Assembly: GCA_026014565.1 (NCBI GenBank)
Contig: JAOZIB010000027.1
Coordinates: forward strand, 1 to 64,000
Reading direction: 5' to 3'
Length of the DNA: 64,000 bases
Source: Candidatus Bathyarchaeum sp.
GTDB taxonomy: Archaea; Thermoproteota; Bathyarchaeia; Bathyarchaeales; Bathyarchaeaceae
A program made the translations under genes and the position numbers. Each line of letters begins with the position of its first letter. Within the stretch, counting starts at the first letter, position 1. The notes below the pieces were generated by a model. The model worked only from the letters and a program-made list of their open reading frames with translations, was not told the origin of the DNA and searched no databases. Positions 1 through 64,000 of the stretch are shown here, piece after piece.

Positions 1-2
1 CC

Positions 3-74
3 TGGCCTATGCCCCTGCTTTTCATACCCGCAGTAGCAGGAACAATCTATTACATTTATAAAAGAAGGACATAA
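3..74 (+). CDS. C-terminal tail of a membrane protein (partial)
   Basis: An open frame enters from the left edge and ends at TAA 72-74. It encodes a short hydrophobic stretch (LLFIPAVAGTIYYIY) followed by a basic tail KRRT, the usual pattern of a last membrane helix with cytoplasmic positive residues. Only 23 residues are visible, so the family cannot be named. Its position beside the glycan genes suggests a surface or transport protein, but this is a guess. Confidence 0.4.
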   Translation, partial: WPMPLLFIPAVAGTIYYIYKRRT

Positions 75-374
75 TTTATAATTGAATAACTCGTTGTAAT
101 TACTAGGCACATATTGATTATTAGTTATAACCGAGAAAAACAGATTCACAAAAAAAGATTACTTAAAGACAGAGTGTGTTTATCCAAAATAATTTTTGAT
201 AAATACAAAATCTAAGTCAGTTATTACCACTAAACCGTTACGACGTTATGTTGTTGATTTTCAGGTGTTCATTTTTAGGCCAAGTATACAAATAACCAAT
301 AAAAAAATAACAGCTATATACCAGAAGATGTGCAAAAGGTTTTACATCTGTAATTTGTGCGCGTATGATTACCA
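75..374. other. AT-rich gap, no gene seen
   Basis: Spacer between the left-edge fragment and the convergent membrane protein gene. A 76-codon open frame crosses it on the plus strand but runs into the antisense of the next gene and shows no recognisable protein features. I see no RNA gene or repeat. Confidence 0.4.
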
Positions 375-2930
375 TTATGTTCTGTTTTGTCCCATCTGGG
401 TTTTACGTCTTAGGCGTTTATTATAATGTTCTACAAAAAGTAAAACAATGATCAGAGCTATTCCTCCAATGGTTATGTATTCACCAATCTGGGTAGTTGT
501 GGTTTTTCCAAAAGTGAACGTCACGGTGTAATTGCCCTCTTTTTCGGGAAAAACCAGTATCATGTTTGGACCTGCAGAAAATATTTTCAGGTTTTTATTG
601 TCTACAGAAGCTTTCCATCCGGGGTAATTGCTCATCTTGAGCCAAATTGCGTCTCCAAGAGATGCATTACTTACTTGAGTTATTACTGTATCGGCATTTG
701 GTGTTTGAAAGGTAACGGATGCAAAACTGGAATAGAGGTTTAAGTTAAAATTACATCTGATGATGTTCGTAAGAAATTCTGATTCTTCAAAATTTCTGTA
801 AACCAGCGCGTGATATGGTAGTCCTAATCCTGTCCATATGACGTTTCCTTCTCCTTGTTTCCAATGGACCATCGCTGGTTTTCCGTCTTCTGTGACGAGT
901 ACAGTAGCTCCACTTTTTACATATTCAAGTGGAGCATAAGAGATTTTGTATGGTTCATGTGTAAATTCTGTAAAGTCTATTCCATCAGTAAGATCACTAG
1001 ATTCGATAACCGTTAGATTCAACGTAGATGATGCTACATCTGTTTGGCTGACTGGAAAAATATCAGGTATATCTGTCATTTCCCCTACGTTGCTGGTGTC
1101 AAAAATCAAATTACCCCCATTTTCCACGTATGAACTCAAGAGTTCGGAGGCGGTATTTTGATCATCGAAGTTGAAATCACACAAGTATATACTATCAAAG
1201 GTTGTAAGTTCAGCAGAACCAAAGGTTTCAATGTATTCTCCCCCGTTAATGAGAACTACCTCTTGAGGATTTGCTGGTGTTATAGCACTAAATAGTCTTC
1301 GGTAATCATTTTCATCGCCTATAACCAAGGTTTTAATTGTTTCTGAACTTACAACTTCAACAAGTGATGAATTGAAGTTTTGTACTTCGTACAGATGTTC
1401 AGTTACAGATGTAAGTGATGAAGAAGGATAATTCAGGAAATATCGGACGTTATAATTTCGTGAATAATATGGAATGTAATACGAAGAGTTATAATAGTCA
1501 AGGTTAAATGTGTAGTACCAGAAGTCATATGCAAAATTGTCCCAAATATAAATGAAAAATATATCCCCGCCCATGGATTGAGGTATAGTAGAGAACAGGT
1601 CAAATTCAGATGCGCCTGTTGTTGCAACTCGTTCACCGGGTTTAATATTAGTCTCTAAATAGTCAATGTAACTTGGTTGGTCAATCTGATTAAGCGTTGC
1701 ATGATTAGATTCCACCTGATTGAAGTGTAACAAAGATGGGCTAACACAAACCAACAAAACTAGTCCACATAAAATCAGCGATGTAACTTTTTTTTGCTTA
1801 AGATTTTTAACATAAAACTGTCCCATTAACTCCAAGAAATGCGCTCCCAAAATAGCTGAAAAAGTAGTTAAATGTATCGACCATCTAGTGGGGTCACCTA
1901 AGGGTAGGTACAAACGGCTTGAAAAACAGCCTAAAAGACTCAAAAAAAACAAAATTAAACAGAGGAGATGCGGCTTTTTTTTCCTTTTAAGCATCAGAGC
2001 TAATCCACAAAACGCAAGAATAGATTGACCGACCCCAAAATAGAATAGGTCACCATAATAACTGTAGGGAAAAAAGAAATCTAGAGGATGCATCGCATGA
2101 GCTGTCTCGAGTCCAGCACCAGTGGCGCCTGTTCCTAAATAATATGACAATCCTCCCTCCGATATGAATGGAAGCCACCACCAAAGGCTGAGGATGACCC
2201 CGAGTAGCCCGCTCGCAATCAGTACCTTTGGTAGTTTGAAAGTGTAACGTGGAGGTTGTCCTGGGTCTCTTGGGACCAGTAGCAAGTCAGGCTTTTGATA
2301 TATGAGGACAACACTCATACACAAAAGCATGATCACCAGCATGAATCCAGGGAGCATGTGAGTTAGAAGTACACCGCATATGGAAACAGCTGCAAAGACG
2401 ATACTAGATATCGTTTGTTTCCGCACGGCCCTCAGAAATGCGTATAATGCTAGGTACGTCAGCAACATTGACGTCATATACGGCAGGGCACCAATGTTTT
2501 CCCACCAATGGTACACATTATATGATGTTAAGGTTAGCACTACACTAGCGGTCCAGCACATTCGTCTGCCAATCCCTAATTCCTTAACTAAGCCGTAAAT
2601 GGATAGGGCTGCGATCGTGTTAATTAAAATAACATAACATTTTAGACCATCTAAAAGAGGAAGGTTAAAAGTCCATGTGAGACCACCAAATATGTAATAT
2701 GTTAAAGGTGAGTAGAAACGAAAGTGTGGTGACCCAAAGTACCATAGTGGGTTCCACTGCGAAATATAAGGAAAATTGTCAACCAGAAAATTTGTTTTTG
2801 AAAGATGGACAATAGTGTCCATGCCATAACCAAATCGGGAACTGTCACTAAACATAATAATACCTAGCATAATCGAAAAAAGAACAGGAACACCCCACGA
2901 CAAAATATTCTGATACACTGTCTTTTTCAT
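375..2930 (-). CDS. large GT-C/YfhO-like polytopic membrane protein
   Basis: An 851-residue membrane protein. The N-terminal half carries about ten hydrophobic helices (first at residues 12-27). An early loop contains YGMDTIVHLS (D38, H42), resembling the acidic first-loop motif of GT-C glycosyltransferases. A large extracytoplasmic region spans about residues 410-810 and contains NYPGWKASVD, the signature-like GWKA..D stretch of YfhO-type lipid-linked sugar transferases. A single C-terminal helix (about 820-842) is followed by the basic tail KRLRRK. In archaeal genomes such proteins are often labelled '6-pyruvoyl-tetrahydropterin synthase-related membrane protein'. Probable role: transfer or assembly of lipid-linked sugars at the outer membrane face. 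The neighbouring glycosyltransferases and methyltransferase support this. The exact reaction is unknown. Confidence 0.75.
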   Translation of the reverse strand: MKKTVYQNILSWGVPVLFSIMLGIIMFSDSSRFGYGMDTIVHLSKTNFLVDNFPYISQWNPLWYFGSPHFRFYSPLTYYIFGGLTWTFNLPLLDGLKCYVILINTIAALSIYGLVKELGIGRRMCWTASVVLTLTSYNVYHWWENIGALPYMTSMLLTYLALYAFLRAVRKQTISSIVFAAVSICGVLLTHMLPGFMLVIMLLCMSVVLIYQKPDLLLVPRDPGQPPRYTFKLPKVLIASGLLGVILSLWWWLPFISEGGLSYYLGTGATGAGLETAHAMHPLDFFFPYSYYGDLFYFGVGQSILAFCGLALMLKRKKKPHLLCLILFFLSLLGCFSSRLYLPLGDPTRWSIHLTTFSAILGAHFLELMGQFYVKNLKQKKVTSLILCGLVLLVCVSPSLLHFNQVESNHATLNQIDQPSYIDYLETNIKPGERVATTGASEFDLFSTIPQSMGGDIFFIYIWDNFAYDFWYYTFNLDYYNSSYYIPYYSRNYNVRYFLNYPSSSLTSVTEHLYEVQNFNSSLVEVVSSETIKTLVIGDENDYRRLFSAITPANPQEVVLINGGEYIETFGSAELTTFDSIYLCDFNFDDQNTASELLSSYVENGGNLIFDTSNVGEMTDIPDIFPVSQTDVASSTLNLTVIESSDLTDGIDFTEFTHEPYKISYAPLEYVKSGATVLVTEDGKPAMVHWKQGEGNVIWTGLGLPYHALVYRNFEESEFLTNIIRCNFNLNLYSSFASVTFQTPNADTVITQVSNASLGDAIWLKMSNYPGWKASVDNKNLKIFSAGPNMILVFPEKEGNYTVTFTFGKTTTTQIGEYITIGGIALIIVLLFVEHYNKRLRRKTQMGQNRT

Positions 2931-4406
2931 TTTCTTACTCGCCTGTATTTGTTAACCGAAGTACATAAAAAAGCTATTCTTAATAAAGCAAAACATGAAC
3001 AGTGACTATTTATAATCACATAAAAACAGTAGAAAGGCTACACAATAAATTACAAGTGCCAACAGGTGTAACAAGAGCGCCCAGAAGCTGTGTCTTTTCT
3101 CGCTCCACGATACCTACAAGCCAACCTTCCCTTCGTTAATCAATTTTGATGATTTGCCTCACAAAATAGTTTTTGGGCCAAAGGGTGAATTCTATAGTGC
3201 GCGTTAAATCTTTTTCTTTTTCCAACACTCTTGAATCCTGCCTTTTTAAATAACAGAGTAAACATCGTTTAAAGAATATAAGAAGAGGATTTGGATAAAA
3301 CAATTGATCGAGAAAGTTATTCATTAACAACGATTTTGGAAGAGACTACACATCTCCTCGTTGGACATAAAACTTCAAAACTTCTTTGCGGGCTAATAAC
3401 GGATGTGGAAGAAAGCTAAATTTGTGAAAACAAATTACGTTATCAACTTCATCTACGAACATATATATGTTCAGCATCAATGTTAATGACATGAAAAAAT
3501 AAGTTCATATTCACTTTTCTTTAGTGACTTTCAACATAGCGGGTGTAAGATCGACTCAACGTTAAATCCTTTCTTCATCATACTGAATAAAAATCTGCTA
3601 GTTCCAACCCCTAATTCTAAAACTGTTTCATTTGTCAAGTTCTATTTTGTGCACATAAGTTTCCCAAAAGATTCAAATCGCGTTCTATCATAGATAGATG
3701 CCTCTTAGACTAAAAAACGATCCTTTTTTTCTTTTTCATATATCACACAGATCCTGATATGTGCTTCACCAATATTTAATCACTGTTTTGCTATACACTT
3801 TAAGAATTTAACTAATGTACAGATATAGCATTCTTCGTATATACAAAAGCATTCATTCAGCTAGGCGGTCATCCATTTTAAAACTCTGGCAATGCAACTA
3901 TGATCATACTTGTGTATAACAAATGTGTGGGTTGCGATAACACATTACTCGATATGGAACGGTTCCTACGATAAACGGGTTGATGAAAGGACACATAGAT
4001 TTAGACATGCCGCATAACTTTGACGGAACCTACTAAATTTGAGTGCTAGGCGTTCTAAAGTGTTCACACACTAAGTGGACAACCACATCGTTCATCAGCA
4101 TATTAATCTCTAGTTTGATATCAGCTTAAACGTACACAAAGGATAATCTTGAAGGTTTATTCTACTCATTATATGTGTAGATGTCCTCTCCTTGAGCTGA
4201 GCTTCTCGGATTGACTGTTCAGAAAATAGTTTCATCGTGTCCAGCATTCCTTTGCCAATATATTATGGACAATCTTTAAAAAATTCTTAACTAACTCTTC
4301 TCCAGCAGGACATTAATCAAATCATGTTAAACCCGTAAAGTCATAAAAAAATTAGAGCGGGTCAATAAAAATATTAAGTAAGAATAAAAGCATACATGTA
4401 ATAGAC
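2931..4406. other. 1.5-kb gene-poor stretch with decayed coding fragments
   Basis: No intact gene is visible. The minus strand from about 3700 down to 3140 holds a decayed methyltransferase (separate entry). The part from 3700 to 4400 has short coding-like fragments in several frames, for example on the minus strand around 4200-4250, but none that I can assign. The stretch is AT-rich with frequent stops, typical of long-inactivated genes in an accessory island. Confidence 0.6.
3140..3700 (-). pseudogene. decayed SAM-dependent methyltransferase
   Basis: Reading the minus strand from 3700 downward, methyltransferase pieces appear in the right order but in different frames. First comes ETVLELGVGTSRFLF (3531-3690), a class I SAM motif I, preceded by an in-frame stop after MCTK. 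Next is VICFHKFSFLPHPLLARKEV (around 3400-3450), matching the usual 'V..C..vLEH..HPL.al.EvlRvL' region after strand 4, again ended by a stop. Last is TLLFKKAGFKSVGKRKR (3140-3265), the common C-terminal 'll..AGF....' element, in a third frame. Order and spacing fit one gene of about 185-200 codons broken by several stops and frameshifts. The original substrate cannot be told; the glycan neighbourhood suggests a sugar or lipid methyltransferase. Confidence 0.65.
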
Positions 4407-5198
4407 GTGAATATGCTTAAAAAAGAAAGGAACGAGTTACGGGATTTTTATGAAACTATAGCTAAGGCTAACAGTTATTATAAATCGAAAAAAAAATTTC
4501 CAGCTGTTCGGTATCGTCATGAGAAGCGCATTGAAGACACAATTAGAATGATGCGTGAATCTAGAGGAAAAATGACCTTGGATGTCGGCTGTGGCAAAGG
4601 GGATATTACTTGCTTTCTCGCTCTATTTACGAGATTTGTCATAGGAATAGACATATCTAAGTTCAACAGTAAACTGGCAAAGAAAAAAAGCAAGTTAAGC
4701 AACGTATCAGACTTCACAGACTTTGTGGTTTGCGACGCGGAAAAACTACCGTTTAAGAAGACTTTTGATTACATAGCGTGCCCAGAAGTTATCGAACACA
4801 TTCAAAACCCTACTAAGTTTATTCTTGGAATGAAAAGTGTATTAAAAAAAAATGGACACATTATCGTTAGCACTCCTTCTAAGTTTAGCCTACTTGAAAA
4901 CACTGTCAAAATAGTGAAGATGCCAATAATCAGAAAAGTAATGGACAACTTATATAAAATTGAAAATGTAGGACATGTTCATTTGTTTTCTCCAACAGAT
5001 CTAGAAAATTTATTAGTATCCACAGGAGGAAAAATAACAAAAAGAAAGATTACAGGTTTCTATCTTCCAGGAGCAGAACTAATTCCTCTTCAAATGTTTC
5101 CAGCAAGAATTTGGCGGCTACTTGACAACGTTGTAGCCAAAGTACCAGTTTATAAATGTCTAAACTGCTGCATGATATACGATTCCATATATGAGTGA
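4407..5198 (+). CDS. class I SAM-dependent methyltransferase
   Basis: A 263-residue protein with a clear SAM-binding motif I, TLDVGCGKGDIT (about 57-68), an acidic motif II (GIDIS, about 79-83), CDAEKLPF (about 109-116) and the post-motif region CPEVIEHIQNP (about 125-135) typical of Methyltransf_11 enzymes. The last 25 residues contain four cysteines (CLNCC) of unknown purpose. It lies upstream of a GT2 and two GT4 genes on the same strand, so it probably modifies a sugar or polyprenyl-linked intermediate in the same glycan pathway. ATG at 4407 follows GTGAAT. The acceptor is not predictable from sequence. Confidence 0.8.
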   Translation: MNMLKKERNELRDFYETIAKANSYYKSKKKFPAVRYRHEKRIEDTIRMMRESRGKMTLDVGCGKGDITCFLALFTRFVIGIDISKFNSKLAKKKSKLSNVSDFTDFVVCDAEKLPFKKTFDYIACPEVIEHIQNPTKFILGMKSVLKKNGHIIVSTPSKFSLLENTVKIVKMPIIRKVMDNLYKIENVGHVHLFSPTDLENLLVSTGGKITKRKITGFYLPGAELIPLQMFPARIWRLLDNVVAKVPVYKCLNCCMIYDSIYE

Positions 5199-5339
5199 TT
5201 TGCTATTTCCGATGCATCATGAAAGATTAGCACAATGCGGAAAATGAAAAACAAAACACATAAAAGGTTAAGGACATCTGGAGAAGACGATGAATGTGAT
5301 TAACGATTTTCACCTTCAAAAGCTATTGGAGGCTTATTC

Positions 5340-6344
5340 TTGGGCAAGTTTTTGTATGTTTTTGTAGCCGCCATTTCAATTGCGTTATTTTACTTCATCG
5401 GTTTTTGCTCTTACATTTTCTTGGCAGTTTTCAATGTTTTGCAAAGTTTCGGGATAAATATTGATATACCTTTTGAAAATGAGTTGTTCTTGTTCCAAAG
5501 CGTTTTATCTGCTTTTTTCTTTGTAATATTTCCAGTTTTAGTTTTAGGTTTTTTTATCGCCTTAGTTCTTTATTCTGGAGGATTTAGACCCAGAAATGTT
5601 AAAGGAGTGTTTTTTAAGCCAATCAGAGATCCAGAGATTGTCGTTGCTTTAACTGCGTACAATGATGAGCTTTCAATTTCTGCGGCGGTGAAAGATTTCA
5701 TTAAACAAGATAATGTTACAGAAGTTGTGGTTGTGGACAACAACAGCACCGACGAGACATCTAAACGAGCCTCTGAAGCTGGAGCTAGAGTTGTACATGA
5801 GACTAAACAAGGTTACGGATACGCGTGTATACGTGGGCTTAAAGAGTGCCTGAAGAATAAGGAGGCGAACATCATTGTTTTAGCTGAGGGAGACAGAACA
5901 TTTAGAGGATATGACCTCAGAAAACTCATACCCTATCTTGATAACGTAGATGCAGTATTGGGAACGAGAACTGGACAGGATCTCATGGACAAATGGACCC
6001 AACTGGATTGGTTCATGGTTTGGGGTAACCTCTTTCTGGGTGCACTTGTACAATTAAAGTTTTGGAATGCAATGTGTTGGGGCAAAATTAGGCTTTCTGA
6101 TGTAGGATGCACCAAAAGGGCGATTAGACGTGAAGCCTTAGAGAAGATAATAGATCAACTACATGTTGGGGGAGACCATTTCTCACCAGATATGATCATG
6201 GTTATGCTGAAAAATGAGTTAAGGATGATTGAAGTTCCAATAACATTTTGGCCAAGGGTAGGAAAATCAAAAGGAGCAAGCAAAAACAGAGGTTACGCTT
6301 CAAAAATTGGACTAAAAATGATGTGGCACATCCTAAAATTTTAG
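5340..6344 (+). CDS. family 2 glycosyltransferase with N-terminal membrane anchor
   Basis: A 334-residue protein. Two hydrophobic helices (about 5-34 and 53-78) precede a GT-A domain. Nucleotide-sugar motifs are VVVVDNNSTDET (about 129-140) and LAEGDRTF (about 181-188), the latter in the position of the DxD-like metal site. The domain resembles dolichol-phosphate mannosyl/glucosyltransferase-type GT2 enzymes, acting at the cytoplasmic membrane face. The start is TTG at 5340, chosen because GGAGG lies about eight bases upstream and no better in-frame start exists. It precedes the GT4 gene by 33 bases and is probably cotranscribed with it. Donor and acceptor are unknown. Confidence 0.85.
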   Translation: MGKFLYVFVAAISIALFYFIGFCSYIFLAVFNVLQSFGINIDIPFENELFLFQSVLSAFFFVIFPVLVLGFFIALVLYSGGFRPRNVKGVFFKPIRDPEIVVALTAYNDELSISAAVKDFIKQDNVTEVVVVDNNSTDETSKRASEAGARVVHETKQGYGYACIRGLKECLKNKEANIIVLAEGDRTFRGYDLRKLIPYLDNVDAVLGTRTGQDLMDKWTQLDWFMVWGNLFLGALVQLKFWNAMCWGKIRLSDVGCTKRAIRREALEKIIDQLHVGGDHFSPDMIMVMLKNELRMIEVPITFWPRVGKSKGASKNRGYASKIGLKMMWHILKF

Positions 6345-6377
6345 CAAAATAATATTTCTAAAAAGTGAGCAGAAAAC

Positions 6378-7700
6378 ATGAAGATAGCTGTAATAAGTGG
6401 TCGTTACTATCCAAACCTCTTTGGTGGAGGAGAAATATATGCGTACGACCTAAACAACGAAATGGAACGGATGGGTCATGAAGTATCTGTTTTCACATCT
6501 TCATTTAAGGGAACCCCTCATAGCGAGACCATAAATAACGTTAAAGTCCAACGAACAAAAATAGTCCCATTCACATTCAAAAATATTGGCATCAGAGGAA
6601 TAAACTCGATTGTCAACTCAGTAAATCCACAAATCTGCTCAGACATAACCGATTTTATTAGACAAAATAGACCAGAAATTGTTCATTTTAACGACTCTTG
6701 GGACATACTGGGTTTTATGCCCGCCCTCAAAGTGAAAAAACAAGGAATCCCATATATTGTGGATTTGCATGTTCCTTGGCTTGTTTGTTTTAATGGCATC
6801 TGCTTTCGAAACGGAAAAACATGCCTAGAATCAATCGCTCCAATTCGGTGCACAAATTGCACAGTTAACGCTTTCAGTGATCTGTTTGGAAGATGGCAAA
6901 AAATTGCAAAACCCGCGTTGTGGGTTGAGATCGGGGTGTTCCTTCTCGTCCAAAAAATCTCTAAACATTTTTTGGGTGAAGCAGAAAAAGTTGTTGTCCA
7001 CAGTCGATTCATGAAAGAGGTTATCCAAAAAAAGCTTTGTGTAGCAGAGAAAAAACTAGAGGTTGTTCCATGTTTTGTTTCTAATAGTTTCATGAAGCAA
7101 TCGGAAGAGATGTCCAGTTTAAGAATTGATGAAAAAAAGAAGAGATCTGACATTATTCTATCCGTTGGAAGACTTGTTCCAGGAAAGGGATTCACTAGGC
7201 TTTTAAAGGTCTTTTCAGGGGTAATAAAAGAGAATAGAGATTCCAAGTTGATTATTGTAGGAGAAGGCCCGCAGAGAGAACAGTTGGAAAATCTGGCCAA
7301 AAAGCTGGGAATTAATAACAATGTTACGTTTACGGGGAGAGTTAGCAATCAACGATTATTAGATTATTACACAATGTCAAAAGTATTTGTTTTCCCAGCT
7401 ACTCGAGCAGAACCCTTTGGCATGGTGAATATTGAAGCAATGGCGTATAGTCTACCGGTTGTGGCAAGCAAATCAGGAGGGGTTACCGACATAGTTGTGG
7501 ATAATCTAACTGGGTTTTTAGTTGACATAGATAATAATGGGATGCTAACAGAAAAGATTCTTCAATTGTTATCTGATGATGCACTCGCGGAAAAAATGGG
7601 TGCACAAGGAAGAAAGAGAGTTGAAGAAAAATTTACATTAAACATAGTAGCTAAAAGGGTTCTTGAAATTTATAAAAATACTTTGGACAGAAAAGCGTGA
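6378..7700 (+). CDS. family 4 glycosyltransferase with cysteine-rich insert
   Basis: A 440-residue GT-B enzyme. The N-terminal Rossmann half begins MKIAVISGRYYPNLFGGGE with the usual glycine loop. The C-terminal half carries VGRLVPGKGF (about 261-270), VGEGPQ, and the EPFGMVNIEAMA element with the E-x7-E nucleotide-sugar motif (about 345-356). Between about 135 and 160 there is a four-cysteine segment (CFNGICF...C...CTNCT) that could bind zinc; such inserts occur in a subset of archaeal GT4 proteins. Probably transfers a sugar to a lipid-linked or surface glycan together with the GT2 and the second GT4 nearby. Specificity is not predictable. Confidence 0.87.
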   Translation: MKIAVISGRYYPNLFGGGEIYAYDLNNEMERMGHEVSVFTSSFKGTPHSETINNVKVQRTKIVPFTFKNIGIRGINSIVNSVNPQICSDITDFIRQNRPEIVHFNDSWDILGFMPALKVKKQGIPYIVDLHVPWLVCFNGICFRNGKTCLESIAPIRCTNCTVNAFSDLFGRWQKIAKPALWVEIGVFLLVQKISKHFLGEAEKVVVHSRFMKEVIQKKLCVAEKKLEVVPCFVSNSFMKQSEEMSSLRIDEKKKRSDIILSVGRLVPGKGFTRLLKVFSGVIKENRDSKLIIVGEGPQREQLENLAKKLGINNNVTFTGRVSNQRLLDYYTMSKVFVFPATRAEPFGMVNIEAMAYSLPVVASKSGGVTDIVVDNLTGFLVDIDNNGMLTEKILQLLSDDALAEKMGAQGRKRVEEKFTLNIVAKRVLEIYKNTLDRKA

Positions 7701-7903
7701 AGAATTTTGGAAAAATATTTTATTGTTTTGCGCATTTACATGAGCCAGATATTTATACACAAAAAGCGATTAGAAGAGTTTGTGGATATAAGTTAACATT
7801 GTTGATCAAAGTTTGATTTGAGACTTAAAGAATAAAAAAGATGCTGTTGACATGAAATAACAGTTGATTGAGGACAAGAAAGAATTAATGGGAAGGTGAT
7901 TGG

Positions 7904-9097
7904 ATTAAAATTCTGATAGTATCACCGTATTATCTACCATACAAAAGTGGAGCTGTAGAGTATCAAAGAAATTTAGCTGAAGGACTCGTCAAAAGAGGAC
8001 ACACAGTAACTGTTCTAACATCCCGCCATACGAACACATTACATACACATCAAACAATCAGGGGTGTTCAAGTAATTAGAGCACCCATTATTTTCAGGTT
8101 TGAACGAGCCACCTTTGCACCATTGCTGTCAATGAAATTTGTAGTTCTAGCAAGAAGACACGATGTCATTAACATTCACATGCCTATTCCTGAAGCAGGA
8201 ATTTTAGCTCTAATTGCATACATATGTTCAAAAAGAAAGCCTGTACTTACGTATCATTCTGATCACACTTCAAGAGTTGGACGACCTCTCTACAATCTAC
8301 TAAATTTAATTTATTATGCGACATCTAACAACATTGCACTAAAGATTAGTTACTGTATTGTATGTAACTCATACGATTATGCACAAACAGCAAAAACAGG
8401 AAGTTACATGAAAAAAGTGCTTCAAATATACCCGCCCATAGACACATCACGATTTAGAAAAGTTACAAAAACTAATCAGATAAAAGAGAAGCTAGGGATA
8501 AATAAGAAAGAAAAGGTCATAGGCTTTGTTGGAAGGTTAACTAGAGAGAAGGGATTGCAATATCTAATAGAAGCTATTCCACAGGTACTCAAAGACATTC
8601 CAAACATAAAGGTTATCATCGCAGGTGAAAGCAAAAAAATTGCGGGTGGAACAAAAGAGTCCATTAAACATCAATTATGTAACCTCAAAAATCAATTGGG
8701 GTTGGACTGCATTATTTTCTCAGGATACATCAAAGATGAAATATTACCCGAGTTCTACTCGGCTTGTGATGTAACTGTTCTTCCAAGCATCAATATTCTA
8801 GAATCATTTGGTATAGTTCAAGTAGAGTCACTACTTTGCGGAACTCCGGTCGTGTCAACAAACCTGCCTGGAGTAAGAGACGTTATTCGTTTAACAAAAG
8901 GTGGACTTCTTGTTGAACCCAGAAACGCTAAACAGCTTGCAGAAGCAATTGTTCAGATACTACGAAACAACCAAAAGTTTCAAGTAGAAAGAGAAAAACT
9001 GTTAAAAGTTTTTGATAAAGAAAAACAAATTAACAAATACGAAAAAATATTCAGTGCTTATTCAATGGATACGACATTTAATTCGGTAAATACCTAA
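7904..9097 (+). CDS. family 4 glycosyltransferase, probable AUU start
   Basis: A GT-B enzyme of about 397 residues. The first conventional start is TTG at 8123, but translation upstream in the same frame continues without stops to 7889 and reads IKILIVSPYYLPYKSGAVEY, LAEGLVKRGHTVTVLTSRH, exactly the missing N-terminal Rossmann fold of GT4 proteins. The best start is ATT at 7904, with AGGTGAT at 7894-7900 placed as expected for a Shine-Dalgarno site. ATG 7888, GTG 7896 and TTG 7900 are out of frame. The C-terminal half has VGRLTREKGL, SGYIKDE and ESFGIVQVESLLCGTPVV (E-x7-E). A one-base indel at the start is the alternative explanation. Likely role: surface-glycan assembly with its neighbours. 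Confidence 0.75.
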   Translation: MKILIVSPYYLPYKSGAVEYQRNLAEGLVKRGHTVTVLTSRHTNTLHTHQTIRGVQVIRAPIIFRFERATFAPLLSMKFVVLARRHDVINIHMPIPEAGILALIAYICSKRKPVLTYHSDHTSRVGRPLYNLLNLIYYATSNNIALKISYCIVCNSYDYAQTAKTGSYMKKVLQIYPPIDTSRFRKVTKTNQIKEKLGINKKEKVIGFVGRLTREKGLQYLIEAIPQVLKDIPNIKVIIAGESKKIAGGTKESIKHQLCNLKNQLGLDCIIFSGYIKDEILPEFYSACDVTVLPSINILESFGIVQVESLLCGTPVVSTNLPGVRDVIRLTKGGLLVEPRNAKQLAEAIVQILRNNQKFQVEREKLLKVFDKEKQINKYEKIFSAYSMDTTFNSVNT

Positions 9098-10024
9098 AAA
9101 GACAGGAAACACCAAAAGTTATGAACTGTTAAAACAGTTGCCAAACGGTAACATATACTAAAAAGTTGGTTTTTTTCCAAATTAGTTTAGAAATGTTCTG
9201 CTGGTAAGGTCGATCCTGAACAAAAAATCAAAAGCTAGTTTTGTAAGTTACAAAAGACTGACAATAAAAATTAGAGGCAAAAAATGAGAGACTATAAGTT
9301 AATGTGTAATCATCTATACGACGTTTATCGTTAAGATTATAAAACGTCAATAATCTTTTTATGATAGTGAAAACTTTTGCAGTTCATGCCCTTCGTTCTA
9401 GATAATTTTTATCTAAATATATTTTCTTGTCTGACTATCACAATTTTAACATCTTATTCATCTATCACGCGTCTACTGGGGCTATCTCCGGATGCAGTAA
9501 TAATTCTACTAAATAAGGAAAGTTTCCGAGAAAAGCAGAAATTGAGTGTTTGCCATCTTTTTAGAACGGAATGATGAACTTAACTCTTTCGTATCAAAGA
9601 AAGCTAAAATTCACTATTGTGACGATTCAGTTTTGGAGGTGGGATATGGATTGAATCCACACCAAATGTATATACCTCCAGCAACTCCTAATTTTGGTTG
9701 ACTATAATTAGTTACAAGAATAACCGTTTTCTAATCAAAGCGCATTACTAACAAAGACCATTATCGCACAAAGAAAACATGAAAGTTTATGACAGATGCA
9801 CATGTTTTGGACGTTGTTTTCAATTTTTTGGTTCTTTATTCTTCTTCAGCTAGTGGTTTTTGCTTCTGTTGTTTTGAGTTTTGTAAGCATTCCTAGAAGA
9901 TGCCAAGGGTAGAAAATTGCATGTTTGTCTTGTGGGCTACATGTGAAGAATCCGATTTGGCGCCGTTACCACCACGTTTTCGGGCATATATATTAAGGAA
10001 TAGAGGGAGGAAAAGAGACTGATT
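9098..10024. other. gene-poor stretch with possible coding remnants
   Basis: No intact gene is convincing. A 65-codon open frame at 9377-9574 has unremarkable composition and no recognisable motif. At 9582-9701 a plus-strand fragment reads DDSVLEVGYGLNPH, which looks like a damaged methyltransferase motif I (separate entry). The rest, up to the recombinase remnant, is AT-rich with frequent stops. Confidence 0.5.
9582..9701 (+). pseudogene. possible methyltransferase N-terminal remnant
   Basis: A 39-codon open stretch ending at TGA 9699-9701 contains KIHYCDDSVLEVGYGLNPHQ, which resembles the start of a SAM-dependent methyltransferase ('..sVLEVGcG.n.h'). There is no continuation downstream in any frame that I can recognise, and no clear start. 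This is at most a decayed fragment; chance similarity cannot be excluded. Confidence 0.25.
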
Positions 10025-10330
10025 TTGGGCTTCTTTTCGGCAATTATCAACATCAGTTTCCAGTTTACTCTAAACTGGAAACTATTTGGGTCAAGCTTTT
10101 GGAGAATTGAAAAATATGTGGTTGTTGAGCGGTCTGGGAAACTTAAGGAAATTAGGCCAGTGAGCCGTCATATGCGCCGCTATAATTTGCATGCAATACG
10201 GCACAGCAGGGCTACTGAGTTGATTAAGTTTTATGGGTTTGATGGTTTTGCGTCTGTGTTATGCTGGATCTGTTTGCTAAATGACAACACGTGCACCTTT
10301 TTTTGGTGCAAAATGGTTGGCAAAAACTGA
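10025..10330 (+). pseudogene. tyrosine recombinase (integrase) remnant
   Basis: The frame contains MRRYNLHAIRHSRATELIKF (from 10172), a clear copy of the H-x-x-R box of XerA/phage-type tyrosine recombinases ('lHaiRHsrAT.li..yGf'). After YGFDGF the expected continuation moves to another frame, where LRLCYAGSVC is followed by a stop; this resembles the 'dl.vyaGws' region that follows in archaeal integrases. The catalytic Arg I region and the final tyrosine are absent, so this is the broken C-terminal part of an integrase. It sits exactly between the glycan island and the conserved aro operon, as expected for a relic of the element that inserted the island. Confidence 0.65.
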
Positions 10331-10347
10331 AAATCAAAAGAGCTCCG

Positions 10348-11466
10348 TCAATTAGTAGCTTTTACTTCCAGAACTTTAGGTATCAAACCATCCCTAAGCA
10401 TGTGATCAATCAAAACCAAGGCAACCGCAGACTCCACAACAGGAACAGCTTTAGGCACAATACATGCATCGTGTCGGCCCTTGACATTAATTGTTGTATT
10501 AGTCATTTCCAGCAAATCCACAGTTTTTTGTTCTTTAGCAATAGATGGTGTTGGTTTTATTGCGACTCTAAGAACAATTGGCATTCCAGAAGACATACCG
10601 CCAACGACACCGCCAGAATTGTTGGTTGTTGTTTTTACTTCTCCATCAACCATCATGTAAGAGTCGTTGTTTTCTGAGCCTTTGAGTCGCGCAGCTTCAA
10701 ATCCAACACCAAATTCAACGCCTTTAACTGCAGGAATTCCAAAAAGTGTTTTTGCCAAGTCAGCATCCAAAGAATCATACAAAGGCGCCCCCACACCAGG
10801 TAAAACATTAAGGGCACAACATTCAACAATGCCACCAATACTGTCTCCTTCACTTTTTGCTTTCAGAATTGCAGTTTCCATCTTCTTGGAAGCAGTTAAG
10901 TTAGGGCACCTAACTGAGCTCTCATAGGTTTTTTCCCGAACATCTTCCACAGAAGGCACTTTTGGAATTTTAACTCCACCAATCTCAGAAGTATAAGCCA
11001 AGATTTCAACACTAGCAAGTTGAAGTAATTTTTTTGCAATTGCTCCAGCCATAATATATGCAACAGTAAGGCGACCAGAGAATCTGCCTCCACCGCGGTT
11101 GTCGTTGAACCCAAGGTATTTGATTCGTGCAGGGTAATCGGAATGCCCGGGACGGGGGGTGTGGCGTATTGCTTCATAAGAATCTGAAACTACTTCTTTG
11201 TTCCATACGAGAACACAAATAGGAGCACCAGTTGTAAAGCCTTCATAGATTCCAGACAATAATTCAACGGTGTCTTCTTCTCTTCGGGCAGAAACAATTT
11301 CTAGGTTTTGAGGTAACCGTTTGTCCAGTTCTTTTTGAATGTCCTCAACAGACAAAGGAAGACCAGCAGGACACCCATCTATTACTACCCCGACGCATCG
11401 TCCGTGGCTTTCCCCAAAACAGGTTACAATAAACTCTTTTCCGATCGAATTAGAGCCCAACAACAT
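10348..11466 (-). CDS. aroC: chorismate synthase
   Basis: Converts 5-enolpyruvylshikimate-3-phosphate to chorismate using reduced FMN, the last common step to aromatic amino acids. The protein is 372 residues, normal for the family. It has the N-terminal signature FGESHGRCVGVVIDG (about 17-31), RPGHSDYPAR and DNRGGGRFSGR (about 122-132), and GGVVGGMSSGMPI near residue 290. It is the last gene of a nine-gene minus-strand array and overlaps the end of aroA by 17 bases. GGAGG is only three bases from ATG 11466, so TTG 11460 (spacing nine) may be the true start. Confidence 0.96.
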   Translation of the reverse strand: MLLGSNSIGKEFIVTCFGESHGRCVGVVIDGCPAGLPLSVEDIQKELDKRLPQNLEIVSARREEDTVELLSGIYEGFTTGAPICVLVWNKEVVSDSYEAIRHTPRPGHSDYPARIKYLGFNDNRGGGRFSGRLTVAYIMAGAIAKKLLQLASVEILAYTSEIGGVKIPKVPSVEDVREKTYESSVRCPNLTASKKMETAILKAKSEGDSIGGIVECCALNVLPGVGAPLYDSLDADLAKTLFGIPAVKGVEFGVGFEAARLKGSENNDSYMMVDGEVKTTTNNSGGVVGGMSSGMPIVLRVAIKPTPSIAKEQKTVDLLEMTNTTINVKGRHDACIVPKAVPVVESAVALVLIDHMLRDGLIPKVLEVKATN

Positions 11467-12724
11467 TGCCTCCTAACGCTCGCAGGTCATTAAAGAACTT
11501 GGGATACGACTTATTTATACATTCAACGTTTTGAATCTTTGTTTCTCCCTTGGCACCCAAAGCAGCAACAGCACACGACATAGCAATCCGATGGTCATTA
11601 TGAGGATCAACAGTAGCACCAACCAACTGACGCCCCCCGGTAATGGTCAGGCCATCTTCATTTACTTTGATGTCTGCACCCATTTTTTTGAGTTCAGCAC
11701 TTATGCTAGCTAGCCTATCAGATTCTTTGAATCTCAAACGTTGAGCATTAAAAATCTTGGAAGTTCCCTTAGCATAACAAGCAAGAACAGCACACACCGG
11801 AACTAAATCTGGAATATCACGGGCATCAATATCCACGCCAACAAGGGATTTGCCATGAACTTCAACTGAATCCATGTTGACCGTAATTTTTGCGCCCATA
11901 TCTTTCAATATTTGAAGGATTGCTCGGTCACCTTGAGCGGTCTGATACACAAGCCGGTTAACAGTAATCTGGGATTGAGTAACTACTGCAGCAGCAAAAA
12001 GAAAAGCTGCCGAAGAAAAGTCACCAGGCACAACACTGTCACAAGGAACAAAACTCTGATTTGAAGGAATCCAAAGACCAGAGAGGTCATTGGTCACTGC
12101 GCCTTGAAAGCCGTATTTGTCCAGAACTTCGAGGGTCATTTCAACGTAACCTTTAGACTCCAAAGGAGTTGAAACAGTAATGTCAGTATCATGGGATGCT
12201 TTTGGGCAGGCAAACAACAATCCAGAAATGAATTGAGAACTAACGTCACCCCGGATAGAAGTTTTTCCGCCTTTGATTCCCCCACCACAAACAACCACGG
12301 ATGAATCGTTTGGGATATCTGAATCTACACCTAATTCTTTGAGGCTTTCAAGAAGAGGCTCTACAGGCCTGCGAGCAAAAGACGCCCCAAACAGAAACTT
12401 TGAAGCCCCAGAAGCCAAAGCAGCAACAGGAATCATGAAACGAAGAGTAGACCCCGATTCCCTACAATCAATAGGATTTTTGGGAGTCTTAACTGTTTCA
12501 TGCCCATGAATTATCCAACAGTTCTCTTGTAATTCAACTTCTGCACCAAGGGCTTTAACTGCATCTAAGGTTGCTTGGGTGTCATCTGAAATAAGAGGAT
12601 TAAATACTTTTGAAGTACCCTCAGAAAGTGAGGCTGCGATTACCATTCGGTGGGTGTAAGCCTTGGATGGAGGCGCACAAACCACACCTTTCAATGCAGT
12701 TGTGTTTTTAACCGTCAAATCCAA
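11450..12724 (-). CDS. aroA: 3-phosphoshikimate 1-carboxyvinyltransferase (EPSP synthase)
   Basis: Joins shikimate-3-phosphate and phosphoenolpyruvate to make EPSP. The 424-residue protein shows the family landmarks: SKAYTHRMVIAA near the N-terminus, ESGSTLRFMIPVAALASG (about 87-104), SSQFISGLLFA, QRLRFKESDRL (about 337-347) and DPHNDHRIAMSCAV (about 378-391). It starts at TTG 12724, three bases after the stop of the shikimate kinase gene, and its end overlaps aroC. Both arrangements point to translational coupling in one operon. Confidence 0.96.
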   Translation of the reverse strand: MDLTVKNTTALKGVVCAPPSKAYTHRMVIAASLSEGTSKVFNPLISDDTQATLDAVKALGAEVELQENCWIIHGHETVKTPKNPIDCRESGSTLRFMIPVAALASGASKFLFGASFARRPVEPLLESLKELGVDSDIPNDSSVVVCGGGIKGGKTSIRGDVSSQFISGLLFACPKASHDTDITVSTPLESKGYVEMTLEVLDKYGFQGAVTNDLSGLWIPSNQSFVPCDSVVPGDFSSAAFLFAAAVVTQSQITVNRLVYQTAQGDRAILQILKDMGAKITVNMDSVEVHGKSLVGVDIDARDIPDLVPVCAVLACYAKGTSKIFNAQRLRFKESDRLASISAELKKMGADIKVNEDGLTITGGRQLVGATVDPHNDHRIAMSCAVAALGAKGETKIQNVECINKSYPKFFNDLRALGGNVVGL

Positions 12725-12727
12725 TTT

Positions 12728-13600
12728 TTAACTTACCACCCTTGCTTTCTCAAGATTAATTTTAGCTTCTAAAACGTCGCCTTCATAGTTCTGCCATGCG
12801 TCTTTTACATGCTCTATGTTTTCTTTGGAAACTATTGCAGTAACTGCAGGTCCAGTTCCAGATAACCCCGCAGCCAAAGCACCAGCCGTGAGGGCATCAA
12901 CTGCAGGAGTTGAATCATAGCCAAGAGCAGAAGAATAAACTAGGCCGTTCAGGGTTAAAGCAGACCAGTAGTTTCCGTTTAAGGCTTCATTGTAGGCTAC
13001 TTTAACAGCAGAAGACAAAGCCTTCATCCGTTTCACGTTAGAACTAACAGTGTAAGTTTTTTGGGCAGGAACATAAAACAAAACAGCAGGAGCCTCAGAT
13101 AACTCAAATCGCTTAACGATTTGTCGCTCTAAATTATCAGTTATTACTACCCCACCAAAATATGAAGCACAAGCATCATCAAAAGCCCCGGTTATGGTAA
13201 CCTTTGCATCCAAAGCAGCTTCAACCCCCAACCGCACCAACGCAACATCATCCAAACTGCGGTCTAACACTGTAACAGTTGCCAAAGCTATTGCGTTTGC
13301 TGCTGCACTGCTGCTTTTCATGCCCCGTGCTACTGGAATGTTTGAAGTAGTTTCAACTTTTGCGCCAAACTGCTCTTCTAAACCAAAATGTTTCAAGATA
13401 TGCTCAACAGTTTTTTGTGCCAAAATAGGATTTTCTGAAGAATCAGACTCAATAACAACATCAACATGACCAGATTCATCGGTTAGTTTTACAGTTGCTT
13501 TGGTCCAAAGGTCCACACCTACTGCAGCGCCTTTTCCAGTAGCAATTGCATTAATTATTGTAGCAGCACCATGAGAAATTGCTTCAGCACGTCGGCTCAT
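12728..13600 (-). CDS. aroK: archaeal shikimate kinase (GHMP family)
   Basis: Phosphorylates shikimate at O3 with ATP. This is the archaeal, GHMP-superfamily enzyme, unrelated to bacterial AroK. It is 290 residues and contains the ATP-binding loop PVARGMKSSSAAANAIA (about 88-104) and a C-terminal GLSGTGPAVTAIV glycine-rich motif 3 (about 248-260). The start ATG 13600 follows GAGGTG and overlaps the TAA of aroE by one base, giving a coupled start. Confidence 0.94.
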   Translation of the reverse strand: MSRRAEAISHGAATIINAIATGKGAAVGVDLWTKATVKLTDESGHVDVVIESDSSENPILAQKTVEHILKHFGLEEQFGAKVETTSNIPVARGMKSSSAAANAIALATVTVLDRSLDDVALVRLGVEAALDAKVTITGAFDDACASYFGGVVITDNLERQIVKRFELSEAPAVLFYVPAQKTYTVSSNVKRMKALSSAVKVAYNEALNGNYWSALTLNGLVYSSALGYDSTPAVDALTAGALAAGLSGTGPAVTAIVSKENIEHVKDAWQNYEGDVLEAKINLEKARVVS

Positions 13601-14466
13601 TAGTCTGCACCTCGCTTTTTTAGAGCATTTAATGCAGCTTTTCTCATAACGTCAACAGGAGCAGGACAATTAGTCCAAATGTGAAAAGCAACTGCCCCCT
13701 GATAAATGAGCATTTCAAGACCTGAGATAACCTTGGCACCTGCAGTTTTTGCATCTTTCAAAAGTTTAGTTTCCAAGGGATTGTAAATGATGTCCATCAC
13801 ACTAAGGTCAGAACGCAACAATTCACAAGGAACAGGGCTACTTTCCGTATCAGGATGCATACCCATACTGGTTGCGTTAATTAGAATATCAGCCGTCTCG
13901 AGTTCTTGTTTAAGGACCTCAAAGGAAAGGGCTCCACTAGTTACTGAAGCGCCTAGATTTTTGGGCAACGATTTAACCAGTTTTTTGGCTTTGACGACAT
14001 TTCTGTTCAAAATGACTAACTCATTAACATCTTGAACAGCTTCATGGGCTATTGCTTGGGCTGCTCCCCCAGCCCCGAGGAGAACAAGTTTCTTTTTTTC
14101 TGACGAAACACCGTTTTCTTGCAGAGCAATCATAGCTCCTTTGCCGTCTGTGTTGTATCCAACAAGTTTTCCTTGATTGATAAGAATGGTATTTACTGCC
14201 CCAACAGATTTTGCAGAAACGTCAAGGTCATCAAGATATTTCATGACCTCATTTTTGTGGGGCATGGTCACGTTTAATCCTTTAAAGCCTAAACTTTTTG
14301 CCCCTAAAACGGCGTGTTCCAAGTCTTTGGCGGGTACTGTAAAAGCAACATAAACAAGGTTCAACCCAAGTTCCTTGAATGCTGAATTATGCATCACTGG
14401 ACTTAGAGAGTGGTCTACAGGGTCACCTATAATAGCGCACACTCTAGTTTTTCCAGAGACACTCAT
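13600..14466 (-). CDS. aroE: shikimate dehydrogenase
   Basis: Reduces 3-dehydroshikimate to shikimate with NADPH. The 288-residue protein has the substrate region GDPVDHSLSPVMHN (about 15-28), NVTMPHKNEV with the catalytic lysine (about 64-73), NTDGKGA, the Rossmann loop LLGAGGAAQAIAHEA (about 128-142) and NRNVVKA as the NADP-discriminating region. Spacing to aroD is zero and the downstream kinase start overlaps by one base. Confidence 0.95.
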   Translation of the reverse strand: MSVSGKTRVCAIIGDPVDHSLSPVMHNSAFKELGLNLVYVAFTVPAKDLEHAVLGAKSLGFKGLNVTMPHKNEVMKYLDDLDVSAKSVGAVNTILINQGKLVGYNTDGKGAMIALQENGVSSEKKKLVLLGAGGAAQAIAHEAVQDVNELVILNRNVVKAKKLVKSLPKNLGASVTSGALSFEVLKQELETADILINATSMGMHPDTESSPVPCELLRSDLSVMDIIYNPLETKLLKDAKTAGAKVISGLEMLIYQGAVAFHIWTNCPAPVDVMRKAALNALKKRGAD

Positions 14467-15150
14467 CTATTTTAGCCCCAAAGTCTGGTATGCAAGTTTC
14501 ATTTCTTGTATGGTTAATTGTCCTTTTGCTGTTTTTCGTTTTTCGTCAAGACAAGCAAAAGTAAAAAATGCACCAAAAACAGGAGACAACAAGCGAGAAG
14601 TTTTTCCAAATTCTCCCATGGCAAAACAAACCAGTTTCGCTTGCTTAGACAATTCAGAAACAAAATCCAACACTAATAAATTGTCCGTCACGGACTTGGC
14701 GGTAGTGACAATTTTGCAAACATCAGCATCCAAAGCTGAAATTTCATCTTGGACTTTTTTCAGTTCAGGTAATGATGGAGTCTTCTCAAAATCATGAAAA
14801 GAAACAATAACTTTTGCCCCAGCTTCACGAAAACTCTGGATCAATTGAACATGATTTGGTGTTCCTAAATCTACATCCACATATTCGAAGCCGTTTTGTA
14901 TGGCATCAAACAATATTTTTTGGCGCTCAGTTTCAGTTCCCAAAAAACCTCCGTGCTGCTCTTTTGATTTGTTAGTAGCAATCAAAGGAATTTGGGTACA
15001 AGATGCAATTTCTTTTAGGCCATCATGTTTTTTGAGACTGTCAAGTCGGATTTCAATAAGGTCTGGTTGTAAAACGTTTGCAGTCTGCAGTAATTGAATT
15101 GCTTCATCTACTGTTTTGGGGGGAATTGCAACGCAGACTCGTATTGTCAA
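14467..15150 (-). CDS. aroD: 3-dehydroquinate dehydratase, type I
   Basis: Dehydrates 3-dehydroquinate to 3-dehydroshikimate by a Schiff-base mechanism. The 227-residue TIM-barrel protein shows LIEIRLDSL (about 31-39), YVDVDLG, VIVSFHDFEKTPS with the catalytic histidine (about 114-126) and CKIVTTAKS with the Schiff-base lysine (about 146-154). It starts at TTG 15150, overlapping the end of the preceding gene by four bases, and abuts aroE. Confidence 0.94.
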   Translation of the reverse strand: MTIRVCVAIPPKTVDEAIQLLQTANVLQPDLIEIRLDSLKKHDGLKEIASCTQIPLIATNKSKEQHGGFLGTETERQKILFDAIQNGFEYVDVDLGTPNHVQLIQSFREAGAKVIVSFHDFEKTPSLPELKKVQDEISALDADVCKIVTTAKSVTDNLLVLDFVSELSKQAKLVCFAMGEFGKTSRLLSPVFGAFFTFACLDEKRKTAKGQLTIQEMKLAYQTLGLK

Positions 15151-16217
15151 CGCTCTATCACTGCTTCTTCTTTCACCAATGTTCCAAAGTGCCTGCCGCC
15201 TTCTTCCACTTGGGCGAGGATTTTGTCTCCTTTTGTTAGGTCAGTTACGGCTTTAGAGCCGTCGGGAGTAACTACCCGTATGGTTTCGGCGTTTTGGACA
15301 ATAAGTTTCAAACTTTTGCCTTCATGTTGTGCTTCAATTAGAAGCATTGGTCGCCACTCAATTTTTGAGCGAGCAACATTGGTTACCCTGACGTTTCCTT
15401 CACGGTCTACGATAAGGACTTCTTCCCCAGACTTTAGTTCAGACAAGTACCTTGTCCGGTTAGGAGAAGTAAGAGCATACAAAGACAAAGGACCAGCATT
15501 AACCCTGAAAGGACGAGTTTCAACATATGGGCTTTCATGAACTTCTGCCTGAACCAAAAACAAGCCAGAAGACTGACAACCCAAAAGCATACCTTCTCCG
15601 GGTTTCATGAGTTCACAGGTGTCAATACAGGAACGAGCTCCAGTTCCAATCTCTTTTACTTCAACAACTTCAACAGGAACCAAGCTTACACCAACAGACT
15701 CTTTCTTGGCAAAATCTGCAGTTTCCTTAAGTTCGTCAAGGCTATCAGTTTTCAGAACGACTCCATCTGAACCAAGTTCCAAAGTTTCTAAGGCTACTTT
15801 TGCCTCTTTTGCGTTGGAAACTTCTGCTAAAAGTTTGGTTTTTCCCCGAGTCTTTGCGATAAGGTTCTCCAAAGGAATAATCTTCCAGTCTGGAGTTCCA
15901 ACAATAACATAATCCGACAAAAGTTCAGCAGCAGCTATGGCGGTTTCTTCATCCTTTTTGCTGTTAATAATCATTTTAACTGCAACACATTTTCCGTCTG
16001 CCTTCAGTTTTTTGACTGAACCAATCTCAGAAAAAGGAACAATAACAATGTCTGAATCTCCAGAGATAGAGGCTGCAGATAGCCCAGCTTTTTTTGCAGT
16101 TTCAATATCTTTTGGGTCAACTAATGCAACATCACAAAACTGTGACGCAGATTTTAACAGCTTAGTTTTTTGGAGTTCAGAAAGGGCAACATCGATTTCG
16201 ACCCAAAGGTACTTCAT
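15147..16217 (-). CDS. aroB': 3-dehydroquinate synthase II
   Basis: Oxidative deamination and cyclisation of 2-amino-3,7-dideoxy-D-threo-hept-6-ulosonate (ADTH) to 3-dehydroquinate; this is the archaeal enzyme, not the DAHP-using AroB. It is about 356 residues. Typical features are MKYLWVEID at the N-terminus, GARSCIDTCELMKPGEGML (about 193-211) and HESPYVETRPFRVNAG (about 227-242). ATG 16217 is preferred over GTG 16226 because GGTGAAT then sits at the right Shine-Dalgarno distance; the upstream gene stops immediately before it. Confidence 0.94.
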   Translation of the reverse strand: MKYLWVEIDVALSELQKTKLLKSASQFCDVALVDPKDIETAKKAGLSAASISGDSDIVIVPFSEIGSVKKLKADGKCVAVKMIINSKKDEETAIAAAELLSDYVIVGTPDWKIIPLENLIAKTRGKTKLLAEVSNAKEAKVALETLELGSDGVVLKTDSLDELKETADFAKKESVGVSLVPVEVVEVKEIGTGARSCIDTCELMKPGEGMLLGCQSSGLFLVQAEVHESPYVETRPFRVNAGPLSLYALTSPNRTRYLSELKSGEEVLIVDREGNVRVTNVARSKIEWRPMLLIEAQHEGKSLKLIVQNAETIRVVTPDGSKAVTDLTKGDKILAQVEEGGRHFGTLVKEEAVIER

Positions 16218-16218
16218 T

Positions 16219-17004
16219 TTATTCACCCAGAATTTTCATAGCCTCAGCTACTGAGGCGTTATCATGAACAATCGCTGAAAGCGCCTTTACTATGTTTGTG
16301 GGATTCTCATGTTGAAACACATTTCTGCCAATTGACAATCCGGCACCGCCTCCAGTTATTGAGTCTTTTACCATTTGTAAAACATCTTTGGTCGTTTCGG
16401 CTTTTGGTCCGCCAGCAATGATAACTGGAACGGGACAAGAATCAGTAACTTGTTTGAAGGATTCAACATCACCAGTGTAATTGGTTTTTATGATGTCTGC
16501 TCCAATTTCTGCGCCCAAACGGGCAGCATGAGCCACTACATCTGCAGAATGCGCATTTTTGATGTTTGGTCCTCGAGGATACATCATAGCCAACAAAGGC
16601 ATTCCAAAATCGTCACATTCACAAGCGACTTTACCTAAGGTTGCAAGCATACTAGATTCGTGTTTAGAACCCACGTTGATATGCACTGAAACTGCGTCTG
16701 CACCTAAACGGACAGCGTCATCTACTGTTCCAATCTGTGTTTTGTCGTTTGATTCAGGGCAAAGGGAAGAAATTCCTGACAAATGAATGATTAATCCTGC
16801 GTTTGCGTTGTCTACTTTTTTTGCTATTCCCCGATTTATGAGGACTGCATCAACATCTCCAAGTAGCAACTTGTTGATTATGTCTTGCATGTTTGTTAGT
16901 CCACTAATTGGACCAACAGTTACTCCATGGTCCATTGGGACAATCACGGTTTTATTGTCACTTCTGAAGATTCGTTTTAATCGTCTTTTTTTACCTGCTT
17001 CCAA
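16219..17004 (-). CDS. aroA': ADTH synthase (2-amino-3,7-dideoxy-D-threo-hept-6-ulosonate synthase)
   Basis: Condenses L-aspartate semialdehyde with 6-deoxy-5-ketofructose-1-phosphate to form ADTH, the entry to the archaeal aromatic pathway. This 261-residue class I aldolase-like TIM barrel has VIVPMDHGVTVGPISGL (about 20-36), MMYPRGPNIKN (about 140-150), IIKTNYTGD with the likely Schiff-base lysine (about 173-181), VIIAGGPKAET and GGGAGLSIGRNVFQH (about 217-231). It starts at TTG 17004 behind AAGGAGG. The aspartate-semialdehyde dehydrogenase gene directly upstream supplies its substrate. Confidence 0.95.
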   Translation of the reverse strand: MEAGKKRRLKRIFRSDNKTVIVPMDHGVTVGPISGLTNMQDIINKLLLGDVDAVLINRGIAKKVDNANAGLIIHLSGISSLCPESNDKTQIGTVDDAVRLGADAVSVHINVGSKHESSMLATLGKVACECDDFGMPLLAMMYPRGPNIKNAHSADVVAHAARLGAEIGADIIKTNYTGDVESFKQVTDSCPVPVIIAGGPKAETTKDVLQMVKDSITGGGAGLSIGRNVFQHENPTNIVKALSAIVHDNASVAEAMKILGE

Positions 17005-17019
17005 AGGTTCTTGCCTCCT

Positions 17020-18057
17020 TTAGATGAACTTCTTCACTTTCAAGTATTCGGCATTAAGGACACCGCATCCAGCAGCTCCTCGTATCGTATTGTGACCCAA
17101 AGCAATAAACTTCACCCCATCCATCACAGGGTCTTTTCTGAGCCGCCCAACTACGGTGCTCATTCCATTGCCTTCCATTCGGTCTAACCGAGTTTGTGGA
17201 CGATTAGGCTCCCAAGTCACAACAACTGGTTTTTCTGGGGCAGAAGGCAGTTTTAGGGTTTGTGGTTCACCAATGAAATTTTCCATAGCCTCAGCTACAG
17301 CTTGGGGCTCTGCTTTCTTTTTGGTTGCCACAAAAACAGCTTCCATATGACCATCAATTACTGGAACTCTGTGACAGCTAGATGAAACTTTAAAGTCAGC
17401 AGGTTTTGATGCAGTTCCCAGAATTTTTTGGGTCTCAGATTCCATTTTCGGTTCTTCACCGCCTATGAAAGGAATGACGTTGTCCACAATGTCCATTGAG
17501 GCAACTCCGGGGTATCCGGCACCGGAGATGGCTTGCATTGTTGACACTATGAGGCTTTTGATTCCAAACACATCATAGATTGGCTTTAGGGGCAATGTTA
17601 GAACTGTTGTACTGCAGTTTGGATTTGTTACGAGTATGCCGTCCCATTTTCGTTTTCTTTGCTGTTCTTCGATTAAGCTAACATGATCAGCATTAATTTC
17701 AGGATTAAGCATCGGAACATCGGGGTCCATTCGGTGAGAAGACGCGTTGCTAACTACCACATGTCCAGCAGCGGCGAAATCTGCTTCAACTTTTCCTGCT
17801 ACATTAGAGGGCAAAGCAGAGAATACAATGTCAACATCTTTTACTTCGTTGGGGGTAATGTCTACTACTTCCATAGGGGCAACAGCTTCAGGAACTGGAG
17901 TTGATTGTCTCCATCTCGAGGCTTCTCCGTATGTTTTTCCAGCGCTTCTTTCTGAGGCAGCAACAGTTGTTACTTCAAACCATGGGTGATTTTCTAGCAG
18001 TTGAACAAATATTTGTCCAACGTTACCTGTTGCACCTAATACTGCGGCTTTTAGCAT
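17020..18057 (-). CDS. asd: aspartate-semialdehyde dehydrogenase
   Basis: Reduces aspartyl-4-phosphate to L-aspartate-4-semialdehyde with NADPH. The 345-residue protein has the N-terminal Rossmann loop VLGATGNVGQIFV (about 6-18), the catalytic cysteine in VTNPNCSTTVL (about 143-153), ISGAGYPGV and SSCHRVPVIDGH (about 235-246). It overlaps the aspartate kinase gene by seven bases. Only one such gene is seen in the window, so it must feed both ADTH synthase and homoserine dehydrogenase. Confidence 0.95.
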   Translation of the reverse strand: MLKAAVLGATGNVGQIFVQLLENHPWFEVTTVAASERSAGKTYGEASRWRQSTPVPEAVAPMEVVDITPNEVKDVDIVFSALPSNVAGKVEADFAAAGHVVVSNASSHRMDPDVPMLNPEINADHVSLIEEQQRKRKWDGILVTNPNCSTTVLTLPLKPIYDVFGIKSLIVSTMQAISGAGYPGVASMDIVDNVIPFIGGEEPKMESETQKILGTASKPADFKVSSSCHRVPVIDGHMEAVFVATKKKAEPQAVAEAMENFIGEPQTLKLPSAPEKPVVVTWEPNRPQTRLDRMEGNGMSTVVGRLRKDPVMDGVKFIALGHNTIRGAAGCGVLNAEYLKVKKFI

Positions 18058-19310
18058 GATTTATCATCTCGTAATGCGTTTGTTACCAATTCCAGAGCTT
18101 TTTCTTTTTCGTTCCAATCGACAAAAAGAAGAATGCTGGAAGTGATTGTCATTAGTCCAAAAATGTTTATGCAGTTTATTCGCAAAGCCTCAGAGATTCG
18201 CCCAGTGAGACCGGGAGTTTTTTCTAAGCCAACCCCCTTGATAGTCAAAAACGCCAACTGTTTGCGCACAGACATAGCTAGGGTTTCTTTGTGATTTAGT
18301 ATTGCTTCATGCATTTTCTCTAGAAGAACTTTACAGTTGTCGTTTTCGGTAACGTATAGTATCAATGAATCCTTGTTTAGAGATAACCCTAACAATTTCG
18401 CGTGTTCTTCTGCGGTTTCAGCTAATTCTTTGATTACTTGAGGGTTCTGGGACACACAATTTCCTACAACAGTAATCGACAAAGCAGGAGAAGGACTTGC
18501 AAGCTCCGCTCCTAAATCACCGGAAAGTGAGCCAGTAATAACTGTGCCGTCTACGTTTAGGTCACCGTGAATATTTCGGATTACTCTCACTCTTACTGAG
18601 GCCTCCTTGTATCGTAATGCTTTTCTGTGAATGAATTTGGTTCCTGAATCTGCTAAACCAACCAAGGTTTTAACATCAATTTCGGGAATCCGCTGAGGAT
18701 TACTGATTACCTTTGGGTCGGCGGTCATTATTCCTTCAGCGTCGGTAACTAGGATAAGCTCATCTGCTTCTAAAGCCTTCGCTAAGATGAAAGCTGTTGT
18801 ATCACTTCCACCGCGACCCAATGTTGTTACGCGACCATTCTGAGTTCTACCAACGAAACCCGCAACAACGGGAATAACACCTGACTCGACGAAAGGTAAC
18901 AAATGCTCCTTTACACGTTTGTAACATAAATCTACCAATGGATTGGCATCTTGGAATGATTCATCAGTCACAATAGGCCACTCGTCATCATGGGGATCAA
19001 CATACCGAGCCTTTATCCCTTGGGCCTTTAATGCTACAGCCATGATTCTGATGCTAGTGCGCTCCCCCATTGCCAAGATTTCGTCTAAATCGCGCTCATT
19101 TAGATTACCATTAGAGCTACCTTTAGCAGCATTGAACAGGACATCAGTGGTTTTTCCCATTGCTGAAACAATAACTGTGATTTGGGTTCCTTTCTTTGCT
19201 TCGTTAGCAACTGCCGTAACGGCTCGTAATATTTTTTCGTGGTCGGCCAGACTAGAGCCTCCGAATTTCACCACGATTCTTTTTTGATTTTTTTCATTAT
19301 TTTTGTTCAT
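18051..19310 (-). CDS. aspartate kinase, aromatic-operon copy
   Basis: Phosphorylates aspartate at the 4-carboxyl. About 419 residues from ATG 19310; an in-frame TTG at 19328 overlaps the GGAG ribosome-binding motif and is less likely. It has VVKFGGSSLADHEK at the N-terminus, VGRTQNGRVTTLGRGGSDTT (about 158-177) and a C-terminal ACT region (about 330-415) with FLTIKGVGLEKTPGLTGR. As first gene of the aro array it probably supplies aspartyl phosphate for ADTH synthesis. A second, longer kinase lies beside homoserine dehydrogenase at 45 kb, suggesting separate control of the two branches. Confidence 0.94.
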   Translation of the reverse strand: MNKNNEKNQKRIVVKFGGSSLADHEKILRAVTAVANEAKKGTQITVIVSAMGKTTDVLFNAAKGSSNGNLNERDLDEILAMGERTSIRIMAVALKAQGIKARYVDPHDDEWPIVTDESFQDANPLVDLCYKRVKEHLLPFVESGVIPVVAGFVGRTQNGRVTTLGRGGSDTTAFILAKALEADELILVTDAEGIMTADPKVISNPQRIPEIDVKTLVGLADSGTKFIHRKALRYKEASVRVRVIRNIHGDLNVDGTVITGSLSGDLGAELASPSPALSITVVGNCVSQNPQVIKELAETAEEHAKLLGLSLNKDSLILYVTENDNCKVLLEKMHEAILNHKETLAMSVRKQLAFLTIKGVGLEKTPGLTGRISEALRINCINIFGLMTITSSILLFVDWNEKEKALELVTNALRDDKSC

Positions 19311-19375
19311 AATAATTAAACACTCCAAAAAGCCCAGAAAACTAAAGAGGTTAAATTTTCAGTTACATGGGCCTA

Positions 19376-19388
19376 GTTATAAAAATAA
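19376..19388 (-). promoter_or_regulatory. TATA box of the aro operon
   Basis: Read on the minus strand the sequence is ATTTTTATAACT, a good archaeal TATA box about 65-75 bases before the aspartate kinase ATG, leaving an untranslated leader of roughly 45 bases. The spacing between all later genes of the array is very small or negative, so this is probably the main promoter. Position is by pattern only. Confidence 0.45.
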
Positions 19389-19562
19389 TAGCTAAAGCTA
19401 TAGAACATCGAAGAATATGTCAGTGTAGTCATCGATTGGCTGTTCATAGACCCAGTTTCCTTGAATGAAACAAAAAAACTCCCTTCTTATATAAAAAAAT
19501 ATCGTATAGAAAAAATGGAACAAAAATGGATTATTCACGTCTTTGCCTGATTCTTTTGAAGA

Positions 19563-20906
19563 CTAAACATGTTTTTGCAAATATTCTTTTGCTTCGGCGA
19601 CACTTTGGAAACAATATTTGATTTCAGTAAAGTCCTGTCGTAACTTGATAGTGTCTTTTCGTACTTCTTCGGGAGTTCGTTTGCCTTTCACAACGTCTAG
19701 TATTAACGAACAGAGCTGTTCTATGTCCTCAGATTTGAAGCCTCTGCGGGTTACCTCTTGGAAACCTATTCGCAGACCAGAAGGATTACCACGATCGTGC
19801 TGGTTATCGTAGGGCAACAAGTTTTTGTTCAAAATGATGTGAGCATCTTCAAGAGCAAAAGCAATTTTTTCTCCTCCACCATACTCACGAACATCAACAA
19901 CAACCTGATGAGAACGAGTGAAACCATTTTTTTGACCCAAGACTTTAATGCCATTTTCAAACAAGCACTTGCCAGCAGTTTGAGCGTTCTTGATGGTTTG
20001 TTTGGCTAAGTCTTTGCCGTATAGTTTCATCTCCAATGCTGCTAAACCTAAAGCAGGCAACCGTCCAAGATGAGTACTAGAGGCGCTCAATGGAAAAACT
20101 GCATACTGGACTTTTTTGATGGCTTTTTTCATGCGGTCATCTTCACAGTTAGCAAGAATTACTCCACCTTGGGGTCCAGGAAAAGTTTTGTGAGTTGAAG
20201 CAGTTATGAAATCCACACCTTCTTTGAAAGGATTTTGGAATTCTCCCCCTGCAATTAATCCTAAAACATGAGCTGCGTCGTATGCAACATATGCGCCATT
20301 ATCTTTGGCAACTTTAGCCAATTCTTTTACAGGATGAGGGAATGGAAAAACACTGCCCCCAAAGGTTACTATTCCGGGTCGTGCAGCTTCAATTATTGTT
20401 GTAGATTTTTCTGCATCAATATTTAGTTCGTCTATGTCATAAGCATGATTAATCGTTTCTAGACCCAAAACGCTTCCAGCAAGACCAGAATAATCATGAG
20501 TAATGTGGGCTCCAGCACTTAGAGGTAAAACAACCATGCGGTCATTTTTTGTTGCCATAGAAAGGCCTTTAAAAGTTGCAAGATTTGCGTGGGTACCTGA
20601 AACAAGTCTTACATCTGCCCAGTTGCAGCCAAATAGGCTTTTCATCAGATCTGTTGTGTAGTCTTCGATTTTTGTCATAAATTTTTGGCCTTGATAGTGT
20701 CGGGCTTTGACATGGCCTTTAAGGTCGTTTTCTCCTTCGGCGTATCTCGAATCTAGATCTTTTGAAAGGTGTAACATTTCGTTAACTGCAGGAGATTTGA
20801 TTCCTTCGCTTGCAATCATGTTAATGCATTCTTTTCCACGGTAACGTTCATGGTTTTCATTAGATTCAACTAAGCCAAGAGTCAACTTTAAGAATTCGTC
20901 TTCCAT
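19563..20906 (-). CDS. glyA: serine/glycine hydroxymethyltransferase
   Basis: PLP enzyme interconverting serine and glycine with a tetrahydropterin-bound methylene group. About 447 residues from ATG 20906. The longer TTG start at 20924 is rejected because GGAGG (20917-20921) would then lie inside the coding region at a perfect distance for ATG 20906. Motifs: MIASEGIKSPAV in place of the bacterial 'ASENf' region, ARHYQGQKFMTKIE, and the PLP-lysine motif STHKTFPGPQGG (about 233-244). With the downstream Fae-Hps gene on the opposite strand it forms a one-carbon neighbourhood. Confidence 0.94.
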   Translation of the reverse strand: MEDEFLKLTLGLVESNENHERYRGKECINMIASEGIKSPAVNEMLHLSKDLDSRYAEGENDLKGHVKARHYQGQKFMTKIEDYTTDLMKSLFGCNWADVRLVSGTHANLATFKGLSMATKNDRMVVLPLSAGAHITHDYSGLAGSVLGLETINHAYDIDELNIDAEKSTTIIEAARPGIVTFGGSVFPFPHPVKELAKVAKDNGAYVAYDAAHVLGLIAGGEFQNPFKEGVDFITASTHKTFPGPQGGVILANCEDDRMKKAIKKVQYAVFPLSASSTHLGRLPALGLAALEMKLYGKDLAKQTIKNAQTAGKCLFENGIKVLGQKNGFTRSHQVVVDVREYGGGEKIAFALEDAHIILNKNLLPYDNQHDRGNPSGLRIGFQEVTRRGFKSEDIEQLCSLILDVVKGKRTPEEVRKDTIKLRQDFTEIKYCFQSVAEAKEYLQKHV

Positions 20907-21100
20907 CTCCCGCTTTCCTCCCAAACATTTCCTAGCGCATTTAGGTGCTTTCTGAGCATTACCTCACTTATTTACATTTCTTCAAACATTAATTTGATAC
21001 CAACAACGATGAATGGCTTTGCTGGTTCCAAGAATAAATCACAACCTAAGTCAATGTTTTATTTTCACAAAACTTTTCTTCATTTTCAATAGCGATTACT

Positions 21101-21232
21101 ATGGTAGAGCCTATGAACAAACGCAAACTTCACCAGGGAGTACGCCTAACTGTCGACCAACTACGATACTTGAAAACTTTAGGTAAACCATCAGAATGGA
21201 TACTAGAAGCAGTAGACGAAAAAAAAACTTGA
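21101..21232 (+). CDS. 43-residue conserved-looking small protein
   Basis: An open frame from ATG 21101 to TGA 21230-21232, with another in-frame ATG at 21113. The product contains KRKLHQGVRLTVDQLRYLK followed by TLGKPSEWILEAVDEK. The pattern 'vRLT.eQl.yLk.lG.pSewI.eAvdek' is what one sees in short ribbon-helix-helix-like or helix-turn-helix-like prokaryotic proteins. A coding role is supported by amphipathic sequence rather than by a clear ribosome-binding site. It lies between glyA and the Fae-Hps gene; function unknown. Confidence 0.45.
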   Translation: MVEPMNKRKLHQGVRLTVDQLRYLKTLGKPSEWILEAVDEKKT

Positions 21233-21526
21233 AGAACTGACCCGTAACAAAAAGTAAGAACAAAAATGAATTTCATTTCCGTTTTTGTCGAGTTACTGAA
21301 TAAACCACACTTGATTTTTACAATTATTTACAGGCATCTGAAAACATATAATCAACTACAACCAAAATCTAAGATAATAGATGGAAAAACAACATTAAAG
21401 CCATGAAAAAATGCTTTCTGAAAAAAAGCAACCGTAAAAAAGTGTCGGATTCATTAAGGACTTGTCACTCATACCCGACATATTTTTATAGTCGATTACT
21501 GAAAGCATCTCATTGAGAGTGGTATT

Positions 21527-22975
21527 GTGTCGGGTTATGACGGTAAAAAACCAGAAACACAAGAAGAATTTATTCAATTACTTGCACAAGCAAAAAAACA
21601 AGAAAGAAAAATTAGAAAAAAACGTGGAAGCAGATCCACAAAACCGACAATCAAAGGTACAGCAGATATTATGGGAATTCATCGTGACACGCTGTATCAA
21701 TGGATGCGAGATTTTGATGTTGATTTTTCAGACGTAGATGAAACAGAAGTCACTTCAGAACAATCAATAAAGAAAAATGAGCCAACATACCTGATTGGTG
21801 AAGCCCTAATGGGCGAAGGAACAGAAATTGCCCACATAGATTTAATGATTGGGGACAAGTCAGGTCCAGTTGGAACTGCATTCGCTAATGGTCTGTCGAA
21901 TTTGTCGGCTGGACACACACCTCTTTTAGCAGTTATTCGCCCTAATCTTCCACCAAAACCCCATACTCTTCTTGTGCCAAAAGTTACAGTTAAAAACATG
22001 GCGGATGCAGGAAAAATCTTTGGTCCCGCACAAGCAGCGGTCGCAAAGGCCGTTGCTGATTCTGTTGAAGAAGGCGTGATTCCTGAAGACAAAGTGGATG
22101 ATTGGGTGATAGTTTGTAGTGTCTTTATTCATCCACAAGCTAAAGATTACCGTAGCATCTATCACTACAATTATAGCTCCACCAAACTGGCCATACAAAG
22201 GGCAATGGACAACTACCCATCATTGGAGAAAGTTATGTATGAGAAAGACAGAGCTAAACATCCAATCATGGGATTCAATGTGCCAAGACTATGGAGACCA
22301 CCTTACCTGCAAATAGCACTGGACGTTGCTAATGTAGAACGAGCAAAACAAATCGTCAATGAATTGCCTGAAAGCGACCGGCTCATCTTAGAAGTTGGAA
22401 CACCTCTGCTTAAGAAAGAGGGAATTGGCGTTGTCCGCAAATTACGAGAAGTAGCAAAAGACATGTTCATAGTAGCAGACCTGAAAACACTAGATGTTGG
22501 ACAGGTTGAAGTTGACATGTCTTTTGAAGAAACTGCAGATGCAGTCGTAGTAGCAGGATTAGCAACAACCGAAACCATTGACAAGTTCATCGCAGAAGCA
22601 AAACGGTTAGGCATCTACGCAGTAATGGATTTGATGAACGTAACAGACCCAATTGAAAAACTCAAATCCCTCAAACGACTGCCAGACGTCGCAATTTTAC
22701 ACCGAGCAATAGATGCAGAAGCGACTGGAAAAACTCGCTGGGATATTATCAAAGAAATGCGTGAAACCTTTAAAGGTAAAAAGTTCTTGGTAGCGGTTGC
22801 CGGCGGAATAACTCCACAAACAGCCCCAGAAGCATTAGCAAATGGCGCAGACATCATCATTGTTGGACGATACATCACCCAATCCAAAGACGTAGAGCGA
22901 GCAACACGAGAATTCTTGAAGAGCACCAAAGAAATGACTCAGGACATAGACCTATTCAGGGTCCACGTCGAGTAA
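21527..22975 (+). CDS. fae-hps: bifunctional formaldehyde-activating enzyme / hexulose-6-phosphate synthase with N-terminal HTH
   Basis: The C-terminal part (about 255-475) is hexulose-6-phosphate synthase, shown by [30 protein letters not shown] and [20 protein letters not shown]. The middle part (about 87-245) is Fae, which condenses formaldehyde with tetrahydromethanopterin; it has [20 protein letters not shown] with the conserved histidine near residue 103, and [20 protein letters not shown]. Fused archaeal Fae-Hps runs the ribulose-monophosphate route backwards to make ribulose-5-phosphate and captures the released formaldehyde. Unusually, about 85 residues precede Fae: a lysine-rich helix and a helix-turn-helix, [20 protein letters not shown] (about 41-60). 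The start is GTG 21527. A hairpin terminator follows. Confidence 0.93.
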
Positions 22976-22985
22976 CAGTTCAGAA

Positions 22986-23006
22986 GGGAATTAAATTCCC
23001 TTTTTC
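22986..23006 (+). terminator. hairpin plus T-tract after fae-hps
   Basis: GGGAATT-A-AATTCCC at 22986-23000 is a perfect seven-base inverted repeat directly followed by TTTTT. It lies 11 bases after the stop of fae-hps, between convergent genes. The T-tract on the plus strand fits termination of the fae-hps transcript. Confidence 0.6.
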
Positions 23007-23018
23007 CTTGTTTTTGTT

Positions 23019-23411
23019 TTAAGATTTTTTAGCTATCGCATCAATTTCTACTAACACATTAGACATAAGACCGGCTTGAACTGTAGTTCGTGCAGGCGGA
23101 TTGTTTTCAAAGTATCTACTGTAGACTGCATTAAAGGACTTAAAATCAGCAAAATCACTAAGAAACACAGAAGTTTTAACAATGTCACTCATAGCAAGGT
23201 GAAGACTTTCAAGAATCGATTTTATATTCTCAAGAACTTGAACAGTTTGTTGTTCTATCCCACCTTCAACAATCTGCGAAGTTTTTGGATCAATCGGAAT
23301 TTGTCCAGAAACAAAAACCAAATGATCAACACAAACAGCTTGTGAATAGGGGCCTACAGGCGTGGGAGCATTTTTTGTGAAAATAGTTTTCCTGTCAGAC
23401 ATTTGTGACAC
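23019..23411 (-). CDS. ridA: RidA/YjgF-family enamine/imine deaminase
   Basis: Hydrolyses reactive 2-aminoacrylate-type enamines and imines released by PLP enzymes. The 130-residue protein has the family markers PTPVGPYSQAV (about 16-26), LVFVSGQIPIDPKT and the conserved arginine in NNPPARTTVQAG (about 102-113). Start may be GTG 23411 or ATG 23402. It converges on fae-hps and lies divergent from tatD. Confidence 0.92.
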   Translation of the reverse strand: MSQMSDRKTIFTKNAPTPVGPYSQAVCVDHLVFVSGQIPIDPKTSQIVEGGIEQQTVQVLENIKSILESLHLAMSDIVKTSVFLSDFADFKSFNAVYSRYFENNPPARTTVQAGLMSNVLVEIDAIAKKS

Positions 23412-23549
23412 ATCATAATGTTAGAAGCAAAGGGATTTAACTTTTGAATAGAACAAAATCCAAGTCCTACGCATTTAATTAGATAAGTAACGCCAGAAAG
23501 GTTTTTAGCTACAGCAATCCTGTCAAGAAATAAAAGTGCTGGGTTTATC

Positions 23550-24392
23550 ATGAAATTTGTTGATGCTCACGTTCATCTTGCAGACAAGGCATACGTGCAA
23601 AATCTTGAAGAAATCATAGATGAAGCAAGAGGTTTGGGCGTTGTTGCTTTGGTTGCTAACTCTACAGATTTGGAAACAAGTAAAAGGAGCATCAAGTTAG
23701 CTCAAGAGCATCCTGACCATGTTTATGCCACAATGGGAATTCATCCTTGGAATACGAAACAGTTGAAACCAAATGAAGTTAAAGAAACGGTTGATTTAAT
23801 TGTAGAAAACAAACAAAAACTTCTTGCAGTTGGCGAAATTGGATTAGACGCTACATACTCCGGAACAGGAGAGCCCACAGAAATTCAGGCGCAAGTTTTT
23901 CAAGAAATGCTGTCTACAGCTGAAAAAGCTTCATTACCAGTTATAATTCATTCCAGAGGGGCTACGGAACAAGTAGTAAACATGCTTCCATCATACCAGA
24001 TTGATAAAGTTATTCTTCATTGGTTCAGTCAACCCCACAGTTTAATATCAACAATTGTGGACCGCGGTTACTACATTACTGAAGGCCCAGCGGCAGTGTT
24101 TTCAGGGAGCATCAAAAAGGTCATCAAAGCAATACCATTAACGAAGCTTATGACTGAAACTGATGGACCAGTCCGTTTCAGAGCAAAACCATTTAACGGC
24201 AAATTAACAACCCCCTCAGACATCCCAAGAATAGTTGAAGCAATTGCTGAGCTCAAAGAATTAGATAAAACCGTAGTTGCGGGGCAGATTTATGAAAATT
24301 TTGTGAAGTTTTTTGGCGTTAAAGGCGTAAGGGATAAAAGGCATGATGTAGGGACAATTTATAACACTGATGAAAGTATGGAAAATACATAA
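23550..24392 (+). CDS. TatD-family metal-dependent hydrolase
   Basis: A 280-residue amidohydrolase-fold protein with all expected metal-site motifs in order: VDAHVHL (about 4-10), MGIHPW (about 64-69), VGEIGLDAT (about 95-103), IIHSRG (about 132-137), LHWFSQP (about 156-162) and TETDGP (about 197-202). TatD proteins are magnesium-dependent 3'-5' exonucleases or related hydrolases. It is 17 bases upstream of the eS17 gene and likely cotranscribed with it. The substrate in this organism is not known. Confidence 0.88.
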   Translation: MKFVDAHVHLADKAYVQNLEEIIDEARGLGVVALVANSTDLETSKRSIKLAQEHPDHVYATMGIHPWNTKQLKPNEVKETVDLIVENKQKLLAVGEIGLDATYSGTGEPTEIQAQVFQEMLSTAEKASLPVIIHSRGATEQVVNMLPSYQIDKVILHWFSQPHSLISTIVDRGYYITEGPAAVFSGSIKKVIKAIPLTKLMTETDGPVRFRAKPFNGKLTTPSDIPRIVEAIAELKELDKTVVAGQIYENFVKFFGVKGVRDKRHDVGTIYNTDESMENT

Positions 24393-24409
24393 TCAAGCGT
24401 GGTGAAAAA

Positions 24410-24634
24410 ATGGGAACAGTTCGAACTGAGCAAATAAAAAGAATAGCACGAGAGTTGTTAGACAAATATCCACACAAGTTTTCGGCAGATTTCGAAAAGA
24501 ATAAAATCCTTGTCAATGAGTATACAAACATTTCTTCAACAAAAGTCAGAAACAAAGTAGCAGGATATACTGCAAGATTAGCAAGCACAGTTTATGGTTA
24601 TGACGACTCTGAAGAAGACACCAATCAAGAATAA
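24410..24634 (+). CDS. rps17e: small-subunit ribosomal protein eS17
   Basis: A 74-residue protein with MGTVRTEQIKRIARELLDKY and KVRNKVAGYTARL, the standard eS17 pattern. It is found only in archaea and eukaryotes, in the 30S subunit. The acidic C-terminal tail (DDSEEDTNQE) is longer than in some archaea. GGTGA lies upstream of ATG at proper spacing. Confidence 0.93.
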   Translation: MGTVRTEQIKRIARELLDKYPHKFSADFEKNKILVNEYTNISSTKVRNKVAGYTARLASTVYGYDDSEEDTNQE

Positions 24635-24735
24635 TAACTTGAAACTTGGTGTTTTATCTTTAGTTTCTATTTTGTGTTTGGATAATTTTATTATCAGCTA
24701 CTTCTTGTTCATAGTTAATACAAAAAATATCTGAA

Positions 24736-25122
24736 ATGGAGCCATCAGACTTGTTAGCAACAGATGGATATCGAAAAGGTTGGGCAACCCGTTACTTAAA
24801 AGAAGCAAAAGCAGAATTAATTGCAGCCAAAAAAACGCCATACATGGCCTCAGGCTTCATAATAGAGGCGTTATCTAAAGCTCAGGCGTCGATTTATTAT
24901 AGTTTAGGAGACCCCACATTTATTGTCCCAATAATCCATGAAACAATAAGCAACAGAGAAGAAGTTAATGACCCAATCCTGAATTTTCTTGTTGAAATTG
25001 AAGTGACAATTCAACAACTTGCACAAAACCCAACAGGCAATGAAAAAATGATGGAACAAGCAAAAGATATAATCGAATTCACATCAGAAATTGTAGAACT
25101 TTTTGGAGCTAACACTTCATAA
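24736..25122 (+). CDS. conserved-looking helical protein of unknown function
   Basis: A 128-residue protein predicted to be nearly all helical. The N-terminus GYRKGWATRYLKEAKAELIA followed by MASGFIIEALSKAQASIYYS resembles HEPN- or DUF357-like helical bundles, but I cannot assign it. It lies 15 bases upstream of the MoaD-like gene, suggesting a shared transcript. No membrane helices, metal motifs or signal sequence are visible. Confidence 0.7.
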   Translation: MEPSDLLATDGYRKGWATRYLKEAKAELIAAKKTPYMASGFIIEALSKAQASIYYSLGDPTFIVPIIHETISNREEVNDPILNFLVEIEVTIQQLAQNPTGNEKMMEQAKDIIEFTSEIVELFGANTS

Positions 25123-25137
25123 ACAGAAGAGATTGCA

Positions 25138-25431
25138 ATGAGTGTTAACGTGCAAGTAAATTTTTTGGGCATTTATCAAAGAATTGCAGGAAAAAAGACT
25201 GTTAATTTAAAACTAAAAAAACACTCAACTATTAGAAATGCAGTAATTGAACTTGCAGAAAAAGTTTCAGAGGAATTCAAACAAGTTTTAATTGATTCTC
25301 AACTTGATGAACCTAGACCAAAAGCACTTATTTTGATTGATGGAAAAGAGATTAGTGTATTACAGGGACTGGAAACAAAAATTAACCAATCTGAACAGAT
25401 TACGCTAATCCCAATGGTACATGGTGGCTAA
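25138..25431 (+). CDS. ubiquitin-like MoaD/ThiS/SAMP-type protein
   Basis: A 97-residue beta-grasp protein ending in MVHGG, the C-terminal di-glycine needed for adenylation by an E1-like enzyme. The sequence VQVNFLGIYQRIAGKKTV followed by ITLIPMVHGG fits the MoaD family. It could serve molybdopterin synthesis, tRNA thiolation or protein tagging; sequence alone does not separate these. A MoaB-like gene lies 3.5 kb away, but no E1-like gene is seen in the window. Confidence 0.85.
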   Translation: MSVNVQVNFLGIYQRIAGKKTVNLKLKKHSTIRNAVIELAEKVSEEFKQVLIDSQLDEPRPKALILIDGKEISVLQGLETKINQSEQITLIPMVHGG

Positions 25432-25517
25432 AAAGCCTGCCAAACTAGTTGCATTTCATTGTAAAATGAAAGCAAAGTTAATTTGAAGAAAAGAAGCACT
25501 AATTTTTAAACATCAAG

Positions 25518-26015
25518 TTATTCGTCTTCAGACGAAAAATCCTTTGCCATGACGAAGGCATCTTCTCCGTCTGCATAATAGTTTTTTATTGTACGTGCAA
25601 TCTTAAATCCGAGTTTTTTGTAAAGAGATATTGCACTCAAATTACTTTCTCTAACTTCTAGATAGCATTCTTTTGCTTTGTAAAAGCTCATTGCCTTTGT
25701 TGCTTCATTGACAAGAGAATAACCAATTCCTTTTCTATGATGTTCGGGCAAAACAGCTATCGAAATTACATGCCCTTTTCTGGTGATTCCAAGAACTTTG
25801 AAACTGGGAATACCTGTCTCAACTCGACACATGATATAACCAACAATAGAATCGTTGACTTCGGCAACAATAAAAGTTGCAGGAAATCGTTTATGTAAAT
25901 TAATGAAAAACAGGTTAGAGTAATTTTCAGGAAGACATTCACGATTTATTCTAACAACGCCATCTAAATCTGAAGGCTGGAACTGTCTGAACTTATACTT
26001 AACTTCCAAAACCAC
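25518..26015 (-). CDS. GNAT N-acetyltransferase, RimI/Ard1-like
   Basis: Acetyl-CoA-dependent N-terminal acetyltransferase of about 165 residues. It shows RINRECLPENYS near the N-terminus (the archaeal RimI/Ard1 substrate-loop region), AVLPEHHRKGIGYSLVNEA with the acetyl-CoA pyrophosphate-binding R-x-x-G-I-G (about 100-118) and YLEVRESNLSAISLYKKLGF (about 131-150). I place the start at GTG 26015 behind AGGTG; a GTG at 26048 adds 11 residues but lacks a ribosome-binding site. Acts on N-termini of cellular proteins. Confidence 0.86.
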   Translation of the reverse strand: MVLEVKYKFRQFQPSDLDGVVRINRECLPENYSNLFFINLHKRFPATFIVAEVNDSIVGYIMCRVETGIPSFKVLGITRKGHVISIAVLPEHHRKGIGYSLVNEATKAMSFYKAKECYLEVRESNLSAISLYKKLGFKIARTIKNYYADGEDAFVMAKDFSSEDE

Positions 26016-26169
26016 ACTAACACACCTTGCTACTTTCTTACTCAACACATATCAGAGCTAAAAAAAGTTGTAAGCTAACAAGAGTAAATATAGTTTTTCA
26101 TAAGATAAAAAACAGCTATAGAAAATGTTTATTAATCTATCAAAGAATCGGACACTGTGAGTTAAAAAA

Positions 26170-26280
26170 ATGAAATGTCTAAAATGTGGAAACACGTGGC
26201 AAAGAAGTAAAGTTACAGAATATATTTCATTTCTTGCCAAATGCCCCAAATGTAACTCAAGACTACTAGCTAGATATTAA
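26170..26280 (+). CDS. 36-residue zinc-ribbon protein
   Basis: An open frame from ATG 26170 to TAA 26278-26280 encodes MKCLKCGNTWQRSK and AKCPKCNSRLLARY. Two CxxC pairs separated by 18 residues make a minimal zinc ribbon. The length and the 'KCLKCGnTW...CPKCns' pattern match tiny archaeal zinc-finger proteins of unknown function. The gene stands alone on the plus strand, divergent from the acetyltransferase. I consider it coding because the four cysteines are perfectly placed. Confidence 0.65.
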   Translation: MKCLKCGNTWQRSKVTEYISFLAKCPKCNSRLLARY

Positions 26281-26580
26281 ATACTAAACACACCTACAGA
26301 TTAAAAACCGTAATTGTGCATTTTTTTAAATATCTGTTTGGTTAAAGTTTCTTGATAATGTGAGACCACAATTTTTTTTTAAAAAAAAAACTTAGGCAAC
26401 TCCAAAATTTTCTGCATCCATCATTCACTTTATCAATATTCAACAGATTTAATTCCAACCTCAGGAAAATTACTTTCACCGACCTCTCCCTTCTTTGCTA
26501 GTGTAAGTTACTGCGCGTGCTTTAAAACAGTTCAAAGACAACCGCTCTAGCAAGAAGTAACAAGAAAAAAGGTGAATGAA
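26281..26580. other. AT-rich leader upstream of radA
   Basis: A 300-base gap with long A and T runs near 26370-26390 and no open frame that looks coding. It must contain the radA promoter. I see no repeat or RNA gene. Confidence 0.4.
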
Positions 26581-27534
26581 TTGGCAGAAGATAACAATAT
26601 TAAAAACCTTCCCGGAGTTGGACCTGCAACAGCATCTAAATTAGCATCTGCAGGATTAACAACATCTGAAGCACTTTCTGTAACACCACCTAAAGAGATA
26701 ACAGAAAAAACCGGAATAGGTTTCAACACAGTTCTAAAGATTGTAAAAGCAGCCAGAGAACAACTAGGAATAGATTTCATCACTGCAGAAGACCTTTGGA
26801 AAAAAAGACAAGACATGAAAAGGGTCACAACAGGATCAGAAAATTTGAACAAACTAATGGGCGGCGGAATAGAAACACAAGCAATGACCGAACTAATAGG
26901 CGAATACGGAGTAGGAAAAACACAAATTTGTTTATCCCTTTGTGTAAGAGTTCAACTTCCTGAAGAACAAAATGGATTAAACGGAAAAGTCGTGTACATA
27001 GACACAGAAGGAACATTCATCCCAGAACGAATCTTCCAAATTGCTGAATCATTAGGACTAGACCCTCATGAAACATTAAATAACATATTTCTTGCACGGG
27101 CATACAACAGCAGCCACCAAGAAGTGTTAACTGAACACCTTTTCAAATTCTGCCCAGAAAACAATGTAAAATTAGTTGTTGTTGACTCAATGATTGGACA
27201 CTTCCGAGGAGAATATGTAGGCAGAGAAAACCTATCAGAAAGGCAACAAAAACTTAACAGCCAACTACACAAATTAATACGATTAACAGAAGCTTACAAT
27301 ATTTCAGTAGTAATTACAAACCAAGTTCAAGCTAACCCTACAGCATTCTTTGGAGACCCAAACAAACCAGCTGGTGGAAATGTAATGGCCCATGCATCAA
27401 CACATAGAGTTTACTTGCGAAAGGGTGGAAAAGGAACAAGACTTGCTACAGTGATTGATTCACCGTATTTACCTGAAGAAAAAGTAAGATTCAAAATTAC
27501 GGAAAAGGGCGTCGAAGACGCAGAAGAAGATTGA
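26581..27534 (+). CDS. radA: DNA repair and recombination protein RadA
   Basis: Archaeal RecA/Rad51 recombinase that forms filaments on single-stranded DNA and drives strand exchange. About 317 residues: helix-hairpin-helix N-terminal domain (NLPGVGPATASKLASAGL, about 9-26), Walker A GEYGVGKTQ (about 107-115), Walker B LVVVDSMIGHF, and the L2 region TNQVQANPTAFFGDP. The start is TTG 26581, because AGGTGAA just upstream is ideally spaced; the in-frame GTG at 26572 is part of that ribosome-binding site. No intein is present. Confidence 0.96.
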   Translation: MAEDNNIKNLPGVGPATASKLASAGLTTSEALSVTPPKEITEKTGIGFNTVLKIVKAAREQLGIDFITAEDLWKKRQDMKRVTTGSENLNKLMGGGIETQAMTELIGEYGVGKTQICLSLCVRVQLPEEQNGLNGKVVYIDTEGTFIPERIFQIAESLGLDPHETLNNIFLARAYNSSHQEVLTEHLFKFCPENNVKLVVVDSMIGHFRGEYVGRENLSERQQKLNSQLHKLIRLTEAYNISVVITNQVQANPTAFFGDPNKPAGGNVMAHASTHRVYLRKGGKGTRLATVIDSPYLPEEKVRFKITEKGVEDAEED

Positions 27535-27589
27535 GCAACAAGTAAGATTCAAGAAAGAAATGGTTAAAATGATATGATTGTTTTTAGAA

Positions 27590-28471
27590 TCAGGTCACTT
27601 TACTCTGATTTTTCTCTTTCTTCATGATTTTTGGGGGAAATTTAAACCCTTTTTTGGGTTCTAAATCTTTTCCTTGCTTTTTTGCGACAGATTCTTTCTC
27701 TGTTAGAACTAACGATTTGTGAACAAAGGATTTAGTGTCACCAGAAATTGCGTCGATTGTCAATGTAGCCTTTTCTTGGTTCTTTAGGTTTTCGACAACA
27801 ACATCATACATAGGTTTGTAGATTACTGCACGGTCGAAAATATTGAACAGTTCATCATGGATGCTGGTTATTTCTTCAGGTCTGTTAATCAGTTTGGTTT
27901 TAAGTACTTCAATTTCTTTTTCGTTTTGTAGGGAAGTGATGCCAAATTTTTCGTCTATGGTACTTAAGGTTTTTTCAGGTTGATCTTCAAAGGGCACAAG
28001 GGGTAACTTTTCAAAGCTTACTTCATGCCATTGAGTGTCAAAAATAATACGGGATTTTTTCTCTAGTTTGTAGCGTCCTACTCCAGATATTTTTACTGTT
28101 TTCGAGGCAGTTTTTAGGTGATCTTTTAAGGAAACAGGTTTTAGTTTTCCACCAAAAAGTTTGAGGTTTACCATGCTCTCGTCAACTTGAATATTGCGAA
28201 CCCAGTTTTTAGAGTATTCAATATGGTAAGTTCCTTCAGCAACTACGTAAGGTTCAAAATATTTTTCAATGGAGATAATCTGGACTTCTTCAGGTCGAGG
28301 TTTTATGAAATATAGCTTTCGAAACAGGTCAGCTTTCATTTTTTCTGCAGTTTGCCTTATTGTTTTTTGGTCAATACGGGATTTGTAAACAATAATTTTG
28401 CGTTCAACTATTTTTTCGGGGATAGGACTGGAGTTCGTCAATAGAAACGCCATCATTTCATAAGAGATCAT
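27590..28471 (-). CDS. conserved-looking cytoplasmic protein, function unknown
   Basis: A 293-residue protein with no signal peptide or membrane helix, rich in lysine and with a basic C-terminus (KKGFKFPPKIMKKEKN). An N-terminal stretch IVERKIIVYKSRIDQKTIRQ and a central FGGKLKPVSLKDHL give no match I recognise. It lies upstream of nothing obvious on its strand and downstream of the TFS gene by 113 bases, so cotranscription with tfs is possible. No function proposed. Confidence 0.7.
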   Translation of the reverse strand: MISYEMMAFLLTNSSPIPEKIVERKIIVYKSRIDQKTIRQTAEKMKADLFRKLYFIKPRPEEVQIISIEKYFEPYVVAEGTYHIEYSKNWVRNIQVDESMVNLKLFGGKLKPVSLKDHLKTASKTVKISGVGRYKLEKKSRIIFDTQWHEVSFEKLPLVPFEDQPEKTLSTIDEKFGITSLQNEKEIEVLKTKLINRPEEITSIHDELFNIFDRAVIYKPMYDVVVENLKNQEKATLTIDAISGDTKSFVHKSLVLTEKESVAKKQGKDLEPKKGFKFPPKIMKKEKNQSKVT

Positions 28472-28584
28472 GTTAATTATTATTTATGAATATCAATTAC
28501 GTATTATTCATCCACAAAATATGCTAATAACTATTTACAGTTAAAATTGAATAAGAAAATCAACAATAGTAAAAAAGTGAAAAA

Positions 28585-28911
28585 TTAGGTATAGAGCCTA
28601 AAAGTGTGGTTACATTTTGTGCATCTAAAGAATTGCGTTGCTCCTTCATCACCTGAACGAGTTTGCACTTGCCAAGTGTAAGCCAAGTTGTTCTCACATT
28701 TAGGGCATTTAATTTCTGCAGTAGGATTTGCATTCAAACCTTGGTCTTCTTTTCCGATGACTACAATTGTTTCACGTGGCTTTTTTGGACCAACAGTTTT
28801 AACTTCAGGTTCTTTGGTTTTTTTGCATTTACAAACAGGACAAATAAAAACTGCGCCGTCTTTAGTTCGTTTCATAACCATCCGTTTTCCACATGAAGAA
28901 CAAAATTCCAT
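28585..28911 (-). CDS. tfs: transcription factor S (TFIIS-like / RpoM)
   Basis: Stimulates transcript cleavage by stalled RNA polymerase. The 108-residue protein has an N-terminal zinc ribbon (FCSSCGKR...CPVCKCKK) and a C-terminal zinc ribbon with CPKCENN and VQTRSGDEGATQFFRCTKC. The Asp-Glu pair in this loop is the catalytic pair that reaches the polymerase active site, so the protein should be cleavage-active. Confidence 0.93.
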   Translation of the reverse strand: MEFCSSCGKRMVMKRTKDGAVFICPVCKCKKTKEPEVKTVGPKKPRETIVVIGKEDQGLNANPTAEIKCPKCENNLAYTWQVQTRSGDEGATQFFRCTKCNHTFRLYT

Positions 28912-28988
28912 TACTCGTCTCTTCCTTTAACAAGGCTAATGAATTAGTCATCATTAAATATTAACGTATTTGCAAATCGTCCTGTCGT

Positions 28989-29513
28989 TCACGATTTTTG
29001 TACTTTTTCTAAGATGTTTTCAATATCAGGCAATATCAGTTGCGTGATAACCAGCTTAACAGAATCCAAAGACTCAGGAATGCAAAAAAGCACCTTTTCG
29101 TGATCGGTAATTCCGGCTAATGCACGCAAAGTTATTGCTCTCAAACCAATTTTTTCGTAGATAAGTTTTCGAAATATTTCAGCAAATCCGGGCATTGTTT
29201 TAACCATTAATGGTCGTAAGCATTCTAAGGTTATTTCTGAAATTCTTAGTCCGGTTCCGCCACAAACAATTATTGCATCAACAGATTCAGAGGTGATAAC
29301 ATTACCTACTTGTTTTCCAAGCATGACACGGTCATCAGGCAAAAATTGAATTGAAACTACAGCGTAACCAGCTGAAGTAACAAGGTTATCAATTAAATCA
29401 CTTAAAGGATTAGAGAATTGTTGATTTTTTCTGAACTTTTCATAAAGTATCGAATTACAGATGATTAAAGCAAAATTGATTGTGTGCGTATTTCTGTTCA
29501 GTTTTTCAGTCAC
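28989..29513 (-). CDS. MoaB/MogA-family molybdopterin adenylyltransferase-like protein
   Basis: A 174-residue MoCF-biosynthesis-domain protein. It contains VDAIIVCGGTGLRISEITLE (about 79-98), matching the 'GGTG....D.T.e' nucleotide/molybdopterin site, and MPGFAEIFRKLIYEKIG followed by LRALAGI. The family adenylylates molybdopterin before metal insertion. The aspartate expected in the 'R(D)vT' position is replaced by 'ISEIT', so activity is plausible but not certain. Start is GTG 29513. Confidence 0.82.
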   Translation of the reverse strand: MTEKLNRNTHTINFALIICNSILYEKFRKNQQFSNPLSDLIDNLVTSAGYAVVSIQFLPDDRVMLGKQVGNVITSESVDAIIVCGGTGLRISEITLECLRPLMVKTMPGFAEIFRKLIYEKIGLRAITLRALAGITDHEKVLFCIPESLDSVKLVITQLILPDIENILEKVQKS

Positions 29514-29578
29514 TTGTATGTTCCAGCTAATAAGGGAAAGTAATCAAACACATACAACATCTAAAGGGAAGTTGAGCT

Positions 29579-29845
29579 TTATTTAGTCTGCTCCCAATTT
29601 TCCATTAGTTGCCTAATCATTAATGCTCTAGGATTTTCTTCGTTATAACGAAAAATGCGTATTCTCCCAAAAGTCTTGTGACGAACAAGTTTGTTGCTTT
29701 CTAATAGCTCCAAATGTTGATTTGTAGTGGCATAGTTTAATCCAGCGCGTCGTGCAATTTCAGAAATGTTCAATTCTCCAATTTCAGATAAAATTCTAAG
29801 AATTTTAACTCGTCCTTTTGAAGAAAAAACCTCCTCAATTGCCAT
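29579..29845 (-). CDS. winged-helix transcriptional regulator (ArsR-like)
   Basis: An 88-residue DNA-binding protein with the pattern SKGRVKILRILSEIGELNIS, AGLNYATTNQHLELLESNKLV and VRHKTFGRIRIFRYNE, i.e. a recognition helix and wing. It has no metal-binding cysteines. The gene begins one base after the stop of the Orc1/Cdc6 gene, so the two are cotranscribed. It may regulate that gene or its own operon. Confidence 0.85.
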   Translation of the reverse strand: MAIEEVFSSKGRVKILRILSEIGELNISEIARRAGLNYATTNQHLELLESNKLVRHKTFGRIRIFRYNEENPRALMIRQLMENWEQTK

Positions 29846-29846
29846 T

Positions 29847-31037
29847 TTAGTTGTACCGTCCTTTTTGGGACATTACTTTCGTAATTTCTTGTTCCAAGTC
29901 AGAGGCTGGAACCCGCGATAAACCAATCATTGTTGTTTTTCCCCGTTGACCCACTCCAGAAAGCATGGTTTCAATTATTCCAGTAGTAGAAAGAGAGTTT
30001 ACATACTTCCACAGTTGAGTGTGCCCACGAGGCTTTTCTTCATATTCTTCACATACGAGTTCATAAGATTCTTCGGCTTCGCCCATGGAAACATAAGCAG
30101 AATCTGTTTGTTTGAAGTAACGTGCCACAGCTAAAAGAAACAATTTTTCGTGTAAACTAAGTTCAACTATCATGTCTCGGCGTACAACTGGATAAACACT
30201 TGCAACTGCTTTTCTGACACACTCAGGTGTAACTTCTCGAAGTTCTGAAGCATCAGCATATTTTCCTGCCCGCCACAAAAGTTCAATAGAATAACGGGCG
30301 TTTCCTTGTTCAGAGTTTCCTAACTCAGCAATTAGTGTTAAGCTCTGAGAAGGCACAGCACCATCCATGAATGCGAGATTTACTCTGTCTGCGAGAATGT
30401 CTTCAAGTTGAGATTCTGAGTAATCAGGCAACCGTATAATGTTACGTTGAAGGGTGCTTCTTGTGCTGGGGTCTAAAGAGTCAAGTTGTTCGTCTTGACG
30501 AAGAATGCAAATAAGAGATAATCGTTTAGGGGAATCAATTCTGTCTTCTTGAATGCGCGACAAATTATACAATGGGTCAGAGCCTTCATTTTGAACAAGC
30601 GATTCTAATTCGTCCAAAGTCAAGATCAAGTAGGCGTCTTTATCATCAAGAATTTGCATCAAGGCCTGCAGGAGTTCTTCTGCGGAGTAACCACGCCTAG
30701 GAAAATTAGGATAAAACTTTGATATTGTACGTTGAAGAATCATAAACAGGCTGCCTTTGCATTCACGGCAGTTGATGTGAACATAATTAAGATTGATTTT
30801 GCGTTGTTTTGCTTCTTTTACGATGCTTAAACCAAAATGTTGAGAAAGAACAGTTTTCCCAGTTCCAATGTTTCCCATTATCAAAGCTCGTTGAGTCATT
30901 CTTCCGGGGTTTTCCACAGTAAAACGGAAAAATTGATTCAATAAGTTGAGTTGAAGTTTTCTGTGAAGCAACTGATCTGGAACATAATTTATGTCGAGTT
31001 TAATTTCGTCTTTGAAAACACTGGAGTACCGAGACAT
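29847..31037 (-). CDS. Orc1/Cdc6-type AAA+ replication initiator-like ATPase
   Basis: A 396-residue AAA+ protein. Walker A is MGNIGTGKTVL (about 54-64), Walker B LILTLDELESL (about 138-148), followed by a sensor region (SLICILRQDEQL) and a C-terminal winged helix (about 310-390). It resembles archaeal Orc1/Cdc6 initiators, which bind origin recognition boxes and load MCM. The N-terminus RYSSVFKDEIKLDINYVPD and HRKLQLNLL is typical. It may instead be a diverged paralogue, since no clear origin boxes are seen beside it. A winged-helix gene follows in the same operon. Confidence 0.85.
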   Translation of the reverse strand: MSRYSSVFKDEIKLDINYVPDQLLHRKLQLNLLNQFFRFTVENPGRMTQRALIMGNIGTGKTVLSQHFGLSIVKEAKQRKINLNYVHINCRECKGSLFMILQRTISKFYPNFPRRGYSAEELLQALMQILDDKDAYLILTLDELESLVQNEGSDPLYNLSRIQEDRIDSPKRLSLICILRQDEQLDSLDPSTRSTLQRNIIRLPDYSESQLEDILADRVNLAFMDGAVPSQSLTLIAELGNSEQGNARYSIELLWRAGKYADASELREVTPECVRKAVASVYPVVRRDMIVELSLHEKLFLLAVARYFKQTDSAYVSMGEAEESYELVCEEYEEKPRGHTQLWKYVNSLSTTGIIETMLSGVGQRGKTTMIGLSRVPASDLEQEITKVMSQKGRYN

Positions 31038-31076
31038 AGTTCAGCCCTTTTTTCCACGAGTGCAATAATGGTTTCT

Positions 31077-31088
31077 ATCTCTTTAAAA
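31077..31088 (-). promoter_or_regulatory. putative TATA box for the Orc1/Cdc6-like gene
   Basis: On the minus strand ACCTTTTAAAGAG lies about 40-50 bases before the ATG, a plausible archaeal TATA element leaving a leader of roughly 20 bases. Assigned by pattern only. Confidence 0.35.
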
Positions 31089-31181
31089 GGTTATTGAGGT
31101 CCCACAAAGCTGAAAATTAGATTTTTCGAGCATGCCAAATACTATAAGAAAATCAAAATAAATAATTCACAGGGGGAAAAA

Positions 31182-31336
31182 TTGTCAAACATTAGAGAAA
31201 TGTTAACTGACATGATGTTTGACATCATGATGCTTTGCCTGCAATCATTGCTTCCATAATCATTGTAGTAATGGGATATTTTGCTGGAAAATTCGTTGAC
31301 CGTGCAGTAAACAAACTCATTGAAAAATGGGAATAG
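31182..31336 (+). pseudogene. frameshifted small MscS-type membrane-helix protein
   Basis: After AGGGGG (31171), TTG 31182 begins a frame reading LSNIREMLTDMMFDIMML, which then hits a stop at TAA near 31258. One frame over, the sequence continues as LPAIIASIIIVVMGYFAGK and FVDRAVNKLIEKWE, ending at TAG 31334-31336. Joined by a one-base shift around 31233-31240, the product is a ~50-residue protein with one helix of the 'conserved TM helix' type found at the N-terminus of MscS-family proteins. It could be a broken gene, a sequencing error, or two short overlapping frames. A T-rich terminator-like stretch follows at about 31360-31377. Confidence 0.5.
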
Positions 31337-31399
31337 AAAAAAGCTTTGAAAACCATATCCCCATTTTCTTTTTTATATCGAAATGCTGAGTTAGTCTGT

Positions 31400-31411
31400 A
31401 ATGTTATAAAA
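31400..31411 (+). promoter_or_regulatory. putative TATA box for the secreted TIM-barrel gene
   Basis: ATGTTATAAAAC is a good TATA element about 50 bases before the proposed CTG start, giving a leader that contains the GGAG at 31444. Pattern match only. Confidence 0.35.
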
Positions 31412-31456
31412 CGGAAAAGCAGATTGTGTAGTGACTAATGAAAGGAGAAAACGAAA

Positions 31457-32632
31457 CTGAAAATTAATACAGTTCTGCTCGGTTTGGTTCTTGTTGTAAT
31501 TGTTGGTTCTCCAATTTTGTGGATAGCATTTAATCAAAAGTTAGAACCAGATTTTTTTGTGGGTGTAGAATATGCTATCGACAATTACAGTGTTGAAGGC
31601 TGTAAAGCATTAGTTGATAAAGTGAAGGATTACACTAACGTCTTTATTGTTGACACAGTTGGGATAACATATGACATAGACAATCTTAACGAAGTTTGCG
31701 ATTATGTCTACGATTCTGGTTTGTATTTTTATGTGTTCTTCATTTCGTTGGTTTATCAACAAGATGACGGTGACTATGTTTTGAGATACAATTATTATCC
31801 GCACCTATGGATTGCAGAAGCAACAGAAAAATATGGTGAAAAATTCTTGGGAGCTTACGCCATGGATGAGCCGGGGGGCAACCAGTTAGATGATGGAAGT
31901 TTTCAGATGGTAAACTCAGCAGAAACCCAATCAGAAGCCGCAGCAAACTTTGTTGACCTGCTTAACCGGCACACAAGTTATTATTCGTATGCAAGTGAGT
32001 GTGAAAACATCAAGTTGCTAACTTCAGAGTATGGTTTGTACTGGTATGATTACAAAGCAGGATACGATGTGGTTTTAGTTGAATATGCATGGAATCACAG
32101 CAGACCCTTACACACTGCCCTGTGCAGAGGAGCGGCAAACTTACAACACAAAGAGTGGGGAGTTATGGTCACATGGACGTATAATGACGTCCCTTACATC
32201 GTTTCTGGGGACGAGCTTTACGCAGATTTGATTTCAGCCTATCATGCAGGAGCAAAATATGTGACTGTTTTTGACCACCCAGACACAAATTACTCAGACT
32301 ATGGCATACTAACAGAGGAGCACTTTGAAGCCCTTGAAAACTTTTGGAATTATGTTAAAGAAAACCCCACAAAACACGGAAGTTTGAAAGCCTCTGCAGT
32401 TTATGTTCTTCCAGAAAACTTTGGTTTTGGTTTCCGATATGCCAACGACCAAATCTGGGGATTATGGAGCGGCGACACAGACGAGCGAACAGAAAAAATT
32501 TGGAATGACGTTAACAGCCTAGTAGAGAAGTATGGTTTTAGCTTGGACATTGTTTTTAGTGACCCAGAATACAATGATGAGCTCCCATGGCAGTATGAAG
32601 AAGTTTTTTTCTGGAACAAAAAAATTGATTAA
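31457..32632 (+). CDS. membrane-anchored or secreted TIM-barrel glycoside-hydrolase-like protein
   Basis: From CTG 31457 the product is 391 residues: a signal-like N-terminus KINTVLLGLVLVVIVGSPIL followed by a soluble domain rich in aromatic residues. Alternating strands and helices (FVGVEYAIDN, NVFIVDTVG, LYFYVFFISLVYQ, FLGAYAMDEPGG, VVLVEYAW, GVMVTWTYNDVPY, KYVTVFDHPD) suggest a TIM barrel. The acidic residues in AMDEPGG and VEYAW are possible catalytic pairs. GGAG at 31444-31447 supports the CTG start; the later TTG 31484 would cut off the basic residue before the helix. Glycosidase activity is inference. Confidence 0.7.
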   Translation: MKINTVLLGLVLVVIVGSPILWIAFNQKLEPDFFVGVEYAIDNYSVEGCKALVDKVKDYTNVFIVDTVGITYDIDNLNEVCDYVYDSGLYFYVFFISLVYQQDDGDYVLRYNYYPHLWIAEATEKYGEKFLGAYAMDEPGGNQLDDGSFQMVNSAETQSEAAANFVDLLNRHTSYYSYASECENIKLLTSEYGLYWYDYKAGYDVVLVEYAWNHSRPLHTALCRGAANLQHKEWGVMVTWTYNDVPYIVSGDELYADLISAYHAGAKYVTVFDHPDTNYSDYGILTEEHFEALENFWNYVKENPTKHGSLKASAVYVLPENFGFGFRYANDQIWGLWSGDTDERTEKIWNDVNSLVEKYGFSLDIVFSDPEYNDELPWQYEEVFFWNKKID

Positions 32633-32655
32633 ACGTATAACAGAGGTGTTGCGTT

Positions 32656-33156
32656 GTGGCAAATGTTGATTCAAAGTTGGTTTCACAGTTTTCAACGTGT
32701 GGAGTTTACACTTTGTTATTGTTTGTATCACATGAAGTAACAGTAACTGCAGGAAAACTTGGCAAACAAAAATTTCCAAGAGGATATTATACGTATACTG
32801 GCTCAGCATTAGGTAAAGGTGCATCTTTAAAAAATCGGATTTCTAGACATTTAAAGAAAGAAAAAAAGATGTTTTGGCATATCGATTATTTATTAGCGAA
32901 CAAAAGCGTTTCAGTTAGATTAATTGTTGTGGCAGAAACCAAGAAGAAAATTGAGTGCAAAGTTAACTGCTACTTGAAAGACACGTCTGGAGCAAAAATT
33001 TTGGTTAAGGGATTTGGGGCTTCTGATTGCAAAAACAATTGTGAAAGTCATTTGTTGTATTTTCCAGACAATGCAGAGCCAAAAAAATTGATTCGGGAAC
33101 ATGTTAAAAATCTACAAGAACTGCAAGGTGTTTTGTCTGTTATTGTAATTAAATAG
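32656..33156 (+). CDS. DUF123-type GIY-YIG domain protein
   Basis: A 166-residue protein. CGVYTLLLFV and RGYYTYTGSALGKG form the GIY-YIG pair (about 17-26 and 45-58), followed by SLKNRISRHLKKEKKMFWHIDYLL, the usual DUF123 core with the conserved arginine and histidine. Four cysteines occur in the second half (CKVNC, CKNNC). DUF123 proteins are assumed to be nucleases related to the UvrC/homing-endonuclease fold, but their substrate is unknown. The start is GTG 32656 behind GAGGTG. Confidence 0.85.
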   Translation: MANVDSKLVSQFSTCGVYTLLLFVSHEVTVTAGKLGKQKFPRGYYTYTGSALGKGASLKNRISRHLKKEKKMFWHIDYLLANKSVSVRLIVVAETKKKIECKVNCYLKDTSGAKILVKGFGASDCKNNCESHLLYFPDNAEPKKLIREHVKNLQELQGVLSVIVIK

Positions 33157-33171
33157 AACCAATTAGGACAA

Positions 33172-33846
33172 CTATTTTTTCCTATTTCGTTTTTTGGGGA
33201 TTATGGTCAAGGTTAAAAAGAATCCCGCCAAAAAGCCTCCAATATGGGCGGTGTGGGCAATGTTTTCAACGATTCCCGAGGTCACATATGCAGTTTCTGT
33301 TAATATGGTTATGAAAACAACCAGAAGTGTAGGAAGGGGCAGAGGAATAAAGCCAAAAAGTTTAAGGGACCAGCGGAAAGGAAAAAGAATTGCAAACGCT
33401 GCTAGGATTCCAAAGATTGCTCCAGAAGCTCCGATTGTGGGTATTGTGCTTGAACTGTTTAGATAGGCGTGGAAAAGTCCAGCAATAATTCCACATACCA
33501 AGTAGAGACCTAAAAATCGAAAGTTCCCTAGCTCTCGTTCTACTGCATCCGCGCTTAGCAACAAGAATATCATGTTGATTCCAAGATGAATCAGGTCCGC
33601 GTGCAAAAACATCGAAGTTACTAAAGAAAGAAGATTATTTCCACTCATTATTTGAGCGGGAACTAGTCCGTAAGTTGCGATGAGCGTATTATAGGATTCA
33701 GGGTTTGTGATGCTTCGGATGAAAACGATAATGTTCACTGCAATGAGTAGGTATGAAAATATTGCAATTTTTGAGGACAAGTTAATCCACCATGAATTGT
33801 TAACGGAATAATTCTTTTCAGGAACAATAAAATCTTTTGTCAACAA
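33172..33846 (-). CDS. rhomboid-family intramembrane serine protease
   Basis: A 224-residue membrane protein with six or so helices. The catalytic serine lies in TIGASGAIFGILAAF (GxSG, about 141-155) and the catalytic histidine in HTAHIGGFLAGFFL (about 197-210). LFLHADLIHLGINMIFLL is the typical helix 2 with conserved H and N. It cleaves transmembrane segments of other proteins within the membrane. The start is TTG 33846; substrates are unknown. Confidence 0.92.
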   Translation of the reverse strand: MLTKDFIVPEKNYSVNNSWWINLSSKIAIFSYLLIAVNIIVFIRSITNPESYNTLIATYGLVPAQIMSGNNLLSLVTSMFLHADLIHLGINMIFLLLSADAVERELGNFRFLGLYLVCGIIAGLFHAYLNSSSTIPTIGASGAIFGILAAFAILFPFRWSLKLFGFIPLPLPTLLVVFITILTETAYVTSGIVENIAHTAHIGGFLAGFFLTLTIIPKKRNRKK

Positions 33847-33934
33847 GCAACCAAGTTATTCAGCAACAATTGTTAATATGGAACAACGTACACAGTTTTA
33901 ATCATAAAAGTAAATGAATCTTTCTTGAAGGAAA

Positions 33935-35032
33935 GTGAATCAAACGACCAAAACAGTTCTGGTGTATTCTCCAAAGTATTTGTTGCACAAAACTGGATCA
34001 GATCATCCTGAGGTTCCATCTCGGCTCAGAGTGATTAAAAAGGAACTGAAAAAAAGTGGCATCCTAACAAACAAGAACTGTCTTTTAGTTGAACCAGAAC
34101 CAGCAAGCATTGACGATTTGAAATTGGTTCATGATGTGGGTTATATTCATGTGATTAAACAGGTTTGCAGTTGTGGCGGAGGAATGTTAGACAAAGAAGA
34201 CACCGTGGTGTCCTCTGAATCATATGAAGTAGCTCGTTTGGCTGCGGGGGGTGTTTTGAAAGCAGTTGATTTGGTGATGAACAAAAAATGCAACAACGGT
34301 TTTGCATTTGTTAGACCCCCAGGGCATCATGCAGGCTCAAATTATCCTATGGGTTTTTGTGTTTTCAACAACGTCGCTGTAGCTGCAGCCCATTTGCTAA
34401 AAAATTATGGTCTTGAACGCATTCTGATTTTAGACATTGACGTCCACCATGGAAATGGAACCCAAGAAATTTTTTACAACAACAAAAAAGTACTGTACAT
34501 AAGCATACACGAAGACCCAATCGACTTTCCGTTAACGGGCTTTGCAGATGAAGTCGGCGAAGGCAAAGGACAAGGATACTCTGTTAATGTTCCCCTTCCT
34601 TACGGGTCAGACGACAAAATTTACTTAACAGCATTTAACGACGTTGTAGCACCAATAATAAACCAATTCCAGCCCCAGTTCATTTTGATTTCAGCTGGAT
34701 TTGACAGCCACTATAAAGACCCAATAGGTAACTTGTATGTTTCATCACGTAGTTACATGAAAATTTTTGATTTTGTTTTGGAAGCTGCCTCAAAATTTTG
34801 TCAAGGAAAAGTTGTAGCAGTTCTAGAAGGAGGCTATGATTTAGCGCATCTGGGGAAACTTGCTTGTGGGGTAATTGCAAAAATGGCTGAAATTCCATAT
34901 AGTTTCACGGATAAACCATATTGTGCAAGTCTAAAAGTGAGAAAGAAAGCAACGAAAATGTTGAGTCAGATAGAAAAGGTACAAATGAAGTTCTGGAATA
35001 TTACACAGGAAACGTTTGTCAAGAAATGTTGA
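33935..35032 (+). CDS. histone deacetylase / AcuC-family amidohydrolase
   Basis: A 365-residue arginase/deacetylase-fold enzyme. Zinc and catalytic residues are in RPPGHHAGSNYPMGFCVFNN (about 128-147), LDIDVHHGNGTQEIFY (about 169-184), SAGFDSHYKDPIG (about 252-264) and VLEGGYDLAHL. The family removes acetyl or other acyl groups from amines on proteins or small molecules such as polyamines. Start is GTG 33935. The target in this organism is unknown. Confidence 0.92.
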   Translation: MNQTTKTVLVYSPKYLLHKTGSDHPEVPSRLRVIKKELKKSGILTNKNCLLVEPEPASIDDLKLVHDVGYIHVIKQVCSCGGGMLDKEDTVVSSESYEVARLAAGGVLKAVDLVMNKKCNNGFAFVRPPGHHAGSNYPMGFCVFNNVAVAAAHLLKNYGLERILILDIDVHHGNGTQEIFYNNKKVLYISIHEDPIDFPLTGFADEVGEGKGQGYSVNVPLPYGSDDKIYLTAFNDVVAPIINQFQPQFILISAGFDSHYKDPIGNLYVSSRSYMKIFDFVLEAASKFCQGKVVAVLEGGYDLAHLGKLACGVIAKMAEIPYSFTDKPYCASLKVRKKATKMLSQIEKVQMKFWNITQETFVKKC

Positions 35033-35108
35033 CTGTAGCAAGTAATCAGGAAGTCAAGAAACTTTGACAAAAACCCTTTTACATTTTATAACAAGGTACA
35101 ATTGATAT

Positions 35109-36020
35109 ATGTTGTATAATGCAAAAAGATTGATTTCTGTAATTTGTTTGTTACTGATTTTCGCTGTTTTTATTTTTCCAGATTATACTGTAGAAGCTGA
35201 AAAGGATACAAATAGCATTCCAGTTTATTTGCTGGAAATGCCTGAAGAATACATTAACTACACGATTTCCCAGGTTAATGGGAGTTTATGGGCAAAAGTT
35301 GATGGAACATATCCATTGAATAAGATTAACATTGGGACTCAAAGTCACTCCATGTTGACCAATCAAACATTACCTACACTTACAGGGGAAATGTTATCTA
35401 TGATGTACCCGACGCCCCCAAGCACAAAGAACATTTCCATCAAAATTAGTGAAACAGAACTTGAATGGAGCAATTACACTCAAACATTTCCTGAAGCAGT
35501 ACATTACACTGCAGTGGGTAATTGGCCAATGATTTCATGTAATCTTGATCCAGTATTAGAAGACTTTACGTTAAAAATTCATTATGAGCATCCAATTGAA
35601 CAAAAAAATGGAAGTTACATGTTTCTTTATGACATCAACATAATACCATATTTGTCACCATGGAGCAACAAATCTACTGCTTATTTTACAATAAAATTTG
35701 AAACGGAAATTACAGATTTTCAACCGGTCACTATAACACCGGAGGGCATAATGAAATCAGTAAATTACACAACACATGAGAATTCAGCAAATGTATTGTT
35801 ACTTCAAGTTGTTTCGGAATATTCAAAACCACTCATGGGAGATCTGTTGATATCATTTTCAGACAGTGAAAAAGCAGAGAATGACAGTTCAGAACATTCA
35901 GATTCAAATGTACAATTAGACCAAATTTCTATCATTTTAGCTGTTGGAAGTTCTGCAGTTCTTGCGTTGATGGGCTATTGGTTAGTCAAACAAAATAATG
36001 GAGATGATAAAAATAGCTAG
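35109..36020 (+). CDS. secreted, membrane-anchored protein of unknown function
   Basis: A 303-residue protein with an N-terminal signal sequence (RLISVICLLLIFAVFIFPDY, about 7-26), a long beta-rich ectodomain with many N-glycosylation sequons (NYT, NGS, NQT, NIS, NKS), and a C-terminal helix (ISIILAVGSSAVLALMGYWL, about 272-291) with a short charged tail. A TATA-like TTTTATAAC lies at 35084-35092. The next gene overlaps its end by 23 bases, so the two surface proteins are coupled. Function unknown. Confidence 0.75.
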   Translation: MLYNAKRLISVICLLLIFAVFIFPDYTVEAEKDTNSIPVYLLEMPEEYINYTISQVNGSLWAKVDGTYPLNKINIGTQSHSMLTNQTLPTLTGEMLSMMYPTPPSTKNISIKISETELEWSNYTQTFPEAVHYTAVGNWPMISCNLDPVLEDFTLKIHYEHPIEQKNGSYMFLYDINIIPYLSPWSNKSTAYFTIKFETEITDFQPVTITPEGIMKSVNYTTHENSANVLLLQVVSEYSKPLMGDLLISFSDSEKAENDSSEHSDSNVQLDQISIILAVGSSAVLALMGYWLVKQNNGDDKNS

Positions 36021-37599
36021 TAAACAAGTCAAAGTTACTGAATTTGTTTTGGTAATTCTTTGTTCCTTGATGTTAGCAACCCAGTCAGTTAAGGTAGCAG
36101 AGGCAAATTTTCTTCCTGTTCCGGTTCCCCAGCCATCAATCGTTATTCAAGAGGATGGGAGCATTATTCCTTCAACGGCACCAATGGAACAAGATGATGA
36201 TGTTTACAAATTAATGGATAATATTGAAGGTTTTACAATTGTAATTCAACGAGCTAATGTTATAGTTGATGGGAATGGTTTTACACTTAAAGGAAACGGT
36301 AATTCGACAGGAGTGTTCGTCAAAAACATAAGCAATGTAACATTACAAAACATGCAGATAACCGGTTTTTCAAAGGCAATTTATCTTCTTACAGATGTTT
36401 ACATGGAAATAACTGGAAACCACAAGGTCTACTCAAATAACATAACAGACAGTTATTATGGAATTTATATTCAGCACTCTACAAAGAACGTGCTTAGAAA
36501 TAATCAGCTGAACAACACAGGCGGCATCTTGGTTACATACAGCCCACTGTTAATTGATCTTCCAAGTTTTGTAAACGACGTTGATGACTCAAATACCGTC
36601 AACGAAAAACCAATAGTTTACTGGGTCAACCAACACAACAAAGCGGTTCCACCAAATGCAGGACAGGTAATTCTTGTACAATGTACAAATATTGGGGTTC
36701 AAAATCTAAAGCTCACAGGTAACAGTTGCAGCCTAATGTTAGTTTACACAAAAAATTCAATCATTGTAAAAAACAGCATAACAAACAATTCAGTCCAAGG
36801 AGTTTATATCTACAGATCATCAGATAACACTATAACAGAAAACATAATAGAAAACAACAGTTATGGCTGTTATTTGTGGTACTCATCAAACAACAACATC
36901 AGAGAAAATATAGTTACAGCAAACAATCAAAGTGGCATTCAGATTTTTAGCTCTACTGACAACAACATGAAAGCAAATGAAATTACATTAAATAATCAGG
37001 GAGTTTACGTTGACAGTCAAAGTGTCAATAACAGCATATTGGATAACATAATACAAGAGAACAGCGAATGGGGAGTAACTGTTTCGTGGAGTTCAAACAA
37101 TACTATTTCTAAAAACAATATAGAAAGAAATGGAAATGGAATTCTTGTAGATAATTCCGTTAACAACAGAATAACTGAAAACATCGTAAAAGAAAACATT
37201 GGTTGGGGCATTCGGTTAGAAGACGGACAAAGAAACAATGTGATTTATCACAATTATTTCATAGATAATAATAACCATGAAATGCAAGTTTCAATTCCGG
37301 GTTTATGGACACCAGATACGTGGGATCCGGGAAACCTGAATCTTTGGGATGATGGAAAAAAAGGCAACTATTGGAGTGAATATTTGAGCAGATACCCTAA
37401 TGCAACAGAAATTGAAGACACAGGAATAGGAAACACCCCATATCACATTAATCCAAACAATATCGACAACCATCCAATAATTGAAGACAACATAATTCCC
37501 GAGTTTCCATCAGGGACTCTGGTCTTCATAGTAGCGATGATTACACTTGGTTTATGTTACAAGCAGAGATTAAAAAACATTAAAAATAGGCTTCACTGA
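35998..37599 (+). CDS. surface parallel beta-helix (NosD/PbH1) protein with PEF-type C-terminal anchor
   Basis: A 533-residue protein. A signal helix (about 14-33) is followed by a right-handed beta-helix made of repeats such as NNTISKNNIERNGNGILV and NNRITENIVKENIGWGIRL (about 85-430), the NosD/PbH1 pattern. The C-terminus has EFPSGTLVFIVAMITLGLCY plus the basic tail KQRLKNIKNRLH, resembling the PEF-CTERM signal handled by archaeosortases. Beta-helix proteins of this kind bind or cut polysaccharides. It overlaps the previous gene, suggesting that the two act together at the cell surface. Confidence 0.83.
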   Translation: MEMIKIASKQVKVTEFVLVILCSLMLATQSVKVAEANFLPVPVPQPSIVIQEDGSIIPSTAPMEQDDDVYKLMDNIEGFTIVIQRANVIVDGNGFTLKGNGNSTGVFVKNISNVTLQNMQITGFSKAIYLLTDVYMEITGNHKVYSNNITDSYYGIYIQHSTKNVLRNNQLNNTGGILVTYSPLLIDLPSFVNDVDDSNTVNEKPIVYWVNQHNKAVPPNAGQVILVQCTNIGVQNLKLTGNSCSLMLVYTKNSIIVKNSITNNSVQGVYIYRSSDNTITENIIENNSYGCYLWYSSNNNIRENIVTANNQSGIQIFSSTDNNMKANEITLNNQGVYVDSQSVNNSILDNIIQENSEWGVTVSWSSNNTISKNNIERNGNGILVDNSVNNRITENIVKENIGWGIRLEDGQRNNVIYHNYFIDNNNHEMQVSIPGLWTPDTWDPGNLNLWDDGKKGNYWSEYLSRYPNATEIEDTGIGNTPYHINPNNIDNHPIIEDNIIPEFPSGTLVFIVAMITLGLCYKQRLKNIKNRLH

Positions 37600-37625
37600 A
37601 TAACAAGAACCAGCGGTGAGATGAA

Positions 37626-37886
37626 ATGAAAGAGTGGCAAGTTACTCTGGTTGCTTCTATTGTTATGTTTACAACGGGAATAATTATGTTTTTGTGGGGT
37701 AACAATCTGGAAATTCCGACCACATATTTTGGGGATAATGACTATTTTTTGGTATCAAATCAATATTTCACAGTATATCTAACGGCTGTGCTTTTTGTTG
37801 GATTTAGTGGTGCATTTTTGATTTGCACATTGCTGATTTATCAGTTGGAACAAAAAATTTCTAAACTTGAAAAAATCAACCAATAA
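37626..37886 (+). CDS. small two-helix membrane protein
   Basis: An 86-residue protein with helices at about 5-24 (VTLVASIVMFTTGIIMFLWG) and 50-70 (VYLTAVLFVGFSGAFLICTL) and a short coiled C-terminus (LEQKISKLEKINQ). It follows the beta-helix gene by 26 bases and precedes the M29-like gene by 23. No family recognised. Confidence 0.6.
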   Translation: MKEWQVTLVASIVMFTTGIIMFLWGNNLEIPTTYFGDNDYFLVSNQYFTVYLTAVLFVGFSGAFLICTLLIYQLEQKISKLEKINQ

Positions 37887-37909
37887 TCAATTTTTTGAGG
37901 TATTCCACA

Positions 37910-38914
37910 ATGAAAGCTTGGGTTGCGGCAAGAAATTCATTACATAATGTTCTTGAAGCTAGTGAAGGAGAAAGAATTCTAATAATCTGTGATGAAGAAA
38001 AGGCAGATATTGGACAGGCTTTTGCTAAGGGTGCATTGTCCCTTGGGTTGTGGACAAGGTTTGTGGTTCTTGAAAAGCAAAGTGCTGTAAGGACTAGTAT
38101 TCCAGATCATTTGCAGTTGGCTTTGGCTCAAAAACCCGAAATTTATGTGAACATATTAACGGGTAACCGTGAAGAAACGCCATTTAGGATCAAAATAATA
38201 AAGAGTGAGACTTCTGACCGAAAATCTCGTTTGGGGCATTGTCCAGGTGTAACTTTGGATATGCTTACAGAGGGGGCTTTGGCTCTTTCTCCACAGGACC
38301 ATAAGAGGCTTCAATGTCATGCAGATAAACTCATGAAGACCTTAGAAGACACTGTGACTGTTCAAATTTGTAACAAATCAGGTACAAATGTAACGTTGAG
38401 TGTCGAAGGTCGCAGCTTTTTTACGGATACAAAGCTAGATTGGGAGTTGATGAAATGGATGAACCTACCTACAGGAGAGGTCATTGTTGCCCCAGTTGAG
38501 AACAAGATGAATGGAAAACTTGTTTGTGATTTGGCGGTTGGGGGGATTGGTAAAGTTCGGCAACCCGTGGAAGTTCATGTGGAAAATGGAAAAGTAGAAT
38601 CCGTGATTTGTGAAAACGAACCTCAATTGGCCAGAATCAAGCAGACTTTTGCAACAGATGAATGGGCAGATGTTGTAGGGGAATTTGCATTTGGTATTAA
38701 TCCTAAGGCTAGGTTTGTGGACGAATTTTTGGAAGCCGAAAAAATGTTAGGAACAGTTCATGTTGCTTTTGGTGCAAACACAGATATGCCGGGAGGCAAG
38801 AATCTGTCAAAAAATCATATGGATTTGATGATTTCTGAACCCACAGTGAGGGTTACTAAAAAGAATGGAAAGACGGTCACGGTGCTTCAGAATGGTGTGT
38901 TTTTAGTCCGTTGA
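37910..38914 (+). CDS. M29-like (thermophilic aminopeptidase family) peptidase
   Basis: About 334 residues. The overall pattern, an N-terminal Rossmann-like part (ERILIICDEEKADIGQAFAK) and a C-terminal part with NLPTGEVIVAPVE, LARIKQTFATDEWADVVGEF and GTVHVAFGANTDMPGG, matches metallo-aminopeptidase family M29 and its archaeal 'leucyl aminopeptidase' relatives. Likely metal ligands are the glutamates in TGEV and VGEF and the histidine in TVHVAF, by analogy. Start ATG 37910 is chosen because GAGGT lies just upstream; an in-frame TTG at 37895 precedes that site. Confidence 0.8.
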   Translation: MKAWVAARNSLHNVLEASEGERILIICDEEKADIGQAFAKGALSLGLWTRFVVLEKQSAVRTSIPDHLQLALAQKPEIYVNILTGNREETPFRIKIIKSETSDRKSRLGHCPGVTLDMLTEGALALSPQDHKRLQCHADKLMKTLEDTVTVQICNKSGTNVTLSVEGRSFFTDTKLDWELMKWMNLPTGEVIVAPVENKMNGKLVCDLAVGGIGKVRQPVEVHVENGKVESVICENEPQLARIKQTFATDEWADVVGEFAFGINPKARFVDEFLEAEKMLGTVHVAFGANTDMPGGKNLSKNHMDLMISEPTVRVTKKNGKTVTVLQNGVFLVR

Positions 38915-38984
38915 AACAGTGGCTTCTTCGGGTTCATTCAAGGACTCATGATTTTTCCAATGGTTTCGTATGAACTTTCTTTGA

Positions 38985-39188
38985 TTATACCTTGTTGCAG
39001 TATAGGATGTAGCATTTTTGCAAAGTTTCTTTGATTAGAGTTCCGGTTTGCATTAGTTCGTTGATGGTTTTGAGTTCTTTGGAGTTGATTGTTTTGTCTT
39101 TTCTTGCAAGGTGACCTATTACTAATACAAGAAGACCTATCAACCCTGCCAGAGGTAGAATTGAAAAGTAGAATTCTATGGAATCCAT
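38985..39188 (-). CDS. small single-helix membrane protein, possible frameshifted C-terminus
   Basis: From ATG 39186-39188 the product is about 67 residues: one helix (FSILPLAGLIGLLVLVIGHL) followed by a charged helical part, LKTINELMQTGTLIKE. The frame ends at 38985 with an odd tail (CYILYCNKV). One frame over, the helix pattern continues better: FAKMLHPILQQGIIKE followed by SSYETIGKIMSP, stopping at 38938-38940. This looks like a SHOCT-like small membrane protein with a recent one-base shift, or a simple short protein. An upstream extension to 39263 has poor composition and no ribosome-binding site. Confidence 0.45.
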   Translation of the reverse strand: MDSIEFYFSILPLAGLIGLLVLVIGHLARKDKTINSKELKTINELMQTGTLIKETLQKCYILYCNKV

Positions 39189-39304
39189 AACGTTAGTTTT
39201 TGTTGTTAGGATAATATACTCTTTATGAATGGTTAATGTAGAAAAAGCGATACAGTAAAACATTACGATTGGTAACTAAAATTACTAAAAGGCAGGAAAA
39301 TCAG

Positions 39305-40522
39305 ATGAAGTACGTTCTTGTTCTTGGAGATGGAATGGCGGATTATCCAGTATCCCAGTTAAATGGAAAGACGCCTCTTGAAGTAGCAAATAAGCCCAAC
39401 ATGGATTTAATTGCAAACAAAGGGCAAAATGGGTTATTGAAAACGGTTCCAGAGGATATGACTCCAGGTTCAGCTCCTGCGATTTTATCTGTTTTAGGTT
39501 ACGACCCCAAAGTGTATTATTCGGGACGAGGACCCTTAGAGGCGGCGGGCAGAAACATTCAGTTGAACAAGCAAGATGTGGCGTTTCGCTGTAATTTGAT
39601 TACAGAAAAGGACAGCAAGTTAGTCGATTATTCTGCGGGTCACATTTCAAGCAGTGAAGCTTCCCAGTTGATACAATCAATAAAGCAACAGTTGCCCAAA
39701 CCAGATAATGTGGAGTTTTTTGTTGGTTTAGATTATCGACATTTTTTGATTGTACGAAATTATGGACCAAAAGAGATTGTGGATTGTACTTTGCCTCATA
39801 ATGCTATTGGAGAAAAGGTTTTTGACATTTTGCCAAGGGCTGAATCGGAAGAGGCTAAAGTTTTCCAGAAGGATTTGCAAAATATGATTTTGGGTTCTAA
39901 GGCTGTTTTGGAGAATCATCCGGTTAATGTTGCTCGAAAAGATGCTGGCAAAAATGTTGCTAACATGATTTGGCCATGGGGTGGAGGTCGAGTTCCGGTC
40001 ATGCCTACGTTTATGGAAAGGTTTGGGGTGAGTTCGGCGGTCATTTCTGCTGTGGACTTGGTGAAAGGAATTGGCGTTTACGCAGGCATGAAAGTTATTG
40101 AGGTTCCCAACGTTACGGGTTTGTATGACACCAACTACGAGGGCAAAGCAGACTACGCCTTGAAAGCATTACAAGAATATAACATGGTTTTTGTTCATGT
40201 AGAAGCTCCCGACGAAGCCGGACACGCAAAGGATTACAAGTTGAAAATAAAAACTATCGAGGATTTGGATAATCGGTTGATTGGACGGATAATGGATAAC
40301 ATTGATGATAATGTTAGCATAGCTGTTTTGCCGGATCATCCAACTCCAATAAAAATCGGCACTCATACGCGTGATCCAGTGCCGTTTGCAGTTTATTCTC
40401 CAGCAAAAGAGGCAGACAATGTCAAGAAATTCGATGAAAACAGTGCAAAAAATGGTAAATGTGGTTTGATTCAAGGAGAGGCGTTCATGCGACTGTTTCT
40501 GGATAAACCAGTTAAAGGCTAA
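39305..40522 (+). CDS. apgM: ApgM-family cofactor-independent phosphoglycerate mutase (possible homoserine kinase relative)
   Basis: A 405-residue alkaline-phosphatase-superfamily enzyme. Metal and active-site motifs: YVLVLGDGMADYPV (about 3-16), TPGSAPAILSVLGYDP with the catalytic serine (about 59-74), GRGPLEAAG, HVEAPDEAGH (about 299-308) and VLPDHPTPIKIGTHTRDPVP (about 344-363). It interconverts 2- and 3-phosphoglycerate in glycolysis/gluconeogenesis. One branch of this family has been proposed to be a homoserine kinase; a homoserine dehydrogenase gene lies 3.4 kb away and no other homoserine kinase is seen. The ATG 39305 start is preferred over GTG/TTG options further upstream. Confidence 0.88.
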   Translation: MKYVLVLGDGMADYPVSQLNGKTPLEVANKPNMDLIANKGQNGLLKTVPEDMTPGSAPAILSVLGYDPKVYYSGRGPLEAAGRNIQLNKQDVAFRCNLITEKDSKLVDYSAGHISSSEASQLIQSIKQQLPKPDNVEFFVGLDYRHFLIVRNYGPKEIVDCTLPHNAIGEKVFDILPRAESEEAKVFQKDLQNMILGSKAVLENHPVNVARKDAGKNVANMIWPWGGGRVPVMPTFMERFGVSSAVISAVDLVKGIGVYAGMKVIEVPNVTGLYDTNYEGKADYALKALQEYNMVFVHVEAPDEAGHAKDYKLKIKTIEDLDNRLIGRIMDNIDDNVSIAVLPDHPTPIKIGTHTRDPVPFAVYSPAKEADNVKKFDENSAKNGKCGLIQGEAFMRLFLDKPVKG

Positions 40523-40530
40523 GATGTACG

Positions 40531-40640
40531 GTGCAAAAGAATGCTTTTTGGCATTTAATTTTTGGGCTTAGTTTACAAAATAGACAATAATTGGGTTTAG
40601 GTCACGTCCCTATTCGGATATAAAAGGCTCTAAAAGGCTG
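40531..40640 (+). repeat. intergenic repeat element, copy A
   Basis: This spacer shares an unmistakable but diverged sequence with 42826-42945 in the same orientation. Common blocks are GTGCA, AATGCTTTT, GATTTTT/AATTTTT-GGCTTAGTTT, ATAGA..ATAATT, G.GTTTAG and a final CTAAAAG/CTAAAAGCAG. By eye about two thirds of positions agree over ~100 bases. Neither copy is coding. It may be a decayed mobile element, a small RNA or a shared regulatory leader. Confidence 0.6.
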
Positions 40641-40688
40641 TATCAGTCTGGAAAAAGCGTGATATTTTGGGCAAGAATTGTTGGTTAT

Positions 40689-41951
40689 CTAGTTGTATGG
40701 AGGTCGTTCGGTGGTTGTTACTTGGATAGATACTGTTTCTCCGTCTCTCCATACGGTTAAGGTGATGGTGTCGCCTGGGCTGATTTGGGTTTGTGTGTAT
40801 TCGCTCCAGTCTTCTATGGTTAATACAGGGTATCCGTCAATGGCGAGGATGATGTCCATGGCGATTATTTCTTGTTCGTCGTACAGGGTAGGGGTTAGTC
40901 CTGCTTGTTCCGCGGGGTAGTCTTCAAAAACGCCTGTGATTAAAAGTCCGCTCTGGTAACGGTCAAGGTTTGAAATGTTCAGTTCCGTAATTATTTGGGG
41001 GGTTAAAGCGATTATAGATATGCCCACAAAGGGGTGATGATATTCGCCTTCGGAGATTAGCGCAGGGAGCACTCTTTGTAGGATGTTTAAGGGGATGGCA
41101 TAGTTTAACCCATAAGAGGTGCCGGCATTGGTTACTCCAATAAGGTTTCCGGACATGTCCAGCAATGGTCCGCCGGAGCTGCCAAAGGTTATGGTGAGGT
41201 CCAGCTGGTATACGGGTATGATTATTGGGTCTATGTCGATTAGTTTGTTTACTTGTGAAATGTAACCCACAGAAAGGCTGTCCGTAGACCCAAGGGGATT
41301 CCCAATGGCTACGGCTTGCTGTCCCACGCCTATGGTGAGATTGCTAAATTGTAAGGGTTTAGCTTCTTCTGGGGTTGTTGAAACTTCCAGAACAGAAAGG
41401 TCAGAATAAGGGTCAGATCCAATTATGCTGGCGTTGGTTCTGCTGCCATCAAAGTATTGGATTTCTATTTCGGTTTCTTCTGTTACCATATGATAGTTAG
41501 TAACAATGGTATTAGAGTCCCCAAACAAGAACCCTGAACCCTGACCCGTAGGGGTAGTAATCAAAACAACCGATTTGTGAGCCTCAGCGTAAACTTGGGC
41601 GGGTGTTTGGCTAAGGATTTGTTCAACTTGTTGTTGCAGTTCAGATTGGGGTTGACTCAGCTCAGTTTGTAGCTGTTCAATTTGGTTTTGCTGATTTTCG
41701 TATTCAGTTTGTACGCTTTCCAGCTTGTTTTCGAAATCTTGCAGGGCAGCTTGGGTTTCATCTAAACTTTGTTGTAGATGCTCGATTTGGTCATTTTGTT
41801 CTTCGGTGAGCTTCTGTAGTTCCTCGTTTTGTATGAGCAATTGCTCTTGTAGGTTGTTTGTGCTGCTAAGAATCATATATGAATTAAACACAGAAACAAC
41901 TACCGCAAAAACGGCCACTATTGCAATGATTTTGAAAATTTTGCCCGACAT
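40689..41951 (-). CDS. HtrA/DegP-like trypsin-type serine protease with PDZ domain
   Basis: About 420 residues from ATG 41951. A single N-terminal helix (KIFKIIAIVAVFAVVVSVF) anchors it outside the cell, followed by a glutamine-rich coiled coil (about 35-115, e.g. LQEQLLIQNEELQKLTEEQN). The protease triad is His in VTNYHMV, Asp in DPYSDLSVLE and Ser in FGSSGGPLL. A PDZ domain follows (ISNLDRYQSGLLITGVFEDY). The family degrades misfolded surface proteins. An upstream start at 42044 would add 31 unlikely residues. A broken relative lies at 61 kb. Confidence 0.9.
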   Translation of the reverse strand: MSGKIFKIIAIVAVFAVVVSVFNSYMILSSTNNLQEQLLIQNEELQKLTEEQNDQIEHLQQSLDETQAALQDFENKLESVQTEYENQQNQIEQLQTELSQPQSELQQQVEQILSQTPAQVYAEAHKSVVLITTPTGQGSGFLFGDSNTIVTNYHMVTEETEIEIQYFDGSRTNASIIGSDPYSDLSVLEVSTTPEEAKPLQFSNLTIGVGQQAVAIGNPLGSTDSLSVGYISQVNKLIDIDPIIIPVYQLDLTITFGSSGGPLLDMSGNLIGVTNAGTSYGLNYAIPLNILQRVLPALISEGEYHHPFVGISIIALTPQIITELNISNLDRYQSGLLITGVFEDYPAEQAGLTPTLYDEQEIIAMDIILAIDGYPVLTIEDWSEYTQTQISPGDTITLTVWRDGETVSIQVTTTERPPYN

Positions 41952-42000
41952 ACAAATAGTTGATAGTTGATGCCCTAATAACGTTTGGGTGAAAGCAAAA

Positions 42001-42339
42001 TTATAGTAGAATTGTTGATTCTTTGGGTTTAGGAGTTTTAGCAACTAGGATTCGCAAGGGTTTGTCAGTAGTGTTGTACCAGCAGTGGACGATTTTTGCT
42101 GGGCTATGAATTATGCTGTCTTTTTCTACTTGTTGTTTTTCTTCGCCGATTTCTACGGTTCCTTGTCCTTCTAGAACATAAAAAAACACATCAACTGGAG
42201 TAATGTGACGACGCAAGGATTCTCCAGCCTGCAGGGTTAAGACTATGACTTGGGCGTTTTCGTGAACGTATATTGGTCGGGCGTCTACGTTGTGGGGGTT
42301 GGGTTTGCTTTCTGTTTCGTCTAGTTTGGTTATTTCCAT
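42001..42339 (-). CDS. cupin-domain protein
   Basis: A 112-residue single cupin barrel. Metal-binding candidates are RRHITPVDVFFYVLEGQG (H-x5-E-like motif 1, with one histidine replaced) and IIHSPAKIVHCWYN (motif 2, about 80-93). AGGTGA precedes ATG 42339. It lies 15 bases downstream of ygbA on the same strand and upstream of the HtrA gene. Small cupins of this type may bind metals or small ligands; the substrate is unknown. Confidence 0.85.
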   Translation of the reverse strand: MEITKLDETESKPNPHNVDARPIYVHENAQVIVLTLQAGESLRRHITPVDVFFYVLEGQGTVEIGEEKQQVEKDSIIHSPAKIVHCWYNTTDKPLRILVAKTPKPKESTILL

Positions 42340-42354
42340 GCTTTTTCACCTTAA

Positions 42355-42717
42355 TCATTTGTTGTTTTGTTTGTTTTTGAATTCGTTTAAGGTTAAAGGT
42401 TTTTTGCGTCCATCAAAAACATGATGCAGTGCCAAAACAGGGCTTTTGTAAATTAAACGGGGACCAGAAAACCGCATAATGGTTTTAACTTTTTCTTTCA
42501 TAACCGGCTGATAGCAATGCACCAAACATTTTCCACACGTGGACTTTTCCTCCTGAAACGGACAATTATCCAACCGCTTATACGCATACTCCAAAAATTC
42601 GGTGCAATCCTCACACAACTGATTGTTTTTAGAGCCGTGTTTAGCTTTACAGTAAACGTGAACCATCTTGTTAATGGTCTTTTTTTCTCGCAATATACGG
42701 GGGTGATGCTCAGTCAT
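42355..42717 (-). CDS. ygbA: YgbA-like nitrous-oxide-stimulated promoter family protein
   Basis: A 120-residue cysteine-rich protein. The pattern INKMVHVYCKAKHGSKNNQL, CEDCTEFLEYA, RLDNCPFQEEKSTCGKCLVH and MRFSGPRLIYKSPVLALHH follows E. coli YgbA closely. Conserved cysteines (about six) suggest a metal or iron-sulfur site. In bacteria the gene is controlled by the nitric-oxide sensor NsrR; its molecular function is not settled. It forms a two-gene unit with the cupin gene. Confidence 0.88.
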   Translation of the reverse strand: MTEHHPRILREKKTINKMVHVYCKAKHGSKNNQLCEDCTEFLEYAYKRLDNCPFQEEKSTCGKCLVHCYQPVMKEKVKTIMRFSGPRLIYKSPVLALHHVFDGRKKPLTLNEFKNKQNNK

Positions 42718-43093
42718 TTTTTCAACTCACAAAAGCACTACATATTTTATGAACTATTCTTCATATGTATTTTGTTTCATATAAAGAGTTCGTGCACACC
42801 ACACAAAAACACCCAAATGGGTAAAGTGCAGAAAAAAATAAAAATGCTTTTCTGATATTTGATTTTTTGGCTTAGTTTGCCAGATAGAACATAATTTGAG
42901 TTTAGTCTACATCTCTGTTCAGCACTAAAAGCAGTAAAAAACGAGAAAAGTCAGGATTCATCCAAAAAAGACAAACACGTGAAAGCTTGATAAATTAAGA
43001 AGCCCTAATGTTTGCTAAATATTTGCGAACAGAACAAAGAGAACGGAAGCCACGGAACCCTATTGAATGCCAAAAAGGAGGAAATAATGGGAT
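42718..43093. other. 376-base intergenic region containing repeat copy B
   Basis: Divergent spacer between ygbA (minus) and a membrane protein (plus). It contains the second copy of the intergenic repeat (42826-42945) and a short inverted ACCCAAATGGGT at about 42811-42822. Near the right end GGAGG at 43077-43081 leads into the next gene. Confidence 0.5.
42826..42945 (+). repeat. intergenic repeat element, copy B
   Basis: Diverged direct repeat of 40531-40640. The best-conserved part is GATTTTTTGGCTTAGTTT followed by CAGATAGA.CATAATT. Both copies follow a GTGCA and an A-rich run and both end in CTAAAAG. The copies flank the HtrA-cupin-ygbA segment, so a past insertion or duplication of about 2.3 kb is possible. 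Confidence 0.6.
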
Positions 43094-43858
43094 ATGGAAA
43101 TTGATGAATTTGTCATAGTTGCTTTAATTCCTGCGTTATATTTCATGCTCATTCATTTTCTTTCCCCAAAAATCTATCAGGAATTCAAACAGCATAAAAA
43201 GAAAATCTTTTCTTTATTTGGTGGAATTGCTGCTGCATACGTGTTTGTTGATTTGCTACCAAAGTTGGAGCAAGCCCAAGATCACATTAGAAATTTGTTT
43301 CAAGGGTTGCCTAATTTTGTTTATTCGGTTGCAGCACCTTCAATGGCTTTTCTTGGATTTATGATCTTTTTTGGGATAGAACATTTAGCAATTTCTTCAC
43401 AAGAAAAAAACGAAATGGAAAACAACGATTCTATTTCTAACAGGAAAACATTTGCTGTTCATCTGGGAAATATTTTATTTATTAATTTGATAGTCGGATA
43501 TCTTTTAAGATTTGAAGCTGAACTAGGCACATTTGCTTTGGCACTTTACTCTATTATTTTGTCTTTACATTTTATTACACTAGATGAATCAATGGAAGAC
43601 CATTACAGCAAAGATTATACAAGTTTTGGAAGATATGTAGCAGGCTTGGCGCCTCTTGTTGGATGGGTTCTTTCAGTTTTTTTCCCAGAGAATCAATCAG
43701 AAGGCTACATTATCCTAGCAGTAGTAACAGGAGCAGTATTGTTTAACTCAATAAAAAATGAAATTCCTTCAACAACAGAAAGCAATGTTAAAATGTTTTT
43801 TGTAGGAGCTTCAATTACAGCAATAACACTGTTTATTGTAGCTTGGTTACGTGGATAG
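43094..43858 (+). CDS. polytopic membrane protein (ZIP-like outline), function unknown
   Basis: A 254-residue protein with about seven hydrophobic helices (5-25, 42-57, 75-98, 123-140, 145-162, 185-203, 207-222, 235-252). FSLFGGIAAAYVFVDLLPKL and the following acidic helix recall the ZIP metal-transporter layout, but the histidine-rich metal sites are not clear. The start codon ATG 43094 is preceded by GGAGG with an out-of-frame five-codon ATG frame (43087-43104) in between. Substrate unknown. Confidence 0.7.
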   Translation: MEIDEFVIVALIPALYFMLIHFLSPKIYQEFKQHKKKIFSLFGGIAAAYVFVDLLPKLEQAQDHIRNLFQGLPNFVYSVAAPSMAFLGFMIFFGIEHLAISSQEKNEMENNDSISNRKTFAVHLGNILFINLIVGYLLRFEAELGTFALALYSIILSLHFITLDESMEDHYSKDYTSFGRYVAGLAPLVGWVLSVFFPENQSEGYIILAVVTGAVLFNSIKNEIPSTTESNVKMFFVGASITAITLFIVAWLRG

Positions 43859-43958
43859 CTCATTTTTTGGTTGTGGTGATTATTTATTAGTCGTAATTGT
43901 AATTAGGGGTGTTATTGCAATTAGGATTAACATATGATGGCGCAGGTTGAGCGGTAAC

Positions 43959-44984
43959 ATGAGGATTATTTTAGTGGGTTGGGGCGTTGTTGGTCAGAGT
44001 TTAGCTCAAATCTTTTTGGACAGAAAAAAGGATTTAGCAAAAAAGTACGGTTTTCGGCCCCGAATTGTTGCAATAGTTGACAAGAAAGGCGCAGCCATAA
44101 ACCCCAAAGGCTTGGATCTAAACCAGATGCTCAAACTAAAAAAACAGCACGGAACAGTTTCTGCAAACAACCAATACGGCAAACCAGACATGACCGCCCA
44201 AGAAGTCATCAAAACAGTAGAGGCAGAAGCCATGATAGAAGTCAGCCCAACCAACATCGAAACGGCCGAGCCGGGACTAAGTTACATCAAATCTGCCTTC
44301 AAAACAGGCAAACATGTAGTCACCACAAACAAAGGACCCCTCGCCCTTGCGTTACCCGCCTTAACTGAGTTAGCAGAATACAACAACGTCCAGTTACGTT
44401 TCGGAGGAACCGTCGGAGCAGGAAGCCCAGTTCTAGAATTCGCCAAATACTGCCTGCAAGGCGACAAAATCCTCTCAGTAAGCGGAATTTTAAACGGAAC
44501 AACCAACTATATTCTAACAGAAATGGACGAAAAGCAACTCACCTTTGATGTAGCCCTCGAAGCAGCCCAAAAACTAGGTTTTGCCGAAGCTGACCCCACC
44601 ATGGATGTGGATGGTTATGATGCGGCGGCTAAGCTTGTGATTATGGCGAATTGGATTATGGACAAAAAAGTCACCATAAACGATGTGGAAATTAAGGGAA
44701 TACGAGGCGTGACAGCCAAAGATATTGAAAAGGCAAAAAAAGAAGGCTGCACCATTAAATTGATTGGCTCTATTACAGAAAAACTAAAAGTTGAGCCCAA
44801 ACAAATATCCAAGAATCATCCCTTGGCGGTTAACGGGGCACTGAACGCTGTGACTTTTGTTTCCGAGTCAGCAGGGGAGCAAACAATAATTGGTCTGGGA
44901 GCAGGCGGAAAAGAAACCGCAAGCGCGGTGTTACGTGACCTTCTAGACATTAAACAAACCCTTGCCCACAAGATGATGCAATAA
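43959..44984 (+). CDS. hom: homoserine dehydrogenase
   Basis: Reduces aspartate semialdehyde to homoserine, on the way to threonine and methionine. About 341 residues: Rossmann loop ILVGWGVVGQSLAQI (about 4-18), TGKHVVTTNKGPLA (about 106-119) and the signature GILNGTTNYILTEMDEKQ (about 172-189), with EADPTMDVDGYDAAAKL containing the catalytic region. ATG 43959 is preferred over TTG 43947. It lies 16 bases upstream of the second aspartate kinase, giving a compact homoserine operon. The first half of the gene uses many C-ending codons, unlike the second half. Confidence 0.95.
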   Translation: MRIILVGWGVVGQSLAQIFLDRKKDLAKKYGFRPRIVAIVDKKGAAINPKGLDLNQMLKLKKQHGTVSANNQYGKPDMTAQEVIKTVEAEAMIEVSPTNIETAEPGLSYIKSAFKTGKHVVTTNKGPLALALPALTELAEYNNVQLRFGGTVGAGSPVLEFAKYCLQGDKILSVSGILNGTTNYILTEMDEKQLTFDVALEAAQKLGFAEADPTMDVDGYDAAAKLVIMANWIMDKKVTINDVEIKGIRGVTAKDIEKAKKEGCTIKLIGSITEKLKVEPKQISKNHPLAVNGALNAVTFVSESAGEQTIIGLGAGGKETASAVLRDLLDIKQTLAHKMMQ

Positions 44985-45000
44985 CAAGGAGAAAATCAGC

Positions 45001-46404
45001 TTGAAAAAAATAGTCATGAAATTCGGCGGAAGCTCAGTTGCCAATGGCAAAAAAATCAAAAACGTAGCCAGCATAATCAAAAACAACAAAAACGACAAAC
45101 AAATCGTCGTAGTAGTATCCGCACTCCAAGGAATAACCAACCAACTCATCCAAGCCTCCCAAGAAGCTCAAACAGGCAATACCACCCACCTCGAAAACTT
45201 CAAGCAAGAAATCATTGAACGCCACCAAACCACAATCAAAAATGCAATCAAAAACAAAGCACTTCAAGACAAGGTATGGAAAGTAGTTGAATCCAGAATT
45301 ATGGAACTGGAACAAGTTCTAACTGGAATCGGCTACGTTGGTGAGCTTACCCCAAAATCCCGAGACCTGGTAATCTCCTTTGGAGAAAAACTATCCGCCC
45401 CCATCGTAAGCGCAACACTAAACGACATTGACGTAGCCTCTGAACATTTCACGGGAGGAGAAGCAGGCATAGTTACGGATGCAAACTTTGGAGAAGCAGG
45501 TTTGCTGATGAATGTAACTAAGTTTCAACTCAAAAAGAACATAGATCCCCTTTTAGAAAGAGGAACGGTTCCAGTTATCACGGGCTTTATTGCTCAAACT
45601 CAGGACGGCGAAACCACCACCGTGGGACGGGGAGGCTCAGACTACACAGCCACAATAGTTGGTTCAGCCCTTGACGTTGATGAAATCTGGATATGGACAG
45701 ACGTGGACGGCTTGATGACTTCTGACCCAAAACTTGTTCCTGAAGCGAAGATAATTTCAAAAATCAGTTTTCAAGAAGCCACTGAACTAACCATATTTGG
45801 CGCAAAAGCGATGCACCCCCGAGCCTTGGAGCCCGCCAGAAAAGAAAACATCCCCGTAAGAATCAGAAACGTGTTCAACCCATCTAACCCCGGAACCATG
45901 ATAATGGAAAACGGCAAACTCCAAACAAAAAATGGAGTTAAAGCAGTAACCATCGTCAAAAACGTCGCCCTCATAACCGTAAGCGGCTCAGGAATGGTTG
46001 GCGCTCCAGGAACCGCAGCCAAAGTTTTTGAAGTTTTGGGAAAAGAAAACATCAACATACTCATGATTAGCCAAAGCGTTTCTGAAGCAAACATTTCCCT
46101 TGTAATCCAACGAAAACTCCTAGAACGCGCGGTAAACACCCTCGAAATCGCCCTGTTAGGACGTGAATTCATCCATGAAATCACAAGTGAAGATGACGTG
46201 TGCGTAGTTGCAGTCCTTGGCGCAGGCATGAAAGGCATGATAGGAGTTGCGTCTAGAATCTTTTCCGCAGTTGCAAAACAAAAAATCAATGTCCACATGA
46301 TAGCACAAGGCTCGTCAGAACTGAACGTGTCTTTTGTAGTCAAAGAAAAAGACGCCCCCCTAACCGCACAAACTATCCACAAAGAATTCAAACTAGATGA
46401 ATAA
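45001..46404 (+). CDS. aspartate kinase, homoserine-operon copy
   Basis: A 467-residue kinase with IVMKFGGSSVANGKK at the N-terminus, QTQDGETTTVGRGGSDYTA (about 200-218) and two C-terminal ACT domains (about 320-465; VSGSGMVGAPGTAAKVFEVL and VLGAGMKGMIGVASRIFSAV). The tandem ACT domains are typical of threonine- or lysine-regulated enzymes. It starts at TTG 45001 behind AAGGAG. It is longer than the aro-operon kinase and is coupled to homoserine dehydrogenase, so probably serves and senses the threonine/methionine branch. Confidence 0.95.
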   Translation: MKKIVMKFGGSSVANGKKIKNVASIIKNNKNDKQIVVVVSALQGITNQLIQASQEAQTGNTTHLENFKQEIIERHQTTIKNAIKNKALQDKVWKVVESRIMELEQVLTGIGYVGELTPKSRDLVISFGEKLSAPIVSATLNDIDVASEHFTGGEAGIVTDANFGEAGLLMNVTKFQLKKNIDPLLERGTVPVITGFIAQTQDGETTTVGRGGSDYTATIVGSALDVDEIWIWTDVDGLMTSDPKLVPEAKIISKISFQEATELTIFGAKAMHPRALEPARKENIPVRIRNVFNPSNPGTMIMENGKLQTKNGVKAVTIVKNVALITVSGSGMVGAPGTAAKVFEVLGKENINILMISQSVSEANISLVIQRKLLERAVNTLEIALLGREFIHEITSEDDVCVVAVLGAGMKGMIGVASRIFSAVAKQKINVHMIAQGSSELNVSFVVKEKDAPLTAQTIHKEFKLDE

Positions 46405-46720
46405 CAACTCCCAACGTTTTCTTTCATGGTTGTTATTTTCAAAAAGAGGATGCTGTTAAGTTAGTTGTCATGAACTTTGTTTTTCAAGTTCAGTGAAAGA
46501 CGTTTTAATGAGTGTTTAGTTTTGCATTCAGCTATTTCAGTTACAATTGTTTACGCCAGTCCAGAAAATCAATTTAAAAAAGTAAACCTAAAAGGAAAAG
46601 ACAAGAAAACAGGGATATCGTACAAAAATTTTTAACTTGAAATAACGAAAGAATGAAATACATCTACTGCATTTTAGTTAAATCCAAAACACTCAAGCAA
46701 TAAAAAGCGGAGAACTATTA
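46405..46720. other. 316-base gap, no gene seen
   Basis: AT-rich spacer between the aspartate kinase and a membrane protein gene. No coding frame, clear hairpin or repeat is visible apart from T-rich runs just after the kinase stop that may end its transcript. Confidence 0.4.
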
Positions 46721-47620
46721 ATGAAAACTGTTGCGTTATTTCTTGGGTTTATACTATTGTTAATAGGAACAGGACTTTGGATTACTTCTGCGGTAACTTC
46801 ACTTCAAGAATACAATCAATATGTAGAACTGATAGCAAGTCAAAATTCAGGACGCCCATTACCCTATTATTCATGGGAACCTGGAAAAACGTTAAACATT
46901 ACATCAATTTTCTTGGCTTTTGCTTGGATTCCACTCATTGATTATGCAATTAGAAAAAAAAGTTACCCGTATTTAAAACAGAAATTAACGTACAAAGGAA
47001 TTAAACGATTTTCACGTTCTAGTTCTCGTTCCCTGTATGAACTACTATATGGAATAATATTTGGCTACTTTTCTAGAATTAACCACAAGGTTGGAGCAAA
47101 AATTAAGTTTTGGGGCATGAAACTTGAAACATTTGAACACGTGCATCTTCTGACAAAAGTTTTCAGGTGGATTGTTTTACCATTGAGTTTAATACATCTT
47201 TTTTTAGGATATTTTCTTTTTGGTCAGAACTTTTTAGACACCATAATCATCGGTGTTGTCCTATTTTTCTATAGTAATTTTGTGCCTGATTTGCCAGCCA
47301 TATTCAGACAAAAAATTTACGGTGACAAGAGAGATACACTTTATGAAAAATTATCTAGCTATAAAACATATGCTCTTCTTTTATTTGCTCCTTTCTTCAT
47401 TTTACTTGTCTTCGGTGGCGCGAAAATAAAATGGAAGACAACTGAAACTTTTCACAATTTCAAGTCTTTAGCCATTTACGGAACATTTCTGTTCATAATC
47501 AGTTTGTTGGTTTTGTTCATTTTTCCAACTTCAATCGGAGGAATAATAGAGACAGTTTGTGTCCCACTTTATGCTATTTTGGGATATCTGACCCATCTAA
47601 AAGTTGACCTTATATTCTAA
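46721..47620 (+). CDS. multi-helix membrane protein, function unknown
   Basis: A 299-residue protein with an N-terminal helix pair (about 3-22 and 58-76), a basic cytoplasmic part (SYPYLKQKLTYKGIKRFSRS) and further helices at about 148-165, 168-186, 222-240, 252-270 and 276-293. FVPDLPAIFRQKIYG lies between helices 4 and 5. It resembles archaeal DUF1286-like or metal-dependent-hydrolase-like membrane proteins only loosely. ATG 46721 has GGAG upstream. No function proposed. Confidence 0.65.
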   Translation: MKTVALFLGFILLLIGTGLWITSAVTSLQEYNQYVELIASQNSGRPLPYYSWEPGKTLNITSIFLAFAWIPLIDYAIRKKSYPYLKQKLTYKGIKRFSRSSSRSLYELLYGIIFGYFSRINHKVGAKIKFWGMKLETFEHVHLLTKVFRWIVLPLSLIHLFLGYFLFGQNFLDTIIIGVVLFFYSNFVPDLPAIFRQKIYGDKRDTLYEKLSSYKTYALLLFAPFFILLVFGGAKIKWKTTETFHNFKSLAIYGTFLFIISLLVLFIFPTSIGGIIETVCVPLYAILGYLTHLKVDLIF

Positions 47621-47786
47621 TCAAAAAATGATGACATCTATGGCATCATTACAAGTTCATGAATTAGAAACAAACCTTAAAAATTATTACAAATTTAAAA
47701 TGGAGCTAAATCAACTTTTGCTCACGAAAAATAACTTAATGCCATCCAAAAAGGGTAAGGTTTTAAACTTGCAGGCCTAACCAATG

Positions 47787-47850
47787 TAGTTGTGATGAGG
47801 GACACCATTCTGAACCTTCGTAATGATGAGATGGAGCGACTCTGAAACGG
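47787..47850 (+). ncRNA. box C/D guide sRNA
   Basis: All four boxes are present in order with canonical archaeal spacing: C box GTGATGA (47792-47798), D' CTGA (47810-47813), C' ATGATGA (47823-47829), D CTGA (47842-47845). The guide spacers are 11 bases (GGGACACCATT) and 12 bases (GATGGAGCGACT), and the internal D'-C' linker is nine bases. GTT before the C box and AAC after the D box can pair as the terminal stem. Such sRNAs with L7Ae, Nop5 and fibrillarin direct 2'-O-methylation of the target nucleotide paired five bases upstream of each D box. The targets were not searched. Confidence 0.85.
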
Positions 47851-48001
47851 CTTACGGACTTCGTAACAGTTAATGTTAAAGTCCAATGTAGACGCAAAAC
47901 TGCAAACTCGTGCAGAAAGCGGATGACCATTAAGCAAAAACTCACGTAACCTTTAAGAAGCACACTACGGGAAAAAGTATCCGAAAAGGAAAGCGATCAA
48001 T

Positions 48002-48091
48002 ATGGCACGACATCACGGCATGACAAAAAAGACCGCCAAAAAGAAACAAAAACGAGTAAAAAAGAAAAGACAAAAAAGACGGAAGAGGTAA
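48002..48091 (+). CDS. 29-residue highly basic peptide
   Basis: ATG 48002 to TAA 48089-48091 encodes MARHHGMTKKTAKKKQKRV followed by KKKRQKRRKR. Two thirds of the residues are lysine or arginine. This composition and length recall ribosomal protein eL41, which is 25 or so residues and nearly all basic, but there is no alignable signature, so identity with eL41 is only a suggestion. AAAGGAAAGCGATCAAT precedes the ATG. It lies about 150 bases after the C/D sRNA and could share its transcript. A T-rich tract follows at 48112-48130. Confidence 0.6.
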   Translation: MARHHGMTKKTAKKKQKRVKKKRQKRRKR

Positions 48092-48278
48092 ACCCAACAA
48101 GATCGCCCGTTTTTCTCAGTTCTTTTTCATAAAATAATGTGCCGCAAACAGGCACACTTTTAGTTTTAATTTACATAAAATCAAACAGCACCAAGCATAA
48201 CCATTATGAACTTTTTGTAAGCATCAGGACTCAAACAATTTAAACCAAAAAAAAAGAAAAAATTTTTGTTTTTGGAAA

Positions 48279-49109
48279 TTATGCAACAGCAGGATAAATA
48301 ACTGCAGTTAACGATGGAATTGAAATGTTAAGCCAGAAGTAAACTGCAACAACAAGCATCAAAACAGAAATCACTAACAGTAAATAATCAGACCGCTTCA
48401 ATTTGAGAGAGTAAAGGTTTGTACGGTTTTTGTTGGCTCCCCATGCCCGGGATTCCATGGCTTCCGCGAGTTCTAGGCTTCTTCGAATTGCGTTAACTAT
48501 TAACGGAATAAGAATAGGAATATAGTTTCTTATCCGCTTAAGCAAGTTACCCTGTTCTAATTCTAGGCCACGAGCTTTTTGGGCATCCATTATGGTTTGG
48601 GCTTCGTCTGCTAGCACGGGGACAAAACGAATCGCAGTAGTAAAAGCAAAACAGAACTCGTAAGGAACATGACTTTGTTGCAGTGCCAATCCCAGATGGT
48701 CTGGAGAAGTAGTTAAAAAGAACACAGAAAACGAGGCAATCAAAACAACAAAACGCAGGGTCATAGATATTGACCGCTCCAATAGCACTAAATATTCATA
48801 ACCTGTGTCCACAGGGGGAGTGATTTGGGGAAAGGAAGCAGGATACAAAAACCCAAAAATGAAGTTAGTAGCAAAAATGAATATCGCCAACAGCAAAGCA
48901 CCCCGCAAAGAACGCAACCATTGACGATTTACCTTAGCAACAAAAACGAAAGGCAAAGGAACCATAAACAAAACAACCAACGCAAAAATGTTGGTAAACA
49001 GCAATGCCATAACAAACAAAACTAAAACAAAGAAAAACTTAACCCGAGGGTCTAGGTCATGAATCAAAGAAGAAACTTTTCGGAACTTGAAGCCTTCAAA
49101 AACGCTCAT
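48279..49109 (-). CDS. ecfT: ECF transporter transmembrane component EcfT
   Basis: A 276-residue membrane protein that couples the two ATPases to a substrate-binding S component. Five or six helices in the first two thirds, then the two diagnostic coupling motifs, MDAQKARGLEL (about 169-179) and LAEAMESRAWGANKN (about 213-227), the A-R-G-type signatures that contact EcfA. Its start overlaps the end of the EcfA gene by four bases (ATGA). Confidence 0.93.
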   Translation of the reverse strand: MSVFEGFKFRKVSSLIHDLDPRVKFFFVLVLFVMALLFTNIFALVVLFMVPLPFVFVAKVNRQWLRSLRGALLLAIFIFATNFIFGFLYPASFPQITPPVDTGYEYLVLLERSISMTLRFVVLIASFSVFFLTTSPDHLGLALQQSHVPYEFCFAFTTAIRFVPVLADEAQTIMDAQKARGLELEQGNLLKRIRNYIPILIPLIVNAIRRSLELAEAMESRAWGANKNRTNLYSLKLKRSDYLLLVISVLMLVVAVYFWLNISIPSLTAVIYPAVA

Positions 49110-49927
49110 GATTGTTTCCTCAACCGTTTTAGTAAAATGTCTGCAGCTTCATGTACACCAATAACGTCAGTAGGCAACCCCAAATCTGCAAGTTCCAAAA
49201 AGATCTTGGTTATCTGAGGAGGAACAATGGAAGCCTGAGCCAACAGATCAGCATCGTTTAGTATTTTTTCAGCTTGACCATCAAGCAAAATTTGGCCATG
49301 ACGCATCAAAATAACGCGGGGGTTGCATTCTGCGACAAATTCCACATCGTGAGTAACTACAACTACTGTTTTTTTCTGGGCATTTAACTGCAAAATAAAC
49401 TGTTGTAACTTTTCTTTTTGGAGATGGTCTTGACCAATTGTGGGTTCATCCAAAATGACTGCCTGTGGGTCCCAAGCAAGAATTGAAGCTAGTGCTACTC
49501 GTTTTCGTTCTCCTCCGCTGAGCATAAAGGGCGAAGTTTTACGGTATTGAACAATATCCAACAGATTTAGGGCCCATTCAACTTGTTTTTCGATTACTGC
49601 TTCTTCAAAGCCAAAATTTTTGAGGGCAAAAGCAATTTCTTCTTCTACGGTTTCGCTGAATAGTTGATGGTCAGGATTTTGGAACACAAATCCAACATTT
49701 CGAGCCAGCTTGGCAACACTTGTGTCACAGGTGCTTACGCCGTCAACTAAGACTTCTCCGTGGGTGGGTTTTAGTAAACCATTAAAGTGTTTAACCAGAG
49801 TGGTCTTTCCAGCTCCGTTTTGTCCCATGATTGCCAAAAACTCGCCATCGTTAACTGTCAAGTTGATTCCTTTCAGAGCTTCAAATCCAGTTGAGTAAGC
49901 GTAATGTAGGTCTTTGACTTCAAGCAT
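49106..49927 (-). CDS. ecfA: ECF transporter ATP-binding protein, second copy
   Basis: An ABC ATPase of about 273 residues. Walker A is GQNGAGKTTLVKHFNG (about 34-49), Q-loop FVFQNPDHQLF, ABC signature MLSGGERKRVALA (about 136-148), Walker B AVILDEPTIGQD and switch histidine VVVTHDVEFV. ATG 49927 (MLEVKDL) is preferred over 49939. It forms a heterodimer with the neighbouring ATPase and powers EcfT. The genes are transcribed in the order ATPase, ATPase, EcfT. Confidence 0.93.
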   Translation of the reverse strand: MLEVKDLHYAYSTGFEALKGINLTVNDGEFLAIMGQNGAGKTTLVKHFNGLLKPTHGEVLVDGVSTCDTSVAKLARNVGFVFQNPDHQLFSETVEEEIAFALKNFGFEEAVIEKQVEWALNLLDIVQYRKTSPFMLSGGERKRVALASILAWDPQAVILDEPTIGQDHLQKEKLQQFILQLNAQKKTVVVVTHDVEFVAECNPRVILMRHGQILLDGQAEKILNDADLLAQASIVPPQITKIFLELADLGLPTDVIGVHEAADILLKRLRKQS

Positions 49928-50768
49928 TGGCCAAAGCATCCCGCAACAGTTTTGCAGCTTCTTCTGGAGTAACTGGAACTTTTTTCAGGTCCACTCCATT
50001 CTTCTTAAGATGCTGATACAATATAGTAGCCTTTGGAATTCCAACACCAATCAGTCTCGCTTCTTCAGATGTGAAAATCTCTCTTGGACTTCCAGATAAG
50101 GCGATTTCACCTTTGTTCATTACAATAACGCGATTAGCATACTTTGCCGCAAGGTCCAACCGGTGTTCAACTAGAACTATTGTGATTCCTAGTTCTTTGT
50201 TTAGATTGCTGATTACTTCAAAGATTTTTTCGGCACCCAAAGGGTCAAGAAAAGAAGTGGGCTCATCCAATATTATGATTTCAGGCTGCATTGCTAGTAC
50301 TGAAGCGATGGCAACTCGTTGTTGTTGTCCTCCAGAAAGTTCATGTGGGGGCCTTTCAGTTAATTCACATATTCCTGCCTTTTTAAGGGCCCAATCTACA
50401 CGTTTTCTCATATCGTCACGGGGCATGGCAAAGTTTTCTAGACCAAAGGCGACATCTTTTTCTACGGATAAGGCAAACAACTGGTTTTCAGGGTTTTGAA
50501 ACACCAACCCAACATGACGAGCAAGTTCGTGAATTTGGTGCTCAGAAACATCAAGTCCAACAACTGTTATGTTTCCTTCTAAATTGCCATTGTAAAAATG
50601 AGGAACAAGACCATTAAAACAGCGACACAAAGTAGTTTTTCCGCATCCGCTGGGTCCAGTTAAAATCACAAAGTCACCCTTGTTTATAGTGATTGAAACA
50701 TTCCTGATTGATGGCTTTTCTGAGTTAGGATAATAATACGTCAGATTATTTGATTCAATCACAGCCAA
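49920..50768 (-). CDS. ecfA: ECF transporter ATP-binding protein, first copy
   Basis: A 282-residue ABC ATPase. Walker A GPSGCGKTTLCRCFNG (about 37-52), Q-loop LVFQNPENQLFAL, signature ELSGGQQQRVAIA (about 142-154), Walker B IIILDEPTSFLDP and LVEHRLDL as the switch region. It starts at TTG 50768 and its end overlaps the second ATPase by eight bases. No S component (EcfS) is visible in the window, so the transported vitamin or metal is not predictable and this is probably a shared (group II) energising module. Confidence 0.93.
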   Translation of the reverse strand: MAVIESNNLTYYYPNSEKPSIRNVSITINKGDFVILTGPSGCGKTTLCRCFNGLVPHFYNGNLEGNITVVGLDVSEHQIHELARHVGLVFQNPENQLFALSVEKDVAFGLENFAMPRDDMRKRVDWALKKAGICELTERPPHELSGGQQQRVAIASVLAMQPEIIILDEPTSFLDPLGAEKIFEVISNLNKELGITIVLVEHRLDLAAKYANRVIVMNKGEIALSGSPREIFTSEEARLIGVGIPKATILYQHLKKNGVDLKKVPVTPEEAAKLLRDALANA

Positions 50769-50831
50769 GTTATCCGCCAGCTTGTTATTGCAATTTTTTT
50801 ACTCCATTTAAGAGTAACTACTCAAAAAAGG

Positions 50832-51812
50832 TTAACTAAGCTCCTGTTTTATGAGTTTTTCACAAAACTTTAAAGAATCCTTAACGCTGCCAGTTCCATT
50901 TGCACCAGCAGAAACAGAATGCCCACCCCCCATTCCCCCCAAAAAAGTACCAAGAGGAGCTGCCAAATCGGTTCCCATATGGATTCCAGTCTTATCAAAA
51001 AACGCTTGGGAGGCTCTAAAACTTACTTGAATTGCATCCCCTTTTTCTCCTGCAACAACAGCAACATGGGCTCCAAGGGCAACAAGACCCCGGGCAGCAG
51101 AAGCCTGAAAAGTACTAACATGTGAAAGAACGATTAACCATTTGTCCACTTTTACTATTTTGATTCTACCTGCAGTTTTTAGCCGAGCAACACGCTCAGA
51201 ATAATCCATAGGCAAGGATAGAATCGGAAGAAGCTCTTGGGGATTTACTGTTTGGGCAAGCTGTGCAACAATTTTCAAGGTTTCTGAATTAGCCAAAATA
51301 AAGTGACGACTATCAAAAGCAATACCAAGAAACAGCCCTTTTGCGGAGTCTAGCGAGGGAGTGATTTTTGCTTCTTTAAATAATCTGTAAACGATTTCAC
51401 ACGTAGAACATGCAGATTCATCAGTTACTGAAAGGGTTGAAATTTCCTGAGTTTCAGGATGAGGCGCATGATGGTCAATTAGAAGTAGTGGTTGGTTGGA
51501 TTTAATTCGTGGGGCCCATTCATTTAACTGCTGTAAGGTGTTTGTGTCAAGCAAAACAACCAAATCTGCAGTTTCGATTTGAGGTTGGATCGTAAGCTCC
51601 ACGTTTATGGATTCAATCACAGCTTTGGAAAGTTTACTAGGACCCTCAGGAGAGGCAACTTCAGTTTTTATGTTGGGCTTTAACTGTTTTAACAGATTTT
51701 GAAATGCAAACGCAGCGCCAATAGCGTCAGGGTCGGCGTTGTGATGACACAAAAGAACAACTTGTTTAGCTTCAAGCGTGTCAAGCAAAGAAGTTATTTT
51801 TCTGATTTGCAC
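50832..51812 (-). CDS. DHH-family phosphoesterase
   Basis: A 326-residue protein of the DHH/DHHA1 superfamily. Metal-binding motifs are VVLLCHHNADPDAIGAAFAF (about 18-37), VLLDTN (about 86-91), LIDHHAPHPE (about 110-119) and AFDSRHF (about 169-175); the C-terminal DHHA1 part has LGTFLGGMGGGHSVSAGA (about 286-303). Relatives include NrnA-type oligoribonucleases and cyclic dinucleotide phosphodiesterases. Its position in the exosome superoperon, overlapping DUF3194, suggests a role in RNA turnover, though the substrate is inferred. Confidence 0.9.
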   Translation of the reverse strand: MQIRKITSLLDTLEAKQVVLLCHHNADPDAIGAAFAFQNLLKQLKPNIKTEVASPEGPSKLSKAVIESINVELTIQPQIETADLVVLLDTNTLQQLNEWAPRIKSNQPLLLIDHHAPHPETQEISTLSVTDESACSTCEIVYRLFKEAKITPSLDSAKGLFLGIAFDSRHFILANSETLKIVAQLAQTVNPQELLPILSLPMDYSERVARLKTAGRIKIVKVDKWLIVLSHVSTFQASAARGLVALGAHVAVVAGEKGDAIQVSFRASQAFFDKTGIHMGTDLAAPLGTFLGGMGGGHSVSAGANGTGSVKDSLKFCEKLIKQELS

Positions 51813-52096
51813 TTGAGGTCCCTCAAGTATTCTTCGATTGCAATAAAAGCTTGGTTTGTTGCTTCTTTGGTCAGGGACTTAACGTCAAAGTCCTTCATTA
51901 CTGGAGATAGAACAACATTCACGTCAACGTTTACTGTAACAGGTTTTGTTCCTTGTGCGTCCACAAAAACATCAAGATCAATTATCCTGCCTGTAGAAAC
52001 CTGAGACAAAACATATTTTCTGGCAGCTTGTTCTCCCTTCTCACAGAGTTCCCCTACTTGGTCGAGGGTTAGTTCAGGGATGCCAATTTCTGCCAA
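51794..52096 (-). CDS. DUF3194-type archaeal protein
   Basis: A 100-residue protein with DLDVFVDAQGTKPVTVNVDV, VVLSPVMKDFDVKSLTKEA and AIEEYLRDLK, matching the DUF3194 family that accompanies prefoldin beta in many archaeal genomes. TTG 52096 start. It lies 13 bases downstream of the prefoldin gene and overlaps the DHH gene by 19 bases. Its function is unknown; the genomic link suggests chaperone or ribosome-related work. Confidence 0.85.
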   Translation of the reverse strand: MAEIGIPELTLDQVGELCEKGEQAARKYVLSQVSTGRIIDLDVFVDAQGTKPVTVNVDVNVVLSPVMKDFDVKSLTKEATNQAFIAIEEYLRDLKCKSEK

Positions 52097-52109
52097 AAGG
52101 CTCTCATCC

Positions 52110-52478
52110 CTATGCTGAACCGGATACTGGGCTTAAGTCCTGCTGTAGTTGCTCTTGAAGTTCTTTGACCTGAGTTTTGATGCGTTCATCTTGTTTGGCT
52201 AGAACGTCAACTCGCATTTTCAAGAGTTCTTTACGTTCAGAAAGTTCTGTTTCCACGGTGTTTCTTTCTGATTTAACAAGAATGGCACCAATGGATTTGT
52301 AAACAACAGCAGTTTCTTCTAATTTTTCTAATTCAGCTTTAGCTTGTTCAACTTCGTTGAGTTGCATTTCAAGCTGCTGTTTTTGAGCCATTACACTTTG
52401 AAGGCTCTGCTGTAACTGTTGAAGCCTCATTAATCGCTGCTGGACTTGGGGGGGAAGTTTAGAAAGTTCTTCGCTCAT
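52110..52478 (-). CDS. pfdB: prefoldin subunit beta
   Basis: A 122-residue coiled-coil protein; together with the alpha subunit it forms the jellyfish-shaped hexamer that passes unfolded proteins to the thermosome. MSEELSKLPPQVQQRLMRL starts the first helix, QKQQLEMQLNEVEQAKAELE continues it, AVVYKSIGAILVKSER is the hairpin core and KTQVKELQEQLQQ the second helix. ATG 52478 is preferred because GAGGAG lies just upstream; a start at 52535 would add an odd N-terminus. The alpha subunit is not in the window. Confidence 0.93.
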   Translation of the reverse strand: MSEELSKLPPQVQQRLMRLQQLQQSLQSVMAQKQQLEMQLNEVEQAKAELEKLEETAVVYKSIGAILVKSERNTVETELSERKELLKMRVDVLAKQDERIKTQVKELQEQLQQDLSPVSGSA

Positions 52479-52557
52479 TTTATACTCCTCAAACATTTGA
52501 TTCTGAGTTCTTCCAGCATAAATACCTTGGCACATATTAAGCGTTTCAGTAATTAGT

Positions 52558-52803
52558 CTATTCTGAAAACTTTTGCAGATTCATTGCCACGCCAACTAAC
52601 CGCAAATACGAATTCATCGCAGCACGCAAAGCAGAAGTATCCGTTGCCTCAAAATCCAAAACTAGACTCTGATCCTCGGCAGCCATGCATACTTTTGAGC
52701 GGCTAGTAGAAGAAGATGCAATCTCAGGTTTAAGAGCCTGCATAACTACTTCCAGTTGTTTGTCAGAAGAAAAATTTAGACGCACCACAGCTTTGGCTTT
52801 CAT
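52558..52803 (-). CDS. pcc1: KEOPS complex subunit Pcc1
   Basis: An 81-residue dimerisation subunit of KEOPS, the complex making N6-threonylcarbamoyladenosine in tRNA. MKAKAVVRLNFSSDKQLEVV, SSSTSRSKVCMAAEDQSLVL and ALRAAMNSYLRLVGVAMNL match the Pcc1 family. The ATG at 52803 begins just after the stop of the Brix-domain gene. Other KEOPS subunits are not seen here. Confidence 0.88.
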   Translation of the reverse strand: MKAKAVVRLNFSSDKQLEVVMQALKPEIASSSTSRSKVCMAAEDQSLVLDFEATDTSALRAAMNSYLRLVGVAMNLQKFSE

Positions 52804-52805
52804 GA

Positions 52806-53345
52806 TTAAACGTTCCAAATTAATCTTGAAAAAGTGACTTGGGGTCCTATTTCAACCATTCGTTCAAGCAACATGAAAGTCATTTTAACCCGCTGTTTAG
52901 AATCAAAGGACAGATGTAATGAAACCCGATGATTTCCAGAGGCTTCACCCAAAGACGAAACAGGTAAACCAAAAAACTGGGACAAACTTGCAGCTAAACG
53001 TTGTAACTCAGCTGAAGATTCGTGTTCTAAAGTAATCACAGAAGATTTGATTCGGCTAGTTTGGTTGAGTTCACGTCGCAAACGAATGTTTTGAATGATC
53101 ATCAACGGAGAAACAGCAGTTAAACCCAAGGATATCTTGTACAAACCAATTTTTCCAGGTGCACCATGCCATCTGCCGATAACAACTACATAGTCACAGT
53201 TAAATTCAATTGCTTTCTCTGCTACTGCATCTAGACTCATTTTTCCACGATTAACACGGATAATATCGGGAAAAGAAGAAAGTAAATCTCGACAAAAGGT
53301 GCGAATTCTTTGTGTGGGTCGTCTAGAAGTAGTCAACAAAATCAA
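52806..53345 (-). CDS. Brix-domain ribosomal biogenesis protein
   Basis: A 179-residue archaeal Brix/Imp4-like protein. LTTSRRPTQRIRTFCRDLLS and VNRGKMSLDAVAEKAIEFNC, VVIGRWHGAPGKIGLYKI fit the family, whose eukaryotic members act in rRNA processing and subunit assembly. It starts at TTG 53345, and is followed within three bases by pcc1. Its neighbours are ribosome and exosome genes. Confidence 0.9.
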   Translation of the reverse strand: MILLTTSRRPTQRIRTFCRDLLSSFPDIIRVNRGKMSLDAVAEKAIEFNCDYVVVIGRWHGAPGKIGLYKISLGLTAVSPLMIIQNIRLRRELNQTSRIKSSVITLEHESSAELQRLAASLSQFFGLPVSSLGEASGNHRVSLHLSFDSKQRVKMTFMLLERMVEIGPQVTFSRLIWNV

Positions 53346-53401
53346 ATTTTAATCCACTTCATCAAAAAAGGGTGGCAGAAAGGCATAAGCCTTCTGGAAG
53401 T

Positions 53402-53671
53402 TTAGGACTCAGATGCGCTTTTTACTTGGCGCTTTGCTACAACTCCAAGTTTGGTAACTGGAGTATAGGCTCCACCAGCAAAAGTTACATTACATTTTCC
53501 ACAGTTCCAAACACCAACGCTTTCGCGTTTAACAGCTTCTGCTCCACATTGGGGGCATTTGTGGGTTTGGCGTTGTTCTGTGAGAACTTTAACGTAACGT
53601 TTTCTGATTGTTGCACCATAGCGAGCGCCAAGACCTCTAGTCATTGCAACTTTCTTTGTATTTCTTCCCAT
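53402..53671 (-). CDS. rpl37ae: large-subunit ribosomal protein eL43 (L37Ae)
   Basis: An 89-residue zinc-ribbon ribosomal protein. RGLGARYGATIRKRYVKV is followed by HKCPQCGAEAVKRESVG and WNCGKCNVTFAGGAYTP, giving the C-x2-C...C-x2-C zinc site. It overlaps the end of the Rrp42 gene by one base and belongs to the exosome superoperon. Confidence 0.95.
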   Translation of the reverse strand: MGRNTKKVAMTRGLGARYGATIRKRYVKVLTEQRQTHKCPQCGAEAVKRESVGVWNCGKCNVTFAGGAYTPVTKLGVVAKRQVKSASES

Positions 53672-54471
53672 CAGCTTTTAACCACGATTTTTCGTAATTC
53701 TTTAGACTTTTCAGATGCAATTTTTACGGCTTCAAAGATTTCTTCTTTGGTAAAGAAGCCACTGCCTCCACCTTTCTGCATAGCACAGATGTTTCCGTCT
53801 TTGTTCATTGTTATTGTCAGTCTTGCATCCATTACCTGTTCTTCATCAAGTCCAGTGTCCAATATGAGCTTATCGCCTATTTTAGCAAAAGTAACTGCAA
53901 TAGGATGGTCAACCACAGGCAACGGAGTGTATCCAGGTTGCTTTACGATTTCACATTCTTCTACAGTATACTTGAACATCTTAGCGTTAAGCAAAGCTGC
54001 CAAAGCTGCAATGGCTGAAGCATCAATTAGGTTTCCGTCGTGATTAAGAACATAAACATCAACAAAAACTACGAACACCAGTTTACCTGGTTCGACACAT
54101 AGTTTTTCTACGTCAATGGCTCCTGATTCACGGATTCCTCTGTCTACAACTCGGGCTAGTTCTACTGCATCTTCGCCAGGCGGTCCAGTTTCAAAGTCTG
54201 GAGAGGCAAGAGGCACAAGTTCAGCGTTACAGGTAAGAACACCTTTCTCGGGGGTGTCTGGGAATGGGGTTCCTGTTCCGATTTTAACGCCAACCATAAC
54301 GTCAGTTTGACCTAAACGTACACGGGCAGAACCTTCTGCTTTTTCGATTACACCGCATTCGATTTGAATGTCACGGTAATCTGTGAGTCCGCGTCCGTCG
54401 ATTCGTTCATCGTTTTTTAGAAGCTCGGCTATTCGTTTCTTTTTTACATTTACTACTACAGATGAGGTCAT
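53671..54471 (-). CDS. rrp42: exosome complex subunit Rrp42
   Basis: A 266-residue RNase PH-fold protein, the non-catalytic partner of Rrp41 in the hexameric ring of the archaeal exosome. [20 protein letters not shown] (about 16-35), [17 protein letters not shown] (about 42-58) and [22 protein letters not shown] (the RNA-facing domain around 126-147, here split for brevity) identify it. It overlaps Rrp41 by four bases (ATGA) and eL43 by one, so translation is coupled. Confidence 0.94.
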
Positions 54472-55247
54472 TGTTCTGTTTCCTCCTCAACAACATATTT
54501 TGCTTTTAAGGCTTCCTTTTGAACTTCATACAGTTTCTTACAGCCTTCAACAGCCATAGTAACTGCAGTCTCAAACTCGTCAGTGGACAGATTTCCGTCC
54601 ATCTGTAACAAAGTAATCGCATCCAAGTTAGGCATGTAAGCTACGGGCACGTCAGCTTCACCGATTTTGTCTTCTGTGTCCATTAGGTCCAGAGCGATTT
54701 TTCCGCCAGCTTTACCCGCGGCACATGCTACGACTAGGTCTTTCATTGGAATTCCAGCGTCAGCCAAAGCAAGAGCAGCAGCAGTTATGCCTGCGCATCT
54801 TGTTCCGCCGTCAGCTTGAAGAATTTCGATGTAGACTTGAATTGAAGTTCGGGGATAATATTCAAGAAAAACTGCGGGCTCTAAGGATTCTCGTATGACT
54901 TTAGAGAGCTCAACATCTCTTCGTGAAGGAGCAGGAGATTTACGTTCATCAACAGAGAATGGGGCCATGTGATAACGGCATTGAATAACAGCGCGGTCTT
55001 GTCGGGCAATGTGACGGGGGTGTGCTTCTTTAGGCCCATAAACGCCTACAAGAATTTTGTTTCGTCCTTGTTCTAGATATGCTGAACCATCTGCGTTAGG
55101 AAGAACACCAACTTCCATTTTCACAGGACGCAGTTCATCCACTTTTCGACCATCTAAACGGATGCCTTTTTTATCAACCAAAGTTTCAGATTTCTTGGCT
55201 GACTTTTTCTCTTGCTCTTTTTTAGTTTTCTTTTTACTTGCTGTCAA
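54468..55247 (-). CDS. rrp41: exosome complex catalytic subunit Rrp41
   Basis: A 259-residue RNase PH-type phosphorolytic 3'-5' exoribonuclease; it degrades or adds tails to [23 protein letters not shown] (about 30-49), [20 protein letters not shown] with the phosphate/RNA-binding arginine pair (about 107-126), and [19 protein letters not shown] with the catalytic aspartate region (about 189-207). The N-terminal 25 residues are unusually lysine/glutamate rich. Its start overlaps the Rrp4 gene by 14 bases. Confidence 0.95.
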
Positions 55248-55950
55248 TTGCTTCTCGTTCCTTTTTAATCATCTCAGTAACTTTGTCGGTTAACCCACTG
55301 GTGTGAGATTCTTGCTCAATTTTGCGAATGGCCTTAATTGCAATCCGCTCATCATCTGCGCTTCTTCCACTGACAAGAATTAAACCATTTTGACCAATAG
55401 TCAACTGGCAACCTGTCTCTTTTTTGATCATTCCAACCATAGAGCCTTGTCTGCCAATTACTCTTGGAATCTTGGTGGGAGTAACTTCAACTAGCTGCCC
55501 CCGCATAATTTTACCCAATCCAGGTTCACGAACAGTCAACTGAGGGTCACGGGTTCGATCATACGCTACGACTTTGGTTATGATCAAATCGCCCACATCA
55601 AAGATAGAGGGCAAATCTGTTGTTTCGGGTTTAAAGCCACGTTCAACAACATCAGAGGCTCTAAGTCGTGCTAAATGGGGAGCTTTAATGTCTATTACCC
55701 AACCACCCGGAGTTGTTTCAATAATTTTTCCGATAACAACATCTCCAGGCATTGGAATATAAAATGCCTTTAATGCTACGACATGAACTCTTTTTCCTTC
55801 GTAATCTACGAGTCCAAGTCGGCAAGCATAAATTTTTTCGTTTTCTTTGTATGTACTCTCTCCGGAAAGATAATCGCCTTCAGCAAGAAGGTCTCCAGGA
55901 GATACAAGCTGTTTTTTTTCATAAAAGAGTGGCATATCAAAATACCTCAA
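55234..55950 (-). CDS. rrp4: exosome RNA-binding subunit Rrp4
   Basis: A 238-residue cap protein that feeds RNA into the exosome ring. N-terminal domain ([18 protein letters not shown]), S1 domain (about 67-145, with [20 protein letters not shown]) and KH domain (about 150-205, with [20 protein letters not shown]). It lies directly downstream of the SBDS gene by eight bases. Confidence 0.94.
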
Positions 55951-55958
55951 GTTTCCAA

Positions 55959-56651
55959 TTATTTTGCAATTTTCGCATCAATATTTCCTTTAGTTAATTT
56001 CCCTAATTTGTCCAAAAATGGACCATACAAACCAGCTGACATTTCCACAACCGCAGACCAAGACCCATCAGCCAACCATTGATCTCGCTTCAAGGTGCCA
56101 TAGCCTTTAACGGTTCCGTAAATTTTTGCTGCATGCTCTGGTGGAACATGTATCTCTACAGATATCTTCTCCATCTTGAGTGGAATAATAGGTCGCAATA
56201 GTTTTATTATGTCTTTTGCTTGCTCTTCCACACTTTTCTGCGGATCAATAGAGAAATGAATCTCATTCATAGCATTCTCAATACGCTGAGGTGGATGAGG
56301 AAGATTCGTTTTTGGATCAATGCATTCACGGGATATGAAAGCAATAATTTGGTTACGTTTTTCTTCGACCATGTGTCTTCGTTGGTCTGTAGTCAGCTGC
56401 AAATCACCCTTTTTCAGAATCATTTCAGCAACTTTTAAAGAATCAACAGTACCAAAAACTTCTTTTAGTTTGTCTTCTGAAGCTTTCGTACCTTTTCCAG
56501 CATCAGTAAATATGATGTCAGTTGCGATAACTTCAGAAATTGTGCTGTTAGTTTTGCCCAGCTTAAAGTCTAGGGCCTTATCTGGTTTGGTTAGAATCTC
56601 GAAGTGTTCACCGTTTTGAGTGATACGGGCTATTGTGTACCGATCGCTCAT
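55959..56651 (-). CDS. sdo1: ribosome assembly factor SBDS
   Basis: A 230-residue archaeal SBDS protein, which helps release the anti-association factor from new 60S/50S subunits. [20 protein letters not shown] (about 14-33) and [14 protein letters not shown] (about 50-63) mark the N-terminal domain; [20 protein letters not shown] and [19 protein letters not shown] (about 104-143) the middle domain. ATG 56651 overlaps the end of psmA by four bases. Confidence 0.95.
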
Positions 56652-57385
56652 TTAGTTTCACTGCCTGCAAGCCCTCTTTGGAGGTTTTCAATTTCTTCAT
56701 CACTTAAGACTTGGAGTTTTTGGGTCTCTGCAGGAATAACTGTTAATTTGATTCTAGTTGTTTCCCCTCGGTCTTTGAGGGCTTTGGTTAGACATTTTGC
56801 AGCAAGTTTTGTTGCTTCATCCAAAGTCAGGTCTTCTTTGTAGTCTTCTTTAAGAATTCCTTCAACCGTTTCGCGACCAATACCTACAGCTACTGCTTTG
56901 TAGCCCCGGTAGGAACCGCTTGGGTCAGTTGAAAAGACTCGACTTCCGGTTTTGTCAACGCCACCAAAAATGATTGAAACTCCAAAAGGTCGAACACCAG
57001 CATGTTGAGTATAGAGTTGTTTTACGTCTCCGACACGTTTGGTCATTATTTCAACATCTATTGGTTCATCATAGGTTAGTCGGTTACTTTGGGCATATAC
57101 TCGAGCTTGGTCAATTAATACACGAGCATCAGAACCTAATCCGACAACTGCTGCTCCAAGATGGTCATCTATGGCGTAGAGTTTCCATGTGAAATTTGTA
57201 TCTTGTAGGGGAGTTTCTATTTTTTCTTCGGCTCCCAAAACTACTCCACTTTTACATGCGATTCCAATAATTGTTGCCCCTCGATTTACTGTTTCTAGGG
57301 CATATTCAACCTGGAACAGTCGACCATCAGGAGAAAATACTGTAATAGTGCGGTCATAAGCACCTGGTGCGGCAAAGACAGACAA
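56648..57385 (-). CDS. psmA: proteasome subunit alpha
   Basis: Outer-ring subunit of the 20S proteasome. The N-terminal alpha-type helix motif [20 protein letters not shown] (about 9-28) sets it apart from beta subunits and gates the pore; [16 protein letters not shown] and [13 protein letters not shown] follow. About 245 residues from TTG 57385, chosen because AGGTGAA upstream is well spaced; an ATG at 57403 lies upstream of that site. It is the promoter-proximal gene of the superoperon. Confidence 0.94.
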
Positions 57386-57692
57386 AACATTCACCTCATA
57401 CATTAACTACGTTTTGTTTCTGTTGTAATAAGATGGAACTAAAAACCTTTTCGCATTTAAGAATGAGCCAAAATTTTAAGGTAATGTACAACTGTAAAAC
57501 TAAAGCAATTATCAACAAATAATAAGTTTTTTTCGATCAAAATCAGTCATTTTAATTTTAAGTTTTTTTGTGAACACCATGGACGTACATAAAAGTTAAA
57601 AAAATTAAGCACATTTAAGTATAAGATTTATTTTATAATTGTAGAAGTAACTAATAACAAGAATACAAACAGAAACTAAAAGGTGTTAATTG
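57386..57692. other. divergent intergenic region between psmA and the Lrp-like gene
   Basis: About 307 bases with no coding frame. It carries the psmA promoter on the minus strand and a TATA-like TTTATTTTATAATT near 57628-57642 on the plus strand for the regulator gene. Nothing else is recognisable. Confidence 0.4.
57440..57452 (-). promoter_or_regulatory. putative promoter of the psmA-exosome superoperon
   Basis: On the minus strand GCGAAAAGGTTTTTAG combines a purine-rich BRE with a TATA-like GGTTTTTAG, about 55-65 bases before the psmA start. Genes downstream are separated by few or no bases, so this may drive much of the cluster. Pattern match only. Confidence 0.35.
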
Positions 57693-58724
57693 ATGAAAGC
57701 GTGGCAAATTGATGACATTAATGATAACATTTTACGGGCATTATTGAAAGATGCACGCACAAGCTTTACTGACATGGCAAAAGAAAACAACACTTCAGTT
57801 GCTGCAATACGAAACAGATATCTGAACTTAGAAAAAGTTGGAGTCATCAACGGCTCTATGATGTACATCAATCCACACTTTATTGGTTTTAATTGTTATG
57901 GGTTTTTGGGAGTGAAAGTTCATCCAAAAAACGAGCAAGAAATCTGGAATTACCTAATAAAACAACCATACATTCTTTCCATATGGCACAAAACCCAAGA
58001 AATCAACATTGGAACATTTTTTGCGGCACCGAACTTGGATTATTTCACTGCAGTAACAGATGAATTACGAAGCCACCCCAACGTAAAAAGCATCCAACCT
58101 CTAATTTACGTTGGATTACCACACAACCAATATCCAGAAAATCTTAATCTTAAAGTAAACCAAGAAATCAAAAACCCCCATAACTTTTCAGAATGGTTTG
58201 AAAAACCCGAATACAACGACGATGAAGAACCCTTCAAAAAACACCTCTTCCGACCTGCCCAACTAACAAAAATGAAGAAAACCGATCGCCAAATCGCAAA
58301 AATGTTGACAACTGACGCCCGTACACCGTTCAGCAACATTGCCAGTGAAATTAGCAGGTCAACTGCTTTTGTAATTAATAGGTACGCTAAACTAAAAGAG
58401 AAAGGGCTGTTCATATACTCATCAATCACTCTTAATTTGAAAAAACTTGGATATCAAGCCAACGCCATGATTTACTTGCGAGTAAAGGTTGGTTCAAAAA
58501 TTTCCGACATTCATCACAAAATTTCAGAAATTCCAAACTTAATCAGTTTAACAAAAATTATTGGCAATTGGGACATGTTAGCAATCATTCCGTTAGCGTC
58601 TTTCAAAGAATTATTCACAATCGAAAAACAGTTACGGGCCATCAATGGAATAGAAAAAATTCAAATCAATATAAATCCCCCATTCACAAAATGGCCAGCC
58701 AACATGTTTGGCTCAGTTTTCTGA
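57693..58724 (+). CDS. tandem Lrp/AsnC-like transcription regulator
   Basis: A 343-residue protein made of two Lrp-like halves. Half 1: helix-turn-helix DINDNILRALLKDARTSFTD with VAAIRNRYLNLEKVGVINGS (about 8-58), then a RAM-like region (LGVKVHPKNEQEIWNYL). Half 2: KKTDRQIAKMLTTDARTPFS with ASEISRSTAFVINRYAKLKEKG (about 197-245), then AMIYLRVKVGSKISDI and IGNWDMLAIIPLASFKEL. Fused double-Lrp proteins are known in some archaea. Start ATG 57693 (or TTG 57690) follows AGGTG. The palindrome 35 bases after its stop is a likely operator for it or a related factor. Confidence 0.85.
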   Translation: MKAWQIDDINDNILRALLKDARTSFTDMAKENNTSVAAIRNRYLNLEKVGVINGSMMYINPHFIGFNCYGFLGVKVHPKNEQEIWNYLIKQPYILSIWHKTQEINIGTFFAAPNLDYFTAVTDELRSHPNVKSIQPLIYVGLPHNQYPENLNLKVNQEIKNPHNFSEWFEKPEYNDDEEPFKKHLFRPAQLTKMKKTDRQIAKMLTTDARTPFSNIASEISRSTAFVINRYAKLKEKGLFIYSSITLNLKKLGYQANAMIYLRVKVGSKISDIHHKISEIPNLISLTKIIGNWDMLAIIPLASFKELFTIEKQLRAINGIEKIQININPPFTKWPANMFGSVF

Positions 58725-58758
58725 GTGCCAAAAAAATTGGCTAAAGACAAAGAACCCA

Positions 58759-58775
58759 GTGTGCAAGTTGCACAC
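58759..58775. promoter_or_regulatory. perfect palindrome, probable operator
   Basis: GTGTGCAAGTTGCACAC is a perfect 8+8 inverted repeat around one central base. It sits directly upstream of a TATA-like TTTATATG (58780-58787), i.e. over the BRE position for a transcript reading into the membrane-protein/KamA genes. A looser half-site pair, GTGTGC (58840-58845) and GCACAC (58870-58875), lies downstream of that TATA. Dyads of this kind fit Lrp-family dimers. Confidence 0.55.
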
Positions 58776-58779
58776 CATG

Positions 58780-58787
58780 TTTATATG
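58780..58787 (+). promoter_or_regulatory. putative TATA box for the membrane-protein/KamA operon
   Basis: TTTATATG just downstream of the palindrome would place transcription start near 58810, giving a leader of about 120 bases that includes the second GTGTGC/GCACAC pair. Pattern match only. Confidence 0.35.
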
Positions 58788-58929
58788 TTCCCAGCAGAAA
58801 ATACTAGATTGTAATATGTGACAGCCATCGACCTGTAAAGTGTGCATAAATCTGCATTATTTCGCAATCGCACACAAAAATGTCGATTGAAGATTGCCAA
58901 CAATTTGGCAGGTATAGGATAGAAAAAAT

Positions 58930-59451
58930 TTGAGTAATTCAAGTGAAGAAATTAGACAAAAATTTCCAAGACTAGTTGCTAACTTGGTAATTGCTGTAGT
59001 TTTCACGGGCATTAGTCAAATTTTCAGCTGGATCTTTAAGGGCATTAATCCAGACATTTTGTTTTTGTTACAGATTGGACTGATTCTGGTAGCAGGTATT
59101 TTTTTGGTCCGAAGCTTATTTGATGCATTAAGTGTCACCGACAAGGTAACAAAACAATTATTGAAACAAGTAGGAATAAAAAAAGAGCTTTCTAGGCAAA
59201 GAATATTCAAGGACATTATTTGTATCGTTGCCATACTTTTGATTGCAGCCGCCATTGTCCCAATAATATCTAACATATCAAATGGAATCCCATTGCTACA
59301 AGAAATCATCACGTATTCCACAATGGGGCTAATTGCATTGTTTGTATATGACATTGGAAGGACATTTTACAGAATCACAGAAAAAAAGGCCAACAAGCTT
59401 GCAGATCGCATCTCAAACTCAATCAAGGAGGATAAAACAAATACAAAATAG
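58930..59451 (+). CDS. four-helix membrane protein, function unknown
   Basis: A 173-residue protein. Helices at about 15-35 (RLVANLVIAVVFTGISQIF), 42-63 (DILFLLQIGLILVAGIFLV), 93-112 (DIICIVAILLIAAAIVPII) and 125-142, with a basic amphipathic tail (FYRITEKKANKLADRISNSI). The start is TTG 58930; no strong ribosome-binding site. It overlaps the proposed start of the KamA-family gene, so the two are translationally linked. A role as transporter partner is possible but unsupported. Confidence 0.6.
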   Translation: MSNSSEEIRQKFPRLVANLVIAVVFTGISQIFSWIFKGINPDILFLLQIGLILVAGIFLVRSLFDALSVTDKVTKQLLKQVGIKKELSRQRIFKDIICIVAILLIAAAIVPIISNISNGIPLLQEIITYSTMGLIALFVYDIGRTFYRITEKKANKLADRISNSIKEDKTNTK

Positions 59452-60562
59452 CATTTGTACGATTGAACAATTGAAGCAGTTTACTAATTTATCCTCTGTT
59501 GAAGAGAAAAAATTGAAAAAGCTTGTTGAAAAACATCCAATGCGGGTTACACCATATTATATGTCATTAATAGATTGGAAGGATGAAAAAGACCCAATAA
59601 AAAAGATGGCCATTCCTTCAATTAATGAACTGAATCTAGAAGGATCTTATGACACCAGCGGTGAAGTGGAAAACACCAAAATGTCTGGGCTTCAGCATAA
59701 ATATTCACAGACTGCTCTGATATTAGCGACCAACAAATGTGCAATGTATTGCAGACACTGTTTTAGAAAACGGCTGGTTGGGCTCCAAACCAAAGAGATA
59801 ATTGATCGTTTTGAAGATGCTGCAAATTACATAAAACAACATAAACAAATCAATAACGTTTTGGTCACTGGCGGAGACCCTCTTGTTTTGAAAAACGAAA
59901 TTATTGAGAAGCTTCTATCAATTTTGTCAGGTCTTCCACAAATAAACTTCATCAGGTTCGGTAGCAGAGCTCCTGTAACATATCCTTCACGTTTTGAAGA
60001 CAAAAAACTGTTACAGATTTTAACGAAAAATTGTCACCCAAATCGCCGAATCTATGTTGTTACCCAGTTTAATCATCCAAGGGAAATAACTAAACAGTCA
60101 ATCAAAGCAGTAGACAATTTGATGAAATCAGGGATTATCGTAAACAATCAAACGGTATTGCTTAAAGGAGTAAATGACAATCCAGAAACATTGTCCGAAT
60201 TACTAAACGGGTTAGTTAGGATAGGTGTTGTTCCATATTATCTGTTCCAATGCAGGCCAGTAAAACGGGTTAAGTGTAATTTTCAAGTGCCCCTTGCCAG
60301 AGCCATAGAAATTGTTGAAGAAACAAAAAAACACTGTAACGGTCTTAGTAAGCGATTCAGGTTTATCATGTCACACAGAGCAGGAAAAATTGAGATACTA
60401 GGGATTTTTAATAACAAAGTCTACTTCAAATATCATCAAGCCAAAAACAAAAACAAAATTGGGAAAATCTTCACAAAACAAATTAATGAAAATGCCTGTT
60501 GGTTAGAAGATTTAGAAATAACACAGTTTCAAAAAATTAATGTTGCTTCCTACCTGTTGTAG
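59441..60562 (+). CDS. KamA-family radical SAM aminomutase-like enzyme, probable AUA start
   Basis: About 373 residues. The radical-SAM cluster is CAMYCRHCFRKR (C-x3-C-x2-C, near residue 100), followed by VLVTGGDPLVL, and a PLP-lysine region MSHRAGKIEILG near the C-terminus, as in lysine 2,3-aminomutase-like proteins. Substrate may be lysine or another amino acid; beta-lysine is an archaeal osmolyte, but no acetyltransferase partner is adjacent. The frame is open from 59333, inside the preceding gene, but AAGGAGGAT at 59425-59433 points to ATA 59441 as start, overlapping the upstream stop. TTG 59474 is the nearest standard alternative and lacks a ribosome-binding site. Confidence 0.85.
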   Translation: MQNSICTIEQLKQFTNLSSVEEKKLKKLVEKHPMRVTPYYMSLIDWKDEKDPIKKMAIPSINELNLEGSYDTSGEVENTKMSGLQHKYSQTALILATNKCAMYCRHCFRKRLVGLQTKEIIDRFEDAANYIKQHKQINNVLVTGGDPLVLKNEIIEKLLSILSGLPQINFIRFGSRAPVTYPSRFEDKKLLQILTKNCHPNRRIYVVTQFNHPREITKQSIKAVDNLMKSGIIVNNQTVLLKGVNDNPETLSELLNGLVRIGVVPYYLFQCRPVKRVKCNFQVPLARAIEIVEETKKHCNGLSKRFRFIMSHRAGKIEILGIFNNKVYFKYHQAKNKNKIGKIFTKQINENACWLEDLEITQFQKINVASYLL

Positions 60563-60882
60563 TATTTGTCTTCTGTAACTTTGTATATTTCTAAGGCTTT
60601 CAATGGTCCATCAATTACTTTTGCTGTGTGGGGCTTTTTGGCGGGAACAAACATTGTGTCTTTGGGTTTCATGACGACTTTTTTGTCCTGAAAAATAAAC
60701 TCCATGGTGCCTTCTAAAACAACAACAAGATGTTCAACAGGGTGCTCATGAACAGGAAGGTCAACTGTTTGGTTTTTGAGTTCAAAATAGTTCAGAGTTA
60801 AATCTGTTCCGTGAACAAGTCGGATTAAAACGTCTTTATATAGTTCATTTTCTTTTATTGAATCCAATTGGAACGGCAACAT
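60550..60882 (-). CDS. cupin-domain protein
   Basis: A 110-residue cupin with VDLPVHEHPVEHLVVVLEGTM (trimmed: motif 1 H-x-H-x4-E, about 43-54) and MFVPAKKPHTAKVID (motif 2, about 76-90). All expected metal ligands (three histidines and a glutamate) are present. GAGGT precedes ATG 60882. It overlaps the KamA-family gene end-to-end by 13 bases in convergent orientation. Substrate unknown. Confidence 0.86.
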   Translation of the reverse strand: MLPFQLDSIKENELYKDVLIRLVHGTDLTLNYFELKNQTVDLPVHEHPVEHLVVVLEGTMEFIFQDKKVVMKPKDTMFVPAKKPHTAKVIDGPLKALEIYKVTEDKYYNR

Positions 60883-60979
60883 ACAAGTAACCTCGTTCAG
60901 TTATGCTAAACAGTTACAGAGTTTATGTATGTTATGTCTACACACGAAAACTCAAATCAAAACTCTGCTTTTAAAATCC

Positions 60980-61003
60980 GAAAGCCTTAGAACATCGGCT
61001 TTC
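60980..61003. repeat. short perfect stem-loop
   Basis: GAAAGCC (60980-60986) and GGCTTTC (60997-61003) form a seven-base stem with a ten-base loop. It lies between the cupin promoter region and the broken HtrA gene. It could be a terminator or a remnant of a regulatory site; there is no T-tract. Confidence 0.35.
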
Positions 61004-61049
61004 ACCATCTAAAATAACCAAGCAGGTAAACAAGTTGATGAAAGAAGAA

Positions 61050-61767
61050 GAAACCAAATCAAAGTAAACCCAGACATTATAACTTTAAATCCAGTTGTTT
61101 TGGCCACCTCTTTAGAATTAATGGTTGGCGAACCAGTCGCAACCATGGGCAACCGTATGGTTTAAGCGACCCACTAACGTGGGTATTGTTTCCTCCCTTC
61201 AAAAAAGTCTCGAAGCCACTGGAAACTACTTGATATAGACACAATCCAAATTGACGCAACAATCAATCCTAGAAACTCTGGTGGCCCATTGGTTAATTTG
61301 CATGGTCAAGTGGTGGGACTAAACAGTGCCATACAATCAGATACTGGATCATTTACGGGAATAGGCTTTGTCATTCCTTCAGACACGATTAAACGGGAAA
61401 TTAACAATTTGATCTAAAATGGCGAAGACAAAAATCCGTGGTAGGGCATTTCAAGATTATAAATAAACCTAGCATTAGCTGACACCATAGATTAGCTAAA
61501 CCTCAAGAAATTCTGATAATTGAAGTTACAGATGGTGGTCCATCCGATTTAACAGTAATACGAGGTTCAACAGAAACAGGTTTTGTCGACGGTCAAGAAG
61601 TGTCACTGGGTGGAAATGTGATTACAGGAATCAACGGAGTTAAAGTAATCAACATGAATGATTTGGCAATGTACAGGGAACAAAACACTCAACCCGAAGA
61701 TTCAGGTACATTCACAATAATCAGAGACGGACAAGAAATCAGCTTAACAGCAACTTTAGCAGAATGA
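61050..61767 (+). pseudogene. broken HtrA-like serine protease with PDZ domain
   Basis: Plus-strand fragments in different frames build an HtrA C-terminal half in correct order: NPVVLATSLELMVGEPVATM (about 61090), [20 protein letters not shown] with the catalytic serine (61243-61302), [20 protein letters not shown] and [15 protein letters not shown], then a stop. After a gap with another stop, a PDZ domain runs to TGA 61765-61767 (ILIIEVTDGGPSDLTV, VNMNDLAMYREQ as seen in VINMNDLAMYREQ). The N-terminal part with the catalytic His and Asp is missing, and stops plus frameshifts make it inactive. An intact relative lies at 40.7-42 kb. Confidence 0.85.
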
Positions 61768-61788
61768 CCCCAACCATAACAGTTAAAG

Positions 61789-63051
61789 TCAATCCATTTT
61801 AGCCAAAATTGCCTTTGTTTGCCGTTTTTTACCTCCAGCAAGGTACTCTATCATATCCTCATCAAATTCAAACCAATCAGCTAATCCAGCAGCCATTTCC
61901 GGGTTATTTTGGAAAATAACCCTCAAATAGGGTAAAACATCTTTTTCGCTTCGGATAGCACCAACATGACATTTTTTACGTATCTTCATGCCCATACTGA
62001 ATTTAAGGGCACGTTCTCTTTTCGTGGTTGAAAGCATACGAATCTTACTGGGAAAACGGAAAGGAATCCAACCTGAAGATTTGCTGTTTTGACGGGCAGC
62101 AGCTACTCCAGAAGTTATAAAATCAAAAACGTACTTGAGAAACCCCCAGTTTTGGGTGTCACGGATTCGTTGACGGTAAATGTCCGCCAATGCTATAGAA
62201 TCCATTGCTTTAACCAAGTCGTGGGGATCGGTTAAGTGGTATGGGGCGTTTTCATAAACCCAATGAAATAGCATGTCAGGGTCCACATCAGCGCTACCTG
62301 CTACTTTTTTGGCTTCCCATCCATCCCGAGAATAAAATATGGTTTGCATAACCTTGAAAATTTCTTCTTTTCGGTCACGTCCAGACAGCCAAGCCACATC
62401 TTCTTTTGTTAAACGAGTTTTGCCTTGAGCTAAAGCCTGAAGATCATTAACTGCTGACCTTACGTCCCGTCCTGCACGTTCAACAATTAATTTCAAAGCC
62501 TCTTCGTCGACGGTGATTCCCTCTTTTTCACAGATTCGTTTCAGATGAGTTACACCTTCGCGGATTGTGGGGTTTTTGAAATCAACAACTAAACTGTATT
62601 TTCTGAGGGTAGTAAAACGGCTACTATAAGCATCATTTGCTGTAAGAATAATCGGACTTCGGCTTTCTTTCAAAATTTTTGTGAGCTCTTTAAGTCCACC
62701 GCGGTCCACTTGACCAGCAATTCCGTCCACTTCATCCAGCAAAATCAACCGTTTTCCACCAAACAACGTAGCATACTGTGAAGCCAAACCCGCAAATCGC
62801 TTTATAGCATCTGCCGTTCGGTAGTCGCTGGCATTTTTTTCAACCAATTCCATGTTTAATTCTTTGGCAATGGTTTCAACTGTTACTGTTTTACCCACAC
62901 CTGGAGACCCACACAAAAGCGCAGCCCGTTTCTCTGGAATCCCATTATCCCAAGATTTCAGCCAATCTCGAACTGCCTCTTTGGCTTTTTTGTTGCCCAC
63001 TATTTCGTCAAGGGTTTGGGGCTTGTGTTTTTGGGTCCAAGTGGTGGACAA
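61789..63051 (-). CDS. rfcL: replication factor C large subunit
   Basis: Part of the clamp loader that opens and loads the PCNA ring. The 420-residue protein has TWTQKHKPQTLDEIVGNKKA (about 4-23), Walker A GSPGVGKTVTVETIA (about 48-62), Walker B LILLDEVDGIAGQ (about 103-115) and sensor 1 ILTANDAY. It lacks the long C-terminal extension and obvious PIP box seen in some archaeal RfcL, ending in GGKKRQTKAILAKMD. It lies four bases downstream of rfcS. Confidence 0.94.
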   Translation of the reverse strand: MSTTWTQKHKPQTLDEIVGNKKAKEAVRDWLKSWDNGIPEKRAALLCGSPGVGKTVTVETIAKELNMELVEKNASDYRTADAIKRFAGLASQYATLFGGKRLILLDEVDGIAGQVDRGGLKELTKILKESRSPIILTANDAYSSRFTTLRKYSLVVDFKNPTIREGVTHLKRICEKEGITVDEEALKLIVERAGRDVRSAVNDLQALAQGKTRLTKEDVAWLSGRDRKEEIFKVMQTIFYSRDGWEAKKVAGSADVDPDMLFHWVYENAPYHLTDPHDLVKAMDSIALADIYRQRIRDTQNWGFLKYVFDFITSGVAAARQNSKSSGWIPFRFPSKIRMLSTTKRERALKFSMGMKIRKKCHVGAIRSEKDVLPYLRVIFQNNPEMAAGLADWFEFDEDMIEYLAGGKKRQTKAILAKMD

Positions 63052-63055
63052 ACGG

Positions 63056-64000
63056 TTATACTCCTCGTTTAAGTTCTTGACCAGCTTCAGTCATACGAGC
63101 AAGCAAGGCACTTAACTGAACTTCCACGTCAGCACCCTGAACCATACGAAAATCAGCTTCTCCGATGGCTTCACTGAGGGTTACTTTCCAAGAATCCGGA
63201 AGCATCGACCGAAAAACTGCCCCATGAATCTGCTTGATAATGTCGCTTCCCGCAACGCCATATTTCATTATCATGTCACGGAGCTGCTTTCTAGCACCTA
63301 AAAAGTCACCCTTCATGGCTGTTTTTAGCATTTCGTTAACGTCTTCAGGGTTTGCGTGACCAATAACAGAATAAACAGTTTCCGCATCAATCACCTTCCC
63401 CATAGAAGCCGCAGCCTGAATGGTATTAGTTGCCCGACGAAGGTCACCTTGGCTTACTTCAAAGATGGCATCATAGCCCTCATCTAAGATTTTGATGTCT
63501 TCTTTGTCGATGATGTTTTGCAAGTAACGGTTCTGGTCCACCTGAGACAAATAACTAAACCGAAACGGCGCACACCGTGACTGCAAGGGATCAATTATTT
63601 TGCCGCTGTAGTTGGCAATCATAATAAAACGACAAGTTTCAGTGAAACGTTCCATGGTTCGTCTTAACGCTTGCTGAGCATCTGAAGTCATGTTGTCGGC
63701 TTCGTCAAGAATCAGTATCTTGAAAGGAATTTCCCCAATAGAACGGGTTCGAGCAAAGGTTTTCACTGTTTCGCGGACCATTTTGATTCCGCGCTCATCA
63801 CTGGCATTTAGTTCCATCATATATTCCCTGTAACGATCTCCATACAGGTCACGAGCCAAACACAACGCTGCAGTAGTCTTTCCAGTTCCGGGAGGACCAG
63901 CAAAGATGCAGTGGGGAACATTTTTTGCTTTTGCGAAGCTTTTCAGGCGGTCAACGATTTCTTTTTGATTGATAATGTTGTTTAATGATTTGGGGCGATA
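63056..64000 (-). CDS. rfcS: replication factor C small subunit (partial, N-terminus beyond the window)
   Basis: The open frame continues to the right edge, so the first residues are missing; the visible part begins YRPKSLNNIINQKEIVDRL. Walker A is FAGPPGTGKTTAALCLA, Walker B ILILDEADNMTSD, sensor 1 IMIANYSG and the arginine-finger motif QSRCAPFRF. Four copies pair with one RfcL in the loader. The visible 315 residues cover nearly all of the usual ~325. The first conventional ATG inside the window (63865) is not the true start. Confidence 0.96.
   Translation of the reverse strand, partial: YRPKSLNNIINQKEIVDRLKSFAKAKNVPHCIFAGPPGTGKTTAALCLARDLYGDRYREYMMELNASDERGIKMVRETVKTFARTRSIGEIPFKILILDEADNMTSDAQQALRRTMERFTETCRFIMIANYSGKIIDPLQSRCAPFRFSYLSQVDQNRYLQNIIDKEDIKILDEGYDAIFEVSQGDLRRATNTIQAAASMGKVIDAETVYSVIGHANPEDVNEMLKTAMKGDFLGARKQLRDMIMKYGVAGSDIIKQIHGAVFRSMLPDSWKVTLSEAIGEADFRMVQGADVEVQLSALLARMTEAGQELKRGV

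Follow-up and report, generated by a model that had tools for sequence, protein, structure and literature searches.

The locus raises two questions: whether a short intergenic element is a genuine guide RNA gene, and which nucleotides its two guides would address. The element lies in the window, that is, the whole 64,000-nucleotide stretch of Candidatus Bathyarchaeum sp. DNA that was analysed, between a 299-aa ORF ending at 47620 and a 29-codon basic ORF (48002-48091). A preliminary description regarded it as a canonical box C/D guide sRNA. We consider it a box C/D sRNA gene whose D guide directs 2'-O-methylation of G1372 in 16S rRNA (E. coli position 1408), with a probability of about 0.93.

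Architecture and class assignment

The boxes and spacers, from C through D, were read directly on the plus strand at 47792-47845 (Table 1). The C, D', C' and D boxes had been described as exact, and all four are indeed identical to the consensus (RUGAUGA / CUGA). The two guide spacers were also read directly as 11 and 12 nt, within the approximately 10-12 nt expected for the class. The pairing terminal stem fared less well: GTT at 47789-47791 does pair with AAC at 47846-47848, but this flank pairing is 3 bp long and is not shared by the orthologues. The C/D k-turn boxes are intact.

Table 1. Positions in the window of the sRNA gene, its parts and the upstream element
Feature	Positions	Strand	Sequence	Basis or remark
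TATA-like element, with BRE-like element just upstream	47761..47768	+	TTTTAAAC (BRE-like, AAGGGTAAGG)	31 nt before the C box; putative promoter
Box C/D sRNA gene	47787..47850	+		Approximate extent from the preliminary description; block kept in relatives is ~47792-47845
C box	47792..47798	+	GTGATGA	Sequence reading, strict descriptor; RTGATGA in 20/20 full-length orthologues
D' guide, 11 nt	47799..47809	+	GGGACACCATT	Target scans, orthologue alignment; without convincing target
D' box	47810..47813	+	CTGA	Sequence reading, orthologues
D'-C' loop, 9 nt	47814..47822	+	ACCTTCGTA	Orthologue comparison
C' box	47823..47829	+	ATGATGA	Sequence reading, orthologues
D guide, 12 nt	47830..47841	+	GATGGAGCGACT	11 Watson-Crick bp with own 16S; predicted target G1372
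D box	47842..47845	+	CTGA	Sequence reading, orthologues

A strict descriptor (RTGATGA-N9-14-CTGA-N2-12-RTGATGA-N9-14-CTGA) was run over both strands of the window. It matched exactly once, at this sRNA, and a looser C/D descriptor returned the same single match. None of 200 order-3 Markov surrogates of the window contained the strict pattern. When the sRNA was scanned against Rfam at gathering thresholds, no family was reached. The best match was RF01139 sR2, an archaeal C/D sRNA, which covered the full element with 22.6 bits and an E-value of 0.0059. Membership in sR2 was rejected, since its gathering score is 42 bits and the guides differ; the D-guide regions before CUCUGA are partly alike.

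Pairing of the D guide with 16S rRNA

The preliminary description had proposed a search of rRNA and tRNA for complements of both guides. In this search, 11 of the 12 nucleotides of AGTCGCTCCATC were found in the organism's own 16S rRNA, so that the refuting outcome named there, no such complement for either guide, did not occur. The D guide, 3'-TCAGCGAGGTAG-5', forms 11 consecutive Watson-Crick pairs with nt 1369-1379 of the 16S stretch 5'-CGTCGCTCCATC-3' (nt 1368-1379). Its sole unpaired base is the neighbour of box D, which stands opposite a 16S C. By the fifth-nucleotide rule, counting five bases upstream from D or D' gives the guide base whose pairing partner is methylated. For the D guide, this +5 nucleotide is 16S G1372, which corresponds to E. 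coli position 1408 in an alignment with the E. coli 16S gene and is located in helix 44, at the decoding site (A site). The class calls for at least nine consecutive Watson-Crick pairs to rRNA that include the +5 position, and the D-guide helix contains eleven.

Such a helix is rarely reached by chance: 8 of 5000 composition-shuffled guides gave 11 or more pairs. When the D-guide variants were pooled and scanned against the rRNA, the 16S site scored 10.6, as compared with 6.8 for the next-best place. The nine-base core of the guide, TGGAGCGAC, is invariant across the orthologues, and the base beside box D is T, A, G or C depending on the genome. One guide change (AGTGG) is present in the G147 orthologue, next to the free base, and there a G-U pair is retained. 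A free unpaired base together with a fixed core is what a conserved target would be expected to impose on its guide. On the rRNA side, all 16S sequences of relatives that extend over the site retain the target GCCCGTCGCTCCATCC; one relative is changed just outside the guide.

It should be mentioned that sRNAs of S. acidocaldarius and N. equitans have also been predicted to address E. coli position 1408 (PMC4644070), and the target site is therefore not new.

As a separate observation, three genomes carry unusual 16S genes, which either contain an insert of about 180 nt or exist as several fragments and copies (L107 in G019; L108 and L113 in G034; L109, L112 and L115 in G156). These are possibly rRNA introns or mixed assemblies.

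Orthologues in Bathyarchaeia

A pattern search for the C'-guide-D block was performed in 163 genomes of the order, in which control patterns gave 0 matches. The block was found in 22 of them, the window genome counted. The full C/D'/C'/D set is present in 21 of these 22 (the window genome and 20 others), which belong to two families of Bathyarchaeia. Among public genome contigs, 18 records contained the pattern, and each of them bears Ca. Bathyarchaeota or Ca. Bathyarchaeum in its title. Within the genus, the best matches show 79-91% DNA identity. In more distant genomes, matching is limited to about 53-55 bases, which is the sRNA alone (query 23-76, ~47792-47845). The overlapping minus-strand ORFs look spurious, because the conserved entity is the sRNA. 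The loop between D' and C' is 9 nt long in every orthologue and follows the pattern [AG]C-NNNN-GT-R, in which a two-pair stem closes a 4-nt loop.

The exception among the 22 genomes is G055, where the guide, followed by CTGA, lies between the C and D' boxes of another C/D RNA. This different RNA (L081 and L093, in G055 and JZ_bin_23) reads GTGATGA-AATGGAGCGACT-CTGA-TG-TGATGATGA and carries the guide in the D' slot. In several orthologues the D guide has exactly this sequence, AATGGAGCGACT followed by CTGA; in the different RNA it is positioned between C and D', whereas the D guide of the window sRNA is between C' and D. The occurrence of one guide in two different sRNAs suggests guide transfer or shuffling, or convergence, as far as can be judged from the sequences.

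The D' guide

A methylated nucleotide had been expected to be predictable from each guide. This held for the D guide; for the D' guide, the complement AATGGTGTCCC was absent from the stable RNAs checked. In 16S and 23S rRNA of the window genome, no helix of GGGACACCATT beyond chance was found: the best had 7 consecutive Watson-Crick pairs through the +5 position, and shuffled guides often equalled it. Significant rRNA targets for both guides are accordingly not indicated, the D' guide being at chance level (7 Watson-Crick bp). No helix of at least 9 bp through +5 was formed by either guide in the tRNAs recovered with ARAGORN, among which some intron-bearing ones may be misread, or by the D' guide in 5S rRNA, SRP RNA and the RNase P region. 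Thus, by the published criterion of nine consecutive Watson-Crick pairs including +5, the D' guide has no target. Since about one-third of the archaeal C/D sRNAs covered in PMC4644070 showed no significant complementarity to 16S or 23S rRNA, one guide without an assigned target is not unusual. Either the lineage lacks a stable-RNA target for the D' guide, or this target is weak (16S G1040 or G475).

One tRNA call deserves separate mention. ARAGORN reported a 129-nt tRNA-Pyl(cta) at L052 (G000 C19:18534-18602), to which Rfam gave a weak tRNA match; this locus may rather be an intron-bearing tRNA-Leu.

Among the orthologues, the D' guide varies, with a length of 11 nt, or 13 nt in genus g64. It might be directed to a non-ribosomal RNA, such as an unrecovered tRNA or an mRNA, with conservation of this pairing in some lineages. 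The guide does not drift freely, GGGACACCATT being identical in genomes of two families, and its exact complement AATGGTGTCCC occurs once in the genome besides the sRNA locus, within the initial part of a topoisomerase-like ORF. However, chance alone would give about one exact match to an 11-mer in the two strands of 1.8 Mb, other genera carry a different D' guide, and the stable RNAs listed above provided no adequate helix. An Rfam search around the exact complement and ten of the near matches detected no RNA. A non-ribosomal target seems rather doubtful.

It is also conceivable, and we consider it unlikely, that the sRNA is a double guide with both targets in 16S rRNA, in which the D guide addresses G1372 and the D' guide addresses either G1040, which is E. 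coli 1082 (GTGTCC), or G475, which is E. coli 515 in helix 18. The D' guide is partly conserved, and its most conserved bases, GGACAC, could pair with the GTGTCC of 16S 1040-1045. When nine distinct 11-nt D' guides were pooled and scanned against all rRNA, 16S 1036-1046 was the best place, with a mean helix score of 6.47, and 16S 471-481 was the second best with 5.98; the respective +5 nucleotides are G1040 and G475. Furthermore, C/D sRNAs of three other archaea have been predicted to address E. coli G515 (PMC4644070). Against this, the best pooled score of 6.47 is lower than 6.89, the 95% level of column-permuted guides. The helices are 7-8 bp in the window genome, no orthologue has nine consecutive Watson-Crick pairs at these places, and the 13-nt D' guides of genus g64, whose assemblies yielded no rRNA, put the GGACAC bases out of the +5 register.

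The same two places enter a further proposal, that the sRNA would act, besides guiding methylation, as a bridge or folding chaperone in 30S assembly. The D guide would hold helix 44 at the decoding site (E. coli 1408), and the D' guide, via weak 7-bp pairing, would be placed on either helix 18, at E. coli 515, or the 1082 region. We regard this role as quite improbable.

That C/D-like boxes have come together in a spacer by chance, without a functional RNA, is favoured by the shortness of the motifs and the lack of an Rfam match at gathering thresholds. This reading is practically negligible, given that the element is kept in different genera and families and varies exactly at positions that do not need to pair, and given the 11-bp rRNA match and the 0/200 surrogates: the comparative data already contradict it.

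Putative promoter, protein machinery and neighbouring features

Upstream of the sRNA, a T/A-rich element resembling TTTTAAAC is found at a near-constant distance in the aligned orthologues. Judged from sequence, this TATA-like element is consistent with an independent archaeal promoter of the sRNA. According to a 2021 review, merely ~20% of archaeal C/D genes show their own promoter (PMC7994747). As for the proteins, the Nop5 gene is intact (PF01798, E=5.5e-73) and lies directly beside that of fibrillarin, which is cut by contig ends into two pieces (G000 C34 and C13; L142 and L143). The initial view of a canonical box C/D guide sRNA is borne out by the order C-D'-C'-D, the cross-family conservation, the TATA-like element, and the presence of Nop5 and a contig-split fibrillarin in the genome.

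Several neighbouring features were noted. Between the sRNA and the basic ORF, a genus-restricted stretch at 47848-47926 (+) can be folded into two hairpins. In an alignment of five distinct sequences that was fitted to this structure, changes on both sides were observed in 8 of 17 pairs. The pairing level in the same structure-fitted alignment was reached by 0 of 500 shuffles, and sliding the partners approximately halved the pairing. There was no Rfam match for this stretch, which may act as a leader or represent another small RNA.

The 29-codon ORF on the plus strand at 48002-48091 is rich in Lys and Arg (product, MARHHGMTKKTAKKKQKRVKKKRQKRRKR). Several genomes of the family have it next to the sRNA, with both on one strand within the genus and in divergent orientation in other genera. 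In size and composition, its product is similar to ribosomal protein eL41; no match was found in Pfam, NCBIfam or PDB sequences. The upstream ORF at 46721-47620 (+) encodes a 299-aa membrane-protein-like product with no Pfam or NCBIfam match.

Proposed mechanism and significance

To the observed anatomy, conservation and complementarity, the established C/D mechanism would add transcription, RNP assembly and methylation, as follows. The sRNA would be transcribed, probably from its own TATA-type promoter. L7Ae, Nop5 and fibrillarin would then bind the C/D and C'/D' motifs, and the D guide would anneal where helix 44 of 16S rRNA begins, at nt 1369-1379. Fibrillarin would finally 2'-O-methylate the nucleotide opposite the guide base five positions upstream of box D; this nucleotide is predicted to be G1372.

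In its boxes, its two 10-12-nt guides, its size and its +5 targeting of 16S rRNA, the sRNA is similar to the archaeal box C/D sRNAs of the double C/D and C'/D' class (Dennis et al. 2015, PMC4644070). It differs from them in its origin in Bathyarchaeia, in the conserved TATA-like element and in having one guide without an assigned target. It is a well-made but ordinary addition to a known class, and the mechanism is standard. Within a collection of open papers, a search returned none pairing C/D sRNAs with Bathyarchaeota, or snoRNAs with Bathyarchaeia.

The locus provides a concrete conserved guide for a less studied archaeal class, with a prediction at the level of a single nucleotide, 16S G1372, at the ribosomal decoding site. 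In addition, an identical guide is present in two different sRNAs, and within the guide pair of the sRNA the D guide seems to be under strict selection, with the D' guide drifting.
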